NCBI RefSeq assembly: GCF_008802355.1
Contig: NZ_VZRA01000001.1
Location: 924,525 to 988,524 of the forward strand
Direction: 5' to 3'
Length of the DNA stretch: 64,000 nucleotides
DNA from: Oryzomonas sagensis
Lineage (GTDB): Bacteria; Desulfobacterota; Desulfuromonadia; Geobacterales; Pseudopelobacteraceae
Position 1 is the first letter of the stretch; the number at the start of each line of letters is the position of its first letter. A model generated the notes under the pieces. The model was not told where the DNA came from. It did not search any database and saw only the letters and a program-made list of their open reading frames with translations. Of this stretch, positions 1-64,000 are shown piece by piece. The position numbers and the translations under genes are program-made.

Positions 1-1
1 C

Positions 2-820
2 AAGACCACCCTGCTGCGCCTGCTGCTGGGGGAGTTGACGCCGGACCAGGGCGCGGTCAAGGCGGGCAGCCGCCTGGAGATCGTCTATTTCGACCAGATG
101 CGGGAACAGCTCGACCCGGACAAAAGCGTACAGGACAACGTGGGGGAGGGGAACGACACCCTGGTGATCAACGGCAAGAGCCGCCACATCATCGGCTATC
201 TCCAGGACTTCCTGTTCTCACCCGAACGGGCCCGCAGCCCGGTCTCGATCCTCTCCGGCGGCGAGCGCAACCGGCTGCTTTTGGCCAAGTTGTTCACCAA
301 GCCCTCCAACGTGCTGGTGATGGACGAACCGACCAACGACCTGGACGCCGAGACCCTGGATCTGCTGGAGGACCTGCTCCTGGAGTATTCCGGGACCCTG
401 CTTCTGGTGAGCCATGACCGGGAGTTTCTCAACAATGTGGTGGGGAGCACGCTGGTACTCTCCGGCAATGGTGCGGTCCGCGAATACGTGGGGGGATACG
501 ACGACTGGCTCCGCCAGGCCGCCGCGGAGGCGCCCGCTGCCCCCGTTGTTACCTCCAAACCGGCACAGGAGAAGGGGCGGCCCCAGAAGGAGCGCCCCCG
601 CAAGCTCTCCTTCAAGGAGGAGCGGGAGTTGGCCGCCCTGCCGGACCGCATCGCCGCCCTTGAGGAGGAACAGGGGCGGCTGCACGCCACCCTGGCCGAT
701 CCAGATTTCTACAAGTCGGCCGGTGCCGAGGTGGCCGCGGTCAACAGTCGGCTTGGGGAGTTGGAGCAGGAGTTGGCCGCCGCCTATGGCCGCTGGGAAG
801 AGCTGGAGGCGCTGCAATAG
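2..820 (+). CDS. uup: ABC-F family ATPase, Uup-like, 3' part only
   Basis: This is the C-terminal part of an ABC-F protein, a soluble ATPase with no membrane domain that acts on ribosomes or DNA. The reading frame is open from the window edge and begins inside the second Walker A (KTTLL). It continues with the ABC signature LSGGERNR, Walker B VLVMDEPTNDLD and the H-loop SHDREFL. After a basic linker (KPAQEKGRPQKERPRK) the last 80 residues are charged coiled coil, rich in Glu, Leu and Ala. That C-terminal extension is characteristic of Uup and absent from EttA, so Uup is the best call. The start and first ABC domain lie outside the window. A second ABC-F gene lies at the other end of the window. 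Confidence 0.85.
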   Translation, partial: KTTLLRLLLGELTPDQGAVKAGSRLEIVYFDQMREQLDPDKSVQDNVGEGNDTLVINGKSRHIIGYLQDFLFSPERARSPVSILSGGERNRLLLAKLFTKPSNVLVMDEPTNDLDAETLDLLEDLLLEYSGTLLLVSHDREFLNNVVGSTLVLSGNGAVREYVGGYDDWLRQAAAEAPAAPVVTSKPAQEKGRPQKERPRKLSFKEERELAALPDRIAALEEEQGRLHATLADPDFYKSAGAEVAAVNSRLGELEQELAAAYGRWEELEALQ

Positions 821-879
821 GATGTGCAATCCGGCGGCCGGGGGGGCCGCCTATCACACGCGAAGCGTACGAGGAAACA

Positions 880-1341
880 ATGAAAGTCACGGAAAAGCAA
901 CTCAAGGCCCGCTGCACCGACCTGAACCTGGGGCCGCTCAAGGACACCGCCTTTGGCCTGAAGATCGAGCGCACCTCCAAGGGGTACACCTGCAGCCTGG
1001 TGTACCGGGACAGTACGCCGCCCGAGATACTGATCGCCGATGCCAGCGCATCGGAAGCCGACGCCTGCATCTCCGGCGTTGCCACCACCTCCACGGTCTA
1101 CAAGGCCATCCAGGGGACCATCAAGCCGGAGTTCGTGCCCCAGGAGGTGTTCGTCAAACAGCATGGCGAGCGCTGCCCCAAGTGCGGCTCCCGGGACATC
1201 AACCCCGGCCACATCACCGCGGCGAAAGGGGAATTGGCACAGTGGCACACCTGCGGCCGCTGCGCCACCGCCTGGCACAACCTCTACCGTCTGACCGGGT
1301 ATGAACTGCCGGTGGTCATGGAGGATGGGGCCGCATCCTGA
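880..1341 (+). CDS. hypothetical protein with C-terminal zinc ribbon
   Basis: A 153-residue protein that I do not recognise as a named family. The C-terminal third holds two CxxC knuckles (Cys99/Cys102 and Cys125/Cys128) separated by about 22 residues, a normal zinc-ribbon arrangement. The N-terminal 90 residues show no obvious motif. There is no signal peptide or membrane segment, so it is probably cytoplasmic. The start follows a GAGGAAAC purine stretch, about 60 bp after the uup stop. Codon use looks like that of the neighbours. A nucleic-acid-binding role would be a guess based on the zinc ribbon alone. Confidence 0.7.
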   Translation: MKVTEKQLKARCTDLNLGPLKDTAFGLKIERTSKGYTCSLVYRDSTPPEILIADASASEADACISGVATTSTVYKAIQGTIKPEFVPQEVFVKQHGERCPKCGSRDINPGHITAAKGELAQWHTCGRCATAWHNLYRLTGYELPVVMEDGAAS

Positions 1342-1637
1342 CGGGGCGTGGGAGGATCGGGCCCCTGGCGTAACGCCGGTCGCGGACCGGGATGGTGTTG
1401 GTGATCGATCCCCTCAATCTTGCGCATAATTATATACACCCCCTTTGATCCGGTCCAAAGCCGTCAAAGCCCCATCCGTAGCGGGGTTGTCGTTTTCTAC
1501 CCCTCCACGGGTGTATGGTGTTGCAATACACCTCCCGGCGCGTGCCACCCCCATATCCCGGCCGCGATCTCGCTGTAAAATTATTAAATCAAGTTATGTC
1601 GCAATGTTATGAAACTGGTTTCTCCTGGGGAGTGTTT
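1342..1637. other. gene-free region with GGTGTAT inverted repeat
   Basis: No ORF here is convincing. The stretch contains the motif ATACACC at 1434-1440, then an inverted pair GGTGTAT (1510-1516) and ATACACC (1526-1532), about 105 bp upstream of the sigma-54-type promoter at 1638. The distance fits an enhancer-binding-protein site, but this is inference from position only. The last part is AT-rich (1575-1620). Confidence 0.35.
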
Positions 1638-1653
1638 TGGCACGCACGATGCT
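1638..1653 (+). promoter_or_regulatory. sigma-54 (-24/-12) promoter
   Basis: TGGCAC-N5-ATGCT matches the RpoN consensus TGGCAC-N5-TTGCW at all but one position, with the required GG and GC spacing. It lies about 50 bp upstream of the small membrane-protein gene at 1702 and points towards it. Expression would need an enhancer-binding protein. Confidence 0.7.
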
Positions 1654-1701
1654 AGATAAAGGTCAAGAGCGTAACGGATCACAAAATAAAAGGAGGACGC
1701 C

Positions 1702-1929
1702 ATGAAAACGTTAGCTACCATTATCGGAACCATCGCACCCGCAACCGCATTTGCAGCCTCTGCTCCGCGTGTCGATGACAGCGGGCTCTTCGTCTGGATC
1801 TTTCTCGGCTTTTGTGCGCTGATCGTCGCGGCACAGCTCATGCCGGCCCTCCTGCTCATGTTCGGCATGGCGAAAGGCGTGAAGGGCGTGGTCAAGGGCG
1901 AAGCAAAAACGGCAACACACAAGGCCTAG
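1702..1929 (+). CDS. small membrane protein, 75 aa, under a sigma-54 promoter
   Basis: A 75-residue protein of unknown function. It begins with a signal-like segment (MKTLATIIGTIAPATAFAAS; cleavage plausible after AFA). A polar stretch follows, then a strong hydrophobic helix at about residues 29-53 and a basic Lys-rich tail. It is therefore predicted to be a single-pass inner-membrane peptide with a cytoplasmic tail. The start is well supported by the Shine-Dalgarno AAAGGAGGACGCC. It is transcribed alone: the RpoN-type promoter lies just upstream and a strong terminator at 1972 just downstream. The family was not identified. Coding potential rests on the start signals, composition and isolated transcription unit. 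Confidence 0.75.
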   Translation: MKTLATIIGTIAPATAFAASAPRVDDSGLFVWIFLGFCALIVAAQLMPALLLMFGMAKGVKGVVKGEAKTATHKA

Positions 1930-1949
1930 CACAAATCAAGGAGGTAACC

Positions 1950-1970
1950 ATGCAACAGGACCTCTGGTGA
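1950..1970 (+). CDS. candidate six-codon ORF (MQQDLW)
   Basis: ATG CAA CAG GAC CTC TGG TGA is preceded by a near-perfect Shine-Dalgarno (AAGGAGGTAACC) and stops two bases before the stem of the terminator at 1972. The ribosome-binding site is stronger than that of most genes here. It could be a translated micro-ORF, or a remnant RBS that keeps ribosomes next to the terminator. No peptide function can be assigned. Confidence 0.3.
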   Translation: MQQDLW

Positions 1971-1971
1971 A

Positions 1972-2001
1972 GGGGCCGCGAACCGCGGCCCCTTTTCTTT
2001 T
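1972..2001 (+). terminator. intrinsic terminator of the small membrane-protein unit
   Basis: A 9-bp GC stem (GGGGCCGCG / CGCGGCCCC, 3-nt loop) is followed by TTTTCTTTT. Confidence 0.9.
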
Positions 2002-2233
2002 GCCCTCATCCGGGCCCCCTGCTCCTCGTGTTGCCAAACCGATAAAGTTGCCTGCAGTAGGCGGCCGAACACCCCAGGAGCGAGATTCAGAACCTGTTCG
2101 GGAATGGTCTCCGAACATTCGGGGGCGCCTGGGTGCGCACGTAAGAGACAGCGGCTGTAACGTCCCTCCTGGGGCGTCATTGGAACATCCCTCTGGACAG
2201 AGTTTCATCCCCTCTGATAAAGTAGCCACCCCT

Positions 2234-5200
2234 ATGAAAATAAAACGTCTCGAAATATCGGGCTTTAAGTCCTTCGCCGACAAGGTGGTGCTGGACTTCC
2301 AGCAGGCGGTGACCGGCGTGGTCGGCCCCAACGGCTGCGGCAAGTCCAATATCGTGGATGCCATCCGCTGGTGCATGGGTGAACAGTCGGCCAAGAACCT
2401 GCGCGGCAAGGCCATGGAAGACGTGATCTTTGCCGGCAGCGAGACCCGCAAGCAGTTGGGGGTGGCCGAAGTGTCCCTGGTCTTCTCCACCGAGGACGGC
2501 CGGGCACCGGCCAAGTACCTGGATTATGCCGAGATTCAGCTTACCCGCCGCCTCTACCGGGACGGCGAAAGCGATTACCTGATCAACAAGACCCCCTGCC
2601 GCCTGCTGGATATCACCGAACTGTTCATGGATACCGGCGTCGGCACCCGCGCCTATTCGATCATCGAACAGGGCAAGATCGGCATGATCCTCCATTCCCG
2701 CCCGGAGGAACGGCGCTTCCTGATCGAGGAGGCCGCCGGGGTCACCAAGTTCAAGTCGCGCAAAAATCTGGCCTTGAAGAAGATTGAGGGGACCCGCCAG
2801 AACCTCTCCCGCCTGAACGACGTGCTGGGGGAGATCCGGCGGCAGTTGGCCTCGTTGCAGCGCCAGGCGAAAAAAGCCGAGAATTTCCGCGCGTACCGGG
2901 ACGAACTGCGGGAGATCGAACTGCTCTTCGTGGGGCGCGAGTACCGCGACACCCAGGTCCGGCGCGGCGAGGCCGAGCGGGAACTGGCGGCACTCAACGA
3001 GCGTATCCGCGGGGCGTTTGCCGGGGCTGCCCTGGGGGAATCCCAGGTGGAAGAGGCCCGGCTCCGGCTGGTGGAGGCGGAGAAGCGTCTGGCCGCGACC
3101 CAGGAGGATATCTTCCGGGTCAGGAGCGAGTTCAGCGCCGCCGAGAACGGCGTGATGTTCCAGCGCAAGGAGTTGGCCGCCCTGGAGGGGAGGCTGGAGC
3201 GTCTCGGCGGCGAGGCGGGCGAGCGGGAGAAGCGTCTGGCCGAGTGTTCCGAGCGCCGGGGATTGCTGCAATTGCGCCGGGACAGTTCCACGACCGATAC
3301 CGCCGCCATGCAGGCCGAGTTGCAACGGGCCGAGGAGGCGTTGGCCGGGCACCAGCAGGCCGAGGAGGAGCTCAACCGCAGGCAGGAGGCCCGGCGCAAG
3401 GAGTTGTTCGCGGCCCTGGCCGAGTCGTCCCAACACAAATTCCGTTACGAAACGGCCCAGAAGCGCTTGGCCGGCCTGACGGAACGGTTCGAACGGCACC
3501 GCCGCGAAGAGCTGCAACTCAGGGAACGCCGGGAACTGGCCGGCCAGCGCGCCGGTGCGCTGGATGCCCAGGTGGCCGAGGCGCAGGTGGAGCAGGAACA
3601 GCTCCAGGTGGAGTTGAACGCCCTGCGCGGACGGGAGGCCGAGTTACGGCAGCGCCTGCCCGAGGTGGAAAAAAAATGGCAGTCCCGGCGGGATGAACTG
3701 AACCGCAGTTCGTCTCGTCTCCACTCCCTGCGGGAGTTGGAAAACCAGTTTGCCGGTTACGGTCAGGGGGTGCGCAAGCTCATGAAGGACGAGGGGCTGC
3801 GCTCCCGCTTCAGCGGGGTCGTGGCCGATGCCGTCGAGGCCCCGCCCGAGCTTGAGGCGGCGGTGGAGGCGGTCCTGGCGGACCGGCTCCAGTGCATACT
3901 CTGTGCGGATGATGGCGACGCCCTAGCGGCCCTGCGCTTTCTCAAGGGGAATAACGGCGGCCGGGCCGGCATCGCTCTCCCTCTGGAGCCTAAGACGGGA
4001 ACTGTCCCTGTGGTGCCGGGCGCTACGGCGCTGGCCGACCGGATGGCGGTCAGCGGACCGTTCGGCGGCCTGATCCGGTTCATGCTGGCCAATGTCCTGC
4101 TGGTGGACGGGATTGCCGACGCCATTCGCTTGGCCCGGCAGCACCCTGAGCTCATTTTTGTCACCCCGGATGGTGATATGGCGGCATTGGGCGGGATCGT
4201 GACCGGAGGCTCCGCCGAACAGGTACAGAAGGGGATCATCCATAAAAAGCGGGAAATCAAGGAGTTGGAGGAGGCGGTGGCCGGGTTGGAGCGGGAAACC
4301 GAATCCCTGGCCAAGGAACGTGACGAACTGCGGCACCGCTCCCTGGAGGTGGCGGAGGAGTTGAAGGTCACCGGGAGCCAGCTGCACCAGGCCGAGTTGA
4401 AGCGGACCGGCCTGGCCAAGGACCGCCAGCAGACGGCCGACGAGATCGCCCGGATCGAGGAGCGTCTGGCCCTGCAGGCCCTGGAGACGGCCACCCTGGA
4501 CGAGGAGCGGGAAGGGCTGGAGGCCGAGCTGAAGCAGTCCCAGACGCGTTTGGGAGAGACCGGCGATGTCTCCCGGGAGCTTGAGCAGGAGGTGGGACGC
4601 CTGAAGGAAGAATTGGAGGCCCGCCGGAAGGATCTGGCCGCCGCCCGGGAGCGGGTCACCGCCATCCGGGTGCAGACGGCCACCCTCAAGGAACAGCATG
4701 AGGCCCACCTGCGCGACATCGCCGGCCTGGAACGCCAGGTGGAGGAACTCACCCGGCGCTTGGCCGCCGACCGGCTGGAACTGGAGACGGGTGGCGGCGA
4801 GCGGGTGCGCCTGGAGGGTGTCATTGCCACGGAAGCCGAGCGCCTGGAAGGGCTCGTCCGCCGCCAGGCCGAAGCGGAGAGCCTGCTGGCCGGTGTGCGC
4901 TCCGCCAGCGAGGAGGCCGCCGCGGCCCTGGCCGAGGCCGAAGCCAGGACCAAGAAGGCCCGTGAGGAGAGCGACGCGGTCCGTCAACTCCAGGCGGATC
5001 TGAATCTGCGTTTTTCCACATTGACGATGCAGGCCGAACATTTAGAACGTTCCGTGCAAGAAAACAGTCGCACCAGCATGGCCGAGGTCCTGGCACGGCT
5101 GGAAGGGGTGGCATTCGACGAGGCGGCCCGCCGGGCGCGCCAAGTCGAGTTGCAGCGCCTCCTGGACGATATGGGCGAGGTAAACCTCCTCGCCATCGAG

Positions 5201-5764
5201 GAGTGCGCCGGCATGGAGGAACGCTTCAACTTCCTGTCGTCCCAGAAAAACGATCTGGAAGAGTCGCTGCGCAGCCTCCAGCAGGCCATCCAGCGTATCA
5301 ACCGTACCACCCGGCAGCGCTTTCTGGAGACCTACAACCAGGTCAACGCCACGTTTCAGGAGGTCTTTCCGCGCCTGTTCTGCGGGGGGCGGGCCGAGTT
5401 ACGCCTGACCAACGAGGAAGACCTTCTGGAGACCGGCATTGATATCATCGTGCAGCCGCCGGGCAAGAAGCTCCAGAATGTGACCCTCCTCTCGGGGGGG
5501 GAGAAGGCGTTGACGGCGGTGGCGCTGATCTTCTCCATCTTCCTGATCAAACCGACGCCCTTCTGTCTGCTGGACGAGGTGGATGCGCCCCTGGACGATG
5601 CCAATATCGGCCGTTTCAACGACATGGTGCGGGAGATGAGCGCCGTTTCCCAGTTCATCATCATCACCCACAACAAGGCCACCATGCAGGTGGCCGACAC
5701 CCTCTACGGCATCACCATGGAAGAGCCGGGGGCGTCGCGGATCGTGTCGGTCAGGCTGCACTGA
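2234..5764 (+). CDS. smc: chromosome segregation ATPase SMC
   Basis: Structural maintenance of chromosomes protein, 1176 aa, the normal bacterial length. It forms a ring-shaped dimer with ScpA/ScpB that organises and segregates the nucleoid. The N-terminal head has Walker A GPNGCGKSN at about residues 31-39. Long Glu/Arg/Leu-rich coiled coils flank a hinge at about residues 510-680 with the usual glycine-rich segments. The C-terminal head carries the signature LLSGGEKALTAVAL and Walker B FCLLDEVDAPLDDAN. The open frame extends far upstream (to 1967), but the start at 2234 (MKIKRLEISGFKSFADK) matches the family N-terminus. ftsY follows with one small gene between, a common smc-ftsY association. 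Confidence 0.97.
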   Translation: MKIKRLEISGFKSFADKVVLDFQQAVTGVVGPNGCGKSNIVDAIRWCMGEQSAKNLRGKAMEDVIFAGSETRKQLGVAEVSLVFSTEDGRAPAKYLDYAEIQLTRRLYRDGESDYLINKTPCRLLDITELFMDTGVGTRAYSIIEQGKIGMILHSRPEERRFLIEEAAGVTKFKSRKNLALKKIEGTRQNLSRLNDVLGEIRRQLASLQRQAKKAENFRAYRDELREIELLFVGREYRDTQVRRGEAERELAALNERIRGAFAGAALGESQVEEARLRLVEAEKRLAATQEDIFRVRSEFSAAENGVMFQRKELAALEGRLERLGGEAGEREKRLAECSERRGLLQLRRDSSTTDTAAMQAELQRAEEALAGHQQAEEELNRRQEARRKELFAALAESSQHKFRYETAQKRLAGLTERFERHRREELQLRERRELAGQRAGALDAQVAEAQVEQEQLQVELNALRGREAELRQRLPEVEKKWQSRRDELNRSSSRLHSLRELENQFAGYGQGVRKLMKDEGLRSRFSGVVADAVEAPPELEAAVEAVLADRLQCILCADDGDALAALRFLKGNNGGRAGIALPLEPKTGTVPVVPGATALADRMAVSGPFGGLIRFMLANVLLVDGIADAIRLARQHPELIFVTPDGDMAALGGIVTGGSAEQVQKGIIHKKREIKELEEAVAGLERETESLAKERDELRHRSLEVAEELKVTGSQLHQAELKRTGLAKDRQQTADEIARIEERLALQALETATLDEEREGLEAELKQSQTRLGETGDVSRELEQEVGRLKEELEARRKDLAAARERVTAIRVQTATLKEQHEAHLRDIAGLERQVEELTRRLAADRLELETGGGERVRLEGVIATEAERLEGLVRRQAEAESLLAGVRSASEEAAAALAEAEARTKKAREESDAVRQLQADLNLRFSTLTMQAEHLERSVQENSRTSMAEVLARLEGVAFDEAARRARQVELQRLLDDMGEVNLLAIEECAGMEERFNFLSSQKNDLEESLRSLQQAIQRINRTTRQRFLETYNQVNATFQEVFPRLFCGGRAELRLTNEEDLLETGIDIIVQPPGKKLQNVTLLSGGEKALTAVALIFSIFLIKPTPFCLLDEVDAPLDDANIGRFNDMVREMSAVSQFIIITHNKATMQVADTLYGITMEEPGASRIVSVRLH

Positions 5765-5883
5765 AGGTGGTGCCGGGAAGAAGGAAGCCGGGGCTCGCCG
5801 TGGCCCCGCGGTCCGGCAGGACGGCATGACATTTGTTTTTATGCCCCGTGCGGGTGCTGGTATTTTGTCGTGAGGATATGATA

Positions 5884-6240
5884 ATGCCGTTTCAACGTAT
5901 TCTGAAAACGCTGGTCGAGGAAACCCCCCGGGCGGTGGGAGCCATTCTGGTGGATTGGGAGGGTGAGGCGGTACAGGAGTGGTGTCTCTGCGATCCTTAT
6001 GAGATGCGCTTCATCGGCGCCCACAAGGGGATCATCCTGGCCCGGTTGAAGGAGATGCAGGGGAGTGCGCAGGTGGGGGCCATTGAGGATGTGGTGGTGA
6101 CCGCCAGCGAGCGCCACCTGATCATCGGCTGCATCGACGACGATTATTCCCTGGTGATGGATGTCGACCGCGCCTGCCCGGTGGCCTTGGCGTTGCATCA
6201 TTTTCGCGCTGCCGTGACGCGGCTCAAGAAGGAGATCTGA
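5884..6240 (+). CDS. Roadblock/LC7-like small protein between smc and ftsY
   Basis: A soluble 118-residue protein. Its pattern ([20 protein letters not shown], then short alternating hydrophobic strands, with a conserved-looking Gly-Cys-Ile-Asp-Asp turn) resembles the Roadblock/LC7 fold found in MglB and related GTPase regulators. The start at 5884 has GAGGA seven bases upstream; an in-frame ATG at 5878 is too close to that site. It overlaps ftsY by one base (TGATG), so it is translationally coupled to it. No catalytic residues are evident. The function is inferred from fold resemblance and is uncertain. Confidence 0.65.
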
Positions 6241-7283
6241 TGGAGCAGCAGGAAAAGAAGGGCTTTTTCCGGGGGTTGGTGGATAAAATCGCCGGGACCG
6301 GGCAACCGCAGACGAATGATAGCGAACCGCCACCGCCGGCCGGGGCGGAAGAACGCCCGGATAGTGGGCCCGGTTTCTTCTCGCGCCTCAAAAACGGCCT
6401 GAAAAAGACCAAGGATGGGCTGGTGGGCCGCATCGACGCCCTGGTGCTGGGGAAAAAGGAGATCGATGCCGACACCCTGGAGGAGTTGGAAGAGATCCTG
6501 ATCACCTCGGACATCGGCGTCAAAACCACGGTGGAGTTGATCCGCTCCCTGGAGCAGCGCCTGGGGCGTAACGAACTCAAGGACGGCGAGGCGCTGCGGG
6601 CGGCCCTCAAGGCTGATATCCTGGCGCGCCTGAACGCCCACCATAGCGTACTCGACACCGATGCGCGGCACCCCTTTGTACTGCTGGTCATCGGCGTGAA
6701 CGGGGTCGGCAAGACCACCACCATCGGCAAGCTGGCCTCCCGTTTCACCGGCAAGGGGAAACGGGTGCTCCTCGCTGCCGCCGATACCTTCCGCGCCGCG
6801 GCTGCCGAGCAGCTCGAGGCCTGGGGGGAACGCTCCGGCGTGGATGTCGTCCGCCACAAGGAGGGGGCCGACCCGTCCGCGGTGGTCTTCGACGCCTGCA
6901 AGGCTGCCGTGGCCCGGCAGGTGGATATCCTGATCGTCGATACGGCCGGCCGGCTGCATACCAAGGTCAACCTGATGGAGGAGATGAAGAAGATTCACCG
7001 TGTCATCAGCCGCGAGATTCCCGGTGCCCCCCATGAGACGCTGCTGGTGCTGGACGCGGCCACCGGCCAGAACGCCGTCTCCCAGGCGCGGCTTTTCAAG
7101 GAGGCGGCCGGGGTCACCGGCATCGCTCTGACCAAGCTGGACGGCACCGCCAAGGGGGGGATCGTGGTGGCGGTCAGCCATGAATTCGGTCTGCCGGTCC
7201 GCTATATCGGTGTTGGGGAGGCGATCGACGACCTGCGCGACTTTAATCCGCAGGAGTTCACGGATGCCCTCTTCCAGGCCTGA
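6240..7283 (+). CDS. ftsY: signal recognition particle receptor FtsY
   Basis: SRP receptor GTPase, 347 aa, which docks ribosome-SRP complexes at the inner membrane. A short acidic/proline-rich A domain (about residues 1-50) leads into the N domain, then the G domain. G-domain motifs seen: P-loop [10 protein letters not shown], the insertion-box element [21 protein letters not shown], and the specificity motif [10 protein letters not shown]. The A domain is short compared with E. coli, as in many non-enteric bacteria. It overlaps the preceding Roadblock-like gene by one base. Confidence 0.97.
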
Positions 7284-7345
7284 CAAACCCGCTGCCAAAC
7301 AACGCCGAAGGGCCGGAGAAGCCCGAGATTTCACGCAATTAGGGC

Positions 7346-7374
7346 TTGACTTCACTGTGTCCTCTGGGTATAGT
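7346..7374 (+). promoter_or_regulatory. sigma-70 promoter for zapB
   Basis: TTGACT (7346-7351), 17-bp spacer, TATAGT (7369-7374). It lies 28 bp upstream of the zapB start. Confidence 0.65.
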
Positions 7375-7401
7375 AATCTGTCGCGAAAGGAAGCTTGCAT
7401 C

Positions 7402-7578
7402 ATGGATCAGGAACTGTTTACAGCGTTGGAAAAGAAGGTCGATGACCTGCTTGACAAGTATTCAAGCCTGAAAGCCGACAACGCCCGGCTGGCTGAGGAA
7501 AACGGGCGCCTCCTGGCGGAGCGCGAAGGGCTCAAGTCGCGTGTCGATGCCATTCTCGGCAAGCTCGAAGGAATTTGA
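7402..7578 (+). CDS. zapB: cell division protein ZapB-like
   Basis: A 58-residue, almost entirely coiled-coil protein (MDQELFTALEKKVDDLLDKY, then repeats of Leu/Ala heptads). Length, composition and the adjacent zapA support a ZapB-type FtsZ-ring-associated protein that bridges ZapA to the nucleoid terminus. The frame is open well upstream, but the start at 7402 has AAAGGAAGC before it and follows the promoter at 7346. Coiled-coil proteins of this size are hard to assign by sequence alone, so context carries much of the weight. Confidence 0.75.
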   Translation: MDQELFTALEKKVDDLLDKYSSLKADNARLAEENGRLLAEREGLKSRVDAILGKLEGI

Positions 7579-7684
7579 ATTGCCGGGAAGGCGGCGGCTG
7601 CGCCGATACCGGACCGTCTCTGCCGACAGCTGGGGCGGGTGTGCCGGGATACCGGCAAAACACGACAGGTGCCGGTGAACCCCT

Positions 7685-7957
7685 ATGAAAACGACCCATC
7701 TGGTGACGGTGCTTGGCCGGGAGCTTTCGGTCAGGAGTTCGGCTTCCGCCGAAAAGGTCCAGGCGGTGGAATCGTTTGTCAACGCCAGACTGCACGAAAT
7801 CGGCAGTGCCCTCAAGAACGGCGATGCCCAGTTGGTGCTCATGCTGGCGCTGCTCAACGTCAGTGAAGAGTTGCTGGAACTGCGCAGTTCCGCAGAGCGG
7901 GGCGGCCTGATCGATGCCTCGCTGCACCGGTTGATGGAAAAGTTGGAAAAAGCGTGA
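7685..7957 (+). CDS. zapA: cell division protein ZapA
   Basis: A 90-residue ZapA that cross-links FtsZ protofilaments. The N-terminal globular segment (VTVLGRELSVRSSASAEKVQ) is followed by the family pattern in which a VNARLHEI-like helix leads to a C-terminal coiled coil. The length is slightly below that of E. coli ZapA (109 aa) but usual outside the enterics. It follows zapB after 106 bp. The region downstream, before the 5-formyl-THF cyclo-ligase gene, is where 6S RNA is encoded in many proteobacteria. Confidence 0.88.
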   Translation: MKTTHLVTVLGRELSVRSSASAEKVQAVESFVNARLHEIGSALKNGDAQLVLMLALLNVSEELLELRSSAERGGLIDASLHRLMEKLEKA

Positions 7958-7984
7958 TGAGCTCGGAACATCCGGCTGCACGTA

Positions 7985-8180
7985 CAAGGTCTCGTAAGGG
8001 AGACTTGATCATATATTCGCACCAGCATCACAATCAGTCCCGGTAGGTGTGGCGACGCTGGTCCCCGCCTGCTGATAACCTGACACCCGCAGAATATATT
8101 CAACGACGAAAGGAAGGAATCGCTCCCGAGGAAAAACCAGCGCCCAACCAAATTCTGCGGCACTCACGAGCCATTCCCCT
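7985..8180 (+). ncRNA. ssrS: candidate 6S RNA (position and partial fold)
   Basis: The gene-free 316 bp between zapA and the 5-formyl-THF cyclo-ligase gene is the classic ssrS locus. By eye, TCTC-N4-GGGAG (about 7990-8004) can pair with CTCCC-GAGG (about 8127-8135). An inner arm ATATATTC (8013-8020) pairs with GAATATAT (8092-8099). The unpaired flanks between them leave a large open bubble, as in 6S RNA. The ends are approximate, and other foldings (for example GTCTC/GAGAC at 7989-8004) are possible. Synteny is the stronger argument. Confidence 0.4.
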
Positions 8181-8273
8181 TTCACCCTCCCTGATCGACC
8201 TTCCCAGGACCCTCTTCCTCTGGGCACTCTCTACTTGTCTGTTTGTAAACGAATTTTGCGTGGAATCGATAGT

Positions 8274-8867
8274 ATGCCCAAGCGGTCATTACGGCAGCAG
8301 ATGTTGGCCCTGCGTCTGGCGCTCAGCCAGGAAGCGTGGCATGCCTCCAGCCTGCTGGCCCAGCAAAACCTGCTCGACCTCGAAGAGTACTCACGGGCGG
8401 AGTGTATTGCCCTCTACGCCCCGGCGCGCAACGAAGCCGATACCACCGAGATCGTGGCAGCCGCCTTCAGGGCCGGGAAGCGGGTGCTGTACCCGGCCGT
8501 CTGCGGGGAACACATGGTGTTCCGCCAGGTGGAGGGACTGGCTAGTCTCGAGCAGGGGAGTTTCGGCATTCTTGAACCGTGCCCCACCGGCGTCGATCAC
8601 CACGCCGATGAGCCGGACCTGATCGTGGTGCCGGGGGTGGCCTTTGACCTGAACGGGCATCGTATCGGCTACGGCAAGGGGTTTTACGACCGTTTTCTGC
8701 GACATCCGGGACGCACGGCCCACTTGGTGGGACTGTGCCATGATTTTCAGATTGTCGGGGGGGCGATCCCGGCAGAAGGGCACGATATACGAATGGAGAT
8801 CATCGTCAGCGATCGGCGGGTTGTCCGCTGCGGAAGTAACCGGAGCCATCTCGGTGGTCCGGATTAA
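8274..8867 (+). CDS. fau: 5-formyltetrahydrofolate cyclo-ligase
   Basis: A 197-residue enzyme that converts 5-formyl-THF to 5,10-methenyl-THF using ATP (YgfA/MTHFS family). Evidence: the N-terminal basic helix KRSLRQQMLALR, the YxxxxxEADTTEI segment, and the highly conserved C-terminal block DLIVVPGVAFDLNGHRIGYG-KGFYDR with the nucleotide-binding glycines. The start at 8274 (MPKRSL) is preferred over an upstream TTG at 8235, because the family begins close to this basic helix. The zapA-6S-fau order is conserved in proteobacteria. Confidence 0.92.
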   Translation: MPKRSLRQQMLALRLALSQEAWHASSLLAQQNLLDLEEYSRAECIALYAPARNEADTTEIVAAAFRAGKRVLYPAVCGEHMVFRQVEGLASLEQGSFGILEPCPTGVDHHADEPDLIVVPGVAFDLNGHRIGYGKGFYDRFLRHPGRTAHLVGLCHDFQIVGGAIPAEGHDIRMEIIVSDRRVVRCGSNRSHLGGPD

Positions 8868-8953
8868 AAAACAGGCTGGTGCGACCGGAGCGGGGTGGGT
8901 GGGACACGACCCCGCGGTAACGCTTCAACAGTCTGATAGAGGAGGTTATTGAT

Positions 8954-10519
8954 ATGGAAGTGAGTATCTGGATGGTTGTCACCATCCTGGCGGTGGCCGC
9001 CGGGGCGTATTTTGCCGGCACCAGGTTCAGCAAGAAGGATGCGGACGCCATCGTCCGTCAGGCGGATGACCTCGCGAACAAGGTCATCGAGGATGCCCGG
9101 CGCGAGGCGGAGACCATCACCAAGGAGGCCGAGCTCAAATCAAAGAACGCGGCCATCGAGGCCAAGGAAGAGTACGAGCGCGAGATGCGGGAGAAGAAGC
9201 GTGAGCTCCAGAATCTCGAAAAGCGTTTGTTGCAAAAGGAAGAGAATCTGGACAAGAAGGTTGCCCTTTTTGACCAGAAAGAACTGGATATCCTGAAAAA
9301 AGAGCAGGTTCATTCCGCCAAGGAACAGGCCCTTGGCGAACGCGAAGACGAACTGAAAAAGGCGGTCGGTGCCCAGATGGCCAAACTCGAGCAGATTTCG
9401 GGCATGACGGCCGGCGAGGCCAAAAAGGAACTGATGAACGCCATGGAGAGCGAAGCCAAACACGATGCGGCCAAGCTCATCAAGGTTATCGAAGAGGAAG
9501 CCCGGGAGACTGCCGACAAGAAGGCCAAGGAGATCATGGCTCTGGCCATTCAGCGGTATGCCGGCGAATACGTGGCGGAGCGGACGGTATCGGTGGTGCC
9601 GCTCCCTTCCGATGAGATGAAGGGGCGCATCATCGGGCGCGAGGGGCGCAACATCCGTGCCCTGGAGGCGGCTACCGGCATCGATCTGATTATCGACGAC
9701 ACCCCCGAAGCGGTCATCCTGTCCGGTTTCAACCCGGTTCGCCGCGAGGTGGCCCGTCTCTCCCTGGAGAAACTGATCGGCGACGGCCGCATCCATCCCG
9801 GCCGTATCGAAGAGGTGGTGGCCAAGTCCACCGAAGAGGTGGAACTCTCCATCAAGGAAGCGGGCGAACAGGCGGCCTTCGACCTGGGGGTCCACGGCAT
9901 CCATCCCGAGGTGCTCAAGCTGATCGGGCGCCTCAAATACCGCACCTCCTACACCCAAAACGTCTACCAGCATTCGCTGGAGGTGGCGTTCCTCTGCGGC
10001 ATCATGGCGGCGGAACTGGGGATCAACGTCAAACAGGCCAAGCGTGCCGGCCTGTTGCACGACTTGGGCAAGGCGGTTGACCACGAGGTGGAAGGGTCCC
10101 ACGCCGTGATCGGGGCCGAGTTGGCCAGGAAGTACGGTGAATCACCGAAGATCGTGCATGCCATCATGGCCCACCACGAGGACGAAAAACCCTCCACCGT
10201 GCTGGCGGTGCTGGTTCAGGCGGCCGACGCCCTTTCCGGCGCACGTCCCGGAGCCCGGCGCGAGATGATGGAAACCTATGTCAAGCGTCTGGAAGATCTG
10301 GAGCGCATTGCCACCTCCTTCAGCGGCGTAAGCTCTTCCTTCGCCATTCAGGCCGGTCGGGAGATCCGCGTGATGGTGTCCAGCGAACAGGTCAGCGACG
10401 AACAATCGCTGATCATGGCCCGGGACATTGCCAAAAAGATCGAGGCCGAGATGACCTACCCGGGGCAGATCAAGGTGAACGTGATCCGCGAGACGCGAGC
10501 CGTCGAGTTCGCCCGCTGA
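8954..10519 (+). CDS. rny: ribonuclease Y
   Basis: Membrane-anchored endoribonuclease, 521 aa, which initiates mRNA turnover. The domains in order are an N-terminal transmembrane helix (about residues 3-23), a long Glu/Lys-rich coiled coil (about 30-200), a KH RNA-binding domain ([20 protein letters not shown], about 225-245), and an HD phosphohydrolase domain with His-Asp in [12 protein letters not shown]. Length and architecture are exactly as in the family. The Shine-Dalgarno GAGGAGG precedes the start. The next gene is ymdB, the usual partner of rny. Confidence 0.97.
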
Positions 10520-10554
10520 TCGTCTGCCGCCTGTCCCCTCACATCTATCGCATC

Positions 10555-10577
10555 CCCCCCTCCCCATGGGAGGGGGG
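10555..10577. repeat. 10-bp GC hairpin between rny and ymdB
   Basis: CCCCCCTCCC and GGGAGGGGGG are separated by CAT. There is no T-run on either strand, so it is not a standard terminator. It could act as an mRNA 3'-end barrier between the two cistrons. Confidence 0.6.
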
Positions 10578-10594
10578 CGTAGAGAAAGCACTCA

Positions 10595-11380
10595 ATGAGC
10601 ATCAAAATCCTCTTCATCGGCGACATCATCGGCAAGCCGGGGCGTCAGGCCCTTTCCCGTGAACTGCACCGTCTGGTTGACCGGCACGCGGTGGACCTGA
10701 TCATCGCCAACGGCGAAAACGCTGCCGGCGGTTTCGGCCTGACCACCGAAACGGCCAAGGAACTGTTCGACACGGGTGTACACTGCCTGACCAGCGGCAA
10801 CCATATCTGGGACAAGAGGGAACAGGTCCCGCTCGTGCTGGCCGACCGCCGTATCCTCCGGCCGGCCAACTATGGCGCGGAGGTGCCGGGTACCGGCAGT
10901 GTCGTCGTCACCACCCCGGGGGGCGTCAAGGTTGGGGTGCTCAACCTGGAGGGGCGGGTCTACATGAAGAATCTGGAATGCCCCTTCCGCGTCGCGGATC
11001 GGGAGATCGAACTGCTGAGGAAGGAAACGCCGCTCATCTTCGTCGATTTCCATGCCGAGGCAACCTCGGAGAAGTCGGCCCTGGGATGGTATCTCGACGG
11101 CCGGGTCAGCGCCGTTGTCGGCACCCACACCCACGTGCAGACCGCCGACGAGCGTATCCTCCCCCAGGGGACGGCCTACCTGACCGACGCCGGCATGACC
11201 GGAAGCTTTGATTCCGTGATCGGTATCGGCAAGGAAGAGGCCATCCGCAAGTTTCTCACTCAACTGCCGGTAAAGTTTGAGATTCCCAAGAAGGATATCC
11301 GCCTGAACGGGGTACTGGTCGGGATTGACCCGGAAAACGGCAGGGCGCTCAGCATTGAGCGCATTACCGTGGGTTGTTGA
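10595..11380 (+). CDS. ymdB: YmdB-type metallophosphoesterase
   Basis: A 261-residue calcineurin-like metallophosphoesterase of the YmdB group (2',3'-cyclic-nucleotide phosphodiesterase in the Bacillus homologue). Metal-binding motifs seen in order: GDIIGKPGR, NGENAAGG, SGNHIWDKRE, HAEATSEK, and GTHTHVQTADERILP. Full length with no signal peptide. It lies 75 bp after rny. The rny-ymdB pairing is widespread and suggests a shared role in RNA metabolism. Confidence 0.93.
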   Translation: MSIKILFIGDIIGKPGRQALSRELHRLVDRHAVDLIIANGENAAGGFGLTTETAKELFDTGVHCLTSGNHIWDKREQVPLVLADRRILRPANYGAEVPGTGSVVVTTPGGVKVGVLNLEGRVYMKNLECPFRVADREIELLRKETPLIFVDFHAEATSEKSALGWYLDGRVSAVVGTHTHVQTADERILPQGTAYLTDAGMTGSFDSVIGIGKEEAIRKFLTQLPVKFEIPKKDIRLNGVLVGIDPENGRALSIERITVGC

Positions 11381-11399
11381 GTGCTTTGATGATTTTGGC

Positions 11400-11428
11400 T
11401 TGACTTGATCCAGTGAACGGGCTAGTTT
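11400..11428 (+). promoter_or_regulatory. sigma-70-like promoter for tolQ
   Basis: TTGACT (11400-11405), 17-bp spacer, TAGTTT (11423-11428), about 34 bp upstream of the tolQ start. The -10 is weak. Confidence 0.4.
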
Positions 11429-11461
11429 TTAAGCGAACATATTTACTCGGAGGTGCTCCCT

Positions 11462-12133
11462 GTGGGCATTTTAGTCGGTACCGGTCTCGTTGTCAGGATT
11501 GTTCTGTTTATTCTCATCGCCTTCTCGGTCCTGTCGTGGACCATCATCATGTTCAAGTTTTTCCAGATCTACAAGGCCAACAGCGATTCGGAACGCTTCA
11601 TGGACTTTTTCTGGAAATCCAAACGTTTTGACGCCATCGCCTCCCAGGTGGACCGTTTCACCGGTTCGCCGCTGACGGTGCTCTTCAACGAGGGGTACGG
11701 CGAGCTGGGCAAATTCGTTGCGGGGAGCGGCACGACCGACACCAGCGTCCTCAGCACCGACCTGGGAGGGATCGAAAACGTTTCCCGCGCCCTGCGCCGC
11801 GCAACCAACTCGGAGATCACCCGTCTCGAAAAGTATACGACCTTCCTGGCGACCACCGGCTCCACATCGCCGTTCATCGGGCTGTTCGGGACGGTCTGGG
11901 GCATCATGACCGCTTTCGAGGGGATCGGCAAGACCGGCTCCGCCTCGCTGGCCGTCGTCGCCCCCGGCATCGCCGAGGCGCTGATCGCCACCGCCATCGG
12001 CCTGGTGGCCGCCATTCCGGCCGTCATGGCCTATAATCACTTCCAGCACAAGATCCGGGTTCTGATCAACGAGATGGACAGTTTCTCCACCGAGTTCCTC
12101 AATATCGTGCAACGCAACGTGGCAGGAAAATAA
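11462..12133 (+). CDS. tolQ: Tol-Pal system protein TolQ (MotA/TolQ/ExbB family)
   Basis: A 223-residue inner-membrane proton-channel subunit that energises TolA through the proton-motive force. It shows the three-helix ExbB/TolQ topology: TM1 near the N-terminus (about residues 8-28), then a cytoplasmic loop, TM2 (about 128-150, with the STSPFIGLFGTVWGIM signature) and TM3 (about 170-192). The GTG start at 11462 lies eight bases after GGAGG. Context tolQ-tolR-tolA-tolB-pal distinguishes it from ExbB. Confidence 0.93.
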   Translation: MGILVGTGLVVRIVLFILIAFSVLSWTIIMFKFFQIYKANSDSERFMDFFWKSKRFDAIASQVDRFTGSPLTVLFNEGYGELGKFVAGSGTTDTSVLSTDLGGIENVSRALRRATNSEITRLEKYTTFLATTGSTSPFIGLFGTVWGIMTAFEGIGKTGSASLAVVAPGIAEALIATAIGLVAAIPAVMAYNHFQHKIRVLINEMDSFSTEFLNIVQRNVAGK

Positions 12134-12136
12134 GCG

Positions 12137-12550
12137 ATGGCAATGGGCGGACGTAATGACAACAGGGGCACGATGGCGGAGATAAACGTCACCCCGCTGG
12201 TCGATGTCATGCTGGTGCTCCTGGTCATCTTCATGGTGACGGCGCCGATGATGCAGCAGGGGGTGCAGGTCAACCTCCCCAAGGCCGACACCAAGGCCAT
12301 GAACCCGGCGGAGGAAACGGTGGTGGTCACCGTCGATAAGAACAACAAGGTCTTCATCAACAAAGAGGAAACCCCTGCGGGGGAATTGCGCTCCAAGCTG
12401 ACCAGCATGTTCGAATCGCGAACCAAGAAAGAGGTCTTTCTCAAGGCCGATGCCGGCGTTCCCTATGGCGAGGTTGTCAGGATCATGGCCGACATCAAAG
12501 GGGCCGGAATAGAACGGCTCGGTATGGTGACGGAGCCGTCTCCGAAATAA
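12137..12550 (+). CDS. tolR: Tol-Pal system protein TolR
   Basis: A 137-residue ExbD/TolR family protein with one N-terminal transmembrane helix (about residues 20-40) and a periplasmic domain. The proton-path aspartate is present in VTPLVDVMLVLLVIF at residue 23, the same number as in E. coli TolR. It starts three bases after the tolQ stop and ends one base before the tolA start, so the three are tightly coupled. Confidence 0.94.
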   Translation: MAMGGRNDNRGTMAEINVTPLVDVMLVLLVIFMVTAPMMQQGVQVNLPKADTKAMNPAEETVVVTVDKNNKVFINKEETPAGELRSKLTSMFESRTKKEVFLKADAGVPYGEVVRIMADIKGAGIERLGMVTEPSPK

Positions 12551-12551
12551 G

Positions 12552-13337
12552 ATGATCACAACGCAGGACACACATGACGCCGGAATGGGCGTTAGCTTCA
12601 GTATTTCCGCCGTCATTCATCTGGCGGTTTTTTTGTTGCTGCTGTGGTGGGGGCAGCTTTTCCCGACCACGGCAACCGTTCAGGAAACCTATTATGTCGA
12701 TGTGGTCAACCTGCCGGTAGCCAACCCCCGGGCCGGCAGTCCGACCCAGAAGGGGAACGATGCCGAAGCCCCGCCTCCGCCCCAAACCCACGAAGCCCCG
12801 TTGAGCATGCCGTCCCCCCCGCAACCGAGCACCAAGGCGCGCACCGCACCGACCGGAAAAGCCCAAAAGGCCGAGAAAGCCGAAAAGACGGACACCGCCA
12901 GCGATACGGCCTTTGCCGAAAAGATGGCGAAGCTTGAGAGCAAGGCCGAGTCCCAGCAACAGGAGGCCGCCCTGGAGCGGCTCCGCAAAAAAGTCAAGAC
13001 GTCCGGGAGCGGCAGGGCCGGGATGCCGGCCGGCAGCGGCAGCGAGGCCGGCAGCGACTACACGGCATACGTCCAGTCGCGCCTGAAGGACGCCTTCTAT
13101 CAGACCATCTCCTATACCAGCAAAAATCCCGAGGTCGTTGTCCACTTATATATCGACGCCGACGGCAAGGTGACCCGTCAGAAGATCGAAAAGAGCAGCG
13201 GCGACCGGACGTTTGAACTGTCGGTGCTGCGGGCGGTGGAAAAGGCCGGCGATAAACTCGTTCCGCCTCCCAACCACAAGGTCTTCGAGGGGACGTTTGT
13301 CTTCAAGCCCAAAGGCATTTCCCGCAACAAGCTGTAA
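12552..13337 (+). CDS. tolA: TolA/TonB-type energy transducer
   Basis: A 261-residue periplasm-spanning protein. It has an N-terminal transmembrane helix (about residues 15-36, with the SxxxH motif of TolA/TonB in SISAVIHLAV) and a Pro/Ala/Lys-rich linker with KAEKAEK repeats. The C-terminal TonB/TolA domain begins near YTAYVQSRLKDAFYQ. It transmits proton-motive force from TolQR to outer-membrane TolB-Pal. The linker is shorter than in E. coli TolA (421 aa). TonB cannot be excluded by sequence, but the operon makes TolA far more likely. Confidence 0.9.
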   Translation: MITTQDTHDAGMGVSFSISAVIHLAVFLLLLWWGQLFPTTATVQETYYVDVVNLPVANPRAGSPTQKGNDAEAPPPPQTHEAPLSMPSPPQPSTKARTAPTGKAQKAEKAEKTDTASDTAFAEKMAKLESKAESQQQEAALERLRKKVKTSGSGRAGMPAGSGSEAGSDYTAYVQSRLKDAFYQTISYTSKNPEVVVHLYIDADGKVTRQKIEKSSGDRTFELSVLRAVEKAGDKLVPPPNHKVFEGTFVFKPKGISRNKL

Positions 13338-13347
13338 CGAGGTCTCA

Positions 13348-14628
13348 ATGAAACTGCTTTTAACCCTGATGCTGCTATTTGTCCTGCCGACCGCCCTCCA
13401 TGCCCAGCCCGGATATGTCGAGGTGACGGCGCCGGGCAATCGCCAGCTCAAACTTGCGGTCGAAATACCCCACGCGCAAAACGCCGCGTCGAGTGCGGGC
13501 GCCGCCAAGGAGATGGCCGGCGTGATCGCCTTCGACATGAACATGTCGGGTCTGGCGAATGCCGAGATCAGGGAGCCGTTGCCGCTTGCCGGCGGCCTCA
13601 TGTTCGGGGCGACCGATTTCGCCCCGTGGCTGGCTGCGGGGTTCGACATGCTGGTGCGCGGCGAATACAGCATCAGCGGCGACAACCTGACGGTGGAGTT
13701 TCGCCTGTACGACGCCCTCAACAACAAGATGATGACCGCCAAGCGGTACTTGGGGAAGAGCAAGGATCTGCGCCGGTTCGCCCACTCCTTCTGTGACGAG
13801 GTGCTGCTGCAGATGACCGGCGAACGCGGCCCCTTTACGACCCATATCGCCTTTATCTCGACCCAGTACGGCAACAAGGAGGTCGCCGTCATGGACTGGG
13901 ACGGGCACAACCTGTTGCCGTTGACCAGAAACGGCTCCATCAACCTTAACCCCGACTTCTCGCCCGACGGGCGGGAGATCGTCTTCACCTCGTACAAACG
14001 GGGCAACCCCGACCTGTATAAGCGCGCCCTGTCGAGCACGGTCGAAATCCCCCTGTCCAAACGCAAAGGGCTCAACATCACCGGCGCCTGGTCGCCGGAC
14101 GGCACGAAGATCGCCCTAGCCCTCAGCAAGGACGGCAACGCGGAAATCTACACCATCGCCAGGGACGGCAGCAACCCGGTGCGCCTGACCGTCAGCCCTG
14201 CCATCGAGGTCTCGCCGGTCTGGTCGCCGGACGGCAAACGCATCGCCTTTGTCTCCGACCGGTTGGGCAAGCCGCAGATTTTCGTGATGGACGCCAACGG
14301 CGGCAACGTGCGCCGGTTGACCACCGCCGGGGGGTATAACGTCAACCCCCGCTGGTCCCCCAAGGGGGACAAGATCGCCTATGCCCGCATGCATGGCGGG
14401 GCATTCCATATCTACGTCATCAATGCCGACGGCAGCGGCGACACCCAGCTTACCACCACGGGGAGCAACGAAAATCCCGCCTGGTCTCCGGACGGGCGTT
14501 TCATTGCGTTCAGCTCGAAGAGGGGCGGCCCTGACGGGATCTATGTGATGCGGGCCGACGGCAGTGGCCAGATCAGGGTCAGCCAGGGCAAGGGAAATGG
14601 GAGCCAGCCGGCCTGGTCGCCCCGCTGA
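13348..14628 (+). CDS. tolB: Tol-Pal system beta-propeller protein TolB
   Basis: Periplasmic TolB, 426 aa. A Sec signal peptide (MKLLLTLMLLFVLPTALHAQ) is followed by an N-terminal domain (to about residue 165). A propeller of at least five PD40 repeats comes next, each carrying a (S)PDG core such as FSPDGREIVFTS, WSPDGTKIALA, WSPDGKRIAFVS, WSPKGDKIAYA and WSPDGRFIAFSS. The frame is open 135 bp further upstream inside tolA, but 13348 gives the signal peptide. It binds Pal and TolA and helps outer-membrane constriction at division. Confidence 0.95.
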   Translation: MKLLLTLMLLFVLPTALHAQPGYVEVTAPGNRQLKLAVEIPHAQNAASSAGAAKEMAGVIAFDMNMSGLANAEIREPLPLAGGLMFGATDFAPWLAAGFDMLVRGEYSISGDNLTVEFRLYDALNNKMMTAKRYLGKSKDLRRFAHSFCDEVLLQMTGERGPFTTHIAFISTQYGNKEVAVMDWDGHNLLPLTRNGSINLNPDFSPDGREIVFTSYKRGNPDLYKRALSSTVEIPLSKRKGLNITGAWSPDGTKIALALSKDGNAEIYTIARDGSNPVRLTVSPAIEVSPVWSPDGKRIAFVSDRLGKPQIFVMDANGGNVRRLTTAGGYNVNPRWSPKGDKIAYARMHGGAFHIYVINADGSGDTQLTTTGSNENPAWSPDGRFIAFSSKRGGPDGIYVMRADGSGQIRVSQGKGNGSQPAWSPR

Positions 14629-14735
14629 CAGGCTATTTTGAAGAACCGGGGCGGGGCCGTTTCCGCGACGGCGCAACCGGCCAAACACCGGGGATTTGTT
14701 TCTCCAACAGGTGTGAAATTATTCCCTATTCGCAA

Positions 14736-14763
14736 TTGCAAATCTTTTTGTCTGTTGTATAAT
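14736..14763 (+). promoter_or_regulatory. sigma-70 promoter for pal
   Basis: TTGCAA (14736-14741), 16-bp spacer, consensus TATAAT (14758-14763), in an AT-rich intergenic stretch 62 bp upstream of pal. It would allow pal to be expressed independently of tolQRAB. Confidence 0.6.
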
Positions 14764-14825
14764 TCGTTAACGCTTTGATAGTCAGGCGGCAGATCATAAT
14801 AAATCCAAGACCAAGGAGAATTGTT

Positions 14826-15413
14826 ATGAAACGAGGAACCATGGTAGTGCTGGCAGCGCTTAGTCTGGCGGCTTTGCTGGCCAGCGGTTGCGCAAACAAG
14901 GAAGTCGTCAAGAGCGAGGAACCGGTTGTCAAGGCCGAGCAGCCAAAGGCCCCCGAAGTTGCCAGGCCGGAAGTCGCACCCCAGCCGACCAAACAGGCTC
15001 AGCCTGAGCAGGCTACCCCGGCGGCCGAGCCGATCAAGCAGGCTGAAGCCCCTGTTGCCGCCGCTCCGGCTGCGGAAACCGCTTTTGAAAGCGTCTATTT
15101 TGATTTCGACAAATCAGACCTGAGCCAGGATGCCCGTGACGTGCTCAGCAAAAACGCCGAGATCCTGCTGAAAAACAAGCCCGGCATCAAGGTCCAGATC
15201 GCCGGCCATTGCGATGAACGCGGCTCGGCCGAATACAACCTGGCCCTGGGTGAGCGCCGTGCAAAATCGGCCCTGCACTACCTGACCACCCTGGGGGTCG
15301 CCGCCGACCGCCTTTCCATCATCAGCTACGGCAAGGAAAAACCGGCGGTCGATGGCCACGATGAGGCCGCCTGGGCCAAGAACAGAAGGGATGAATTCGT
15401 TATCGTGCAATAA
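14826..15413 (+). CDS. pal: peptidoglycan-associated lipoprotein Pal
   Basis: Outer-membrane lipoprotein, 195 aa. A type II signal peptide ends in the lipobox LLASGC, followed by a Pro/Ala/Glu-rich linker of about 60 residues. The C-terminal OmpA-like peptidoglycan-binding domain has VYFDFDKSDLSQDAR, GHCDERGSAEYNLALGERRA and a C-terminal DEFVIV. The linker is longer than in E. coli Pal. The ATG at 14826 follows AAGGAGAATTGTT; an upstream in-frame ATG at 14775 would spoil the signal peptide. A terminator follows at 15447. Confidence 0.96.
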   Translation: MKRGTMVVLAALSLAALLASGCANKEVVKSEEPVVKAEQPKAPEVARPEVAPQPTKQAQPEQATPAAEPIKQAEAPVAAAPAAETAFESVYFDFDKSDLSQDARDVLSKNAEILLKNKPGIKVQIAGHCDERGSAEYNLALGERRAKSALHYLTTLGVAADRLSIISYGKEKPAVDGHDEAAWAKNRRDEFVIVQ

Positions 15414-15446
15414 GCACGCCTGCTACACATAGGCGACCGTCATGAT

Positions 15447-15486
15447 ATACGCCGGAATGCTGACCGCATCCCGGCGTATTCTTTTC
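15447..15486 (+). terminator. intrinsic terminator after pal
   Basis: ATACGCCGG (15447-15455) pairs with CCGGCGTAT (15471-15479). An inner ATGC/GCAT stem extends it. The sequence TTCTTTTC follows. Confidence 0.85.
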
Positions 15487-15530
15487 GGGGGGCCCTGCGC
15501 GTCGAGATGGGAGTTTGCGAGACGTTTCCC

Positions 15531-15572
15531 TTGACATTCCGAAAGATAATATATATTGTTTTTCATATATTA
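15531..15572 (+). promoter_or_regulatory. promoter and operator-like inverted repeat of the efflux operon
   Basis: TTGACA (15531-15536) and TATTGT (15554-15559) are 17 bp apart. A perfect inverted repeat TAATATAT (15547-15554) / ATATATTA (15565-15572), centred 10 bases apart, overlaps the -10 box. That is a typical place for a repressor site. No regulator gene lies next to the operon. Confidence 0.5.
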
Positions 15573-15594
15573 ATCTATTTCTGGGAGCTACTCG

Positions 15595-16941
15595 GTGAAA
15601 CAGGCATTCATTATTCTCATGCAGGTTGTGGTGATGGCGGGGCAGGCAAACGCTGCGCCCGCGGTTCAGCACCTGACCCTGAAGGAGGCCATCGGCGCAG
15701 CCCTGGAGAATAACCATCTCATCAGGGCCGCCGGCCACCATGCCGACGCGGCGCGCCAGGGGGTTGCCATCGCGGAATCGTACTACTACCCCTCCCTCAC
15801 CTTCGAGGAGGCCCTTACCGCCTCCAATGCCCCCACCCAGGCCTTCATGATGAAGCTTGACGAGGCACGTTTCACCCAGAACGACTTTCTTACCAATAAT
15901 CTCAATCACCCCTCCGCCTCCCATGACTTCAGAACCGCCCTGACGGTCAATCAACCGTTATACCGTCCCTCCATCGCTCCGGCCAGGGAACTGGCCGCCC
16001 GGGAGTCCGAAAAACAGGACCTGGGATTGGAGGCTGCCCGGCAGGATATCGCCTTCCAGGTTTTCAGGCGCTATCTGGAGGTGCAGAAGGCGGTTGCGCA
16101 ACTCAAGGCCGCCGACCAGGCGATCGGAGACGCCCGCGAAAACCTGAGGCTGGCAGGGGTGCGCCGCGATGCGGGGGTTGGGCTGCTTTCCGACGAACTT
16201 CGCGCCAGGACGCACCTCTCCGCCGTGGAGCAGCGACTCATCAGCGTCCGTAACGACCTGGAACTGGCAAAGCTGCACCTGGCCGATGTGGTCGGCCTCA
16301 AAAACGGACAGGAACTGGACATCGCGGAATCGGCGCCAGCCTTTGCCCCGCCCCTCGCCTCCGAAGACCTGGTGGCCGTAGCACGGGAGAACAGGAAAGA
16401 GTTGCAGCAGTACCGTGCCGAACTGGGGAAATCCGAGGCGGCCCTCAAGCTGGCCCGCAGCGCCTATCTGCCCGAAGTGGGCGCTTTCGCCTCGTACCAG
16501 ATGAACGCCAGGGATGTCCCGTTGGGGGCCGATAACGACGCCTGGGTGGCCGGGGTGAGCCTCACGTGGCAACTCTTCGACGGGTTTCGCCGCTATCGCG
16601 ACCGGGACCGGGCCGTTGCCGAACGTTCGGCAACGGCCGAGCAACTGGAACAGGCAAACAGGGATATCGCCCTCCAGGTGCGGGAAAACCGCCTGCGAAG
16701 GGAGGAGATGGGCAAGCGGCTCGAGGTGGCCCGCAATGCCCTGCGGGATGCCGAAGAGACGGTGCGTCTGCTGACGCGGCGTTTCGAAAATTCCCTGGCG
16801 ACCATGGTTGACTTGCTGGACGCCCAGAACGCCCTCAATCAGGTCCGCTCGAACCTGGCAGAAAGCGAGGCCAACTATGCCCTGGCCGGTGGGCGGGTCT
16901 ATCATGCGGCCGGGACATTCCTGAAGGAGATTATGAAATGA
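15595..16941 (+). CDS. TolC-family outer-membrane efflux protein
   Basis: A 448-residue outer-membrane channel component of the following efflux operon. A signal peptide (MKQAFIILMQVVVMAGQANA) precedes two OEP/TolC repeats. These are rich in long helices, with the recurring LTLKEAIGAALENN-type start and the second-half SYLPEVGAFASYQ and LTWQLFDGF strands. GTG is the start, with GGGAGCTACTCG before it. It overlaps the adaptor gene by four bases (ATGA), indicating one transcript with the MFP and RND genes. Confidence 0.9.
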   Translation: MKQAFIILMQVVVMAGQANAAPAVQHLTLKEAIGAALENNHLIRAAGHHADAARQGVAIAESYYYPSLTFEEALTASNAPTQAFMMKLDEARFTQNDFLTNNLNHPSASHDFRTALTVNQPLYRPSIAPARELAARESEKQDLGLEAARQDIAFQVFRRYLEVQKAVAQLKAADQAIGDARENLRLAGVRRDAGVGLLSDELRARTHLSAVEQRLISVRNDLELAKLHLADVVGLKNGQELDIAESAPAFAPPLASEDLVAVARENRKELQQYRAELGKSEAALKLARSAYLPEVGAFASYQMNARDVPLGADNDAWVAGVSLTWQLFDGFRRYRDRDRAVAERSATAEQLEQANRDIALQVRENRLRREEMGKRLEVARNALRDAEETVRLLTRRFENSLATMVDLLDAQNALNQVRSNLAESEANYALAGGRVYHAAGTFLKEIMK

Positions 16942-18053
16942 CGAGGTTTTCGTATCTGCTCGCCGTAGGCCTGTGGGCGGCAATCCTCGCCGGTTGCGGC
17001 GGGAAAGGGCCGGAGGCCGGGCACGGGGAACGTTCGCCGGCAGTGGTCGTCAAGGGCGTCCAGGTGGAAACGGTGAAGGCCGTTGCCGTGCCGGATCTCA
17101 TGGAGGTGGTCGGCACCGTAAAGGCGCGTACCAGCGCCGTGGTTTCGGCCCGTATCCCCGGCACCGTCACCGTGCTGAAGGTGCGGGAAGGGGACCGGGT
17201 CAGGAAGGGACAGCTCCTGGCCCGCCTTGATGCCCAGGAAACCGGGGCGACCGGAGCCGCTGCCGTGGCGGGCAGTGACGAGGCCCAGCGCGCGCTGGAT
17301 GAAGCTCAGGCCCGCAAGCGGCTGGCCGACGTGACGTTCGACCGCTATCAGCGCCTCTATAAGGAGCAGGCCGTCACCCGCCAGGAATTCGACACCAAAC
17401 AGACCGAACAGGAGGTGGCCGCCCAGGGCGTTGCCCGGGCCCAGGCCCGTTACCGGCAAGCCAGGGAAGGGGCGCGGGCCGCCTCCCGCATGGCCGATTA
17501 CGCAACGATAGTTGCCCCGATCTCCGGGGTCGTCACTGCCAGGCAGGTTGACTTGGGGTCCACGGTCTTCCCGGCCCAGCCGTTGATGACCATCGACAGC
17601 GAAGGGAGTTACCAGCTTGAGCTGGCCTTGCCGGAATCGCTGGCAACCAGGGCCAAGGTGCAGACGCCGCTTCAGGTCACGCTGGATGCCCTGCAGGTGA
17701 CCATCAGCGCCAGGATCGCCGAGATCGTCCCTTCTGCCGATCCCCAGAGCCGCACGTTCATCGCCAAAGTGCCCCTGGACCGGAAAGGGGTGGCATCGGG
17801 TATGTTCGGGCGCGCTTCCATCAGCCTGGGAAGCACGGCCAACGGCATCCTGCTGCCGGAGCGCGCCGTTGTGGAGCGCGGGGCGCTGACCTCGGTCTGG
17901 GTGGTGGATCAGGCTCATACCGCGCGCATGCGGCTGGTGAAGAGCGGCAAGAGCGTTGGCGGCAAGGTGGAGATCCTCTCCGGCCTTTCCGACGGCGAGC
18001 GGGTGGTGGTGTCGGGCGCGGATAAGGTCAGCGAAGGCGCGAAGGTGGAATAG
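16938..18053 (+). CDS. RND efflux membrane-fusion (adaptor) lipoprotein
   Basis: A 371-residue periplasmic adaptor of the RND/HlyD group. The N-terminal lipobox (AILAGC) indicates anchoring by lipid. The biotinyl-lipoyl-like domain is split by an alpha-hairpin: the first half is GTVTVLKVREGDRVRKGQLL and the second half IVAPISGVVTARQVDLGS. The C-terminal beta-barrel and membrane-proximal domains follow (GRASISLGS, LLPERAVVERG). It bridges the inner-membrane pump (next gene, three bases on) and the TolC homologue (previous gene). The substrate cannot be told from sequence. Confidence 0.93.
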   Translation: MTRFSYLLAVGLWAAILAGCGGKGPEAGHGERSPAVVVKGVQVETVKAVAVPDLMEVVGTVKARTSAVVSARIPGTVTVLKVREGDRVRKGQLLARLDAQETGATGAAAVAGSDEAQRALDEAQARKRLADVTFDRYQRLYKEQAVTRQEFDTKQTEQEVAAQGVARAQARYRQAREGARAASRMADYATIVAPISGVVTARQVDLGSTVFPAQPLMTIDSEGSYQLELALPESLATRAKVQTPLQVTLDALQVTISARIAEIVPSADPQSRTFIAKVPLDRKGVASGMFGRASISLGSTANGILLPERAVVERGALTSVWVVDQAHTARMRLVKSGKSVGGKVEILSGLSDGERVVVSGADKVSEGAKVE

Positions 18054-18056
18054 ACC

Positions 18057-21000
18057 ATGGAACGTCTCGGCTTCGCCGGAAAAATAGCCCACGCCTTCAT
18101 CGACTCCAAGCTGACGCCGCTGATCGTTGCCGCCTCGCTCCTTCTGGGCGTCTTTGCGGTCAAGATGACCCCGCGGGAGGAAGAGCCCCAGATCGTCGTG
18201 CCCATGGTGGACATCTACCTCCCCCTCCCCGGCTCCTCACCCCAAGAGGTGCAGGAACGGGTGGTGAAGCCCTTCGAAGGCAAGCTCTGGGAGATCAAGG
18301 GGGTCGAATACCTTTACTCCATGAGCCGCCCCGGCATGGGGATCATCACGGTGCGCTTCCTGGTGGGGCAACCCATGGAGGAGTCGCTGGTCAAGCTCTA
18401 CAACAAGGTCATGAGCAACCGCGGCATCCTCCCGCCGGGCGCGGGGGAACCGCTGGTGGTGCCGAAATCCATCGACGATGTCCCCATCATGTCCCTGACC
18501 CTCTGGTCCCCGCGCTATGACCACGCCACCCTCCGCACCCTGGCCCGGGAGGTCTGCGATGACCTGAGAAAGGGCGACAATGCCGCCGAAACGGAGATCA
18601 AGGGCGGCTTGACGCGCCAGGTGCGGGTGACCCTGGATGCCCCGCGACTGGCCGGTTACGGCCTCTCGCCCCTCCAGGTGGCGGCGGCCCTGCACAAGGG
18701 CAACGCCGCGCTCGCCTCCGGCTCCTTCACCAGCGGCAACCGGGAGATGCTGGTGGAAACCGGCAATTTCCTGGAGAGCGGCGATGCGGTCAAGCGTCTG
18801 GTGGTCGGGGTGTACAACGGCAAGCCGGTGTACCTGGCCGACGTGGCCCAGGTCACCGACGGGACGAGGGTGCCGGATACGTATGTCTTCATGGGATTGG
18901 GACCGGGGGCCCGTGCCAAAGGCCTGACCGGCGACCCGAACCGGGATTACGCCGCGGTGACCATCTCCATCGCCAAGCGCAAGGGGGCCAACGCGACCTG
19001 GGTGGCCGAGGACCTGCTGAAAAAGGTCGAGGCACTCAAGGGGAAAGTGATCCCCTCGGATGTGCAGGTCACCGTAACCCGCAACTACGGTGAGACCGCC
19101 AAAGAGAAGAACAACGAACTCCTGTTCCACATGTTCCTGGCGGCGCTTTCGGTCACGATCCTGATCGCCCTGTTCATGGGGTGGCGGGCCGGAGCGGTGG
19201 CCGCCATCGCCATCCCGGTCACCCTGGCCCTGACCATGCTGATCTTCTACCTGATCGGCTACACGCTCAATCGCATCACCCTGTTCGCCCTGATCTTCTC
19301 CATCGGCATCCTGGTGGACGACGCCATCGTGGTGGTGGAGAACATCCACCGCTACTTCACCACCACGGTGCTCAAGCCGTTGGAGGCCGCCGTCCGCGCG
19401 GTGGACGAGATCGGGAACCCGACGGTGCTGGCCACTTTCGCGGTGATCGCTTCGATCCTGCCCATGGGCTTCGTGGGCGGGCTGATGGGACCGTACATGC
19501 GCCCCATCCCGGTGGGGGCCAGCATGGCCATGCTCTTCTCCATGCTGATCGCCTTTATCGTGACCCCCTACTTTGCCTACCGCTTTATGAAGGGTGAATC
19601 CCATTACGGTTCCGACGAGGCGCCCGAGGATTCAAAGCTGACCGCCTTTTACCGCAAGGGCATGGGGGCCCTGATCCACAACGCCACCCTGCGCCACGGC
19701 TTTCTGGCAGGCGTGGTGGTCCTGTTGCTGCTCTCCTGCTCGCTGATCTGGTTCAAGGCCGTTACGGTCAAGATGCTCCCCTTCGACAACAAGAACGAGT
19801 TGCAGGTGATCGTCGATGCGCCGGACGGGACGCCGCTGGAGCAGACCGCCCGCATTACCCGCGAGATGGGGGATGCCCTGCGGGGCGTGCCCGAGGTCAG
19901 CGATTTCCAGCTCTACATCGGCACCAGCGCGCCCTTCAACTTCAACGGTCTGGTACGCCACTACTACCTGCGCCGTGGGCCGAATCTGGCCGATATCCAG
20001 GTCAACCTGCTGCGTAAGGACGAGCGCAGGGACCAGTCCCATGCCATTGCCAAGCGCATTCGGCCGCTGCTGAAGGCGGTCGCCGACAAGTACGGGGCGC
20101 GGGTCAAGGTGGCCGAGATTCCCCCCGGACCGCCGGTGCTCTCGACCCTGGTGGCCGAGGTCTATGGACCGGACGATGCCAGCCGTGCGGGGGTGGCCGC
20201 CAGGGTCAAGGCGATCCTGGCCCGGACCGCCGGGGTGGTTGACGTGGACTGGTATCGGGAGGACGACCAGCAGAAGGTGACCCTCGCCGTTGACCGGGAA
20301 AAGGCCGCCCTGGCCGGCATCCCGGTGGAGGATGTGGCGCGGACGCTCAGGATCGCCCTGGGGGGAGAGGATGTGGGGCTGTTGCATCTGCCCCGGGAAA
20401 AGGAGCCGGTCACCATCAACCTGCGCCTGCCGGTCTCCCAGAGAAGCTCCGTGGCCGACCTTTCGTCGATCTCCCTCCCCGGACCCGGGGGCAACGTACC
20501 GCTCTCCCAACTGGTGCGGGCCACCCCGGGGGCCGAGGAAAAGACTCTGTATCGCAAAAATTTGAAGAATGTCGTCTACGTGATCGGCGACGTGGCCGGC
20601 GAGATCGAGGCCCCGGTCTACGCCATCCTCAAGGTGCGCAAGGAGATCGCCGCCCTGCCGACGCCGGACGGTGCAAAGATCGAGGTGCTGGCCTCGCGGC
20701 AGCCGTGGAGCGAGGAACACGTGGGCATGAAGTGGGACGGCGAGTGGCACATCACCTACGAGGTCTTCCGCGACCTGGGCATGGCCTTCGGCGCGGTGAT
20801 GGTGCTGATCTACATCCTGGTGGTGGCCTGGTTCAGGGACTTTACCACCCCCCTGGTGATCATGGCCCCCATCCCCCTGACCCTGATCGGCATCCTGCCG
20901 GGGCACGCCCTGTTCGGGGCGTTCTTCACCGCCACCTCCATGATCGGCTTCATCGCCCTGGCCGGCATCATCGTACGCAACTCCATCATCCTCATCGACT

Positions 21001-21269
21001 TCGCCGAGATGAAGCGCCGGGAGGGGATGCCCCTGGACGAGGCGATCATCGAGGCCGGCGCGGTGCGTTTCCGCCCCATGCTCCTGACCGCCGCCGCCGT
21101 GGTGGTGGGGAGCTTCGTGATCGTCTTCGATCCGATTTTCCAGGGACTGGCCATCGCCATGATGTGCGGCGAAATCGCCTCCACGACCCTGTCCCGGGTG
21201 ACCATACCGGTCCTGTACTATCTGGTGCAGAGTTGGAAAGAACGGCATAATAAGGGACAAGAGACATAA
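18057..21269 (+). CDS. RND family efflux pump (AcrB/MdtBC-like)
   Basis: A 1070-residue proton-driven inner-membrane pump. TM1 near residues 22-40 is followed by porter loops, the TM4 proton-relay motif SIGILVDDAIVVVENIHR with its Asp-Asp pair, a second large periplasmic loop and the closing TM cluster. The N-terminal TPREEEPQIVVP signature and the length place it with the hydrophobe/amphiphile exporters, not the heavy-metal CusA group. It is a full-length pump in an operon with its adaptor and outer-membrane channel. No local regulator is present. Confidence 0.93.
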   Translation: MERLGFAGKIAHAFIDSKLTPLIVAASLLLGVFAVKMTPREEEPQIVVPMVDIYLPLPGSSPQEVQERVVKPFEGKLWEIKGVEYLYSMSRPGMGIITVRFLVGQPMEESLVKLYNKVMSNRGILPPGAGEPLVVPKSIDDVPIMSLTLWSPRYDHATLRTLAREVCDDLRKGDNAAETEIKGGLTRQVRVTLDAPRLAGYGLSPLQVAAALHKGNAALASGSFTSGNREMLVETGNFLESGDAVKRLVVGVYNGKPVYLADVAQVTDGTRVPDTYVFMGLGPGARAKGLTGDPNRDYAAVTISIAKRKGANATWVAEDLLKKVEALKGKVIPSDVQVTVTRNYGETAKEKNNELLFHMFLAALSVTILIALFMGWRAGAVAAIAIPVTLALTMLIFYLIGYTLNRITLFALIFSIGILVDDAIVVVENIHRYFTTTVLKPLEAAVRAVDEIGNPTVLATFAVIASILPMGFVGGLMGPYMRPIPVGASMAMLFSMLIAFIVTPYFAYRFMKGESHYGSDEAPEDSKLTAFYRKGMGALIHNATLRHGFLAGVVVLLLLSCSLIWFKAVTVKMLPFDNKNELQVIVDAPDGTPLEQTARITREMGDALRGVPEVSDFQLYIGTSAPFNFNGLVRHYYLRRGPNLADIQVNLLRKDERRDQSHAIAKRIRPLLKAVADKYGARVKVAEIPPGPPVLSTLVAEVYGPDDASRAGVAARVKAILARTAGVVDVDWYREDDQQKVTLAVDREKAALAGIPVEDVARTLRIALGGEDVGLLHLPREKEPVTINLRLPVSQRSSVADLSSISLPGPGGNVPLSQLVRATPGAEEKTLYRKNLKNVVYVIGDVAGEIEAPVYAILKVRKEIAALPTPDGAKIEVLASRQPWSEEHVGMKWDGEWHITYEVFRDLGMAFGAVMVLIYILVVAWFRDFTTPLVIMAPIPLTLIGILPGHALFGAFFTATSMIGFIALAGIIVRNSIILIDFAEMKRREGMPLDEAIIEAGAVRFRPMLLTAAAVVVGSFVIVFDPIFQGLAIAMMCGEIASTTLSRVTIPVLYYLVQSWKERHNKGQET

Positions 21270-21345
21270 TGAAACCGGGGGACGGGGGAGGGGCCCAATT
21301 GGCCCTTTGCCCGCATCCGCCAATCAACATACGAGAGAGGGATTC

Positions 21346-21777
21346 ATGTTCTGGTCGAAAAACAAACAAACGGCGCCGGAAGCGGCGGAACTGGCCGAGC
21401 AGTGCCGGAGCGAGGCCGAGGCGCTGTACCGCTCGGGGAAATATCATTGCGCCGAGGCGGTGCTGGCGGTGGTCAGGAACCATTTCCGCCCCGACCTGCC
21501 CGAGGAGGTGGTGCAGATGGCCAGCGGTTTCGGCGGCGGCTCCGGCTCCGGCTGTATGTGTGGCGCCGTCTCCGGCGCCACCGTGGGACTGGGGCTGGTG
21601 TTAAAGGAAGACAAGAAGCTGATCAGCCATCTTACCCGTGAACTGCATACCTGGTTCAAGGGAAAGTATGGCGTAACCTGCTGCAAGACCATCCGCGCCA
21701 CCAACGACAAGGGCATCTGCCCGGTATTGACGGGGGAGGTGGCGGGGAAGATAGCGGAGATGTTGGCAAAAAGATAG
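21346..21777 (+). CDS. C_GCAxxG_C_C family redox-like protein
   Basis: A 143-residue cytoplasmic protein of the C_GCAxxG_C_C type, a family of unknown function linked to iron-sulfur or redox metabolism in anaerobes. The signature is visible as YHCAEAVL, then [12 protein letters not shown], then a closely spaced Cys-Cys pair (GVTCCK) and a last Cys in GICPVL. The start at 21346 has GAGAGAGGG just upstream; an earlier ATG at 21307 is less likely. It probably forms a unit with the DUF2892-like gene that follows. Confidence 0.85.
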
Positions 21778-21853
21778 AAGCGGGCAATTTGCGCTTCTGG
21801 AGGATGGAATGCCTGTGGGTGTTCCGCCGCAGAGAAACAGAGGAGAAATACAC

Positions 21854-22084
21854 ATGAAGGAAGAATATTACGTCGAACGGGTGGTCCGCATCATCGCCGG
21901 GTCATTCATCATCGTCTCGTTGCTGCTGGCCCATTTCCATTCGCCCTACTGGCTCTGGTTCACCGGCTTTGTCGGCCTCAACCTGTTCCAGTCCGGCTTT
22001 ACCCAGTTCTGCCCCCTGTTCACGATCCTGGGGAAGATGGGGGTGCCGCGGTTTCCCAAGGGGGCCTGCCCGCCGCGGGACTAG
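21854..22084 (+). CDS. DUF2892/YgaP-type small membrane protein
   Basis: A 76-residue protein with two hydrophobic segments (about residues 10-25 and 30-48). It ends with the family pattern [20 protein letters not shown], seen in DUF2892 domains that often accompany rhodanese or other sulfur-transfer proteins. The Shine-Dalgarno GAGGAGAAA precedes ATG 21854. Its TAG stop is provided by the terminal repeat of the intergenic element at 22082. Confidence 0.8.
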
Positions 22085-22307
22085 CAGGCTGTTGAAAAAC
22101 TCAGGTTGTTCAAAAATAGTCAGATCGCCGCATCCGCTAGACAAGCCCTGAGGAGGCCCTCACCCGGCCTTTGGCCACCCTCTCCCGGAGGGAGAGGGTA
22201 ACGGTATCCCTTCTCCCCTGGGGAGAAGGATAGGATGAGGGGCGCTACGCCGCACAAGGTGGCTTTCGAGGACGGCGGCGAGATGGCTGTTTTTCAACAA
22301 CCTGCTA
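22082..22307. repeat. intergenic element, family A (copy 1), with family B inserted
   Basis: Terminal inverted repeats of 19 bp, TAGCAGG(C/T)TGTTGAAAAAC, lie at 22082-22100 and, reversed, at 22289-22307, with one mismatch. Both begin with TAG. The left one is the stop codon of the DUF2892 gene; the right one, read on the minus strand, is the stop codon of draT. The interior matches copy 2 at 49872-50009 in reverse orientation, but is interrupted by a family B repeat (22157-22242). No protein is encoded. Confidence 0.85.
22157..22242. repeat. family B palindromic repeat (copy 1), nested in family A
   Basis: It starts CCCTCACCCGGCCTTTGGCC, continues through CTCTCCCGGAGGGAGAG and CTTCTCCCCTGGGGAGAAG, and ends GATGAGGGG, so it folds into successive hairpins. 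The second copy is at 54111-54210 in the opposite orientation. Confidence 0.85.
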
Positions 22308-23102
22308 CAGCGTGCACATCACCTGGCGGACCCGATATTCGCCGCCGATGATCAGGTACTCCCCCTCGCCCTTCATGATGCTGCCGGGTAGCAGGTCGTT
22401 GTAAAAGAAGATCTTGCTGAGCGGCACCTCGACCCGCCACACCGTGGAGCCGAACTCCCAGGCCCGCTCTTCGTCCGAGGTGAACGAGACCAGGTTGTTC
22501 AGGCGGACGATCTGCTCCCGTTTGCCGATCTGCTCCAGCACGCTGTGCTCATTGGCATCGTAGGTGCCCCGGTAGAGGGGGATGTTTTTTGTTGCGGGGT
22601 ACTTGCGGACCAACTCATACTGGCAGTATTCGTAGAGCAGGTCGAGTTGGGACTGGATGGCGTTGGTGCGGGCGCTCCCCTTCATGACATCCACCGAAAA
22701 ATCGAAATAGGCCTCGCTGTGGATGTCGGAAATCCTGGCGCGGTGGAAGGTGGGGGTGATGCCCATGCGGCTCTCGACCCAGCGTTTGAGCACCGCGCCC
22801 TCGATGGAGTTGGAATCCATCATCCAGCCGCGCAGGAAACGCAGGTAGCTGTTCTTGATGCTTTTGCGGGCGGTGTCGGTGGCCTGGTCCTGCCAGTTGT
22901 GGAGCTGAAACTTGACCGACATGAAATCGTTGAAGATCAGGGCGCGCTCCTCCTGGGAGGCGATGGCGGCCAGCTTTTCGAACAGGAAGCGGTTGCCCTC
23001 CTTGACGCCCTGAATCTCCAGCGGTTGAGGATTGTCGTTGAAGTGGCGCGAGGCGATAACCCACGGCGGCAGGTTGCAGTAGTTAAAGGAACCGTTTTCC
23101 AC
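22305..23102 (-). CDS. draT: NAD+-dinitrogen-reductase ADP-ribosyltransferase DraT
   Basis: A 265-residue enzyme that switches off nitrogenase by ADP-ribosylating an arginine of NifH when fixed nitrogen or energy supply changes. The N-terminal block NYCNLPPWVIASRHFN is typical of DraT. The R-S-E class signature is visible: Arg178 in LYRGTYD, the SFTSDEERAWEFGS segment (about 206-219), and Glu246/Glu248 in KGEGEYLIIGGEY. It is the last gene of the minus-strand nif operon, 41 bp after the NifX paralogue. DraG, which reverses the reaction, is not in the window. The stop codon lies in the terminal repeat of element A. Confidence 0.93.
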   Translation of the reverse strand: MENGSFNYCNLPPWVIASRHFNDNPQPLEIQGVKEGNRFLFEKLAAIASQEERALIFNDFMSVKFQLHNWQDQATDTARKSIKNSYLRFLRGWMMDSNSIEGAVLKRWVESRMGITPTFHRARISDIHSEAYFDFSVDVMKGSARTNAIQSQLDLLYEYCQYELVRKYPATKNIPLYRGTYDANEHSVLEQIGKREQIVRLNNLVSFTSDEERAWEFGSTVWRVEVPLSKIFFYNDLLPGSIMKGEGEYLIIGGEYRVRQVMCTL

Positions 23103-23143
23103 AGGTTATCACCTCATTGTGAAAGATTACTCTCTCGAACAGG

Positions 23144-23473
23144 CTACAGAATCTTTGCCAGTTCCACCAGCGTGGCCTTAATGGGGCCGGACACCGCGAA
23201 AGCGCTAATCCCCAGTTTTTCCAGTTCACTCTGGGGGTGCTCGCCCATCTGGGCCGTCACCACCGCCCGGCATCCCGTAAGCGCCTCGGCAATCCCTCGC
23301 AGGGCGTGGCCGCGCAGCGGGTTCTCCGGGTCGAAGCTGCAGTAGCGTTCCACCCTCTTCTCGTCCACCAGTTTGGCTTCGTTCTGCTCCACGTCATAGA
23401 TCAAAAAACGCTCGGCATGGCCGAAGTGCTGGTTGATTTCCTTGCCGTCCTTGGATGCGACTGCGATGAGCAT
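23144..23473 (-). CDS. NifX/NafY-type FeMo-cofactor binding protein (paralogue)
   Basis: A 109-residue member of the dinitrogenase iron-molybdenum cofactor-binding family (NifX/NifB-C/NafY group). The family N-terminus MLIAVASKDGKEINQHFGHA is followed by an ERFLIYDVE strand and a C-terminal Rossmann-like half (GCRAVVTAQMGEHP). The start at 23473 follows AAGGAGGTGGT; the frame is open six codons further. It is a second NifX-like protein in the operon, 58% of whose product is shared fold, probably a carrier or insertase for FeMo-co or its precursor. Its exact role (NafY-like or other) is not determinable here. Confidence 0.8.
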   Translation of the reverse strand: MLIAVASKDGKEINQHFGHAERFLIYDVEQNEAKLVDEKRVERYCSFDPENPLRGHALRGIAEALTGCRAVVTAQMGEHPQSELEKLGISAFAVSGPIKATLVELAKIL

Positions 23474-23532
23474 ACCACCTCCTTGCCGCAATCCGGCAGA
23501 TTTTTCAAACCTGCCGGATTCCGACCGGCCTT

Positions 23533-23796
23533 CTACAGTGCGACCGGCTCAAAGGTAAAGCACTTCTTGGAACAGGTGCGGCCGCACGCTTGGCAACCGA
23601 TGCAGTTGCCGTCGTTCTCGATCTTCATGAACATCTTGGCCGAGTCGTCCTCGTCCAGTTCCTCGAAGGCCAGGACGTCGTGGGCGCAGACCTTGAAACA
23701 GCGGCCACAGCCGATACAGAGCTCTTCGTCGATGGACTTGATGAATTGGGGGGTCCATTCCTGTTTGTTCTTGGTCAGGGCGGTGATGTAAGACAT
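23533..23796 (-). CDS. fdxB: nif-specific 2[4Fe-4S] ferredoxin (FdxB type)
   Basis: An 87-residue ferredoxin with two clusters' worth of cysteines: CIGCGRCFKVC and, after an acidic stretch, CIGCQACGRTC. The N-terminal segment (TALTKNKQEWTPQFIKSID) and the insert between the two motifs are typical of the nif-associated ferredoxin III. It probably supplies electrons for cofactor assembly. It sits between the two NifX-type genes. Confidence 0.88.
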   Translation of the reverse strand: MSYITALTKNKQEWTPQFIKSIDEELCIGCGRCFKVCAHDVLAFEELDEDDSAKMFMKIENDGNCIGCQACGRTCSKKCFTFEPVAL

Positions 23797-23848
23797 GGTT
23801 CTTTCCTCCGTTATGATTGTGTGGTGTGGCGCGTGTCCTGCGGGTACA

Positions 23849-24235
23849 TCAATCCTCTAAAAACGAGGTGGCCTGTTCCTTGTTCATTGCCTTTCTGAGC
23901 CATGGCGGCGCGTTGCCGCGCAGGACCTCCTGAAGCCGTTCGACGGTCTCCTTCAGGTTTACCTCCGAGCCGGTTTTCATGGGGTGGATCTTCTTGGCGA
24001 CCAGTTTGGCCGCCGCCGGGCCGCCGATCTGCATGGTATAAACGATGGCGCAGTCGGCGATGGCGCTGGCCCGGGCCATGATGCGATCCTCCTCGTCCTC
24101 GGCCGTGGTGATGGCGCTGACGGTCGTGAGAAACCCCGCCTCGTCCGGGCCGACCTCCCAGATGTGGAAGCTCTGGCACTGGCCGAAGTGCTGATCGATC
24201 ATCTCGCCGGTTGAAGTGGTGAATGCTATTTTCAT
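23849..24235 (-). CDS. nifX: nitrogen fixation protein NifX
   Basis: A 128-residue NifX that binds and carries the FeMo-co precursor (NifB-co/VK-cluster) during assembly on NifEN. It begins MKIAFTTSTGEMIDQHFGQC, the family's DQHFG motif, and continues with SFHIWEVGPDEAGF and a predicted Rossmann-like half (CAIVYTMQIGGPAAAKLV). The C-terminal tail (RGNAPPWLRKAM) is usual for NifX. The start at 24235 has AAAGGAG upstream; ten codons of upstream open frame are ignored. It follows nifEN after 209 bp containing a family D inverted repeat. Confidence 0.92.
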   Translation of the reverse strand: MKIAFTTSTGEMIDQHFGQCQSFHIWEVGPDEAGFLTTVSAITTAEDEEDRIMARASAIADCAIVYTMQIGGPAAAKLVAKKIHPMKTGSEVNLKETVERLQEVLRGNAPPWLRKAMNKEQATSFLED

Positions 24236-24279
24236 GGTTGACTCCTTTGCTGAAAAACTTTCCAACAGGGGAAATGCAG

Positions 24280-24426
24280 TTCACCACAAAGACACAAAGG
24301 ACACAAAGCTACACAAATAATGATTTCAGTTAGTTGTATGGCAATTTCACAACTGGGGGGACTCAACTTCGAGAGAATGCCCTTTCATCGGTAACTCTGT
24401 GAATCCTTTGTGCTCTTTGTGGTGAA
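24280..24426. repeat. family D inverted repeat inside the nif operon
   Basis: TTCACCACAAAGACACAAAG (starting at 24280) and CCTTTGTGCTCTTTGTGGTG (starting at 24405) form an imperfect inverted repeat of about 22 bp around a 95-bp AT-rich loop. It lies between nifEN and nifX and may act as a processing or attenuation structure in the transcript. Confidence 0.75.
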
Positions 24427-24444
24427 TAACTGTCGTCCTCAGAT

Positions 24445-27204
24445 CTAATTATGCGCCACCCGCAGCGCTTCCTTGGCATTGGCCTGGAACAGGGTGGCGA
24501 CCTCGAAGACCAGATTCATGGTCCCCCGGTAGCCGACCCAGACCTTCTGGTGGGCGCCCAGGCGGTCGAAGACCGGCACTCCCGTCCGCAGGTGCGCTCC
24601 GATCTTGAGCTTGCCGGCCGCCTGGCGGCCGTTGGAGTTGGCCACCAGCAGATCGACCCCCTGGGCCGCCTCTTCCAGGTCCTCCAGATCGCCCACGGCG
24701 ACATTGGCGCTCGGCAGTCCGTCCAGCCCCCTGGTGCGGGTAGCGCTGAGGGCCGCCTGGATTTCGCATCCCATGCCGCTCAGGAAGGTGGTCAGCGCCT
24801 TGAGGTTGTCCGACTCCAGGGCAAGGGCCACCTTCTTGGTGCCGAACTGGTAGTGGCTGTCGAGCATGGCGTCCATGAGGCGGCTCCGCCAGCGGCGCTG
24901 CTTTTCCGGTACGGGGAGCCCGGCGATGGCGCTGAGCGTCTCCATGAAGCGGTCGGTTTCGGCCAGTCCGGTCAGGGAGTTGAACCCATAGGCCGGGATA
25001 CCGAATCGTTCCTTGAGTTTCAGGCCGGCCTTGGCCAGGGAGTCGCCGATATACAGGGTCGCGACGCTGCGGCCCGCCGTGCGGATCGCATCCACCGTAA
25101 TGCCGCCGGTGGAGAGGGGGGAAACCACATCGTCAACGTGTCCGTCCATGGCATTGGCGATGTCCGGGATGGTCAGCACCGTCAGGCCGAAGGACTCGAC
25201 CAACTCCTTGACCTCTTCCACATCGGCGGGCGTGAGGTGCGCGCCCGGCAGCAGGTTGACCTGCCGCTCGATGGCCGGGCCCCCTTCCGGCAGGGTCGCG
25301 AGGATGGCTTCCACGGTGGCGGCGTACCCTTCCTGGAGGGAGCCGCAGTAGTCGGGGGTGGATGCCCATACAATAGGCACATCGGCGCAATCGGGGTTTT
25401 CCTGGCGGAAGTGGACGATGGCGCTCTGCACGTCGTCACCCATGGTTTCGGTCAGGCCGGAGGTCATGATGCCCACCACCTCGGGCTTGAATTTCTCGAT
25501 CACCCGCTTGATGCCCTTCTTGAGGTTCTCCCAGCCGCCGAAGATCGCCGTTTCCTCGCTCATGGTGGTGGAATTGAGGGCGATGGACTCCTTGTAGTGC
25601 CGCGCCAGTTGCAGGCGTATGAACGTGGAACACCCCTGGGCGCCGTGCAGCAGCCCCAGCATGTTGTCGATCCCCAGGTAGGCCATGGTGGCACCCAGGG
25701 CCGGGGAATTCTTCTGCGGGTTGACCGTGGCGCATTTTGTAGAAACCTTGACCCGGGAGGCCGAGAGGTCCTCGGCCAGGAACGTGGCGGCGTGACCCGC
25801 AGCCGCGGCAACATCGGCGGCGAGGTCGTCATCGCTTTTTTCCCACGGCGCCGGGGCGTTCACCACCGGCCAGATCGGATTGTTGACCGTCAGGTCGAGC
25901 TGGCGGGCAAAGGTCACCATGCCCTCGTAACCGGCGTAGGGGTGGGAGCGTCCATGGTTGATGTCCAGAAACGGGGTCTTGGTTTTGAGCGCCAGATACT
26001 TTGTTTTACCGCCGGCCACGATCAGGTCCGGCATCTTCTCGGCCATGACCCCCAGGAGCCCCGCGGTGGAGGTGTCCTCGATAATCTTGGCGTCCTTGTG
26101 CATCAGGCTTTTCATGCGGTAGAAATCTTCCAGGGTCGAGTTCTGGGTGCCGGCCGCCAGGATCTCGACGCCCAGTTCCCGCAGGGAGTTGACCATGGAC
26201 CAGGTCTTGACGCCGCCGGTGAACAGCACGGCCCGCTTCCCCTCCAGCCGCTCGCGATAGGGGGCGATGCGCCGGCGGCACAACTCCTCTTCCTCGGCCA
26301 GGAGCAATTCCACCCGGTCCTGCATGGTCCGTTTCTCCAGGCCGTTCACCGTGTTGTCCAGTTCGCGGGCGATGTCCCTGAGCGCCTTGGCCGTGTCGGT
26401 CATGCCGTAAAAAGACTCTTCCAGGTAGGGCATGCCGTAGGTTTTCTGCATCTTCTTGGCCAGGTTGGTCAGGGACTTGGAACAGATAATGATATTGAGC
26501 TTCGCCCGGTGGGCGTAGCGCAACTCCTCGAATTTGGCGTCCCCGCTGATACAGGAGAGGATCTGGATGCCCAGGCGGTTGAAGAGCGGCATCATGCCCC
26601 ACAGGTCGCCGGCGATGTTGTACTCGCCGATCAGATTGATGGGATAGTCGCCCAGCACCGGTGGCTCGGCCGTGCCGACGACATATTTGAACAGGATCTC
26701 GCCGGCCAGCCGGTTGCCGATGTTTTTGTCGCCGATAAAGCCGGGGGTATTGACCGGGATGATCGGGATGGGGGTCTTCTCCGCTGCGGCCTTGCACACC
26801 GCCTCCACGTCGTCGCCGGTCATGGCGGTCACGCAGGTGGCGTAGACGAACATGGCGTTGGCCTGTCCCTTGTAACGCTCAGCCAGGTCCAGAATGGCCT
26901 TGTAAAGCTTCTTCTCGCCGCCGAAGATGACGTCGTTTTCCAGCATCTCGGTCGTGAAGCCCCGGCGGAAGAGCTGTGATCCCGAAGAGCGGGCGCCGCG
27001 GTTATCCCAGGAGTTGCCGGCGCAGGCGATGGGGCCGTGCACCAGATGGATCACGTCGGTAATCGGCATCAATACGACACGGGCGCCGTCGTAGGCGCAG
27101 GAACGTTCGGTGCCTTCGCCGGGTTCGGATTTTTTGCAGAACTTCGGCGCGCCCTTGTCGTGGGTTTCGCAGTCGGTTGTGTCGTACCAGTCGGGCTTTG
27201 CCAT
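24445..27204 (-). CDS. nifEN: NifEN fusion, FeMo-cofactor scaffold
   Basis: A single 919-residue chain joining NifE (about residues 1-460) and NifN (about 488-919). In other bacteria these are two subunits of the alpha2beta2 scaffold on which the NifB-derived iron-sulfur core matures to FeMo-co. NifE-type cluster ligands occur at Cys36, Cys61 and Cys124, nearly the same numbering as in Azotobacter NifE (37, 62, 124). The NifN half restarts with NPQKNSPALGATMAYLGID and LLHGAQGCSTF (Cys525). The junction (about 455-488) is a short Ala/Asp-rich linker. Fused nifEN is known from Geobacter. First gene of the operon, preceded by a -24/-12 promoter and a leader terminator. Confidence 0.96.
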   Translation of the reverse strand: MAKPDWYDTTDCETHDKGAPKFCKKSEPGEGTERSCAYDGARVVLMPITDVIHLVHGPIACAGNSWDNRGARSSGSQLFRRGFTTEMLENDVIFGGEKKLYKAILDLAERYKGQANAMFVYATCVTAMTGDDVEAVCKAAAEKTPIPIIPVNTPGFIGDKNIGNRLAGEILFKYVVGTAEPPVLGDYPINLIGEYNIAGDLWGMMPLFNRLGIQILSCISGDAKFEELRYAHRAKLNIIICSKSLTNLAKKMQKTYGMPYLEESFYGMTDTAKALRDIARELDNTVNGLEKRTMQDRVELLLAEEEELCRRRIAPYRERLEGKRAVLFTGGVKTWSMVNSLRELGVEILAAGTQNSTLEDFYRMKSLMHKDAKIIEDTSTAGLLGVMAEKMPDLIVAGGKTKYLALKTKTPFLDINHGRSHPYAGYEGMVTFARQLDLTVNNPIWPVVNAPAPWEKSDDDLAADVAAAAGHAATFLAEDLSASRVKVSTKCATVNPQKNSPALGATMAYLGIDNMLGLLHGAQGCSTFIRLQLARHYKESIALNSTTMSEETAIFGGWENLKKGIKRVIEKFKPEVVGIMTSGLTETMGDDVQSAIVHFRQENPDCADVPIVWASTPDYCGSLQEGYAATVEAILATLPEGGPAIERQVNLLPGAHLTPADVEEVKELVESFGLTVLTIPDIANAMDGHVDDVVSPLSTGGITVDAIRTAGRSVATLYIGDSLAKAGLKLKERFGIPAYGFNSLTGLAETDRFMETLSAIAGLPVPEKQRRWRSRLMDAMLDSHYQFGTKKVALALESDNLKALTTFLSGMGCEIQAALSATRTRGLDGLPSANVAVGDLEDLEEAAQGVDLLVANSNGRQAAGKLKIGAHLRTGVPVFDRLGAHQKVWVGYRGTMNLVFEVATLFQANAKEALRVAHN

Positions 27205-27251
27205 GATGTCTGTCCCTTACCTCTCTCCGGGAAAACCTGCCGGCTCCCCAA

Positions 27252-27292
27252 TAAAAAAGGCGCGCCATTTTCGGTAAATGGTTGGCGCCTTT
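27252..27292 (-). terminator. intrinsic terminator in the nifEN leader (attenuator candidate)
   Basis: On the minus strand AAAGGCGC-CAA-CCATTT, loop ACCGA, AAATGG-C-GCGCCTTT is followed by a T-run (TTTTTTATT). It lies downstream of the sigma-54-type promoter and 48 bp before the nifEN start, so full-length nif mRNA requires read-through. Geobacter nif genes are reported to be controlled by an RNA-binding antiterminator (GnfR, ANTAR type) in addition to RpoN, which fits this layout. Confidence 0.75.
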
Positions 27293-27351
27293 GCCAAATA
27301 TCTTCCCCTGTTTCGGTTATGCATGTCTGTCGTTCTGGTATGCTGGCACTC

Positions 27352-27367
27352 TGCATGTGGTATGCCA
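27352..27367 (-). promoter_or_regulatory. sigma-54 (-24/-12) promoter of the nif operon
   Basis: On the minus strand TGGCAT-N5-ATGCA has the GG/GC spacing of RpoN promoters, with two departures from TGGCAC-N5-TTGCW. The predicted start near 27341 gives a leader of about 137 nt. I saw no TGT-N10-ACA NifA box within about 120 bp upstream. Confidence 0.6.
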
Positions 27368-27641
27368 AACTAATTGTTGTAGCAATATCGAATTGTTAGG
27401 TTTGGGGATGGGGCAAAGAGAGGGCTATGCGGGATGCTACTGCCGTTTTTTTGTGCACTAAAGCGCCGTGGGAGAGCAGGGGAAGGTGTCGGTGATGACT
27501 AAGATGTGGGCATTTGCGTTCGCAACTCCAGCGGGAGAGGGGCTGCTCCCGGTGCGCCGGTGCCACAACCGCGACCTGGGACGGTGGCCGACGACGCAGG
27601 ATGTTTGCCGGCAGACGGCGGCCTCGCCCGGCCGCAGATAC
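27368..27641. other. gene-free stretch between the nif promoter and the typA terminator
   Basis: Small ORFs exist on both strands (for example 27468-27713 plus, 27458-27643 minus), but they lack ribosome-binding sites and show no recognisable protein. It presumably holds the upstream activator region of the nif promoter. Nothing else could be supported. Confidence 0.4.
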
Positions 27642-27676
27642 AAAAAAACGGGACGGAATCTGTCGATTCCATCCCG
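27642..27676 (-). terminator. intrinsic terminator after typA
   Basis: On the minus strand CGGGATGGAATC, loop GACA, GATTCCGTCCCG, then seven T residues. The 12-bp stem has one wobble pair. Confidence 0.93.
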
Positions 27677-27701
27677 CCGATATTTTCGAGATGCCGGGCA
27701 G

Positions 27702-29507
27702 TTAGCCCTTTGAGGCCCGTTTCCGTTTGGTCGGGTCCAGTTCCTTCTTGCGCATGCGGATCGAGAGCGGGGTCACCTCCACCAACTCATCGTCGTCGAT
27801 GAATTCCAGGGCCTGCTCCAGGGTCAGGACGCGCGGCGGCGTCAGTTTGATGGCGTCGTCCGTGCCGGAGGCGCGCACGTTGGTCAGCTTTTTCCCTTTG
27901 CAGGGGTTGACGTCCAGGTCGTTGTCCTTGGCGTGCTGGCCGATGATCATGCCGCCGTAGACTTCCACCCCGGCCCCGATGAAGAGGGTGCCGCGGGGCT
28001 GGAGGGCGTCCAGGGAGTAGGCCGTGGTCTCGCCGTGCTCCATGGCGATGAGCACGCCGTTCTTGCGGCCCGGGATATCACCCTTGTAGGGGGCGTAGTC
28101 GTGGAAGGTGTGGGTCATGACCGCCGTGCCGCGGGTATCGGTCAGCACTTCGCCCCGCAGGCCGATCAGGCCGCGGGCCGGGATGACGAACTCCAGGCGC
28201 ACCATGTCGCCCATGGGACTCATGGCTGCCATTTCACCCTTGCGCGGTCCCATCTTCTCGATGATGACACCCTGGAACTCGGAGGCCACGTCCACCACCA
28301 GGTATTCCATCGGCTCCATCTTCTGCCCATCCCGTTCGCGGATGATGACCTCCGGTTTGGACACGGCCAGCTCGAAGCCTTCGCGACGCATATTCTCGAT
28401 CAGGATCGACAGGTGCAACTCGCCACGGCCCGAAACCTTCAGGGTGTCCGGGGAGTCGGTATCTTCCACCCTGAGCGATACGTTGGTGCGCAACTCCTTG
28501 GTCAGGCGCTCCCGGATGTTGCGTGAGGTGACCCATTTCCCTTCCCGGCCGGCAAAGGGGGAAGCGTTGACCATGAAGTTCATGGCCAGGGTCGGTTCGT
28601 CGATGGAGACATAGGGGACGGCGATGGGGTTCTCCGCCGAGGCCAGGGTCTCGCCGATGCTGATCTCGTCGAAACCGGCCACGGTAACGATATCGCCGGT
28701 TTCCGCCACGCTGATTTCCACCTGTTTCAGCCCTTCGTACCCCAGCAGTTTGGTGATGCGCCCCCGCTGGATCGTGCCGTCCTGTTTGATCATGGCGACG
28801 GTCTCGCCGGAGGCGACGCCGCCGTTGAAGATGCGGCCGGTGGCCATGCGGCCGATGTAGTCGTTGTAGTCGATGTTGGCCACCAGCATCTGGAAGGGGG
28901 CCTTGGCATCTCCCTGGGGGGGGCGGACATTGCTCTCGATCACGGCGAAGAGCGGTTCCATGCTGCTGGAATCGGCACTGACGTCCAACTTGGCGTAGCC
29001 CATCTTGGCGCTGGTGTAGACCACCGGGAACTCCAGTTGTTCGTCGCTGGCGTTCAATTCGCAGAACAGGTCGAAGACCATGTTCAGCACCTCGTCCGGC
29101 CGGCTGCCGGGACGGTCGATCTTGTTGATGACCACGATCGGCTTCAGTCCCAAGTCAAGGGACTTCTTGAGGACGAAGCGGGTCTGGGGCATGGGGCCGT
29201 CCAGGGCGTCGACCAGCAGGAGTACCGAATCGACCATCTTCAGGACGCGTTCCACCTCGCCGCCGAAGTCGGCGTGACCCGGGGTATCCACGATATTGAT
29301 CTTGTAGCGGCCATGGTGGATGGAGAGGTTTTTGGCCAGAATGGTGATGCCGCGCTCCTTCTCCAGGTCGTTGGAATCCATGACGCGTTCGGTGATGGCC
29401 TCGTTTTCCCGATAGACGCCGGAATGGCGCAGCATGGCGTCGACCAATGTGGTTTTGCCATGGTCGACGTGTGCGATGATGGCGATATTTCTGATACGTT
29501 CCTGCAT
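27702..29507 (-). CDS. typA: ribosome-associated GTPase TypA/BipA
   Basis: A 601-residue translational GTPase related to EF-G, involved in ribosome assembly and stress adaptation. G motifs seen: AHVDHGKTTLVD near the N-terminus, DTPGHADFGGEVER and NKIDRPGSRPDE. The EF-G-like domains and the BipA-specific C-terminal domain follow, ending in a basic tail (KKELDPTKRKRASKG). The start at 29507 (MQERIRN) follows AGGAG; six upstream codons are open. It has an unusual leader: a complete terminator hairpin lies just before the ribosome-binding site. Confidence 0.96.
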   Translation of the reverse strand: MQERIRNIAIIAHVDHGKTTLVDAMLRHSGVYRENEAITERVMDSNDLEKERGITILAKNLSIHHGRYKINIVDTPGHADFGGEVERVLKMVDSVLLLVDALDGPMPQTRFVLKKSLDLGLKPIVVINKIDRPGSRPDEVLNMVFDLFCELNASDEQLEFPVVYTSAKMGYAKLDVSADSSSMEPLFAVIESNVRPPQGDAKAPFQMLVANIDYNDYIGRMATGRIFNGGVASGETVAMIKQDGTIQRGRITKLLGYEGLKQVEISVAETGDIVTVAGFDEISIGETLASAENPIAVPYVSIDEPTLAMNFMVNASPFAGREGKWVTSRNIRERLTKELRTNVSLRVEDTDSPDTLKVSGRGELHLSILIENMRREGFELAVSKPEVIIRERDGQKMEPMEYLVVDVASEFQGVIIEKMGPRKGEMAAMSPMGDMVRLEFVIPARGLIGLRGEVLTDTRGTAVMTHTFHDYAPYKGDIPGRKNGVLIAMEHGETTAYSLDALQPRGTLFIGAGVEVYGGMIIGQHAKDNDLDVNPCKGKKLTNVRASGTDDAIKLTPPRVLTLEQALEFIDDDELVEVTPLSIRMRKKELDPTKRKRASKG

Positions 29508-29527
29508 GGTAAAACTCCTAATCATTC

Positions 29528-29556
29528 AAAATAAAAGGACGGGCATACGCCCGTCC
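29528..29556 (-). terminator. terminator hairpin directly upstream of typA
   Basis: On the minus strand GGACGGGC-GTAT-GCCCGTCC is followed by TTTTATTTT. It ends about 20 nt before the typA start and lies after the proA/CoA-binding genes, which run in the same direction. It therefore either ends their transcript or attenuates typA. Confidence 0.85.
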
Positions 29557-29695
29557 AGATTAACTCCTGTTACTATGTCAGTTTTTCTGGCCGCTGGCAA
29601 GCAAATATCGTGTAACAATTCATAATGCCGGATATTTTGCGGCTCTGTTTCGTTGGAAACAGGCTCAGGCCGGTTTTAAACGCCCGCATTCCGTG

Positions 29696-30100
29696 TTAGT
29701 GGTCATGGTACCCCAGCACCACCAGCAGGCAACTCCCGTCGGCAATGACATTGACGTGCCGCTGCCGGCAGAGGGCCACCGCCTCGGGGTGTTCCGCCCC
29801 CGGCTGCATCCAGATGTTCTCGATCCCTCTTTCCAGGGCCAGGGGCACCAGCCGGGCAGTTACCTCGGGCGGGGTGATCATGGAGATGCTCTTGACCTGG
29901 GGGGGAAGATCGTTGATGGCGGCAACGCAGGCAACCCCTTCGATCTCCTGTTCATTGGGGTTGACCGGTATGGTCTCGTAGCCGTGCTGCAGGTAGCAGC
30001 GCAGCACCTTGTTGCCGTACTTGGAGCGATTCTTCGATGCCCCCACGACCCCGAAGGCCGGGGAGGCGAGGAACGTGTCGATTTGTTGCTGCGTGGTCAT
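29696..30100 (-). CDS. CoA-binding domain protein (YccU-like)
   Basis: A 134-residue single-domain Rossmann protein of the CoA_binding_2 family. Visible are the glycine-rich start FGVVGASKNRSKYGNKVLRC, then ETIPVNPNEQEIEG and the C-terminal IWMQPGAEHPEAVALC. Family members resemble the nucleotide-binding domain of succinyl-CoA synthetase, but a physiological role is not established. It follows proA by 19 bp on the same strand, so co-transcription is likely. Confidence 0.88.
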   Translation of the reverse strand: MTTQQQIDTFLASPAFGVVGASKNRSKYGNKVLRCYLQHGYETIPVNPNEQEIEGVACVAAINDLPPQVKSISMITPPEVTARLVPLALERGIENIWMQPGAEHPEAVALCRQRHVNVIADGSCLLVVLGYHDH

Positions 30101-30119
30101 GTGCGGCTCATTTCTCCGG

Positions 30120-31376
30120 TCAGACCCGGACCTGTCCGTCGCCGTAGACGATGAACTTGGTGGTGGTCAGATCCTCCAACCCCATGGGGCCGAAGGAGTG
30201 CAGCTTGGTGGTGGAGATGCCGATCTCGGCCCCCAGGCCGAGCTGGCCGCCGTCGGCGAAGCGGGTCGAGGCGTTCACCAGCACGCAGGACGAGTTGACC
30301 TCGCGGATGAATCGCTGGGCCCGGCCGTAGTCGCTGGTGACGATGGCCTCGGTATGCAGGGAGCCGTAACGGTTGATGTGGTCGATGGCCGCATCCATGT
30401 CGTCCACCACCCGGCAGGCGAGGATCAGTTCCAGGTATTCCGCATGCCAATCCTCCTCGGTGGCGGGCGTGGCCGAGGGGGCATAGCGCCGGAAGGCTTC
30501 GTCGCCGCGCAGTTCCACCTGGAGCCCTTCCAGGGTGGCGGCGATGCGGGGGATGAAGGCGGCCGCCACATCCTTGTGGATCAGGAGGGTTTCCAGGGCA
30601 TTGCAGACGCCCGGGCGCTGCACCTTGGCATTGACGACGATCTTTTCGGCCTTGTCGAAATCGGCCGTGGCATCCACAAAGACGTGGCAGACCCCCTTGT
30701 AGTGCTTGATGACCGGGATGCGCGAGTTTTCCGAGACAAAGCGGATCAGGCTCTCGCCCCCCCGGGGGATGATCAGGTCGATGGACTCTTCCTGTTTGAG
30801 CATCTCCAGCACCCCTTCCCGCTCGGTAAAGGGGAGCACCGCCAGGGCCGCCGGCGGGATGTTCAGGTCGGCCATGACCCGGGTCAGGATTGCGGCGATG
30901 GCCAGGTTGGAGTGGATCGCCTCCGATCCGCCCCTGAGGATCACGGCGTTTCCCGCCTTGAGGCACAAGGCGGCCGCATCGGCGGTCACGTTGGGGCGGG
31001 CCTCGTAGATGATGCCGATCACCCCCAGCGGGATGCGCATCTTGCCCACCATCAGGTCGTTGGGGCGCTTCCGCATCCCGGTGATCTCTCCCACCGGGTC
31101 GGGCAGGGCGGCCACCTCGCGCAGGGCGGCGGCAATGGCGGCAATCCGTTTGTCATCCAGCATCAGGCGGTCGAGCATGGCGGCGGAGAGCCCTTTCCGG
31201 CGCCCCGACTCCAGATCCTTGCCGTTTTCGGCGATGACCCGGGCCGCGTCCCCTGCCAGGGCATCGGCCATCCGTACCAGCATGTCGTTTTTGGCGGCGG
31301 TGGACAGACGCGCCATAACCAGCGAGGCCTGACGGGCCTCCACGGCGATTTGTCTGATCTGTTCGGCAATACTCAT
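30120..31376 (-). CDS. proA: gamma-glutamyl phosphate reductase
   Basis: A 418-residue enzyme that reduces gamma-glutamyl phosphate with NADPH to glutamate semialdehyde, the second step of proline synthesis. ALDH-superfamily fold: an N-terminal helix ([18 protein letters not shown]), the [19 protein letters not shown] cofactor segment, the catalytic cysteine in [14 protein letters not shown], and the C-terminal [13 protein letters not shown]. The start at 31376 follows CAGGAG; sixteen open upstream codons are rejected. proB is not adjacent. The proline-degrading putA lies 20 kb away in the window. Confidence 0.96.
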
Positions 31377-31514
31377 AATCGGTTTCTCCTGCGGCCACGG
31401 TCCCGGGCCCGGTGGTATCAGCATGACATCAGTTTACGCAAAAAGTCCCCATCCTTCAAGATAATTACGGTGTTCGTCCGTCACTGCCGGGTGTCTGGAA
31501 CGGTTGTAATGATA

Positions 31515-31542
31515 TTGACCTGCATTTTCAAAGGAGTATAAT
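31515..31542 (+). promoter_or_regulatory. sigma-70 promoter for hsp20
   Basis: TTGACC (31515-31520), 16-bp spacer, consensus TATAAT (31537-31542), 43 bp before the hsp20 start. No CIRCE element was seen. Confidence 0.6.
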
Positions 31543-31584
31543 AATGTCGTAGGTGACTATGGTGCACAAAGGAGGTGCATGGTC

Positions 31585-32139
31585 ATGAGAGGCACGACAC
31601 ATCTCAGATCTGTACGGGACACCGGTGAAACCGCAACGGTGCCGGTAACGGCGGAGCATGTGCCCGAAACCCGGGGGAGTTGGCTCGAAACCACACGGCT
31701 CCCCAGCCTGATCGACGACATGGAACGGATGATGAATGAGATGTTCCGGCGCCCGTTCTTTGAAACGGGCATGGCACCGTTCAGGGGCTTCCTGCACGAC
31801 ATGGGGCGCGGCGGGATGGCGCCATCGGTGGATGTCTTCGAGGACGCGGGCCATATCGTCGTCAAGGCCGATTTGCCCGGCCTGACAAAGAACGACATCA
31901 CCGTGAAGCTGATCGACAACACCCTTGAGATCAGCGGCGAGAAGAAGAGCGAGGAAAAGGTCGACACCCGCGATTACCTGAGGCTTGAGCGTGGCTACGG
32001 CAAATTCAGCAGGACCCTGCGGTTGCCGGAAGGGCTGGACGCCGACAAGGTGACCGCCAGGTTCACCGAGGGGGTTCTGGAAATCAGGGTCCCGAAGGTG
32101 GAGGACAAGCGGGTGGTGAAGAATATCGCCATTAAATGA
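31585..32139 (+). CDS. Hsp20/alpha-crystallin small heat-shock protein
   Basis: An ATP-independent holdase chaperone, 184 aa from this start. A variable N-terminal region with Arg/Met-rich helices (MERMMNEMFRRPFF) precedes an alpha-crystallin domain (about residues 85-180). That domain shows DVFEDAGHIVVKADLPGL, DNTLEISGEKK and RLERGYGKFSRTLRLPEG. The tail VVKNIAIK contains an I-x-I-like element. The AAGGAGG site is nine bases before ATG 31585 and only three before ATG 31579, so the former is chosen. Monocistronic, with its own promoter and terminator. Confidence 0.92.
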   Translation: MRGTTHLRSVRDTGETATVPVTAEHVPETRGSWLETTRLPSLIDDMERMMNEMFRRPFFETGMAPFRGFLHDMGRGGMAPSVDVFEDAGHIVVKADLPGLTKNDITVKLIDNTLEISGEKKSEEKVDTRDYLRLERGYGKFSRTLRLPEGLDADKVTARFTEGVLEIRVPKVEDKRVVKNIAIK

Positions 32140-32170
32140 CGATACCAGCCATGAGAAGGTGCAACAGACG

Positions 32171-32202
32171 CGGGGCGGCAGAAAAATGCCGCCCCGTTTT
32201 TT
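32171..32202 (+). terminator. intrinsic terminator after hsp20
   Basis: CGGGGCGGCA and TGCCGCCCCG pair around GAAAAA, followed by TTTTTT. Confidence 0.93.
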
Positions 32203-32207
32203 ACACC

Positions 32208-32274
32208 CCTGAATCCGTGACGCCTCCATGCCGTGTTTGTCTGGAAGGCCTCAGCCTTCAGGGCGCCCTCCGGC
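32208..32274. repeat. family C repeat, left end only (copy 4)
   Basis: CCTGAATCCGTGACGCCTCC and the following ATGCC...TGTCTGGAAGGCCTC match the left part of the copy at 57946 almost base for base. There is no right terminal repeat; it runs into the end of the degT gene. Confidence 0.7.
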
Positions 32275-33444
32275 TTACCGGGTGCAGCGGTGGGCCGCAA
32301 TCACCGCTTTGACCGCCGTCACGACGTCGGCGGCATCCTCTTTCGTCATCTTGGGGAAGAGCGGCAGGGAGAGTATCCGCTCCGAGGCATAGGTGGCCAC
32401 CGGCAGGTCGCTGTCGGCTATGCCCAGGTGGTCGCGATAGTAGGGATGGTGGTGGATGGCCTTGTAGTGCAGCCCGCTGCCGATGTTGTGCTTCTTCAAC
32501 TCCGCCATGAACTGGTCGCGGTCGATGTCCAGTTTTTCGATCCTGACCAGCGGCGTGTACAGGTGCCAGGCGTGACGCTGGTCATAGGGGGCATAGGCGG
32601 GCAGCGCCAACTCGGCGACGTCGGCGAACTCCCGGTTGTAATAGGTCGCGATCTCGGTCCGCTTCTGGATGAAACTGTCCAGTTTGGGGAGTTGGTGGAT
32701 GCCGATGGCGGCCTGGATATCCATCATGTTGTATTTGAAGCCGGGCAGGAGGATGTCGTAGTTGGGGGTGCCGCTGGCGGCAAAGCGCTTCCAGGCCTCG
32801 CGGCTCATGCCGTGGAATTTGAGCAGGGAGATCTCCTCGGCCAGCGCCTCGTCGGCCGTGCAGACCATGCCCCCCTCGCCGGTGGTGATGTTTTTGTTGG
32901 GGTGGAAGGAAAAGATGGAGATGGAGTCCAGGGAGCCGATGCGCCGCCCTTTGTATTCGGTGCCCGCGGCGTGGGCCGCGTCCTCGATGACGGTGAGGTT
33001 GTGTTCCCGGGCCAGGGCGAAGATCGGGTCCATGTCGCAGGACTGGCCGGCAAAGTGCACCGGGATGACGGCCCGGGTGCGGGGGGTGATCTTTTCCCTG
33101 ATCCTGGCCGGATCGATATTGAGGGTGCCGGGTTCGATGTCCGCCAACACCGGTGTGGCGCCGCAGAGGATGATCATGCTGACCGTGGAGGCGAAGGTCA
33201 TGGGGGTGGTGATGATCTCGTCCCCCTCCTTGATGCCGAGGGCCAGCAGGGTCACGTGCAGGCCGGCGGTGGCCGAGCTCAGGGGGATGGCGTAGGGAGC
33301 CCCCACATAGGCCTTGAAAGCATCCTCGAAACGCTTGACCTTGGGGCCGGTGGTGATCCAGCCGGATTTGAGGGAGTCGACGACCTCATTGATCTCGGCG
33401 TCTTCGATGGTGGGGGTGGAGAAGGGGAGAAAGGTTTCGCGCAT
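32275..33444 (-). CDS. DegT/DnrJ/EryC1 (ArnB-like) sugar aminotransferase
   Basis: A 389-residue PLP-dependent sugar-nucleotide aminotransferase. Family markers: an N-terminal LKSGWITTGPKVKRFEDAF, SSATAGLHVTLLALGI, Asp155 in IEDAAHA (binds the PLP nitrogen) and Lys184 in FSFHPNKNITTGEGG (Schiff base). It resembles ArnB, which makes UDP-4-amino-4-deoxy-L-arabinose for lipid A modification. The next gene upstream in the operon is ArnT-like, which supports a role in lipopolysaccharide decoration. The other arn genes are not here, so the substrate is uncertain. The start at 33444 follows AAGGAG. Confidence 0.88.
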   Translation of the reverse strand: MRETFLPFSTPTIEDAEINEVVDSLKSGWITTGPKVKRFEDAFKAYVGAPYAIPLSSATAGLHVTLLALGIKEGDEIITTPMTFASTVSMIILCGATPVLADIEPGTLNIDPARIREKITPRTRAVIPVHFAGQSCDMDPIFALAREHNLTVIEDAAHAAGTEYKGRRIGSLDSISIFSFHPNKNITTGEGGMVCTADEALAEEISLLKFHGMSREAWKRFAASGTPNYDILLPGFKYNMMDIQAAIGIHQLPKLDSFIQKRTEIATYYNREFADVAELALPAYAPYDQRHAWHLYTPLVRIEKLDIDRDQFMAELKKHNIGSGLHYKAIHHHPYYRDHLGIADSDLPVATYASERILSLPLFPKMTKEDAADVVTAVKAVIAAHRCTR

Positions 33445-33516
33445 GGAAGAACTGCTCCTTGATGTTTTTGGAGGGCAGCCCGGCAAGGCCGCCCGGTGTA
33501 TTGAATGGATAAAAGA

Positions 33517-35244
33517 CTACCGGTTCGATATCAGCCGCCGCCGGCCCGCTTCTCCCGCAATTCGCGGGGCGGGGTGGAGCAGCGGAAGCAGGCGGTCCAG
33601 TTCGCCCTTTTTGAGGATGATCAGCACCGGGGTATCGCTCTCCCACATCCGCAGCAGCGCCTGCTGGTCGGGAAACCAGGCGGATTGATCCCCCTGTTTG
33701 CTGCCGAACTCCAGTTCGTCCAGCTTATCGGTGACCATGATCCGACGCTGGGTGTACCAGGAGACCCCCTGCTGGGGGCCGAAGGTCACGATGCGTGTGT
33801 GCGGTCCGGCCAGGGAACGGGCTTGCAGCGCCAGGGGGCGGGAGGATTCGGCCTGGGCGATGGGCACCATTATCAATCGCGGGATGAAAATTACAAGCAG
33901 AAAGGAGCAGAGGCAGAGCGTAACCACCATGCGGAGCGGGTTACTGCCCGCAAAGACCATGGCGGCTATCCCCTGTATCAAAAACAGTGCTGCGATGAAC
34001 GTGCCCCCCGCTGCGGTCACCGGCGGGGCGTTGTTGATGAACTGGTGCAGCGGGTCGCTCAGCCTCGGCAGAACCCCGGCAAGCAGGTCGGCCAGCCCGG
34101 GAAGGCGGGCATAGGCCAGGGCCGCGACGCCCAGAATGGTCAGGGTCATGCCCAACAGAATGGAGGCCAGCTTGAGCTCTCGTCCCTGGCCGTCCAGCAC
34201 CCGGTCGATGCGGTTGGCGATCAGGATGGCCAAGGGCGGAAAGATCGGCAGGATGTAGGGGACCAGCTTGGAGTTGGACTTGGAGAAGAACAGGAAGATC
34301 AGAACCGTCCAGATCAGGAGGTAGAGCCCGGCCTGGCTGTCGTCGTGATGGCGGTCGCGCCAAGCCCGTTTCAGGGCTCCGGGGATGAAGAACGACCAAG
34401 GGAGCAAGGTTGCCGCCAGGACCGGTAGAAAAAACCAGAACGGCTGATAGCGGCCATGCACGGTGCTGGTGAAGCGTTCAAAGTGCTCATGGATGAAAAA
34501 GAAGCGGGCGAATTCGGGATTCCGCAGGGAAACCACCACGAACCAGGGAGCGGCCAGAGCCAGGAACAGCGTCAGGCCGGTGGGGATGCGCATCTCTCCG
34601 AGCAGGTTCCAGCGTCCGCTCAACAAAAGGTACAAGAAGATGATGCCGGCCGGGAAGACGATGCCGATCAACCCCTTGGCCAGCACCGCAAGGGCGCAGA
34701 ACAGATAGAAGGCGTACCAGGGCCCCCCAGTGCTGCGTCGCCCCTCGCGCTGGCTGGCTATGATAAAGGCCCCCAGCGCTGCCGTGAGGCAGAAGGTCAG
34801 CAGCATATCGGTCAGGATGATGCGCGACTGGAGCACGAAACCGGCCGCCGTCCCCAGGATCGCCGCCGCAATCAGGGCCGTGCGCCGGCCGTAAAGGCGT
34901 CGGGCGATGATATAGGTCGCCAGCAGGGTCAAAAGGCCGCACAGTGCCGACGGGAAGCGGGCGGCCTGCTCGGTGAGGCCGGAGAGCTTGAGGGAAGCGG
35001 CGTTCAGCCAGTACAACAGCGGCGGCTTCTCGAAATATTTGACGTAATTGAGGGTCGGGGTGACGAAATCCCCCTGCTCCACCATCTCCCGGGGGATCTC
35101 GGCGTAGCGCCCTTCATCGGGATCGATCAGCGGCAGTCCGCCCAGAAACTGGAAAAAGGGGAGGCCCAGGACAAAGGCCAGAATCACCATGTCCCGCAGC
35201 CAACCGCTCCCCCCGTCGTGGACGTACCCTTTCAGATCCCTCAC
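33517..35244 (-). CDS. ArnT-like (GT83) lipid-linked sugar transferase
   Basis: A 575-residue polytopic membrane glycosyltransferase of the ArnT/PMT type. After TM1 (about residues 18-38) the catalytic loop has the family motif LIDPDEGRYAEIPREMV with the acidic pair, then FEKPPLLYWLNA. About a dozen hydrophobic helices follow, then a C-terminal periplasmic domain of about 130 residues. Such enzymes move a sugar from undecaprenyl phosphate to lipid A or a protein on the periplasmic face. It overlaps the U32 peptidase gene by four bases (ATGA) and is followed by the aminotransferase gene. Confidence 0.88.
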   Translation of the reverse strand: MRDLKGYVHDGGSGWLRDMVILAFVLGLPFFQFLGGLPLIDPDEGRYAEIPREMVEQGDFVTPTLNYVKYFEKPPLLYWLNAASLKLSGLTEQAARFPSALCGLLTLLATYIIARRLYGRRTALIAAAILGTAAGFVLQSRIILTDMLLTFCLTAALGAFIIASQREGRRSTGGPWYAFYLFCALAVLAKGLIGIVFPAGIIFLYLLLSGRWNLLGEMRIPTGLTLFLALAAPWFVVVSLRNPEFARFFFIHEHFERFTSTVHGRYQPFWFFLPVLAATLLPWSFFIPGALKRAWRDRHHDDSQAGLYLLIWTVLIFLFFSKSNSKLVPYILPIFPPLAILIANRIDRVLDGQGRELKLASILLGMTLTILGVAALAYARLPGLADLLAGVLPRLSDPLHQFINNAPPVTAAGGTFIAALFLIQGIAAMVFAGSNPLRMVVTLCLCSFLLVIFIPRLIMVPIAQAESSRPLALQARSLAGPHTRIVTFGPQQGVSWYTQRRIMVTDKLDELEFGSKQGDQSAWFPDQQALLRMWESDTPVLIILKKGELDRLLPLLHPAPRIAGEAGRRRLISNR

Positions 35245-36476
35245 GGCGTTTCCCCCTTTGCCCGGCGCACGAGGTCAAAGGGCTCGGCCGCGAAGGGGGG
35301 GGTAAGGAGAATGCGCTGGTTGGGGTTGGCGGCATCCGCCTCGATGGAATCTCCCTCCGGCGTCAGGATTTGCATATCCCGTATCGTCAGCCGCTCCGCC
35401 CGCATGCCCGGACCGATGAACTCCAGCTCGTCACCCGAACGGATGCGGTTGCGCACCCCGACCACAACCTCGCCGCCGGTACGTGCCGTTTCCACCAGGC
35501 CGACGAACTCGTGGCTGCGGATGTAGGCCGAGTGATATTCCTGCCCCACGTTGCGGGGAGCGCCGAAGAGAAAGCCGGTGGTATACCCCCGGTGGCTCAG
35601 TTTGGCCAACTCCTCCAGCCATTCGGGCCGGCAGTGCCAGTCGGACGGGTTTGCGCGGTACTCGTCCAGCGCTTGGCGGTAGACCCGCAGCACCGAGGCC
35701 ACATAATTGATCCCCTTCATGCGCCCCTCGATCTTGAGTGCGGCAACCCCGCTCTGCACCAGTGCCGGCAGATGCTCCAGCAGACAGAGGTCCCGGGAAT
35801 TGAAGATGAAGGTGCCGTTTTCGTCCTCCACCACCGGGAAGTATTCGCCGGGGCGGGTTTCCTCCACCAGATGATAGCTCCAGCGGCAGGGGTGGGCGCA
35901 TTCCCCCTGATTGGCGTCGCGGCCCGCCATGGCGCTGGAGATCAGGCAGCGGCCCGAATAGGAGATGCACAGGGCGCCGTGGACAAAGGCTTCGAATTCC
36001 ACCTCCGGGGCATGGGCCACGGTCTCGCGGATAGCCTCCAGGCTCATCTCCCGCGCCAGGTTGATCCGCCTGACCCCCTGGCTGGCCCAGAACCTGGCGC
36101 TCTGCCAGTTGGTGGTGTTGGCCTGGGTGGAAAGATGCAGTTCGCGTTGGGGGGAGACCTGGCGCACCATGGCCATGACGCCCGGGTCGGCCACGATGTA
36201 GGCATCGAAGGGAAACGGCGCCGCTTGGCGGAGAAATTCCTCGAGCCGGAGCAGCGCATCGTTGTGGGGATAGCTGTTGACCGTCAGGTATGCCTTCACC
36301 CCGTGGCTGTGGCAATAGTCCAGGGCTGCCGGCATCTCCTCGATGTCGAAGTTGTCCGACAGGTTGCGCAGCCCGAAGGAGCGCCCGCCCAAATAGACGG
36401 CATCGGCGCCGTAATGGACGGCGATCTTGAGCTTTTCCATGTTGCCGGCCGGAGCCAGAAGTTCGGGGGTATTCAC
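35241..36476 (-). CDS. trhP: peptidase U32 family protein, TrhP (YegQ)-like
   Basis: A 411-residue U32 protein. The N-terminal LLAPAGNMEKLKIAVHYGAD and the cysteine block CISYSGRCLISSAM...GECAHPCRW (putative iron-sulfur ligands) define the group that includes TrhP/YegQ. TrhP is needed for prephenate-dependent 5-hydroxyuridine formation in tRNA, not for proteolysis. The C-terminal beta-barrel-like region (RIRSGDELEFIGPGM) agrees with TrhP. RlhA, the 23S rRNA paralogue, is longer. It is first in a minus-strand operon with the ArnT-like and DegT genes; a functional link to those is not obvious. Confidence 0.8.
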   Translation of the reverse strand: MNTPELLAPAGNMEKLKIAVHYGADAVYLGGRSFGLRNLSDNFDIEEMPAALDYCHSHGVKAYLTVNSYPHNDALLRLEEFLRQAAPFPFDAYIVADPGVMAMVRQVSPQRELHLSTQANTTNWQSARFWASQGVRRINLAREMSLEAIRETVAHAPEVEFEAFVHGALCISYSGRCLISSAMAGRDANQGECAHPCRWSYHLVEETRPGEYFPVVEDENGTFIFNSRDLCLLEHLPALVQSGVAALKIEGRMKGINYVASVLRVYRQALDEYRANPSDWHCRPEWLEELAKLSHRGYTTGFLFGAPRNVGQEYHSAYIRSHEFVGLVETARTGGEVVVGVRNRIRSGDELEFIGPGMRAERLTIRDMQILTPEGDSIEADAANPNQRILLTPPFAAEPFDLVRRAKGETP

Positions 36477-36627
36477 GGATGGTTCCCGTCGTGATGTTGG
36501 TGGCTGGATGCGTGGAAAGAAAATGCTAACATATTCTGCCCGTTAATTAAACCAAGAAAAACAGTCGGCCGCAGTTCACGCTTTTGCTTGGCGGCCCCTG
36601 CCGCCGTCCCTTCGGTCGAAAAGCCAG

Positions 36628-36662
36628 CTTTCGCTTGACAAACGAAAGTTTATGGCTTTAAT
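36628..36662 (+). promoter_or_regulatory. promoter with inverted repeat over the -35, upstream of cpoB
   Basis: TTGACA (36635-36640), 16-bp spacer, TTTAAT (36657-36662). CTTTCG (36628-36633) and CGAAAG (36643-36648) form an inverted repeat around the -35 box, suggesting an operator. Confidence 0.45.
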
Positions 36663-36693
36663 TTATGAAAAAATCCTGACATTTGGAGGAATT

Positions 36694-37407
36694 ATGCCAT
36701 CCGGCATCCGGTGGGCCGTATGTGTTGCCGCTTCTCTCGCGCTGGCCGGTTGTGCGGCGAACGACCTCATGGTCAAACGCCAGACCGAGACCGAGGCGAA
36801 GGTCGAACATCTCATCCAGTCCGACAAGCGGGCCGAACAGCGTATGAATGAGTTGTCCGGCCAGGTCCAGTCCCAGGAAGATCAGGCCAAGGCCGTTAGC
36901 GCCCAACTCAAGCAGCTTCAGGACACCATCAGGGAATTGCGGACCGCCCAGGATGAACTCAAGGCGCGCATCACGCTGCAGGCGGCGCCCAAGATCGAGG
37001 TCATCAATCAGGAGGCCGCCTCCAAGGGCAAGGATTATGGGCCTCCTGCCGACTATGTCAAGGCGTTCGGCCTCTATAGCGCCAACAGCTTTCCGGCCGC
37101 TATCGAGGCGTTTGCAGCATTTCTCAAAAACGACCCCAAAAGCAGCTATGCCGCCAACGCCGTCTATTGGATCGGCGAGTGCCACTATAGCCTGTCCGTG
37201 CTTCCCAAGGCGCGCGACGCCTTCAAGAAGGTTGTGGACGATTACCCCAAAAGCGCCAAGGCGCCGGATGCGCTTCTGAAGCTGGGGTATACGCTGGCGG
37301 CCATGGGGGAAAAGGATAAGGCTACGGCCGCCTATGAGCGCCTGATCAAGGCCTATCCCGGCAGCCCGGTCGCGGCCAGGGCGCGGGAGCGACTGACCGC
37401 CAATTAA
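36694..37407 (+). CDS. cpoB: Tol-Pal associated protein CpoB (YbgF), lipoprotein form
   Basis: A 237-residue periplasmic protein. The signal ends in a lipobox (LALAGC), so unlike E. coli CpoB it is probably lipid-anchored. A coiled-coil trimerisation region (about residues 25-90, QSQEDQAKAVSAQLKQLQ) precedes three TPR units (about 120-237, YVKAFGLYSANSFPAAIEAF and similar). CpoB links Tol with peptidoglycan synthesis during division. It is usually next to pal but here lies 21 kb from it. The start at 36694 follows TGGAGGAATT; 14 upstream codons are open. Confidence 0.88.
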   Translation: MPSGIRWAVCVAASLALAGCAANDLMVKRQTETEAKVEHLIQSDKRAEQRMNELSGQVQSQEDQAKAVSAQLKQLQDTIRELRTAQDELKARITLQAAPKIEVINQEAASKGKDYGPPADYVKAFGLYSANSFPAAIEAFAAFLKNDPKSSYAANAVYWIGECHYSLSVLPKARDAFKKVVDDYPKSAKAPDALLKLGYTLAAMGEKDKATAAYERLIKAYPGSPVAARARERLTAN

Positions 37408-37459
37408 GAGCTTGTAGCGTTTCCCGCTGTTTACTCTTTCAGGAACGACCGAGGTGCGT

Positions 37460-38467
37460 ATGAGAATCAAGCTTGCCATGCTGTTGTTCACCGTAGCGCT
37501 TTTCGTGCCCGGCCTGGCCCCGGCCGCGGATGAGGAACCGACCATCTACGTCATAAAGCAGGGCGATACCCTCTGGGGCCTGTCCGACCGCTTTATCAAA
37601 AGCCCGCGCTACTGGCCGAACATGTGGTCCAGGAACAGCCAAATCACCAATCCGCACCTGATCTATCCGGGGCAAAAGGTTCGGGTATTCCCCGACCGGC
37701 TGGAATTCGAGCCCAGGGAACAGGCCGCACCGGCGGCTCAAAAGGCGGCCGCTCAGGCGGACACCATGGCCGAGGTGGCTGCCGAACGCATCTATAGTGT
37801 GCGGGGGAGTGAAGGCTTTCTGATGGAGACCGACGCCAAGCCGGCCGGTTTTATCGTCGCCATCCACCATGACCGTATCGTGGCCGGGGACGACGATATC
37901 GTCTACACCGATATTGGCAAGGTGCAAGGCGCGAAAGGAGGGGAAAAGTTTTCGGTCTACCGGAAGGAGGGGACCGTCAGCCATCCCGTCACCAGCGAGA
38001 TCATGGGCGCCAAGGTAATTCCGCTGGGCACGCTGCAACTGACCGACCTGGAGCAAAAGGCCTCGCGAGCCATCATTACCAAGACCTATCAGGAAATCTC
38101 CCCCGGCTCCTACCTTATGCCGTATCGCGACGACAAGCGCCGGGAGGTCTCCCTCAAGATGCCGACCAGGGAGTTGAAAGGGTATATCGTCGAGAGCTAC
38201 AGCGGGACTGAGATCATCGCCGCCGGCGACATCGTCTACATCGACCTGGGAAGCGCCCAGGGGGCCGAGGCAGGCAACATGCTCTATATTGTCCGCGATG
38301 TGGCCTTTGACCGGAAATACGTCGAAGGGCGTATCGAGCGCTTGCCCCAGGAGTTGCTGGGGGCATTGGTCATTCTGGAAACCGGTAGAAGAACAGCGAC
38401 CGCCCTGGTGGTCAAGAGCATCGATGCGATCTATAAGGGCGACAAGCTCGTCAGCCTGACAAAATAA
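37460..38467 (+). CDS. exported LysM-domain protein
   Basis: A 335-residue protein with a Sec signal (MRIKLAMLLFTVALFVPGLA) and one LysM domain (about residues 27-77, YVIKQGDTLWGLSDRF...NPHLIYPGQKVRV). The remaining 240 residues are beta-rich with no recognised domain. LysM implies peptidoglycan binding in the periplasm. A GTG six bases earlier is an alternative start. It follows cpoB by 52 bp and is closed by the terminator at 38487, so it is probably co-transcribed with cpoB. Confidence 0.85.
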   Translation: MRIKLAMLLFTVALFVPGLAPAADEEPTIYVIKQGDTLWGLSDRFIKSPRYWPNMWSRNSQITNPHLIYPGQKVRVFPDRLEFEPREQAAPAAQKAAAQADTMAEVAAERIYSVRGSEGFLMETDAKPAGFIVAIHHDRIVAGDDDIVYTDIGKVQGAKGGEKFSVYRKEGTVSHPVTSEIMGAKVIPLGTLQLTDLEQKASRAIITKTYQEISPGSYLMPYRDDKRREVSLKMPTRELKGYIVESYSGTEIIAAGDIVYIDLGSAQGAEAGNMLYIVRDVAFDRKYVEGRIERLPQELLGALVILETGRRTATALVVKSIDAIYKGDKLVSLTK

Positions 38468-38486
38468 GGATGAACGCACCACACGA

Positions 38487-38514
38487 GACCGGCCGGGGGG
38501 CCGGTCTTTTTTTT
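38487..38514 (+). terminator. intrinsic terminator after the LysM gene
   Basis: GACCGGCC, GGGG loop, GGCCGGTC, then eight T residues. Confidence 0.95.
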
Positions 38515-38554
38515 CTCTCATGTCCGCGGGAGCGGCGACTGGAGGGTGTGGGAC

Positions 38555-39649
38555 ATGGAAGAATTCTACTGGCTGGGTCTCAAGGCGGTGCCCGGCATCG
38601 GCAATGTCACCTTTCGACGCCTGCTGGAGCGTTTCGACGCCCCTAGGGCGGCGCTGTCCGCATCGCCTTCGGAGTTGGCGGGTGTCAGGGGGATGACCCC
38701 GGCCGTGGTGGGAGCGATCAGGGAAGGGAGCTGGAAGCGCTTTGCCGACGAGGAGTGCCGTCGGCTGGCGGGAAGCGGCGCGCGGCTGGTCACGTTCGTC
38801 TCGGCCGACTACCCCAAGTCCCTGTTCGAGATCCCCGATCCGCCCCCTTTTCTGTACGTGCGGGGCGAACTGCGCAGTAGCGAATTGGCCGTAGCGATCG
38901 TTGGCTCACGCCGGGCGACCTCCGCCGGGCTGATGGCCACGGGACGTCTCGCCGAGGCGCTGGCCGGGCATGGCGTGGCCGTGATTTCGGGCATGGCCCG
39001 CGGGATCGATACCGCCGCCCACAAGGGAGCGCTCCAGGGTGGCGGCAGAACCGTCGGCGTCCTGGGATGCGGCATCGACAAGGTGTATCCGCCCGAAAAC
39101 CGCGAACTCTTCGAGGCGGTGTCCGAAACGGGGTGCCTGGTGTCGGAGTTTTCCCTGGGGACGTTGCCGCTGGCGGAGAACTTTCCCCGCCGCAACCGGA
39201 TTATCAGCGGGCTGTCCCGCGGCGTGCTGGTGGTGGAGGCTGCCGAAAACAGCGGCTCCCTGATCACGGCCCAGTATGCCCTTGAACACGGTCGCGACGT
39301 CTTTGCCGTTCCCGGCAACATTTCCTTTGCCGCCTGCCGCGGCAGTAACCGTCTGATCAAGCAGGGGGCCAAACTCGTCGACTGCGTGGAGGATATCCTG
39401 GAGGAGCTTCCCGGCCGCCCGGCCCTGGACGGGGAGCGTGCCCCGGAGCAGGCCGTCGCACGAACCTTCAGCCTGACCCCCCGGGAAGCCGCCGTATACG
39501 AGCTCCTGGCCCGTTCGCCGCTGCACATCGACGACATCATTGCCCAAACGGAATTGACAGCCGGAGAGGTTTCCTCTATGTTACTGCACCTTGAGCTCAA
39601 GGGGGCGATAACACCGCTGCCGGGCAAGCATTTTGCCGTAGCGGGGTAA
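38555..39649 (+). CDS. dprA: DNA processing protein DprA
   Basis: A 364-residue recombination mediator that loads RecA on incoming single-stranded DNA. An N-terminal helix-hairpin-helix-like region (LKAVPGIGNVTFRRLLERF) is followed by the DprA Rossmann fold: VAIVGSRRATSAG, SGMARGIDTAAHKGAL, TVGVLGCGIDKVYPPENREL, and the RRNRIISGLSRGVLVVEA block. A C-terminal winged-helix domain (about 300-364) closes the protein. ATG 38555 is nine bases after GGAGG; GTG codons at 38546 and 38548 are too close to it. The dprA-topA-trmFO order is common. Confidence 0.95.
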   Translation: MEEFYWLGLKAVPGIGNVTFRRLLERFDAPRAALSASPSELAGVRGMTPAVVGAIREGSWKRFADEECRRLAGSGARLVTFVSADYPKSLFEIPDPPPFLYVRGELRSSELAVAIVGSRRATSAGLMATGRLAEALAGHGVAVISGMARGIDTAAHKGALQGGGRTVGVLGCGIDKVYPPENRELFEAVSETGCLVSEFSLGTLPLAENFPRRNRIISGLSRGVLVVEAAENSGSLITAQYALEHGRDVFAVPGNISFAACRGSNRLIKQGAKLVDCVEDILEELPGRPALDGERAPEQAVARTFSLTPREAAVYELLARSPLHIDDIIAQTELTAGEVSSMLLHLELKGAITPLPGKHFAVAG

Positions 39650-39720
39650 TGGTGAAGCAGGCTACGGAGCCTCTCCCCCGTGTGCTGAATTATTATTAAT
39701 TATATCAGAAGGATGTCTTC

Positions 39721-42045
39721 ATGTCGCAGAATCTCGTCATCGTAGAATCGCCCGCCAAGGCGAAGACCATAGAAAAGTTCCTGGGCAAGGATTACAAGGT
39801 CTTGGCCTCGTTCGGCCATGTACGGGCCCTGCCCAGCAAACAGGGCTCGGTGGATATCGGGAACGATTTCGAACCCAAGTACCATGTGCTGCCCGAGAGC
39901 AAGAAACATATCGACGCCATCAAGAAGGCCCTCAAGGAATCCGACCGGCTGCTTCTCGCAACTGACCCCGACCGCGAGGGAGAGGCCATTTCCTGGCATC
40001 TGCTGGCGGCCCTGGGGCTGGACAAAAAGAAGAATCCGGGCATCGAGATCCAGCGCGTGGTGTTCCACGAGATCACCAAGGATGCCATCATCCATGCCGT
40101 CGAACATCCCCGCACCATTGCCGCCGAACTGGTGGACGCCCAACAGGCCCGCTCGGTGCTGGATTACCTGGTCGGTTTCAACCTCTCCCCCTTCCTGTGG
40201 AAGAAGATCCGTTACGGCCTTTCGGCCGGCCGGGTGCAATCGGTGGCCCTGCGCCTGGTCTGCGAACGGGAAAAGGAGATCCAGGCCTTTGTCGAGCAGG
40301 AATACTGGACCATAGCGGCCCGCCTGGGGGTTGCACCGGGGCAGGAGTTCAAGGCCGGCCTGGTGGCGGTGGGCGGCAAGAAACTGGGCAAGTTCGACAT
40401 CCCCGGCGAAGAGGTGGCGACCGGTCTGAAAACGGCCCTCCAGTCGGGCGCCTACCGGGTCGACAAGATCACCAAGACCGAGAAGAAACGCACCCCGGCA
40501 CCGCCGTTCACCACCTCGACCCTCCAGCAAGAGGCCTCCCGCAAGCTGGGCTTTTCGGCCAAGAAGACCATGTCTACAGCCCAGAAGCTCTACGAAGGGA
40601 TCGACATCGGCGAGGGGGGCACGGTCGGTCTGATCACCTATATGCGTACCGACAGCGTCAATCTCTCCAACCAGGCCCTTCAGGAGGCCCACGACGTCAT
40701 CTCCGCCGCCTACGGCCCGGAATACGCCCTGGCCAAGCCGCGTCTCTACCGTACCAAGACCAAGAACGCCCAGGAGGCCCACGAGGCCATCCGGCCGACC
40801 TATATCTCCAAAACCCCGGCCGAGTTGAAGAAGTTCCTGACCCCCGATCTGCACAAGCTGTACGAACTGATCTGGAAACGCACCGTGGCCTGCCAGATGG
40901 CCGAGGCGCTCCTGGATCAGACCTCGGTGGACATCGTCGCGGACCTGGCCGCGCCCCCCGTCGCCGGCCCGTTCAGCGGCGCCCGGCAGGCCGGTCTGCG
41001 CGCCAGCGGCACGGTGATCCGGTTTCCCGGCTTCATGAAACTCTATATCGAGGGGCTGGACGATCAGGACGAGGAAAAGGAAGGGTTGTTGCCCGCCATG
41101 GGCGAAGGTGCCTCCCTCAAACAGCACGAGATCATCCCGGAACAGCATTTCACCCAGCCGCCGCCGCGCTACACCGAGGCCACCCTGGTCAAGACCCTGG
41201 AGGAGTACGGCATCGGCCGCCCATCCACCTATGCCTCGATCATGAACACCCTGGTGGAGCGCAAGTATACCCGCCTGGACAAGAAACGCTTCTTCCCCGA
41301 GGATGTGGGCATGGTGGTGAACGACCTCTTGACGGCCCATTTCGCGCGCTACGTGGACTACAACTTCACCGCCGGCCTGGAGGAGGAACTTGACCAGGTC
41401 TCCCGGGGCGAAAAACAGTGGAAGCCGCTCCTGAAGGAGTTTTGGGAGCCGTTCTCCACCCTGCTCAAACAGAAGGAGGGGGAGGTCAGCAAGTCCGACC
41501 TGACCACCGAGGCCATGGACGAGGCGTGCCCCGAATGCGGCAAGCCGTTGGTGGTCAAGCTGGGCAAGCGGGGCAAGTTCATCGCCTGTTCCGGCTTCCA
41601 GGACGGCTGCAAATACACCCGCAACATTGATGCGGAAAAAGGTGCCGAGTCGGCGGAGCCGGTCCTGTCCGACGAGAAGTGCGAAAAATGCGGCCAGCCG
41701 ATGCTGATCAAGGACGGTCGCTACGGCAAGTACCTGGCCTGTTCCGGGTATCCGGCCTGCAAGAACATCCAGCCGCTGGTCAAGCCCCGGGGCACCGGCG
41801 TGGTCTGCCCGGAGTGCAAGGAAGGGGAGTTGACGGAAAAGAAATCGCGCTACGGCAAGATGTTCTACTCCTGCAACCGCTACCCCCAGTGCAAGTTTGC
41901 CCTGTGGGACCTGCCGGTGGAGCGGACATGCCCCAAGTGCGGCTTCCCGCTCCTGGTGAAGAAGATCAGCAAGCGCGAGGGGGAGTACGTCAAGTGCCCC
42001 AAGGAAGGGTGCGACTTCAAAGAGGGCGGCAAGGAAAAGAAATAA
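39721..42045 (+). CDS. topA: DNA topoisomerase I
   Basis: A 774-residue type IA topoisomerase that relaxes negative supercoils. The Toprim domain is at the N-terminus (LVIVESPAKAKTIEKFLG, and the acidic DPDREGEAI). The catalytic tyrosine is in GLITYMRTDSV. The C-terminal 170 residues hold four consecutive zinc-ribbon-like units (CPECGKPL..., CEKCGQPM..., CPECKEGE..., CPKCGFPL...). The gene ends directly at the trmFO start codon (no spacer), indicating coupling. Confidence 0.97.
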   Translation: MSQNLVIVESPAKAKTIEKFLGKDYKVLASFGHVRALPSKQGSVDIGNDFEPKYHVLPESKKHIDAIKKALKESDRLLLATDPDREGEAISWHLLAALGLDKKKNPGIEIQRVVFHEITKDAIIHAVEHPRTIAAELVDAQQARSVLDYLVGFNLSPFLWKKIRYGLSAGRVQSVALRLVCEREKEIQAFVEQEYWTIAARLGVAPGQEFKAGLVAVGGKKLGKFDIPGEEVATGLKTALQSGAYRVDKITKTEKKRTPAPPFTTSTLQQEASRKLGFSAKKTMSTAQKLYEGIDIGEGGTVGLITYMRTDSVNLSNQALQEAHDVISAAYGPEYALAKPRLYRTKTKNAQEAHEAIRPTYISKTPAELKKFLTPDLHKLYELIWKRTVACQMAEALLDQTSVDIVADLAAPPVAGPFSGARQAGLRASGTVIRFPGFMKLYIEGLDDQDEEKEGLLPAMGEGASLKQHEIIPEQHFTQPPPRYTEATLVKTLEEYGIGRPSTYASIMNTLVERKYTRLDKKRFFPEDVGMVVNDLLTAHFARYVDYNFTAGLEEELDQVSRGEKQWKPLLKEFWEPFSTLLKQKEGEVSKSDLTTEAMDEACPECGKPLVVKLGKRGKFIACSGFQDGCKYTRNIDAEKGAESAEPVLSDEKCEKCGQPMLIKDGRYGKYLACSGYPACKNIQPLVKPRGTGVVCPECKEGELTEKKSRYGKMFYSCNRYPQCKFALWDLPVERTCPKCGFPLLVKKISKREGEYVKCPKEGCDFKEGGKEKK

Positions 42046-43347
42046 GTGGAAACTCTTACCATCATCGGCGCGGGTCTGGCAGGTTGCGAAGCGGCGTGGC
42101 AGGCGGCGCAGCGCGGCGTTTCCGTCGTCCTCCACGAAATGAAGCCCGAGCGTTTCTCCCCGGCCCACCATCTGGCGGGCCTGGCGGAGTTGGTCTGTTC
42201 CAACTCCCTGCGGGGGGATTCCCTTGAAAACGCCGTGGGGCTGTTGAAGGAGGAGTTGCGGCGCAGCGGTTCCCTCATCATGGAGGCGGCCGAAGCCACC
42301 CGCGTCCCGGCAGGCGGCGCCCTGGCCGTGGATCGGCAACTCTTCTCCGACTATGTCACCGCAAAGATCGCTGCACACCCCCTGATCCGCCTGGAGCGGG
42401 GCGAGGTTACCGACCTGCCCGCCGCCGGCACGGTGGTCGTCGCCTCCGGCCCCCTGACCAGCGATGCCCTGGCGGAACCGCTGGCCCGCTTGACCGGGGA
42501 CCGGCTGTACTTCTACGACGCCATCGCCCCCATCGTTGCCGCCGACTCCCTGGACATGGCCACGATCTTCGCCGCCTCACGCTACGGCAAGGGGGACGGG
42601 GACGATTATCTCAACTGCCCCTTGAACGAGGCGGAGTACCTGCGGTTCGTGGATGAGCTGGTGAAGGGGGAAAAGGTCCCGGCGCGGGATTTCGAGAAGA
42701 TCGTCCACTTCGAGGGGTGCATGCCGGTTGAGGAGATGGCGGAGCGGGGCGTGGAGACGCTCCGGTTCGGCCCGATGAAGCCGGTGGGGCTGGCCGATCC
42801 GCGCACGGGCGTGGAGCCCCACGCCGTGACCCAGCTTCGGGCCGAGAACCGGGAACGGACCATGTTCAACCTGGTGGGCTTCCAGACCAAGCTGACCTGG
42901 CCGGAGCAGCGGCGCATCTTCCGCATGATTCCGGGACTGGAGCGGGCCGAGTTCGTCCGGCTCGGCTCCCTGCACCGCAATACCTTCATCAATGCCCCGG
43001 CCCTGCTGCTGGAGACCCAGCAGCTGAAAAGCGACCCCCGCATCATCTTTGCCGGCCAGATCACCGGGGTGGAGGGGTATGTGGAGTCGGCGGCCAGCGG
43101 CTTCCTGGCCGGCATCAACGCCGCATGTCTCCAGCAGGGACGCCCCCTGCCGGTGCCCCCCGCCGAAACGGCCCTGGGGGCGCTGGTGCATCACATCACC
43201 AACGCCGACGTGCGCCACTTCCAGCCCATGAACGTCAATTACGGCCTGTTCCCCGAGCTTGCGGGGCGGGTGAAAAAGAAGGAAAAACGCCAGAAACTGG
43301 CGGAACGAGCCCTGGAGAAGCTTGAGGATTGGCGCGCCGGTTTGTAG
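42046..43347 (+). CDS. trmFO: tRNA (uracil-54-C5)-methyltransferase, folate-dependent, TrmFO
   Basis: A 433-residue flavoprotein that makes ribothymidine at tRNA position 54 using methylene-THF and FADH2. Evidence: the N-terminal FAD motif [17 protein letters not shown], the characteristic [34 protein letters not shown] with the methyl-carrying cysteine region, and [16 protein letters not shown]-type C-terminal FAD contact. GTG start immediately after the topA stop. Length and motifs are complete. Confidence 0.96.
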
Positions 43348-43353
43348 GCGCCC

Positions 43354-44274
43354 CTACTCTCCGGCCCGGTACTCATCCAGCACGCTGATCTCCGCTTCAG
43401 CGCCCCCTCCTTTTGCCCGCCTGCCCAGATCCTCCGGCAGGATGGAAACGATCATCCCCCCCAGGATCAACAGAGCCCCGGCCAGACCATAGATGCCCAG
43501 CCGCTCGTTGATCGCGTACCAGGCGTACAGGGCCGCGAAAACCGGTTCGGTGCAGAAGATCAGAGCCGTGTTGGTGTGGCTGATGAAACGCTGCATGGAC
43601 GTCTGCACCAGAAAGGCGAACACGGTTGCGATCAGCGAGCAGACGATCAGTGTCCACAGAAGCTGGGGATGCCAGATGAAGACCTGCTTGCCGCGGATAA
43701 CGGCGCCGGCGGTACTCAAGAGGGCCACCATGCCCAACTGGATGGCGGTCAGCCAGTAGTAGTCGCTTTGGCGGGCGAACTCGCCGGTATAGATCAGGTG
43801 CAGCGAGACACAGAGGGCGCAGATGGCGGCCAGGATATCGCCGGTGGTCAAGTGCCAGGAGCCGTTGCCGCACAGGAGGAACAGGCCGGCAACGGAAAGG
43901 ATCACGGCGACCCTAACGGTCTTGGGAATACGCTGGCGCAGCATGAGCGCCGAGATGACCGGCACCATGACGACGTTCAACCCGGTCAGGAAGGCGGTAT
44001 TGGAGGCGCTGGTGTAGAGCAGCGCGACGGTCTGGAAGGCATAGGAACCGAACAGGAAGACCCCCATCAGGCACCCTTGGCGCAGGGTCCCCCTGTCCAG
44101 GCGCTTGCCCTTGATCATGCTGACCGGCAGGATCAGGGCGAAGGCCAGGATGAAGCGCTGGGCCAGAAATACGAACACATCGACGCTTGCCACGGCCTCC
44201 TTGACGACCGTGAAGGTCACCCCCCAGAAAAAGGTGGTGGTCAGCAGCAGCACTGCTGCTTTGAATCGGTTCAT
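43354..44274 (-). CDS. EamA/DMT-family transporter
   Basis: A 306-residue inner-membrane protein with about ten transmembrane helices in two EamA repeats (first helix FKAAVLLLTTTFFWGVTFTV). Members export amino acids or other small metabolites; the substrate here is unknown. The start at 44274 (MNRFKAAV) has GGAG nine bases upstream and removes a non-hydrophobic 31-residue extension. It converges with trmFO (6 bp between stops). A second DMT gene is at 54291. Confidence 0.88.
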   Translation of the reverse strand: MNRFKAAVLLLTTTFFWGVTFTVVKEAVASVDVFVFLAQRFILAFALILPVSMIKGKRLDRGTLRQGCLMGVFLFGSYAFQTVALLYTSASNTAFLTGLNVVMVPVISALMLRQRIPKTVRVAVILSVAGLFLLCGNGSWHLTTGDILAAICALCVSLHLIYTGEFARQSDYYWLTAIQLGMVALLSTAGAVIRGKQVFIWHPQLLWTLIVCSLIATVFAFLVQTSMQRFISHTNTALIFCTEPVFAALYAWYAINERLGIYGLAGALLILGGMIVSILPEDLGRRAKGGGAEAEISVLDEYRAGE

Positions 44275-44427
44275 TGCGTAATGCTCCAGAATCTCGAGGA
44301 ATGGTTTATTTTTATCAAAAATAGTAATATCCACATGTTTCATAAACGAAGGAGCCCGTGAGGGCAAGTAAAAAGCTGCGACATGGTGTCAATGGTTTCC
44401 GAAACGTTACGAACCGGTGTTTTTTTG

Positions 44428-44456
44428 TTGACAATACCGCGTTACATCCCCTAAAA
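44428..44456 (+). promoter_or_regulatory. possible sigma-70 promoter for the amino-acid ABC operon
   Basis: Consensus TTGACA (44428-44433) is followed after 17 bp by only a weak CTAAAA. GTTTCCGAAAC just upstream (about 44394-44404) is a small palindrome that could be a regulator site. Confidence 0.3.
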
Positions 44457-44512
44457 GAACAGCGTGGTCTTACCATTATCGTTTACAGTTTAATGAAAAA
44501 GGAGAGGATCCA

Positions 44513-45256
44513 ATGAAATTATTGCGTACGCTTACTGCAACTGCGGCCTTGCTGGCCGCTTTGTCCCTCACCGCATTTGCCGCCCCCAAGAGCATCAAGG
44601 TCGCCACCGACGCCACCTGGCCGCCGATGGAGATGGTTGACACGAACAAGCAGATCGTCGGCTATGATATCGACTTTTTGAAAGCCGTCGCCAAAGAGGC
44701 GGGCGTGGCGGCCGTGATCAAAAATACCGCGTGGGACGGCATCTTTGCCGGTCTTGATGCCGGCCAGTACGACGCCATCATCTCTTCCGTCACCATCACG
44801 AAAGAGCGCCAGGCAAAATATGATTTTACCGAGCCGTATACCAGCATCGGCCAAATCCTTGTCGTTCCCAAAACCAACAAAACCGCCAAGGTCATTGCCG
44901 ACCTGAAGGGCAAGAAGGTCGGTGCCCAGATCGGCACGACAGGCGCCATGGAGATCAAGAAGGTCGCCGGCGTCGAACTCAAAACCTATGACGAGATCGG
45001 CTTGGCCTTCGAGGACATGGCAGCCGGCCGCATCTTCGGTGTGGTGTGCGACGAGCCGGTTGCCGCCCACTTTGCCCTCCAGAAAAAAGAGTACAAGGAC
45101 AAATTCAAGATCGTCGGCAAATCCTTCACCAAGGAAGCCTACGGCATTGTCGTGAAAAAGGGTAACAAGGACCTGGTCGCCCTTCTCAACAAGGGGATCA
45201 AGGCGGTGAAGGCCAAGAAGCTGGACACCAAGATCCACACCAAGTGGGTGAAATAA
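44513..45256 (+). CDS. polar amino-acid ABC transporter, periplasmic binding protein
   Basis: A 247-residue type II solute-binding protein (SBP_bac_3, GlnH/ArtJ-like). A Sec signal (LLAALSLTAFAA) is followed by KVATDATWPPMEMVD and GYDIDFLKAVAKEAG. The ligand-contacting segments ISSVTITKERQAKYDFTEPY and GAQIGTTGAMEIKK follow. Specificity for glutamine, arginine or another polar amino acid cannot be settled. Shine-Dalgarno AAAGGAGAGG. First gene of an SBP-permease-ATPase operon. Confidence 0.92.
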   Translation: MKLLRTLTATAALLAALSLTAFAAPKSIKVATDATWPPMEMVDTNKQIVGYDIDFLKAVAKEAGVAAVIKNTAWDGIFAGLDAGQYDAIISSVTITKERQAKYDFTEPYTSIGQILVVPKTNKTAKVIADLKGKKVGAQIGTTGAMEIKKVAGVELKTYDEIGLAFEDMAAGRIFGVVCDEPVAAHFALQKKEYKDKFKIVGKSFTKEAYGIVVKKGNKDLVALLNKGIKAVKAKKLDTKIHTKWVK

Positions 45257-45264
45257 TTTGCTGA

Positions 45265-45292
45265 GGAGGGGCGGCTTCCCGGCCGCCCCTCC
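45265..45292 (+). terminator. intercistronic hairpin after the binding-protein gene
   Basis: An 11-bp GC stem (GGAGGGGCGGC / GCCGCCCCTCC) lies between the binding-protein and permease genes, without a T-run. Such hairpins commonly stabilise or partly terminate the message so that the binding protein is made in excess. Confidence 0.65.
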
Positions 45293-45307
45293 CCCTGCTC
45301 AACGCCC

Positions 45308-46096
45308 ATGTCAAAGAACCCTACATCCCATACCCCCATAGATGTCGGCGACGGAGCCGCCATCCCCAACAAGAACGACGCCGGGTTGTTTACCGCCTGG
45401 CGCATCGCTTTTTTTGGCGCGATCTTCGTCTCCCTGTATCTTGCCTTTGGCAAGTCTGACCCTTATTACGAGATCTTCAAATTCGTCCCGGACGGCATCC
45501 TGGTCACCTTCAAGGTCACCCTCGGAGCCATCCTGCTGGCCACGTGCATCGGCCTGATCACCGGGCTGGGAAGAATCTCCGGCAACCGGTTCATCAACGG
45601 TGCCGCTTCACTGTATGTGGAGGTGATTCGCGGCATCCCGCTTCTGGTCCAAATCTTCTACATCTATTACGCCCTGGGCCGTTTCGTGAAAATCCCGGAT
45701 ATGCTGAGCGCCATCATCGCCATGGCCGTCTGCTACGGCGCCTACATGGGCGAAGTCTTCCGGGCCGGCATCCAGTCCATCCCCAAGGGGCAGATGGAGG
45801 CGGCCCTGTCCCTGGGCATGTCCCGCGGCCAGGCCATGCGGCAGGTCATTCTGCCCCAGGCTTTCAAGGTGGTGCTGCCCCCCATCGGCAATGAGTTCAT
45901 CGCCCTGCTCAAGGACTCCTCCCTGGTCTCCATCCTGGCCGTCTCCGACCTGCTGCGCCGCGGCCGGGAGTATGCCTCGGAAACCTTCAGCTATTTTGAA
46001 ACCTATACGGTTATCGCCCTGATCTACTTGGTCATGACCCTGTTTTTTTCCAAGTTGATCGGTATCATGGAGGAACGGCTCAATGCAGGAAAATAG
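45308..46096 (+). CDS. polar amino-acid ABC transporter, permease
   Basis: A 262-residue HisM/GlnP-type permease. It has an N-terminal cytoplasmic stretch, then helices including TM1 at about residues 32-50. The family sequence [19 protein letters not shown] and the EAA loop [20 protein letters not shown], which contacts the ATPase, are present. A homodimer is expected because there is only one permease gene. It overlaps the ATPase gene by 14 bases. Confidence 0.93.
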
Positions 46097-46826
46097 CCGA
46101 CTTATGATAGAGGCGCGCGGAGTCTCCAAGTTCTATGGGTCGTTCCAGGCGCTGAAGAATGTCTCCTTCAGCGTCCGGGACGGCGAAAAAGTGGTCATCA
46201 TCGGCCCCAGCGGTTCGGGCAAGAGTACCATCCTGCGTTCCATCAACCGTCTTGAGACCATCGACCGGGGCACCATCATCGTGGACGGCATGGATGTCAG
46301 CGACCCGAAGGTCAATATCTGCAAGGTGCGGGAAGAGATCGGGATGGTGTTCCAGTCCTTCAACCTCTTTCCCCACAAGACCGTGCTGGAGAACCTGACC
46401 CTGGCCCAGACGGTCGTCCGCAAACGCAACCGGCGGGAAGCGGAACAAATTGCCCTGGAACTGCTCAAGAAGGTCGGCATCGCCGAGAAGGCCGCCGCCT
46501 ATCCGGCCAAGCTCTCCGGCGGCCAGCAGCAACGGGTGGCCATTGCCCGCTCCCTGGCCATGAACCCCAAGGCGATCCTGTTCGACGAACCGACCTCGGC
46601 CCTTGATCCGGAGATGATCGGCGAGGTGCTGGACGTTATGAAGAACCTGGCCCAGGAAGGGATGACCATGGTGGTGGTGACCCACGAGATGGGTTTTGCC
46701 CGCGAGGTGGCCGACCGGGTCATTTTCATGGACCATGGCCAAATCGTGGAGGAAGGAACGCCGGAGCATTTCTTCACCAGTCCCGACCATGAGCGTGCCA
46801 AGCTGTTTCTGAGCCAAATACTGTAA
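46083..46826 (+). CDS. glnQ: polar amino-acid ABC transporter, ATPase (GlnQ-like)
   Basis: A 247-residue ABC ATPase. Walker [11 protein letters not shown]-loop [11 protein letters not shown], signature LSGGQQQR, Walker [14 protein letters not shown] and H-loop VVTHEMGFA are all present. The closing region [16 protein letters not shown] is typical of the GlnQ/HisP group. It completes the operon with the binding protein and permease. Confidence 0.95.
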
Positions 46827-46897
46827 TGCGCAGTACGCGCACTCCCTTTGAAGGGGGGATGTAATCAGCAGAACATCACACACAAGGAGGAAGTACC

Positions 46898-48313
46898 ATG
46901 AAAAGACGTAATGTCCTTGCAGCGCTGGCCATTCTCGGCGTGACCGCCGCTGCGACCACTCCGGCAATGGCGCTGGAAAACGAGTTCCACGGCATGTTCC
47001 AGGCGCAGTACATCAACTCCAACTTCAACGGAGCAGCCACGACCAGTTTCCCCGGTAATAATGCCGCGTCTTACGGCGGAGACACCCAGTACGTCCCCTT
47101 CGGTCAGCCCAAGCATGTGTACTCGGCCAACTTCGTCGAGCAGCGCGCCCGTCTCGGCTACACCGCCAAGGCCAGCAGCGACCTGAAACTGGTCACCCAA
47201 TTTGAGCTGGACTACGCCTACTGGGGCGACAGTTCCTATGGCACGCATCGCAATCACGGTGGTGCCATCGGTGCCGACCAGACCAACATCGAGACCAAGA
47301 ACATCTACCTGGATGCCAACATCTTCAAGGACGTCAACATGCGGCTGGGCATGATGCCCTATAACGACTCCTTCAAAAGCATCATGTTCGACGCCGACAT
47401 GGCCGGTATCGCCTTCTCCAGCAGCTACAACAAATTTACCCCCACCATCGGCTTCTTCCGCTTCAACGACACCGGCAACAATAAAGACAACGTATTGGGT
47501 CACATGACCAACGACCTGTTCGTCCTGGACGGCAAGTACGAAGTGAACAAGGACCTGAAGGTCGGCGCCGCCTACTACTTCTTCAGAAACAATGCGGATA
47601 CAATTGACAGCAATGCCGTCTTTACTTTCAATGCTGATGGTGCCATAACCACTCAGCAGGACGTCAAGCTCCATACCTTGGGCCTGAACGCCGAGTACAC
47701 CGCCGGTCCGCTGACCCTGAACGGGTTCGGTATCCTGGAAGTGGGCACGGTCAACGCGCGTGCCACCACCGCCTACGCCCTCAATGCCGGTGCCAAGTAC
47801 AAGGTCGGTTCTGGTAAAGCCCATGCCGAGTTCCTGTATGTATCCGGCGATTCCGGCACGACCGGCCACAGCAACGCCTTCTACGCAGTGTTCAATAATG
47901 TTGGCACGGCTGAGCACGGTTACTATGACAACGAGATGGTCATCCTGGGCCGCGATAAAAACGCCATGACCACCGACAACTCGATCATCGCCACTGCCGG
48001 CAACTTCGGCCAGGGCCAGATCGGCGGCTATATCGGCTATGAACTGCCGCTCACCGACCGCCTGACAACTGCCGCCAATGCCGGCTTTGCCGCCGTGGCC
48101 AAGGATAACGGTGCGTTCGGCAAAGCTCACAAGAGCAATTACCTGGGCACGGAGATCAACGCCGAGGCCAACTACAAGCTGCTCGAAAACCTTACCGGCG
48201 GTGTCCGTGTCGCCTATGTGTTCCTGGGCGATTACTACAAGGGAGTTGCCTTGAACGGCGAGACACCGGTCAATCCCTATGATGCCAAGATCATCTTCAA
48301 GTACTCGTTCTAA
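46898..48313 (+). CDS. outer-membrane beta-barrel porin
   Basis: A 471-residue exported protein: Sec signal (ending TPAMA), then alternating amphipathic strands rich in Gly, Tyr, Asn and Thr with almost no Cys, ending in phenylalanine (IFKYSF), the usual outer-membrane insertion signal. The pattern resembles Geobacter porins of unknown substrate. Shine-Dalgarno AAGGAGGAAG. It follows the amino-acid ABC operon and precedes two more exported proteins, suggesting that it admits organic nutrients. Strand number was not counted. Confidence 0.85.
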   Translation: MKRRNVLAALAILGVTAAATTPAMALENEFHGMFQAQYINSNFNGAATTSFPGNNAASYGGDTQYVPFGQPKHVYSANFVEQRARLGYTAKASSDLKLVTQFELDYAYWGDSSYGTHRNHGGAIGADQTNIETKNIYLDANIFKDVNMRLGMMPYNDSFKSIMFDADMAGIAFSSSYNKFTPTIGFFRFNDTGNNKDNVLGHMTNDLFVLDGKYEVNKDLKVGAAYYFFRNNADTIDSNAVFTFNADGAITTQQDVKLHTLGLNAEYTAGPLTLNGFGILEVGTVNARATTAYALNAGAKYKVGSGKAHAEFLYVSGDSGTTGHSNAFYAVFNNVGTAEHGYYDNEMVILGRDKNAMTTDNSIIATAGNFGQGQIGGYIGYELPLTDRLTTAANAGFAAVAKDNGAFGKAHKSNYLGTEINAEANYKLLENLTGGVRVAYVFLGDYYKGVALNGETPVNPYDAKIIFKYSF

Positions 48314-48327
48314 TTTCTGAAACTGAT

Positions 48328-48345
48328 GGGGCGCTTCTGCGCCCC
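48328..48345 (+). terminator. hairpin after the porin gene
   Basis: GGGGCGC, TTCT loop, GCGCCCC, followed by TGCTTCATT. The T-run is poor, so it may be a partial terminator or mRNA stabiliser. Confidence 0.55.
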
Positions 48346-48375
48346 TGCTTCATTCCAAAGAAAAGGAGCAGACCC

Positions 48376-48654
48376 ATGAAAAAAGTTCTGATTGCCGTAC
48401 TGACGGCCTTTGCCCTCTCCGCCGCCACCGCGGCCTTTGCAGCCGATGTGAAGAGCAGTGAAAAAGACGAGTGCCTGCTGGCCTCCAAGGGGTGCAAGGA
48501 TCAGGTGGACAGCATCCAGCAGCGGATCAGGAAGATCAACACCGAGATCAAGAAGGGCAAGAAGGTCTATTCCGCAGAGGAATTGAAAAAATTGCAGCAG
48601 AAGCTGAAGGAAGCGGACGAAATTCTGAACAACCTCGATAAGCCGGGTCGCTAA
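48376..48654 (+). CDS. small exported helical protein, unknown function
   Basis: A 92-residue protein with a clear signal peptide (MKKVLIAVLTAFALSAATAA, cleavage after AFA). The mature part of about 69 residues has two cysteines (CLLASKGC) followed by a Lys/Glu/Gln-rich coiled coil. I do not recognise the family. Strong Shine-Dalgarno (AAAAGGAGCAG). It sits between the porin and the livK-type gene and may be transcribed with them. Confidence 0.78.
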   Translation: MKKVLIAVLTAFALSAATAAFAADVKSSEKDECLLASKGCKDQVDSIQQRIRKINTEIKKGKKVYSAEELKKLQQKLKEADEILNNLDKPGR

Positions 48655-48684
48655 CCAGACACTATCTCTCCAAGGGAGGAAACC

Positions 48685-49872
48685 ATGAACTTCAAGAAGA
48701 GTGCTGCCCTGTTGTTGGCTGGTGTACTGGCCCTGTCCGTAACCGCCGGCTGCAAGAAAAAGGAAGAGGCAAAACCTGATGCGGCTTCCAAGGCTGCCGG
48801 AGACACGGTAAAGATCGGTTTTCTCGGCGCCCTGACCGGTGACGTCGCCATGTTCGGCGCGCCGACCCTGGCCGGCATGAAGATGGCGGCCGAAGAGATC
48901 AATGCGGCCGGCGGCGTCAACGGCAAGAAGATCGAGATCGTTGAAGCCGATGACCGCGGCGACAAGCAGGAAGGGGCCTCGGTCACCCAGAAGCTGATCA
49001 GCCGCGACAACGTTGTGGCCATCGTGGGCGACCCGACCACCGGCATCACCAAGGTTGCCGCCCCCATTGCCCAGAAGGCCCAGGTCGTGCTGCTCTCGGC
49101 CGGCGCCACCGGTCCGGGCGTGGTGGAGATCGGCGATTACATCTTCCGCGACACGCTGCTGGACAGCGTGGCGATCCCGGCCCTGCTGGATTACTACGCC
49201 AAGAACCTCAAGTTCAAGAAGGTGGCCATGCTCACCTCGGACAACAACGATTACAGCGTCGGCATGTCCCAGCTCTTCCGTGACTCCGCCAAAGGCGCCG
49301 GTATCGAGATCGTGGCCGACGAGAAGATCAAGGACGGGGACAAGGACTTCTCCGGTCAGATGACCAACATCAAGGCCAAAAAACCTGACATCCTCTTCTA
49401 CTCCGGTTACTACACCGAAGGCGCCCTGCTCATGAAAGAAGCCCGCAAGCAGGGGATCAAGGTCAATATATTCGGCGGCGACGGCCTGTTCTCGCCCGAG
49501 TTCATCAAACTGGGCGGCACAGCGGTCGAAGGTGCCATGTCGTATGTCGGGTTCTCCCCCGAACAGGCGTCACCGGTGACCGCCAAATTCATCGAAACCT
49601 TCAAGAGCAAGAACAACGGCGCCCTGCCGGGCCTGTTCGACGCCCAGGGGTATGATGCGGTCAAGCTTATCGCCTCTGCCATGACCGCCGCCAAGAGCAA
49701 CGATCCGAAGGTGTTCAAGGACGCCATCGCCAAGATCAAAAACTTCGAAGGCGTTTCCGGCACGATCACCATCCGCAACAACCGCGAGCCGATCAAGTCG
49801 CCGCTCTGCCTGCTGGAAGTCAAAGGCGGCAAATATGTCCTGAAGGCCAAGGTCCCGGTCAAGATGGACTAA
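48685..49872 (+). CDS. branched-chain amino-acid-type ABC binding protein (LivK-like)
   Basis: A 395-residue type I periplasmic binding protein. The signal ends in a lipobox (VTAGC), so it is a lipoprotein. Family features: KIGFLGALTGDVAMFGAPTL near the mature N-terminus, INAAGGVNGKKIEIVEADDR, and VGDPTTGITKVAAPIAQKA. No livH, livM, livG or livF gene is adjacent, so it is an orphan component that must use a transporter encoded elsewhere. The stop codon lies at the edge of intergenic element A. Confidence 0.9.
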   Translation: MNFKKSAALLLAGVLALSVTAGCKKKEEAKPDAASKAAGDTVKIGFLGALTGDVAMFGAPTLAGMKMAAEEINAAGGVNGKKIEIVEADDRGDKQEGASVTQKLISRDNVVAIVGDPTTGITKVAAPIAQKAQVVLLSAGATGPGVVEIGDYIFRDTLLDSVAIPALLDYYAKNLKFKKVAMLTSDNNDYSVGMSQLFRDSAKGAGIEIVADEKIKDGDKDFSGQMTNIKAKKPDILFYSGYYTEGALLMKEARKQGIKVNIFGGDGLFSPEFIKLGGTAVEGAMSYVGFSPEQASPVTAKFIETFKSKNNGALPGLFDAQGYDAVKLIASAMTAAKSNDPKVFKDAIAKIKNFEGVSGTITIRNNREPIKSPLCLLEVKGGKYVLKAKVPVKMD

Positions 49873-50009
49873 GGAGGTTGTTGAAAAACAGCCATCTCGC
49901 CACCGTCCTCGAAAGCCCTTTTGTGCGGCGTAGCGCTGCTACGCCTCCGCAGGGCCTTCTGCGGGTGCGACGATCTGACTATTTTTGAACAACCTGAGTT
50001 TTACAGCAG
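49872..50009. repeat. intergenic element, family A (copy 2)
   Basis: AGGAGGTTGTTGAAAAAC starts at the last base of the livK stop. The internal sequence (GCCATCTCGCC, GTGCGGCGTAGCGC, GATCTGACTATTTTTG) is the reverse complement of copy 1 at 22082 without the family B insertion. The far end is slightly shortened (GAGTTTTACAGCAG). Confidence 0.85.
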
Positions 50010-50046
50010 AGTACCTTGTAGCGATTCGTGGGTGCCTCCGCGAATG

Positions 50047-50089
50047 CAAACGCCGTGCGACCATTATGGTTGCGCGGCGTTTGTCTTTT
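50047..50089 (+). terminator. long terminator hairpin after livK
   Basis: An 18-base arm beginning CAAACGCCGTGCGACCA pairs, with a few wobbles, to the arm ending GCGCGGCGTTTG, around TTA. TCTTTTC follows. It separates the convergent livK and gntR genes. Confidence 0.8.
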
Positions 50090-50109
50090 CAGCTTGAACC
50101 GGAAAAAGG

Positions 50110-50823
50110 CTAGGCCTCCTTCTCCTCCATATAGGCGTTGAAGCGTCGCACATGCCCCTGGGCCAGTTCCCGCGCCGCCTCTTCGTTTCTTTCCGTCACG
50201 GCGGCCACGATTACCCGCAGGTCGTCGAAATTTTCCTGGAGTATCTTCTTCCCCCGGGGCAGGTAGTTCTCGTAGTAGGTGTGGATGTTGTAATAGACGC
50301 TTTCCAGGACGGAGATGAAGAGTTGGTTGCCGCTCATGCGGGCCAGGGCCATGTGGAGCATCTCGTCGGTGCGGATGAAGGCGTCCCACCCCTTGCGTCC
50401 CTCTTTCAGATGCTCCTCGGCCTCGGTCAAGAGCTTCCTTAACAGGGCCATGTCCTGCTCCTGCCCCCGCTGGGCCGCCAAGGCCGCCACGCCTCCCTCC
50501 ATCCCCTCGCGGAACTCGGCCAGGTCGCGCAGGGAAACCGTCCGGTTGCGAATCAACAATCCCAGATTCTCGCTGAGCTGTTCGCTGTTGACCTCCCTGA
50601 TGATGGAACCCCCGGCCACGCCGGTGCGGATCTCGATCAATCCCTTCTGCTCCAGTACCCGCAACGCTTCACGCAATGTCCCCCGGCTGACGCCGAACTG
50701 TTCCTTCAAGTCCCGTTCGGCCGGGAGTTGGCTCCCCGGCTTGAGCGTACCCGCTATGATGCCGTCCTGGATCTGTTCGACCACATCCTGGTAGGCGCGG
50801 CTCTGTTTGACATGTTTGAACAT
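50110..50823 (-). CDS. FadR-subfamily GntR regulator, probable putA repressor
   Basis: A 237-residue regulator. The N-terminal winged helix (about residues 1-75) contains the GntR pattern LPAERDLKEQFGVSRGTLREALRVL, and the C-terminal all-helical FCD domain has HMALARMSGN. The start at 50823 (MFKHVK) follows AAAGGA. It is divergent from putA. The intergenic region has two TGGTTAAACCA palindromes, one near each gene, which fit the FadR-type operator TGGT-N3-ACCA. Autoregulation and control of putA are therefore likely; the effector, perhaps proline or a catabolite, is unknown. Confidence 0.9.
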   Translation of the reverse strand: MFKHVKQSRAYQDVVEQIQDGIIAGTLKPGSQLPAERDLKEQFGVSRGTLREALRVLEQKGLIEIRTGVAGGSIIREVNSEQLSENLGLLIRNRTVSLRDLAEFREGMEGGVAALAAQRGQEQDMALLRKLLTEAEEHLKEGRKGWDAFIRTDEMLHMALARMSGNQLFISVLESVYYNIHTYYENYLPRGKKILQENFDDLRVIVAAVTERNEEAARELAQGHVRRFNAYMEEKEA

Positions 50824-50870
50824 GTTGCTATCCTTTCCCAAGGAACTTTTCCCGTTTTTCACGTCCCAAA

Positions 50871-50881
50871 TGGTTAAACCA
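50871..50881. promoter_or_regulatory. GntR operator, gntR-proximal
   Basis: Palindrome TGGTTAAACCA, 47 bp upstream of the gntR start; identical to the core of the putA-proximal site. Confidence 0.7.
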
Positions 50882-50940
50882 CACTACCATTTTTAGCGGC
50901 CCGAGACAAGCGACGGCTGGCCGTTTGCCGTTTTGCCCCC

Positions 50941-50982
50941 TTGACACCCGGCATAAAATTGCGTAGTAATGGTTAAACCATT
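50941..50982 (+). promoter_or_regulatory. putA promoter with overlapping GntR operator
   Basis: TTGACA (50941-50946), 17-bp spacer, TAGTAA (50964-50969). The perfect palindrome AATGGTTAAACCATT (50968-50982) begins in the -10 box and covers the expected start site. A bound repressor there would block transcription. Confidence 0.7.
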
Positions 50983-51028
50983 CGCAATAGATTCCGTATC
51001 ACACTCACGGCGGCACAAGGAGAGTCAT

Positions 51029-54000
51029 ATGCAGAATCCAGAGATCAACACGAAGATCGTAGCGCGCGGCAAGGATTTCTTTTCCACCATCTCCGGGGAA
51101 AAGCCCTCGCTCTTCAACAAAGGGGCTTGGATGGGCAAGGTTATGGACTGGAGCATGCAGAACGAGCAGTTCAAGGTCCAGATGTTCCGCTTTGTGGACG
51201 CCTTCCCCTCCCTGACGACCTCCAAACTCCTGACCGACCATATCCGCGAGTATTTCGGCGAGGAGAAGGACATGCCGCCGGTGCTCTCCACCGGCGCCAA
51301 GATGGCCGGGATGCTCGGCTCCCTGGGTGGGGCGATGCTCAACAAGTTCATCTCGGCCAATATCCAGGAGATGGCGCGCCAGTTCATCGTGGGCGAAAAC
51401 ACCAAAGAAGCCATAAAGAACATGGAAAAACTGCGCAAGGACGGTTTTGCCGCCGTGGTGGACGTGCTGGGCGAGGCCACCCTCTCGGAGGAAGAGGCCG
51501 AGGTTTACGTTACGACCTACCTGGAGTTGCTGGACGCCCTCAAGAATGAGCAGAAGGGGTGGAAAGGGCTGGCCGGCCACGGCGGAGATGGAAATCTGGA
51601 CTGGGGCCACGCGCCCAAGGTCAATATCGCCGTCAAGCCGACCGCCCTGTTCTGCCTGGCCAACCCCCAGGATTTCGAGGGGTCGGTGGAGGCCATCCTG
51701 CGCCAGATGCGCCGGATCTGCGCCAAGGTGGTGGAGATGGAAGGTTTCCTCTGCATCGACATGGAGTCCTACCGCTTCAAGGAGATCACCCAGGAGGTGT
51801 TCCGCCGCCTGAAGATGGAATACAAGGAGTATCCCCACATCGGCATCGTGTTCCAGGCCTACCTGAAGGATACGGACAAGGACCTGGCCAATATGCTGGC
51901 CTGGGCCAAGGCCCAGAATACGCAGATATCGATCCGCCTGGTCAAGGGGGCCTACTGGGATTACGAGACGGTCAAGGCCAAGCAGATGGGCTGGCCGATC
52001 CCGGTCTGGACCATCAAGGCCGAAAGCGACGCCGCCTATGAGCGCCAGGCGCGCCTGATCCTGGAAAACCACCAGATCTGCCATTTCGCCTGCGCCTCCC
52101 ACAACATCCGCACCATCTCGGCCGTCATGGAGATGGCCAACGCGCTGCACGTGCCCGAGTCGCGCTACGAGTTCCAGGTGTTGTACGGCATGGCCGAACC
52201 GGTCCGCAGAGGTATCCTCAAGGTCGCGGGGCGCATCCGCCTCTACTGCCCCTACGGCGACATGGTGCCGGGCATGGGATACCTGGTGCGGCGCCTGCTG
52301 GAAAATACCGCCAACGAATCCTTCCTGCGCCAGAGTTTTGCCGAAGATGCCCAGATCGAGCGTCTCCTGGAAGACCCGGACAAGACCGCGGAACGGGAAC
52401 GGAGCGAACGGGCCGCCAAGCCGAAGAAGGCGGTGGCCGGGCCCGGCGGCCTGCCCCGCTTCGCCAACGACCCCATGGTGGATTTCACCCGCCCTGACCA
52501 TCGCGCCGCTTTCCCGGCGGCCCTTGCCCAGGTGCGCACCGCTTTCGGCACGACCTATCCGCTCTTTATCGGCGGCCAGGAGGTGATGACCGCCGATCTG
52601 ATCCCGACCGTCAACCCCGCCAAGCCGTCGGAGGTGCTGGGCCAGATCTGCCAGGCCGGCATCCCCGAGGTGACCAGGGCCATCGCCGCCGCCAAGGCGG
52701 TCTTCCCGGCCTGGCGCGACACGCCGCCACGCGAACGCGCCCAGTATCTGCTCAAGGCGGCCGAGATCGCCCGCAGGCGCGCCTTCGAACTGTCGGCGTG
52801 GCAGGTGCTGGAGATCGGGAAACAGTGGGACCAGGCCTATGCCGACGTGGGCGAGGCGATCGACTTCCTGGAGTACTATGCCCGGGAGATGATCCGTCTG
52901 GGAGCCCCCCAACGGGTCGGCAACGCGCCCGGCGAACTGAACCACTACTTCTACGAGCCCAAGGGGCTGGCGGCGGTCATCGCACCGTGGAACTTCCCGC
53001 TGGCCATCAGCATGGGCATGGCCTCCGCCGCCATCGTGACCGGCAATCCGGTGATCTACAAGCCTTCCAACATCACCGGCATCATCGGCCATCACCTGAT
53101 GGAGATCTTCAAGGAGGCCGGGCTGCCGGCCGGCGTGTTCAACTACGTCCCTGGCCGTGGCAGCGTGATGGGGGACTTCCTGGTGGATCACCCGGACATC
53201 AGCCTCATCGCCTTCACCGGTTCCATGGAGGTCGGCCTGCGCATCGTCGAACGGGCCGCCAAGGTCTATCCGGGCCAGCCCAACGTCAAGAAGATCATCT
53301 CCGAGATGGGGGGCAAGAACGCGATCATCATCGACGACGACGCCGACCTGGACGAGGCCGTGCCGCATGTGCTCTACTCGGCCTTTGCCTTCCAGGGGCA
53401 GAAGTGCTCGGCTTGCTCAAGGGTCATCGTCCTGGATGCGGTCTACGACAGGTTCACGGAACGGCTGGTAAAGGCTGCCCAGGCCTATCGGATCGGCCCC
53501 TCCGAGGACCCGGCCAACACCATGGGGGCCGTGGCCGACGCCGCCGCCCAGAAGAGCATCCTCGAGTATGTCGCCTTGGGCAAGCAGGAAGGGAAGCTGC
53601 TCTTTGAGAGCCCGATCCCCCAGGGGGAGGGATACTGGGTGCCGCTGACCATTGTCGGCGGCATCACCCCGCAGCACCGGCTGGCCCAGGAAGAGGTGTT
53701 CGGCCCGGTGCTGGCGGTCATGCGCGCCAAGGATTTCGACCAGGCCGTGGAGTGGGCCAACTCGACCCGCTTTGCCCTGACCGGCGGCATCTTCAGCCGC
53801 AGCCCCGAGCATCTGGCCCAGGCGCGCCGCGATTTCCGGGTCGGCAACCTGTACATCAACCGCAACAATACCGGCGCCCAGGTGGAACGCCAGCCCTTCG
53901 GCGGGTCGCGCATGTCGGGCGTCGGCACCAAGTCGGGCGGCCCCGACTACCTGCTGCACTTCATGGACCCGCGGGTGGTGACGGAAAACACCATGCGCCG

Positions 54001-54043
54001 GGGGTTTGCGCCCATAGAGGCGGACGACGACTGGGTGGAGTAG
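51029..54043 (+). CDS. putA: bifunctional proline dehydrogenase / glutamate-semialdehyde dehydrogenase
   Basis: A 1004-residue PutA that oxidises proline to glutamate in two steps at the membrane. The first half is the FAD-dependent proline dehydrogenase barrel (about residues 110-440; IRLVKGAYWDYETVKAKQ). The second is an aldehyde dehydrogenase (about 500-985) with EMGGKNAIIIDDDADLDEA and catalytic Cys793 in QGQKCSACSRV. It lacks the N-terminal ribbon-helix-helix domain of trifunctional enterobacterial PutA, so the divergent GntR protein probably takes over repression. The start at 51029 follows AAGGAGAG; the frame is open to 50969 inside the operator. Confidence 0.95.
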   Translation: MQNPEINTKIVARGKDFFSTISGEKPSLFNKGAWMGKVMDWSMQNEQFKVQMFRFVDAFPSLTTSKLLTDHIREYFGEEKDMPPVLSTGAKMAGMLGSLGGAMLNKFISANIQEMARQFIVGENTKEAIKNMEKLRKDGFAAVVDVLGEATLSEEEAEVYVTTYLELLDALKNEQKGWKGLAGHGGDGNLDWGHAPKVNIAVKPTALFCLANPQDFEGSVEAILRQMRRICAKVVEMEGFLCIDMESYRFKEITQEVFRRLKMEYKEYPHIGIVFQAYLKDTDKDLANMLAWAKAQNTQISIRLVKGAYWDYETVKAKQMGWPIPVWTIKAESDAAYERQARLILENHQICHFACASHNIRTISAVMEMANALHVPESRYEFQVLYGMAEPVRRGILKVAGRIRLYCPYGDMVPGMGYLVRRLLENTANESFLRQSFAEDAQIERLLEDPDKTAERERSERAAKPKKAVAGPGGLPRFANDPMVDFTRPDHRAAFPAALAQVRTAFGTTYPLFIGGQEVMTADLIPTVNPAKPSEVLGQICQAGIPEVTRAIAAAKAVFPAWRDTPPRERAQYLLKAAEIARRRAFELSAWQVLEIGKQWDQAYADVGEAIDFLEYYAREMIRLGAPQRVGNAPGELNHYFYEPKGLAAVIAPWNFPLAISMGMASAAIVTGNPVIYKPSNITGIIGHHLMEIFKEAGLPAGVFNYVPGRGSVMGDFLVDHPDISLIAFTGSMEVGLRIVERAAKVYPGQPNVKKIISEMGGKNAIIIDDDADLDEAVPHVLYSAFAFQGQKCSACSRVIVLDAVYDRFTERLVKAAQAYRIGPSEDPANTMGAVADAAAQKSILEYVALGKQEGKLLFESPIPQGEGYWVPLTIVGGITPQHRLAQEEVFGPVLAVMRAKDFDQAVEWANSTRFALTGGIFSRSPEHLAQARRDFRVGNLYINRNNTGAQVERQPFGGSRMSGVGTKSGGPDYLLHFMDPRVVTENTMRRGFAPIEADDDWVE

Positions 54044-54110
54044 GGATGCGCCACTTTTTCGCAATCTCGGCGTCAGGCTTCACTTCTCCTCGTGACCCGG
54101 CCTGACACGC

Positions 54111-54210
54111 CCCCTCATCCGCCCCTTCGGGGCACCTTCTCCCCGGGGGAGAAGGGAATGAATTCTTCCCTCTCCCCCGGGGAGAGGGTGGCCGAAGGCC
54201 GGGTGAGGGG
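54111..54210. repeat. family B palindromic repeat (copy 2)
   Basis: Begins CCCCTCATCCGCCCCTTCGG, contains CTTCTCCCCGGGGGAGAAG and CTCTCCCCCGGGGAGAG, and ends GGCCGAAGGCCGGGTGAGGG. It is the inverted counterpart of the copy at 22157. Confidence 0.85.
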
Positions 54211-54234
54211 ATAAACCGGATAACGCCTTACAAG

Positions 54235-54262
54235 AAAAAAGCTCGCCTTGGCGGGCTTTTTT
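54235..54262 (+). terminator. intrinsic terminator between putA and the DMT gene
   Basis: A-run, GCTCGCC, TT loop, GGCGGGC, then TTTTTTCTTTT. The A- and T-runs make it potentially bidirectional. Confidence 0.88.
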
Positions 54263-54290
54263 CTTTTCAAAGCAGCAAAACTCTGAAAAA

Positions 54291-55184
54291 ATGCGCGGCA
54301 TGACGGAATCGACCAAAGGAACCATCTATGCCCTGCTGTCCGTGGGCATGTTCGCCACCCTCGGCACCGGTTTCAAGGTGGCGGTGACCCATCTGGGCAG
54401 CTTCTCGGTCGTGGTCTGGATGGGTATCTGGGCCACCCTGGCCCTCTTGGCGTGGCTGGCATGGGAGCGGAGGCTCGGGCTCATGGCGGCCGAATTCCGC
54501 CGCCGGCCGCTGTTTTTCGTCCTTGCCGGGGTGATCGGCCTGGGGGTGCAGCAGCTGCTCTGCCTGAAGACCTACGAATATATCCCGGCCAGCCAGGCGG
54601 TGATCCTGCACTATACCTATCCCCTGGTCATGCTCTTCTTGTCGTGGCTGCTGTTTCGGGAACGGTCCGGCTGGCGAGCGGTGTTCTGCGTGGCGCTGGG
54701 GTTCGCCGGGGTCTGCGTGCTGGTGACGGCCGGCGGCGGGTTGGGCGATGTGCGCCTCTCGGTCGGGGTGGCGCTGGCCATGGGGACCTCCCTCTCCTTT
54801 GGCCTGTTCTGCGTGTTGATCAAGCATGCCCGTTTCCCGGTAACGGCCGGCATGTTTCTCTTCAATCTGTTCGGGCTGCTGTTCCTGCTCTGCCTCGTGC
54901 CCTTCTACCCCGTACGCTGGACGCCCGGTGGGGGCGACATGCTCCTGTTGGCCTACCTGGGGGTGGTGACCACCGCCCTGGCCCTGATCCTCTGGAACCG
55001 CGCCCTGCGCATGATCCCCACCAGCCGCTCGTCCAACTGCGCCCTGCTGGTGCCGATCCTGTCGCTGATCTGCATCGCCCTGGTGCTGAAGGAACACGTA
55101 TCGGGCATGCAGGGGGTGGGCATGGCGGTCGTCATCGGCTCGGTCTTCCTGAACGTCAAGCTGGCAAACGTATCAAAGGCGTGA
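54291..55184 (+). CDS. EamA/DMT-family transporter
   Basis: A 297-residue inner-membrane protein with about ten helices and two EamA repeats (GTIYALLSVGMFATLGTGFK at the first helix; a second repeat starts near residue 155). It differs from the DMT protein at 43354. ATG at 54300 (MTESTKG) is an alternative start; neither has a strong ribosome-binding site. It is followed by a family C repeat and azlCD, so amino-acid export is a reasonable but unproved role. Confidence 0.87.
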   Translation: MRGMTESTKGTIYALLSVGMFATLGTGFKVAVTHLGSFSVVVWMGIWATLALLAWLAWERRLGLMAAEFRRRPLFFVLAGVIGLGVQQLLCLKTYEYIPASQAVILHYTYPLVMLFLSWLLFRERSGWRAVFCVALGFAGVCVLVTAGGGLGDVRLSVGVALAMGTSLSFGLFCVLIKHARFPVTAGMFLFNLFGLLFLLCLVPFYPVRWTPGGGDMLLLAYLGVVTTALALILWNRALRMIPTSRSSNCALLVPILSLICIALVLKEHVSGMQGVGMAVVIGSVFLNVKLANVSKA

Positions 55185-55185
55185 G

Positions 55186-55364
55186 CCCCGAATCCGCGGG
55201 GCCCGCGCGGCTCCTCTCGCTTGCATGCCTCTGTCCCGGCGTTGCCGGTCGTATTCCCCTTCCGGGCGGAGTACGTGCAGTAGAGCCGGCATGACGCTCC
55301 ACGGGCGGCGTCGGGACCCCGGCCATGCCGCTCGCTCCGCCGCACAGGCCCCACGGATTCGGGG
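55186..55364. repeat. family C intergenic element (copy 1)
   Basis: Ends are inverted repeats: CCCCGAATCCGCGGGGCC (55186-55203) and GGCCCCACGGATTCGGGG (55347-55364), one mismatch in 18. The interior GGGCGGCGTCGGGACCCCGG and CGCTCGCTCCGCCG segments match copy 2. It fills the gap between the DMT gene and azlC and encodes no protein. Confidence 0.8.
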
Positions 55365-55417
55365 CGCGGCCGGATGCGGTTGGTTTGGGCAACTCACCTC
55401 TCCCGGATGATAAATCT

Positions 55418-56119
55418 ATGGCACAGACATTCGATTGCGTGAAAGAGGGGATGAAGGCGGCGTGGCCGATCTGCCTGGGGTATTTCCCCATCGGTCTCTC
55501 CCTGGGGGTGCTCGCCCAAAAGGGGGGACTGCTCCCCTGGCAGGTAGGGCTCATGTCGATCGTAGTCTATGCCGGCGGCTCCCAGTTCATCGCCGTTGCC
55601 ATGATCGGCAGCGGCGCCTCCATCCCGGCCATCGTTACCACCACCTTCATGGTCAACCTGCGCCACATGCTGATGAGCTCGGCTCTGGCGGTGCATTTTC
55701 CCGGCGTCTCCCGGCGGTTCCTGGCCCTGTTCGCCTATGGCCTGACTGACGAGAGTTTTGCCGTCAACATGGTCCGGTTCAACCGGGGCGACTGGGAGCG
55801 GCAGAGCGCCCTGACGCTCAACCAGGCTACCAACTTCACCTGGTTCGTCAGCACCGTGGCCGGGGTCTATGTGGGGCAGTTCATTCCCTCCGGCGCCCTG
55901 GGGATCGACTACGCCCTGACCGGTATGTTCATCTGCCTGCTGGTCTTCCAGTTGCGCGGCCCGGTTTTCGTTGCCACCGCCCTGATGGCGGCCTTCTGTT
56001 CCGTGGTAGCCTATCTCTGGCTGCCGGGCAACGCCTACGTGATCGTTGCCTCCACTGTGGCGGCAACGGCCGGATTCATGCTGAAACGCTCCCTGCGGCA
56101 CCGGGGAGGGCGGCCATGA
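55418..56119 (+). CDS. azlC: branched-chain amino-acid exporter large subunit, AzlC family
   Basis: A 233-residue inner-membrane protein with about six to seven helices. AzlC features: a basic/amphipathic start (CVKEGMKAAWPICLGYFPIG), YAGGSQFIAVAMIG, and TTTFMVNLRHMLMSSALA. Together with AzlD it forms a two-subunit exporter like YgaZH. The frame extends into the upstream repeat, so ATG 55418 (MAQTFD) is preferred. It overlaps azlD by four bases. Confidence 0.92.
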   Translation: MAQTFDCVKEGMKAAWPICLGYFPIGLSLGVLAQKGGLLPWQVGLMSIVVYAGGSQFIAVAMIGSGASIPAIVTTTFMVNLRHMLMSSALAVHFPGVSRRFLALFAYGLTDESFAVNMVRFNRGDWERQSALTLNQATNFTWFVSTVAGVYVGQFIPSGALGIDYALTGMFICLLVFQLRGPVFVATALMAAFCSVVAYLWLPGNAYVIVASTVAATAGFMLKRSLRHRGGRP

Positions 56120-56439
56120 GCGCCACCGGCTACCTCCTGCTGATCCTCTGCATGGGCGTTGTGACCTACCTGCCGCGCATGCTGCCCCTGGTGACTTTCT
56201 CCCGCCGGAAACTTCCCCCCTGGTTTGTGGAGTGGCTGGAGTTGATCCCCCCCGCCATCCTGAGCGCCCTGATCGCTCCGACGCTGTTTACCCAGGCGGC
56301 GCCACGGCTGTTCGTCCTGGGCAAGATCGAGTTGCTGGCCGCCCTGCCGACCCTGGCCTTCGCCCTCAAGACCCGCTCGTTGGCCGGGACGGTGGTGGTG
56401 GGGATGCTCTGCTACTGGGGGCTGCATTATCTGGTATAA
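56116..56439 (+). CDS. azlD: branched-chain amino-acid exporter small subunit, AzlD family
   Basis: A 107-residue protein with three to four helices, beginning with the AzlD pattern LLILCMGVVTYLPRMLPLV and containing IPPAILSALIAPTLF. It overlaps azlC by ATGA, so subunit production is coupled. A family C element starts six bases after the stop. Confidence 0.9.
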   Translation: MSATGYLLLILCMGVVTYLPRMLPLVTFSRRKLPPWFVEWLELIPPAILSALIAPTLFTQAAPRLFVLGKIELLAALPTLAFALKTRSLAGTVVVGMLCYWGLHYLV

Positions 56440-56444
56440 TTCGA

Positions 56445-56590
56445 CCTGCATCCGCGACACCTCCGCGACACCTCCACGGCTCCTCTCGCGTGACCTGCCC
56501 CAGTCCCGGCAGTGCCGGCATGATGCGGAATGGGCGGCGTTGGACTCAGGCCAGTCGCTCGTTCTGCCGTTCAGGCGCCACGGATTCAGG
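56445..56590. repeat. family C intergenic element (copy 2)
   Basis: Starts CCTGCATCCGCGACACC and ends GGCGCCACGGATTCAGG, the terminal inverted repeat of the family. The left part has a short internal duplication (TCCGCGACACC twice). The core GGGCGGCGTTGGACTCAGG followed by CGCTCGTTCTGCCG aligns with copy 1. Confidence 0.8.
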
Positions 56591-56685
56591 TCTCGTCCCA
56601 CCCGGAACAGGGCTTTGTGGTTGCCAACGGGGCGGTTTGTGGGTAAAAGGAACAGGTAGACAATAGAGATCGGAGATCGGCAACA

Positions 56686-57891
56686 ATGCATGTGGCGGAA
56701 TGGAAGATAGGGCCGGAGTCGGTGCGGATGCTGGAGTTGGGGCACCCCTGGATCATTGCCGACACGTACACCAAGCGCTGGCCGACCGGTCAGGCCGGTC
56801 AACTGATTGAGCTGGCCGACGGCCAGGGGCGCTTCCTGGCAACGGCCCTGCTCGATCCGCAGGATCGCATCGTGGCACGGGTGCTGTCCCGGGAGCGGAT
56901 ACGCCTGGACCGCGCCTGGCTGACGAAGCGTCTTCAGGCGGCCCTCGAATTGCGCCACAACCATGCCGACCTGGGGGACACCACCGCCTACCGGCTGGTC
57001 AACGCCGAGGGGGACGGGCTTCCCGGCTTGACCGTGGACCGTTACGGCGATTACCTGATGGTGCAGGTCTACTGCGCCGGCTGGCGGCCGTACCTGAAGC
57101 TCGTGACCCAGGCCTTGGGCGACCTGCTCGCCCCCCGGGGGATCTACGAGAAGAGCCGTCCCCAGAAGACGCGCCAACTGGAAGCGGTCAGCGACACCAA
57201 GAGCTACGGCAGGCTGCTTGCCGGTACCGCCGCGCCCCAGCGCCTGGAGGTGCGGGAAAACGGCCTCAGTTTCCTGGTGAGCCTGGAACAGGGGCTGAAC
57301 ACCGGGCTGTTCCTGGACCAGCGCAAAAACCGCCGGGACCTGATGTCCAGGGTGGCCGGCAAGCGGGTGCTCAACCTGTTCGCCTACACCGGCGCCTTCT
57401 CGGTGGCTGCCGCCTCGGCCGGGGCCGTCCAGGTGACGAGCGTGGACGCCTCGCCCGGCTATACCGAGTGGGCCAGGGCGAATTTCGGCCTCAACCGGCT
57501 CAATCCCAAGCGGCATGAGTTCATCGTGGGGGACTGCCACCAGGTGCTGACCGACCTGGGCAGCCGCGGGTGCCGTTACGACGTGGTGCTGATGGACCCC
57601 CCCTCCTTCTCCACCACGGCCAAGAGTCGCTTCACGACCCGCGGCGGCACCTCGGACCTGGTGGCGGCCGCCCTGCCGCTCTTGAGCGGCAACGGCCTTT
57701 TGATCGCCTCCTCCAACCACCAGAAGGTGGATACGGCAGAGTATCTCAAGGAGTTGCGCCGCGGCGCGCTCCAGGCGGGCAGCGACCTCAGGGTGGTCGG
57801 CCTGGCGGGGCAGCCGGAGGATTTCCCCTATCCGGTGACCTTCCCCGAGGGGCGCTACCTCAAGTACGCCCTCTGCGTGAAGGGGGCCTGA
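56686..57891 (+). CDS. class I SAM-dependent rRNA methyltransferase, RlmI-like
   Basis: A 401-residue methyltransferase: N-terminal PUA domain (about residues 1-80, LELGHPWIIADTYTKRW), an EEHD-like central part (LVNAEGDGLPGLTVDRYGDY), and a C-terminal Rossmann domain. The SAM motif is LNLFAYTGAFSVAA, and the catalytic DPPSF is in VLMDPPSFS. This is the architecture of RlmI, which methylates C5 of a 23S rRNA cytosine. The substrate position in this organism is not proven. It lies between two family C elements. Confidence 0.88.
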   Translation: MHVAEWKIGPESVRMLELGHPWIIADTYTKRWPTGQAGQLIELADGQGRFLATALLDPQDRIVARVLSRERIRLDRAWLTKRLQAALELRHNHADLGDTTAYRLVNAEGDGLPGLTVDRYGDYLMVQVYCAGWRPYLKLVTQALGDLLAPRGIYEKSRPQKTRQLEAVSDTKSYGRLLAGTAAPQRLEVRENGLSFLVSLEQGLNTGLFLDQRKNRRDLMSRVAGKRVLNLFAYTGAFSVAAASAGAVQVTSVDASPGYTEWARANFGLNRLNPKRHEFIVGDCHQVLTDLGSRGCRYDVVLMDPPSFSTTAKSRFTTRGGTSDLVAAALPLLSGNGLLIASSNHQKVDTAEYLKELRRGALQAGSDLRVVGLAGQPEDFPYPVTFPEGRYLKYALCVKGA

Positions 57892-57925
57892 ACAGGCTGG
57901 GGCATTTCGCTCGATCAGCCGTTCG

Positions 57926-57940
57926 GCGTCACCGATTCGG
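57926..57940. repeat. family C right-end fragment
   Basis: GGCGTCACCGATTCGG resembles the right terminal repeat (GGCGCCACGGATTCAGG) and sits just before copy 3, suggesting remains of an earlier or tandem copy. Confidence 0.4.
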
Positions 57941-57945
57941 AAAAA

Positions 57946-58123
57946 CCTGAATCCGTGGCGCCTCCATGCCTCCACTTGTCCGGAAGGCCTCTGCCTCTGC
58001 CGGGATGCTGACAGTCGGCCGCCCGGCGGCGGACCGGCGTGGTGAGAGGCTTGCTGCGGCATGGGCGGCGTGCGGGCTCCGGCTCTTCCGGCAACTCCGG
58101 CATTCCGGCGTCGCGGATTCAGG
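57946..58123. repeat. family C intergenic element (copy 3)
   Basis: Starts CCTGAATCCGTGGCGCC and ends CGTCGCGGATTCAGG. Its first 50 bases match the partial copy at 32208, and the core CGGCATGGGCGGCGT matches copies 1 and 2. It fills the gap between the RlmI-like gene and the next ORF. Confidence 0.8.
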
Positions 58124-58148
58124 AAAAAACAATGCACGAGGGTGCGCC

Positions 58149-58619
58149 ATGACCATGAACTACGGGTTCCTCAAGGATTTTGCCATTATCGTCGGCGGCC
58201 TGGTGACCATCTTCGCCTTTGTCAACGGCCTTCTGGAATACCGGCGCCAGGGGCGGCAGAAGCGGGAGGAGCATTTCACCCTGCTGCGCCGCCGCCTGAA
58301 GGAAAACCCGCGGTTCAAGGAGATCTGTTCCCTGATGTTCGCCGACGATCCGCGCCTGGCCCAGATCGACGCCCAGGACAAACGGGATTTCGTCGGCCTG
58401 CTGGAGGAGGTGGCCCTCCAGATGAACTCCGGGCTGATCCGCCCGGAACTGGCCCATTATATGTTCGGCTACTACACGCTTAAATGCATGGAGAGCAGGG
58501 ATTTTTGGGCCAACCTGACCCTCGACGAGATCTATTGGAACCTGTTCCACGATTTTGCCCGGGAGATGAAACGCATGGAGACCTCCTTTGTCTTCGATCG
58601 GCGCAAGTTGCGCTTCTGA
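58149..58619 (+). CDS. hypothetical membrane-anchored protein
   Basis: A 156-residue protein with one N-terminal transmembrane helix (about residues 8-28, FAIIVGGLVTIFAFVNGLL). A basic stretch (EYRRQGRQKREEH) follows, then a helical cytoplasmic domain. No family recognised. The open frame runs back into the family C repeat, so ATG 58149, after GAGGGTG, is taken as the start. Codon use and length support a real gene. Confidence 0.7.
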   Translation: MTMNYGFLKDFAIIVGGLVTIFAFVNGLLEYRRQGRQKREEHFTLLRRRLKENPRFKEICSLMFADDPRLAQIDAQDKRDFVGLLEEVALQMNSGLIRPELAHYMFGYYTLKCMESRDFWANLTLDEIYWNLFHDFAREMKRMETSFVFDRRKLRF

Positions 58620-58719
58620 TGCCGCTTCCACCCCATGTCTGTCGGTGGCCATGAAAGGGTGCTACAATAGGAACAGGGATGTGTACGCATCAGAATGTTC
58701 GAGGTGCAGGAGGTTTGCG

Positions 58720-59133
58720 ATGAAAATCGTGGCCATGGCGGCGATAGCCCTCTGTTGCACGGTTGCCGGGGGCAACGCCCAGACGTACCGTTGGATCGAT
58801 GACCAGGGAGTGGTCAATTTTACCGATAGCCTGGAGGCGGTGCCGGCCAAGTATCGCCACAAGGTTCTCAAGGGGCCGGATATCACCACCCGCGACCCGC
58901 GGATCAAGGAAGAGATACAACAGCAGGAGGAGCGGGCTCGCCAGGAGGATGCATCCCGGCCGCCGGTGACCACGACGCCTGACTATGTGCCGCCGCCGAT
59001 GGAGATCGCGCCGCCCAAGGTTGAGAGCGACGAGCTCCCCCCCGGACGGACGCGGAGCCAGAAAATCCTGGACAACATAGAGCGGCGCAAGGCCGAAGAG
59101 GAAAAGGCCCAGCAGTCCGGCAGCCAGCAATGA
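58720..59133 (+). CDS. exported DUF4124 domain protein
   Basis: A 137-residue protein with a signal peptide (MKIVAMAAIALCCTVAGGNA) and a DUF4124 domain at the mature N-terminus (QTYRWIDDQGVVNFTDSLEA, a beta-hairpin unit). A low-complexity Pro/Glu/Arg-rich tail follows. The family is periplasmic and uncharacterised. Start after CAGGAGG; upstream open codons are ignored. Confidence 0.82.
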   Translation: MKIVAMAAIALCCTVAGGNAQTYRWIDDQGVVNFTDSLEAVPAKYRHKVLKGPDITTRDPRIKEEIQQQEERARQEDASRPPVTTTPDYVPPPMEIAPPKVESDELPPGRTRSQKILDNIERRKAEEEKAQQSGSQQ

Positions 59134-59170
59134 GGGGAATAGGTGGGAGATGTGCGATGATGGGGATGCC

Positions 59171-59494
59171 ATGACGGTTGAGATTCGTGAATCCGACATA
59201 ACGGTGGAGTTCTACCGCGGGTCCGGGCCGGGCGGCCAGCACCGGAACGTGACCGACTCGGCGGTGCGCATCCGCCATCTGCCGACCGGCATCGTGGCCC
59301 AGGCCTCGGAGAGCCGTTCCCAGCTCCAGAACCGGGAGGTCGCCATGGCACGTCTGCGGGTTGCGTTGGAAAAGCGCGAACGCAAGGTGAAGAAGCGCAT
59401 CGCCACCCGTGTGCCCAGGAAGGCCCGGGAAGAACGCCTGAGCGCGAAGAAGATCGTGTCCCAGCGCAAGCGGCTGCGTACGACGCTCGATTGA
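59171..59494 (+). CDS. release-factor-like GGQ protein, 107 aa
   Basis: A short protein built around the class I release factor catalytic domain: GSGPGGQHRNVTDSAVRI has the GGQ tripeptide at residues 21-23 that triggers peptidyl-tRNA hydrolysis. A basic helical tail (RVPRKAREERLSAKKIVSQR) follows. It has no codon-recognition domain, like ArfB/YaeJ, but is shorter than ArfB (140 aa), and the residue after Q is His-Arg-Asn, not the usual His-Val-Asn. A role in rescuing stalled ribosomes is plausible. ATG 59150 is an alternative start. Confidence 0.8.
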   Translation: MTVEIRESDITVEFYRGSGPGGQHRNVTDSAVRIRHLPTGIVAQASESRSQLQNREVAMARLRVALEKRERKVKKRIATRVPRKAREERLSAKKIVSQRKRLRTTLD

Positions 59495-59507
59495 GAGACG
59501 AAGATTC

Positions 59508-59945
59508 ATGTTTTCCACATCCGGCCATACCATCCACTGGCTCAAACCCGACATCGGCGAGGAAGAGTGGGAATTCCTCAACCATCCCGACAAGCAGGGG
59601 TTCTACCGGCGCCATGGCATCGAATGGGAGCGGCTGGTTGCGGCCTTCGACCGGGGGCGGCTGGAGGCGTACCCCCGCTCCGACCGGCTCGGGGGGATCG
59701 TGGTGAGCGGTGCCTATCACACCTACGACGACTATGCCACATACCTGGCCAAGGCCAAGCGGGGCTACCGGAAGAGTTACAGCGCCATGGAGAATTCCCT
59801 GCAACGCGCCGGCACCCTGACGCTGAAGGCCCCCATCGTCATCTGCTGCCGGGAGGAGGCCCTGCTGTTTTCCGGCTACCGGCGGCTTTGTCTGGCCTGG
59901 AATTACGGCATGGTGCCCTATGTGTGGCTGGTGACCCTGTCGTAG
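59508..59945 (+). CDS. hypothetical protein
   Basis: A 145-residue soluble protein, Tyr/Arg/Trp-rich, with no signal peptide or known motif (starts MFSTSGHTIHWLKPDIGEEE). It begins 13 bp after the GGQ protein gene and probably shares its transcript. Codon use resembles neighbouring genes. Confidence 0.65.
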   Translation: MFSTSGHTIHWLKPDIGEEEWEFLNHPDKQGFYRRHGIEWERLVAAFDRGRLEAYPRSDRLGGIVVSGAYHTYDDYATYLAKAKRGYRKSYSAMENSLQRAGTLTLKAPIVICCREEALLFSGYRRLCLAWNYGMVPYVWLVTLS

Positions 59946-60032
59946 CCTCCGGGCGGCAAGTTTTTTGTCAATGATCATGGGGTTGTACCAGTTTACCGGC
60001 TGGAGTTTGCGGCCTGGGAACGGGGAAGGGCG

Positions 60033-60572
60033 ATGGCTGACCAGACGATACTGCAACGGATATTCAATGATGCGGGATTTTCCGATTTCCGCTGGATCGA
60101 TCCTTCCGAGATCGTTGTTGCACAATGGGTGCGGATGAAATGCCGGTTCGGCTGCAACGAGTATGGCAGGAACGCCGCCTGTCCCCCCAACACCCCTGCC
60201 GTGGACGAGTGCCGGAAGTTCTTCCATGAATTTCGGTTGGGTGTGCTCTTCCATATCCCCATGCGTCTGGAAGACCCGGAACAGCGGCATGACTGGTCAC
60301 GGGAGGTCAACCGCGCGCTGCTGGAGGTGGAACGGCAGGCGTTCATCAGCGGCTACCACAAGGCCTTCCTCCTCTTCATGGACAGTTGCACACTCTGCCG
60401 GGAGTGCGCCGGCAGCCGGGACCACTGCCGCAATCGCAAGCTGGCACGCCCGTCCCCCGAGGGGATGGGCGTGGATGTCTTTGCCACCGTGGCCAAGTTC
60501 GGCTATCCCCTTGCGGTGTTGCCCGATTACGAACAGGAGATGAACCGTTACGCATTTCTGATGATAGAGTAG
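60033..60572 (+). CDS. DUF2284 cysteine-rich metal-binding protein
   Basis: A 179-residue protein with the DUF2284 pattern: VRMKCRFGCNEYGRNAACPP near residue 35 and a second cysteine group (CTLCRECAGSRDHC) near 117-130, resembling ferredoxin-type cluster ligands. The family is common in anaerobes and has no established function. The cysteine spacing suggests an iron-sulfur or zinc site. GGGAAGGG lies upstream of the start. Confidence 0.85.
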   Translation: MADQTILQRIFNDAGFSDFRWIDPSEIVVAQWVRMKCRFGCNEYGRNAACPPNTPAVDECRKFFHEFRLGVLFHIPMRLEDPEQRHDWSREVNRALLEVERQAFISGYHKAFLLFMDSCTLCRECAGSRDHCRNRKLARPSPEGMGVDVFATVAKFGYPLAVLPDYEQEMNRYAFLMIE

Positions 60573-60626
60573 TTTCCGCCCGGAAAGGGCTCTTCCCCCG
60601 ACCGCAGCCCAAGGAGGCAGTTTGTC

Positions 60627-61697
60627 ATGAGTAACCTCTTCACACCGCTCGCCATGCGTTCCGTTACCTTCCGCAATCGTATCTTCGTCTCTCCCATGTG
60701 CCAGTATTCCAGCCGGGACGGCCTGCCCACCGACTGGCATATGGTCCATCTGGGCAGCCGTGCCGTGGGAGGCGCCGGCCTGGTGATGGTCGAAGCCACC
60801 GCCGTGAGTCCCGAAGGACGTATCAGCCCCGACGACAGCGGCATCTGGAACGATGATCATGTGGCGGCATTCAAGCCGATCGTCCGTTTCATCCGCGAGA
60901 ACGGGGCCGTACCGGGCGTCCAGTTGGCCCATGCCGGACGCAAGGCGTCCTGCGACCTCCCCTGGCGCGGCAGTGGACCGGTGGGGCCGGATGCCCGGGG
61001 GTGGCAGCCGCTGGCCCCCAGCCCGGAGCCGTTTGCCCCCGGCCACCCCGTGCCCCATGAACTTACCCTTGCCGACCTGGATACGGTCGAAAACCAATTC
61101 CGCGCCGCGGCGCGCCGCTCCTTGGCGGCCGGTTTCCAGGTGGCGGAGATTCACATGGCCCATGGCTACCTGCTGCACGAATTCCTCTCCCCCCTGGCGA
61201 ACCTGCGGGAGGACGACTACGGCGGCAGCCTCGAGAACAGGATGCGCTTCCCGCTGCGGGTGGCCCGGGCCGTGCGCGAGGAATGGCCCCTGGATTTGCC
61301 GCTGTTCGTGCGGCTCTCCTGCGTCGACTGGGCCGAGGGGGGCTGGAGCCTCGACCAGTCGGTATGTCTCTGCCGCCTGCTCAAGGAGCTGGGGGTTGAT
61401 CTGATCGATTGCTCGTCCGGTTTTGTTGCCTCGGGCGAGCGGGTGCCCTTTGCCCCCGGTTTCCAGGTCCCCTTTGCCGCCGCAATCCGCGCCGAGGCGG
61501 CCCTCCCCACCGGTGCGGTCGGCCTCATTACCGACCCGGTCCAGGCGGAACAGATCCTGGTTACCGGCCAGGCCGATGCCGTATTCCTGGCCCGGGAGAT
61601 GCTGCGCGATCCCTACTGGCCCCTGCATGCCGCCCGCGAACTGGGGGTGGAGGCTGTCTGGCCGGATCAATACCTGCGGGCCGGGAAACAGGGATGA
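60627..61697 (+). CDS. NADH:flavin oxidoreductase, Old Yellow Enzyme (YqjM/NamA-like)
   Basis: A 356-residue FMN-dependent ene-reductase. Class II (YqjM type) features: the N-terminal LFTPLAMRSVTFRNRIFVSP followed by MCQYSS with Cys25, equivalent to the redox-sensing Cys26 of YqjM. Further features are HAGRKAS (substrate-binding His), IHMAHGYLLHEFLSP, and the C-terminal GLITDPVQAEQIL phosphate-binding region. It reduces activated C=C bonds; the natural substrate is unknown. Shine-Dalgarno AAGGAGG. It converges with the next gene. Confidence 0.93.
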   Translation: MSNLFTPLAMRSVTFRNRIFVSPMCQYSSRDGLPTDWHMVHLGSRAVGGAGLVMVEATAVSPEGRISPDDSGIWNDDHVAAFKPIVRFIRENGAVPGVQLAHAGRKASCDLPWRGSGPVGPDARGWQPLAPSPEPFAPGHPVPHELTLADLDTVENQFRAAARRSLAAGFQVAEIHMAHGYLLHEFLSPLANLREDDYGGSLENRMRFPLRVARAVREEWPLDLPLFVRLSCVDWAEGGWSLDQSVCLCRLLKELGVDLIDCSSGFVASGERVPFAPGFQVPFAAAIRAEAALPTGAVGLITDPVQAEQILVTGQADAVFLAREMLRDPYWPLHAARELGVEAVWPDQYLRAGKQG

Positions 61698-61784
61698 AAA
61701 ACTGCCCACGGCCGGCCTGGCGACCTCGGCACTACTCGATCCCGTCATCCATGGAATGCCCGAACTGCCGCTCCCACCGTTTCC

Positions 61785-62219
61785 TCACCGTTTGTCGGGA
61801 CGGAAGGAGCGGCCGCGGTAATGATTCTTTTCCTTGAGAAAGGTACGGTACTCCAGATCGCGAAACTGGCGGATGTTCTCGATCCTGTACTTGCGGATGA
61901 TCGGCGGCAGAGTGTCGTGGTGCGCAATTGTCCAAGGACCTTTGTAGCTGGCCGCCCGGTACCAGGAGTTGCCCCAGTAGAGGTAATAGGTGTCATAGGC
62001 AAAGACAATATCATAGGGGGTCTCCACACCTGCATAGAAGCCGAGGCGTGGCGGCGTGATGAAGAGCGGCGGGTTCGGGATCACCACGTTGGGCGGACCA
62101 ACGGCAACGGCTGGCTGGGGGGCCGGGCCGCTGCCGGTGACGTCCCCCGTGGCCGCAGCCGGTGCGGTGGACGCCATGAGCAGGACGGCGGCGATTGATA
62201 CCACGAAGCTCGTGCGCAT
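61785..62219 (-). CDS. hypothetical exported protein
   Basis: A 144-residue protein with a signal peptide (MRTSFVVSIAAVLLMASTAP). A Pro-rich segment (PNVVIPNPPLFITPP) and an aromatic, Tyr/Trp-rich domain (AYDTYYLYWGNSWYRA) follow, probably beta. No family name recognised. The start at 62219 follows a GGAGAC-type site; 25 upstream open codons are rejected because the signal peptide fits here. Confidence 0.72.
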   Translation of the reverse strand: MRTSFVVSIAAVLLMASTAPAAATGDVTGSGPAPQPAVAVGPPNVVIPNPPLFITPPRLGFYAGVETPYDIVFAYDTYYLYWGNSWYRAASYKGPWTIAHHDTLPPIIRKYRIENIRQFRDLEYRTFLKEKNHYRGRSFRPDKR

Positions 62220-62374
62220 GGAGGTCTCCTTTGCGACGGGTTTTTTATTCGAATTATAGCAAGTGTGGTGCCGGCCGGCCATTGCGAATTGCACTCTGGG
62301 GGTTACCGACCCTGCGGCGGCTTGCTTGGGACGGTGCAGGAGTATGCCGGGGGGGGGCGGGCGGGAAGGTGGTT

Positions 62375-62860
62375 TTACCGAGGGGCTCCGGCCGGGCGCG
62401 TGGCGCCGATGTCGGTAATATAGACCGTCAGATCGCCATTGGGGCGCCTGATAACAACCTCGTCGTCGAGCTTTTTCTGCAGCAGGGCCTGGCCGACCGG
62501 CGAATCGATGCTGATTCGCCCCTGGCTTACGTCGAATTCATCCGGGCCGACCAGCTGATAGCAGCGCTCGTTGCCATCCTCGTCTTCGTAGGTTACCCAG
62601 CAGCCGAAGGAAACCATCTGGGGGTTGGCCGGGGGGGTGGCCGGTTTGAGCAGCTTGAGCCGGCTCCCCAGGTGTTTCAGCTTGCGGTCGATCTCCCGCA
62701 GCCTTTTTTTGCCGTAGATGTATTCCGCATTCTCGGAGCGATCCCCTTCCGCCGCCGCGTCGGACACCCCCTGAACGATCTTGGGGCGTTCCACCCGCCA
62801 GAGGTAGTGGAACTCCGCTTCCAGTTTCTTTAATCCCTCAGGGGTAATCAGGTTTGTCAT
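62375..62860 (-). CDS. greB: transcription elongation factor GreB
   Basis: A 161-residue Gre factor that stimulates RNA cleavage by backtracked RNA polymerase. The N-terminal coiled coil has the acidic tip motif (AAAEGDRSENAEYIYGKKRL) typical of GreB, with GKKRLREIDRKLKHL following. The C-terminal FKBP-like domain has VGPDEFDVSQGRISIDSPVG. Length and the YIYGKKRLREID segment favour GreB over GreA. Confidence 0.93.
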   Translation of the reverse strand: MTNLITPEGLKKLEAEFHYLWRVERPKIVQGVSDAAAEGDRSENAEYIYGKKRLREIDRKLKHLGSRLKLLKPATPPANPQMVSFGCWVTYEDEDGNERCYQLVGPDEFDVSQGRISIDSPVGQALLQKKLDDEVVIRRPNGDLTVYITDIGATRPAGAPR

Positions 62861-62892
62861 AAGCCATCCATGCCGATTTATTTTCGAACCAA

Positions 62893-62927
62893 CAAAAATA
62901 AAGCCCCGGATTTCTCCGGGGCTTTAT
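62893..62927 (-). terminator. intrinsic terminator after the cold-shock gene
   Basis: On the minus strand AAAGCCCCGG, loop AGAAAT, CCGGGGCTTT, then ATTTTTG. It separates the cold-shock gene from greB on the same strand. Confidence 0.9.
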
Positions 62928-62952
62928 CAATCACGCTATAGGATATAAGTGA

Positions 62953-63153
62953 TTAAACCCTGGTAACGTTGGCGGCCTGCAGACCTTTCGGACCACGGGT
63001 TATTTCGAACGTAACCCTGTCGCCTTCAGCGAGGGATTTGAAGCCGTCGCCAACAATCGCGGAAAAATGAACGAAAACATCCTCGCCACCTTCCTGCTCA
63101 AGAAAACCAAACCCCTTGCTGTCGTTAAACCATTTCACTGTTCCGTTTACCAT
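62953..63153 (-). CDS. cold-shock domain protein, CspA family
   Basis: A 66-residue single cold-shock domain that binds single-stranded nucleic acid. RNP1 (KGFGFLEQ) and RNP2 (VFVHFSAI) are intact. The start at 63153 ([12 protein letters not shown]) follows AGGAG; 31 upstream codons are open but are 5' leader. The leader is AT-rich and roughly 100 nt, as in genes of this family whose translation responds to mRNA structure. Own terminator at 62893. Confidence 0.95.
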
Positions 63154-63274
63154 GTCTTTACCTTCTCCTGATACAACTCGTTTAATGTGTCCGGGACGAA
63201 CCGTAGACGTTATATCAACGTAACAGTATTTTATCCACAATGTCAAACTTATTAATTATCCGATGCAAAATAAT

Positions 63275-64000
63275 TTATTCCCGCAAAGCTGCCGCGGCAT
63301 GAGACTTGCCGAGGTAATATTCGTAATTCCCCTCGTAGACGCGCATTTCGCCGTGGTCGATCTCGAATACCCGGTCCACCAGCAGGCGCAGGAAGTGGCG
63401 GTCGTGGCTGACCAGCACGACGGTTCCGCCGAACCCCTGCAGGGCCTCCAGCAGGATCTCCCGGGATCTGATGTCCAGATGGTTGGTCGGCTCGTCCAGC
63501 ACCAGGAAATTGACCGGCCGCGCCAGCAGCGTCGCCAGCACCACCCGGCTCTTCTCGCCGCCGGACAGGTTTTCGATGCGTTTGTCCACCGTGTCTCCCT
63601 GGAAGAGAAAGGCGCCCAGCAGGTTGCGGATCATGCCGATAGTGGCCAGGGGCATGGCTGCCTGCACCGTTTCGAAGACGCTCTTCTTTGGGTCGAGGAT
63701 GTCCATGGCGTGCTGGCTGAAATAGCCCAGTTCCACATTGGCACCCAGATTGACGTGGCCCGCGGTCTGTTCGGTCCGGCCGGCAAGGACCTTGAGGAAG
63801 GTGGACTTTCCGGCGCCGTTGACCCCCACCACGGCGATCTTGTTCTGGCGGCGGATGATGCCGGATACCCCGCTGAAAACCGGGTGTACCCCGCCGCCGG
63901 GCAACTGCCAGCTCTTGGCCAGCCCCTCCATGACCACTACGTCGTCCCCGCTCCGGGGCGGTTCGCTGAACTCGAAGCGCACCACCCGCTCCTCGGGCGG
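63275..64000 (-). CDS. ABC-F family ATPase, 3' part
   Basis: The C-terminal ABC domain of an ABC-F protein; the frame is still open at the window end. Walker A GVNGAGKST, Q-loop region LGYFSQHAMDIL, signature LSGGEKSRV, Walker B FLVLDEPTNHLD and H-loop VSHDRHFL are all present. The protein ends soon after the ABC domain (GNYEYYLGKSHAAAALRE), without the Uup-type coiled coil seen in the gene at position 2. It therefore belongs to another subgroup (YheS/YbiT-like). Partial, so the subgroup is uncertain. Confidence 0.88.
   Translation of the reverse strand, partial: PPEERVVRFEFSEPPRSGDDVVVMEGLAKSWQLPGGGVHPVFSGVSGIIRRQNKIAVVGVNGAGKSTFLKVLAGRTEQTAGHVNLGANVELGYFSQHAMDILDPKKSVFETVQAAMPLATIGMIRNLLGAFLFQGDTVDKRIENLSGGEKSRVVLATLLARPVNFLVLDEPTNHLDIRSREILLEALQGFGGTVVLVSHDRHFLRLLVDRVFEIDHGEMRVYEGNYEYYLGKSHAAAALRE

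Follow-up and report, generated by a model that had tools for sequence, protein, structure and literature searches.

Our results indicate that the repeats occupying three consecutive gene gaps in the window analysed here (a stretch of 64,000 nucleotides from Oryzomonas sagensis) are MITEs of about 175 bp, whose ends have very probably been acted on in trans by a DDE transposase of the IS1380 family. The sequence-only reading of this window had described three repeats of 146-179 bp in one orientation, in the gaps DMT-azlC, azlD-rlmI and rlmI-58149. This description was borne out, as the elements measure 177, 146 and 178 bp, all lie on the + strand, each gap holds one copy, and the common core GGGCGGCGT occurs in all three. 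The elements align with one another, and many further paired ends are found genome-wide. The first copy (55187-55363; 177 bp, 127 bits, full-length) starts 3 bp past the stop codon of the EamA/DMT gene, in the gap before azlC; its ends read CCCGAATCCGCGGGGCC and CCCGAATCCGTGGGGCC, and no target duplication is left in its flanks. Compared with its orthologue in genome G049, which is full length at 174 bp, the second (56445-56590; 146 bp, 86 bits), between azlD and rlmI, has lost part of its interior, and 11 bp of its left tip are duplicated in tandem. The third (57946-58123; 178 bp, 166 bits, full-length), between rlmI and the ORF at 58149, is flanked by AAAAA at 57941-57945 and again at 58124-58128; it is the only one of the three window copies in which a target duplication survives, the other two being without. 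Bit scores and strand are given relative to the family consensus, and flanking genes were assigned by Pfam.

The alignment splits the copies into two subtypes, with those at 55187 and 56445 belonging to beta and that at 57946 to alpha. Past the end, the beta left arm is like CACGGCTCCTCTCGCTT and the alpha subtype reads TCCATGCC...GTCCGGAAGGCC, while the 17-bp ends are the same in both subtypes, as is the GGCGGCG core. Two partial copies had also been reported in the window, and both are real, although their extents had to be revised. What had been called a right-end fragment at 57926 is indeed a right end, that of an older beta copy, but it is larger, spanning about 57907-57940 on the + strand (TCGCTCGATCAGCCGTTCGGCGTCACCGATTCGG, compared with the beta right end), and the 57946 copy inserted adjoining it. 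The supposed left-end fragment at 32208 is not a left end alone: the element (32208-32262, + strand) keeps the left 49 bp and also the last 6 bp, and is thus an internally deleted alpha copy, a tip-to-tip deletion derivative whose orthologue in G049 is full-length.

The family extends far beyond the window. Its 17-bp end consensus is CCTGAATCCGTGACGCC, present as an inward-facing pair. With up to three mismatches allowed, this end has 65 matches in the 3.6 Mb genome (3.61 Mb in 18 contigs) against seven for a reversed control pattern; many of the matches are paired inwards about 175 bp apart, and more than 20 copies with paired inward ends could be recognized, mostly with about 175 bp between the ends. 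Most copies are 173-178 bp long, they are non-coding, and by a rough tally based on crude ORF calls they mostly sit tightly between ORFs. A covariance-model search of related genomes, as the sequence-only reading had proposed, was run with a model built from 24 copies; it detected the family in all six Oryzomonas genomes, in 32 of the 141 genomes of the order and in 12 of 29 genera, representing at least three families. The length remains near 175 bp almost throughout, in at least three of the order's families.

That these are non-autonomous mobile elements, as had been suggested, is established by 5-bp target duplications, by empty sites, and by IS1380-family IS with the same ends. A search for target-site duplications gave a clear answer: within an initial set of 23 copies, left and right flanks match over precisely 5 bp (65 matches out of 115 where 34 are expected; 0 of 5000 permutations), and the excess is far weaker at 4 and 6 bp. 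Among 108 copies from the six Oryzomonas genomes, 305 of 540 flank positions match at 5 bp against 149 expected, with a z of 15.1 that is inflated because orthologous copies are not independent; the confinement of the peak to 5 bp is not explained by this non-independence. Perfect 5-bp duplications flank 22 of the 108 copies, the targets are A+T-rich, and the same 5-bp duplications occur at copies from other genera and families.

Empty sites are found at orthologous positions. The copy at C1:1473953-1474126 is flanked by two TCCTT, and in G049 and G053 the matching flanks enclose a single TCCTT and no element, G050 having a close variant of the empty site. The 57946 insertion is also present in G051, and the corresponding site in G052 is empty, with a single AAAAA run; in G049 the copy is missing along with part of its flank, probably through a deletion. 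A further copy, at C1:377693 (TTACA), is shared with G049 and G051, whereas G052 and G053 lack it. Separately, the site orthologous to C1:1473953 is occupied by roughly 280-340 bp of unrelated inserted sequence, possibly another repeat, after TCTCCTT in G051 (C1:3025007-3025285) and G052 (C1:919212-919556).

The 5-bp duplication, together with ends of the form CCT..., pointed to the IS1380 family as the mobiliser, and this was noted ahead of the transposase search. Published IS1380 elements make duplications of 4-5 bp, and ISPsp9 has a length of 1718 bp with 5-bp repeats (PMC4133298). A transposase with the same ends, which the sequence-only reading had proposed looking for, is found in IS1380-family IS of relatives but not within the genus: searching with the IS1380 transposase model, we found no such gene in the six Oryzomonas genomes, two of which are single-contig, but several elsewhere in the family and in the order at large. 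The Oryzomonas MITEs therefore appear to be orphaned, and we infer from relatives which enzyme moved these copies. The full-length IS1380 elements of those relatives have tips reading CCTGAATCCGTGA or a close variant, with perfect 5-bp duplications in two of three: L067 (1691 bp; tips CCTGAATCCGTGATC and CCTGAATCCGTGACG) lies between GTGAA and GTGAA and L117 (1692 bp; tips CCTGACTCCGTGATC and CCTGAATCCGTGACG) between ATATA and ATATA, both perfect, and L063 (1693 bp; tips CCTGAATCCGTGACC and CCTGAATCCGTGAAG) between AAAAA and AACAA. The ORF of L117 encodes an IS1380 transposase (NF033539 at 298.6 bits, with a cut-off of 180, plus PF13701), and the genome in which it resides, G087, contains both the IS1380 element and a MITE copy. 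MITE and IS are identical over 13-16 bp at the tips and have no similarity inside, so the MITE does not derive from those IS copies by simple internal deletion. A second group of IS1380 elements in the same order (L069, L071, L086) has tips CCCAGATTTTCCATTAG; elements with such tips (L069 and L071) were excluded as partners because the tips differ.

In the most probable model, the 17-bp ends are binding and cleavage sites of an IS1380-family DDE transposase supplied in trans, which would pair both ends, after which the element would be inserted in an A+T-rich site, usually intergenic, and 5 bp of the target would be duplicated. The transposase has probably since been lost from Oryzomonas. On this model the three window copies, of two subtypes, inserted independently one after another, have been inherited since and are now decaying.

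The insertions in the three gaps differ in age. The DMT-azlC insertion is common to four species in some form, with an orthologue in G049, a truncated copy in G051 and a related copy in G052; the azlD-rlmI insertion is common to two species, and the 57946 copy to the O. sagensis genome and G051. The older remnant at 57907-57940 is present in G051 and, more diverged, is at least partly recognisable in G052. These age differences between the gaps fit repeated insertion into permissive gaps, including beside older copies. The clustering of three copies within 3 kb, which had been called unusual, is so only mildly: uniform placement gives a P of about 0.006, and a crude null restricted to intergenic DNA gives about 0.02. 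Genome-wide, there are five neighbouring pairs less than 5 kb apart where 1.0 are expected; in G051 the copies at 1292369-1292542 and 1292543-1292717 abut, and close copies also occur in sister genomes. Two further arrangements were seen in relatives. In the DMT-azlC gap of G052 (C1:390363-390641) two elements seem to abut or nest (...CACGGTTCCCGG TTATT GCCGAACCCGTGGC...), possibly because one copy inserted into the other's end, and in the downstream flank of rlmI in G053 (L129) a different family of palindromic intergenic repeats lies nearby (CACCACAAAGACACAAAGAACACAAAG...CTTTGTGCCCTTTGTGTCTTTGTGGTG).

Several features count against this explanation: the lack of an IS1380 transposase in the six Oryzomonas genomes, the missing target duplications at two of the three window copies, the restriction of the similarity with the IS to the tips, and a length that is unusually constant for a family without coding content. 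Single Oryzomonas copies also carry a matching non-consensus base, in some cases even a matching small insertion, in their two terminal repeats much more frequently than expected by chance (for example G000:C1:1477279-1477458, G051:C1:456825-457001 and G000:C1:1074443-1074619). It would be tempting to read the constant length and the matched variant ends as signs that transposition selects for the foldback as well as for the tips, with the folded element itself as the substrate of spread, either through hairpin-templated homogenisation of the arms or because the transposase requires the fold; we hold this to be unlikely. The matched variant ends suggest either that one arm is copied onto the other in source elements or that the two ends are selected together at transposition.

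The arms also bear on whether the repeats are RNA elements, that is, transcribed hairpins under selection as regulators, processing sites or intergenic terminators. The predicted folds of two window copies go well beyond those of shuffled sequences (z of -4.3 for 55187 and -5.6 for 57946), nine of 21 consensus pairs have changes on both sides, and over 63 independent insertions there are 41 matched changes in both arms against 6.7 by shuffling. However, the fold of the 56445 copy is no better than shuffles (z of -1.3), Rfam gives no match at gathering thresholds within the window, and no terminator- or promoter-like signal in the copies rises above shuffles. Identity between orthologous copies is 94.7%, compared with 96% in their flanks; being no more conserved than their surroundings, the copies are not constrained. 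Copies have, moreover, been gained or lost between species with exact target duplications. Between strict orthologues, whose differences must postdate insertion, only three of the 56 differences in the arms are symmetric, all at one site, a modest test given the few events; one further symmetric difference (T3/C3), between the 57946 copy and its G051 orthologue, falls outside the strict ortholog filter. Since changes after insertion are mostly one-armed, the matching of the ends mostly dates from insertion or earlier, and such decay of one arm at a time would be as expected of transposon ends, as far as these few events can indicate. An apparent matched change in situ at C1:1387062 was set aside, because the flanking sequence suggests that this copy and its supposed orthologues are separate insertions. 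The alternative raised by the sequence-only reading, an RNA-forming repeat, is not supported, given the null result with Rfam, a divergence no slower than that of the flanks, and the one-armed, pair-breaking changes since insertion, and we regard selection on a transcribed hairpin as highly improbable.

Another transposase that duplicates 5 bp could in principle have moved the elements, for instance one of the Tn3 family, as with the TIME elements of Pseudomonas. Tn3 elements and TIMEs likewise insert into A+T-rich targets, of which 5-6 bp are duplicated (PMC4133298), but the inverted repeats of TIMEs are about 38 bp long, whereas the conserved ends of the MITE are about 17 bp and match the tips of IS1380-family elements exactly, so that a Tn3-type mobiliser is already disfavoured and stands little chance of being the right one. 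Least credible is the idea that the repeats are ancient REP/ERIC-like palindromes between genes, without mobility of their own, whose copies arose through replication slippage or recombination and not through transposition: the copies are diverged, most of those in the O. sagensis genome are shared with other species and no transposase was found in the genus, but this reading is already contradicted by the precise empty sites. Against it also stand 5-bp target duplications at a z of 15 and insertion groups of which 36 of 64, by approximate grouping, are restricted to one species.

For intergenic repeats in Geobacteraceae, the family described here supplies a likely mobiliser, along with a defined boundary and a target duplication. 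Geobacteraceae genomes contain many unexplained multicopy sequences, some of which were earlier taken as regulatory sites. The MITE insertions are polymorphisms between Oryzomonas species, and the covariance model can be used in annotation. Our literature search returned no paper on an IS1380-derived MITE in relatives of Geobacter. The family is real, apparently has no name and is ordinary in kind. The remark in the sequence-only reading that no named family is known for it is plausible, but its nearest named counterpart, Chunjie, is a candidate for the same family.

Chunjie is a MITE of Geobacter uraniireducens Rf4, of 178-235 bp (Chen et al. 2008, via PMC10969869). As described there, it resembles the present MITE in being multicopy and intergenic and in having terminal inverted repeats and direct repeats, in a member of Geobacteraceae; the reported sizes are mostly larger (PMC10969869). 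In the published accounts of G. metallireducens and G. bemidjiensis, multicopy palindromic sequences are reported that are likewise intergenic, some of them palindromic or with inverted-repeat ends; unlike the present MITE, they are read in those accounts as regulatory sites or left unexplained (PMC2700814, PMC2996986), and they may include relatives of it. The TIMEs of Pseudomonas are similar in kind, being small, non-autonomous elements moved in trans, with 5-6 bp duplications and A+T-rich targets, but they differ in their length of 262 bp and their Tn3-type 38-bp ends (PMC4133298). Closest at the ends are the IS1380-family IS of Geobacterales (NF033539, PF13701), which have the tips CCTGAATCCGTGA(CG) and the 5-bp target duplication in common with the MITE; they differ from it in their length of about 1.69 kb and their transposase of roughly 450 aa, the MITE having an unrelated interior.
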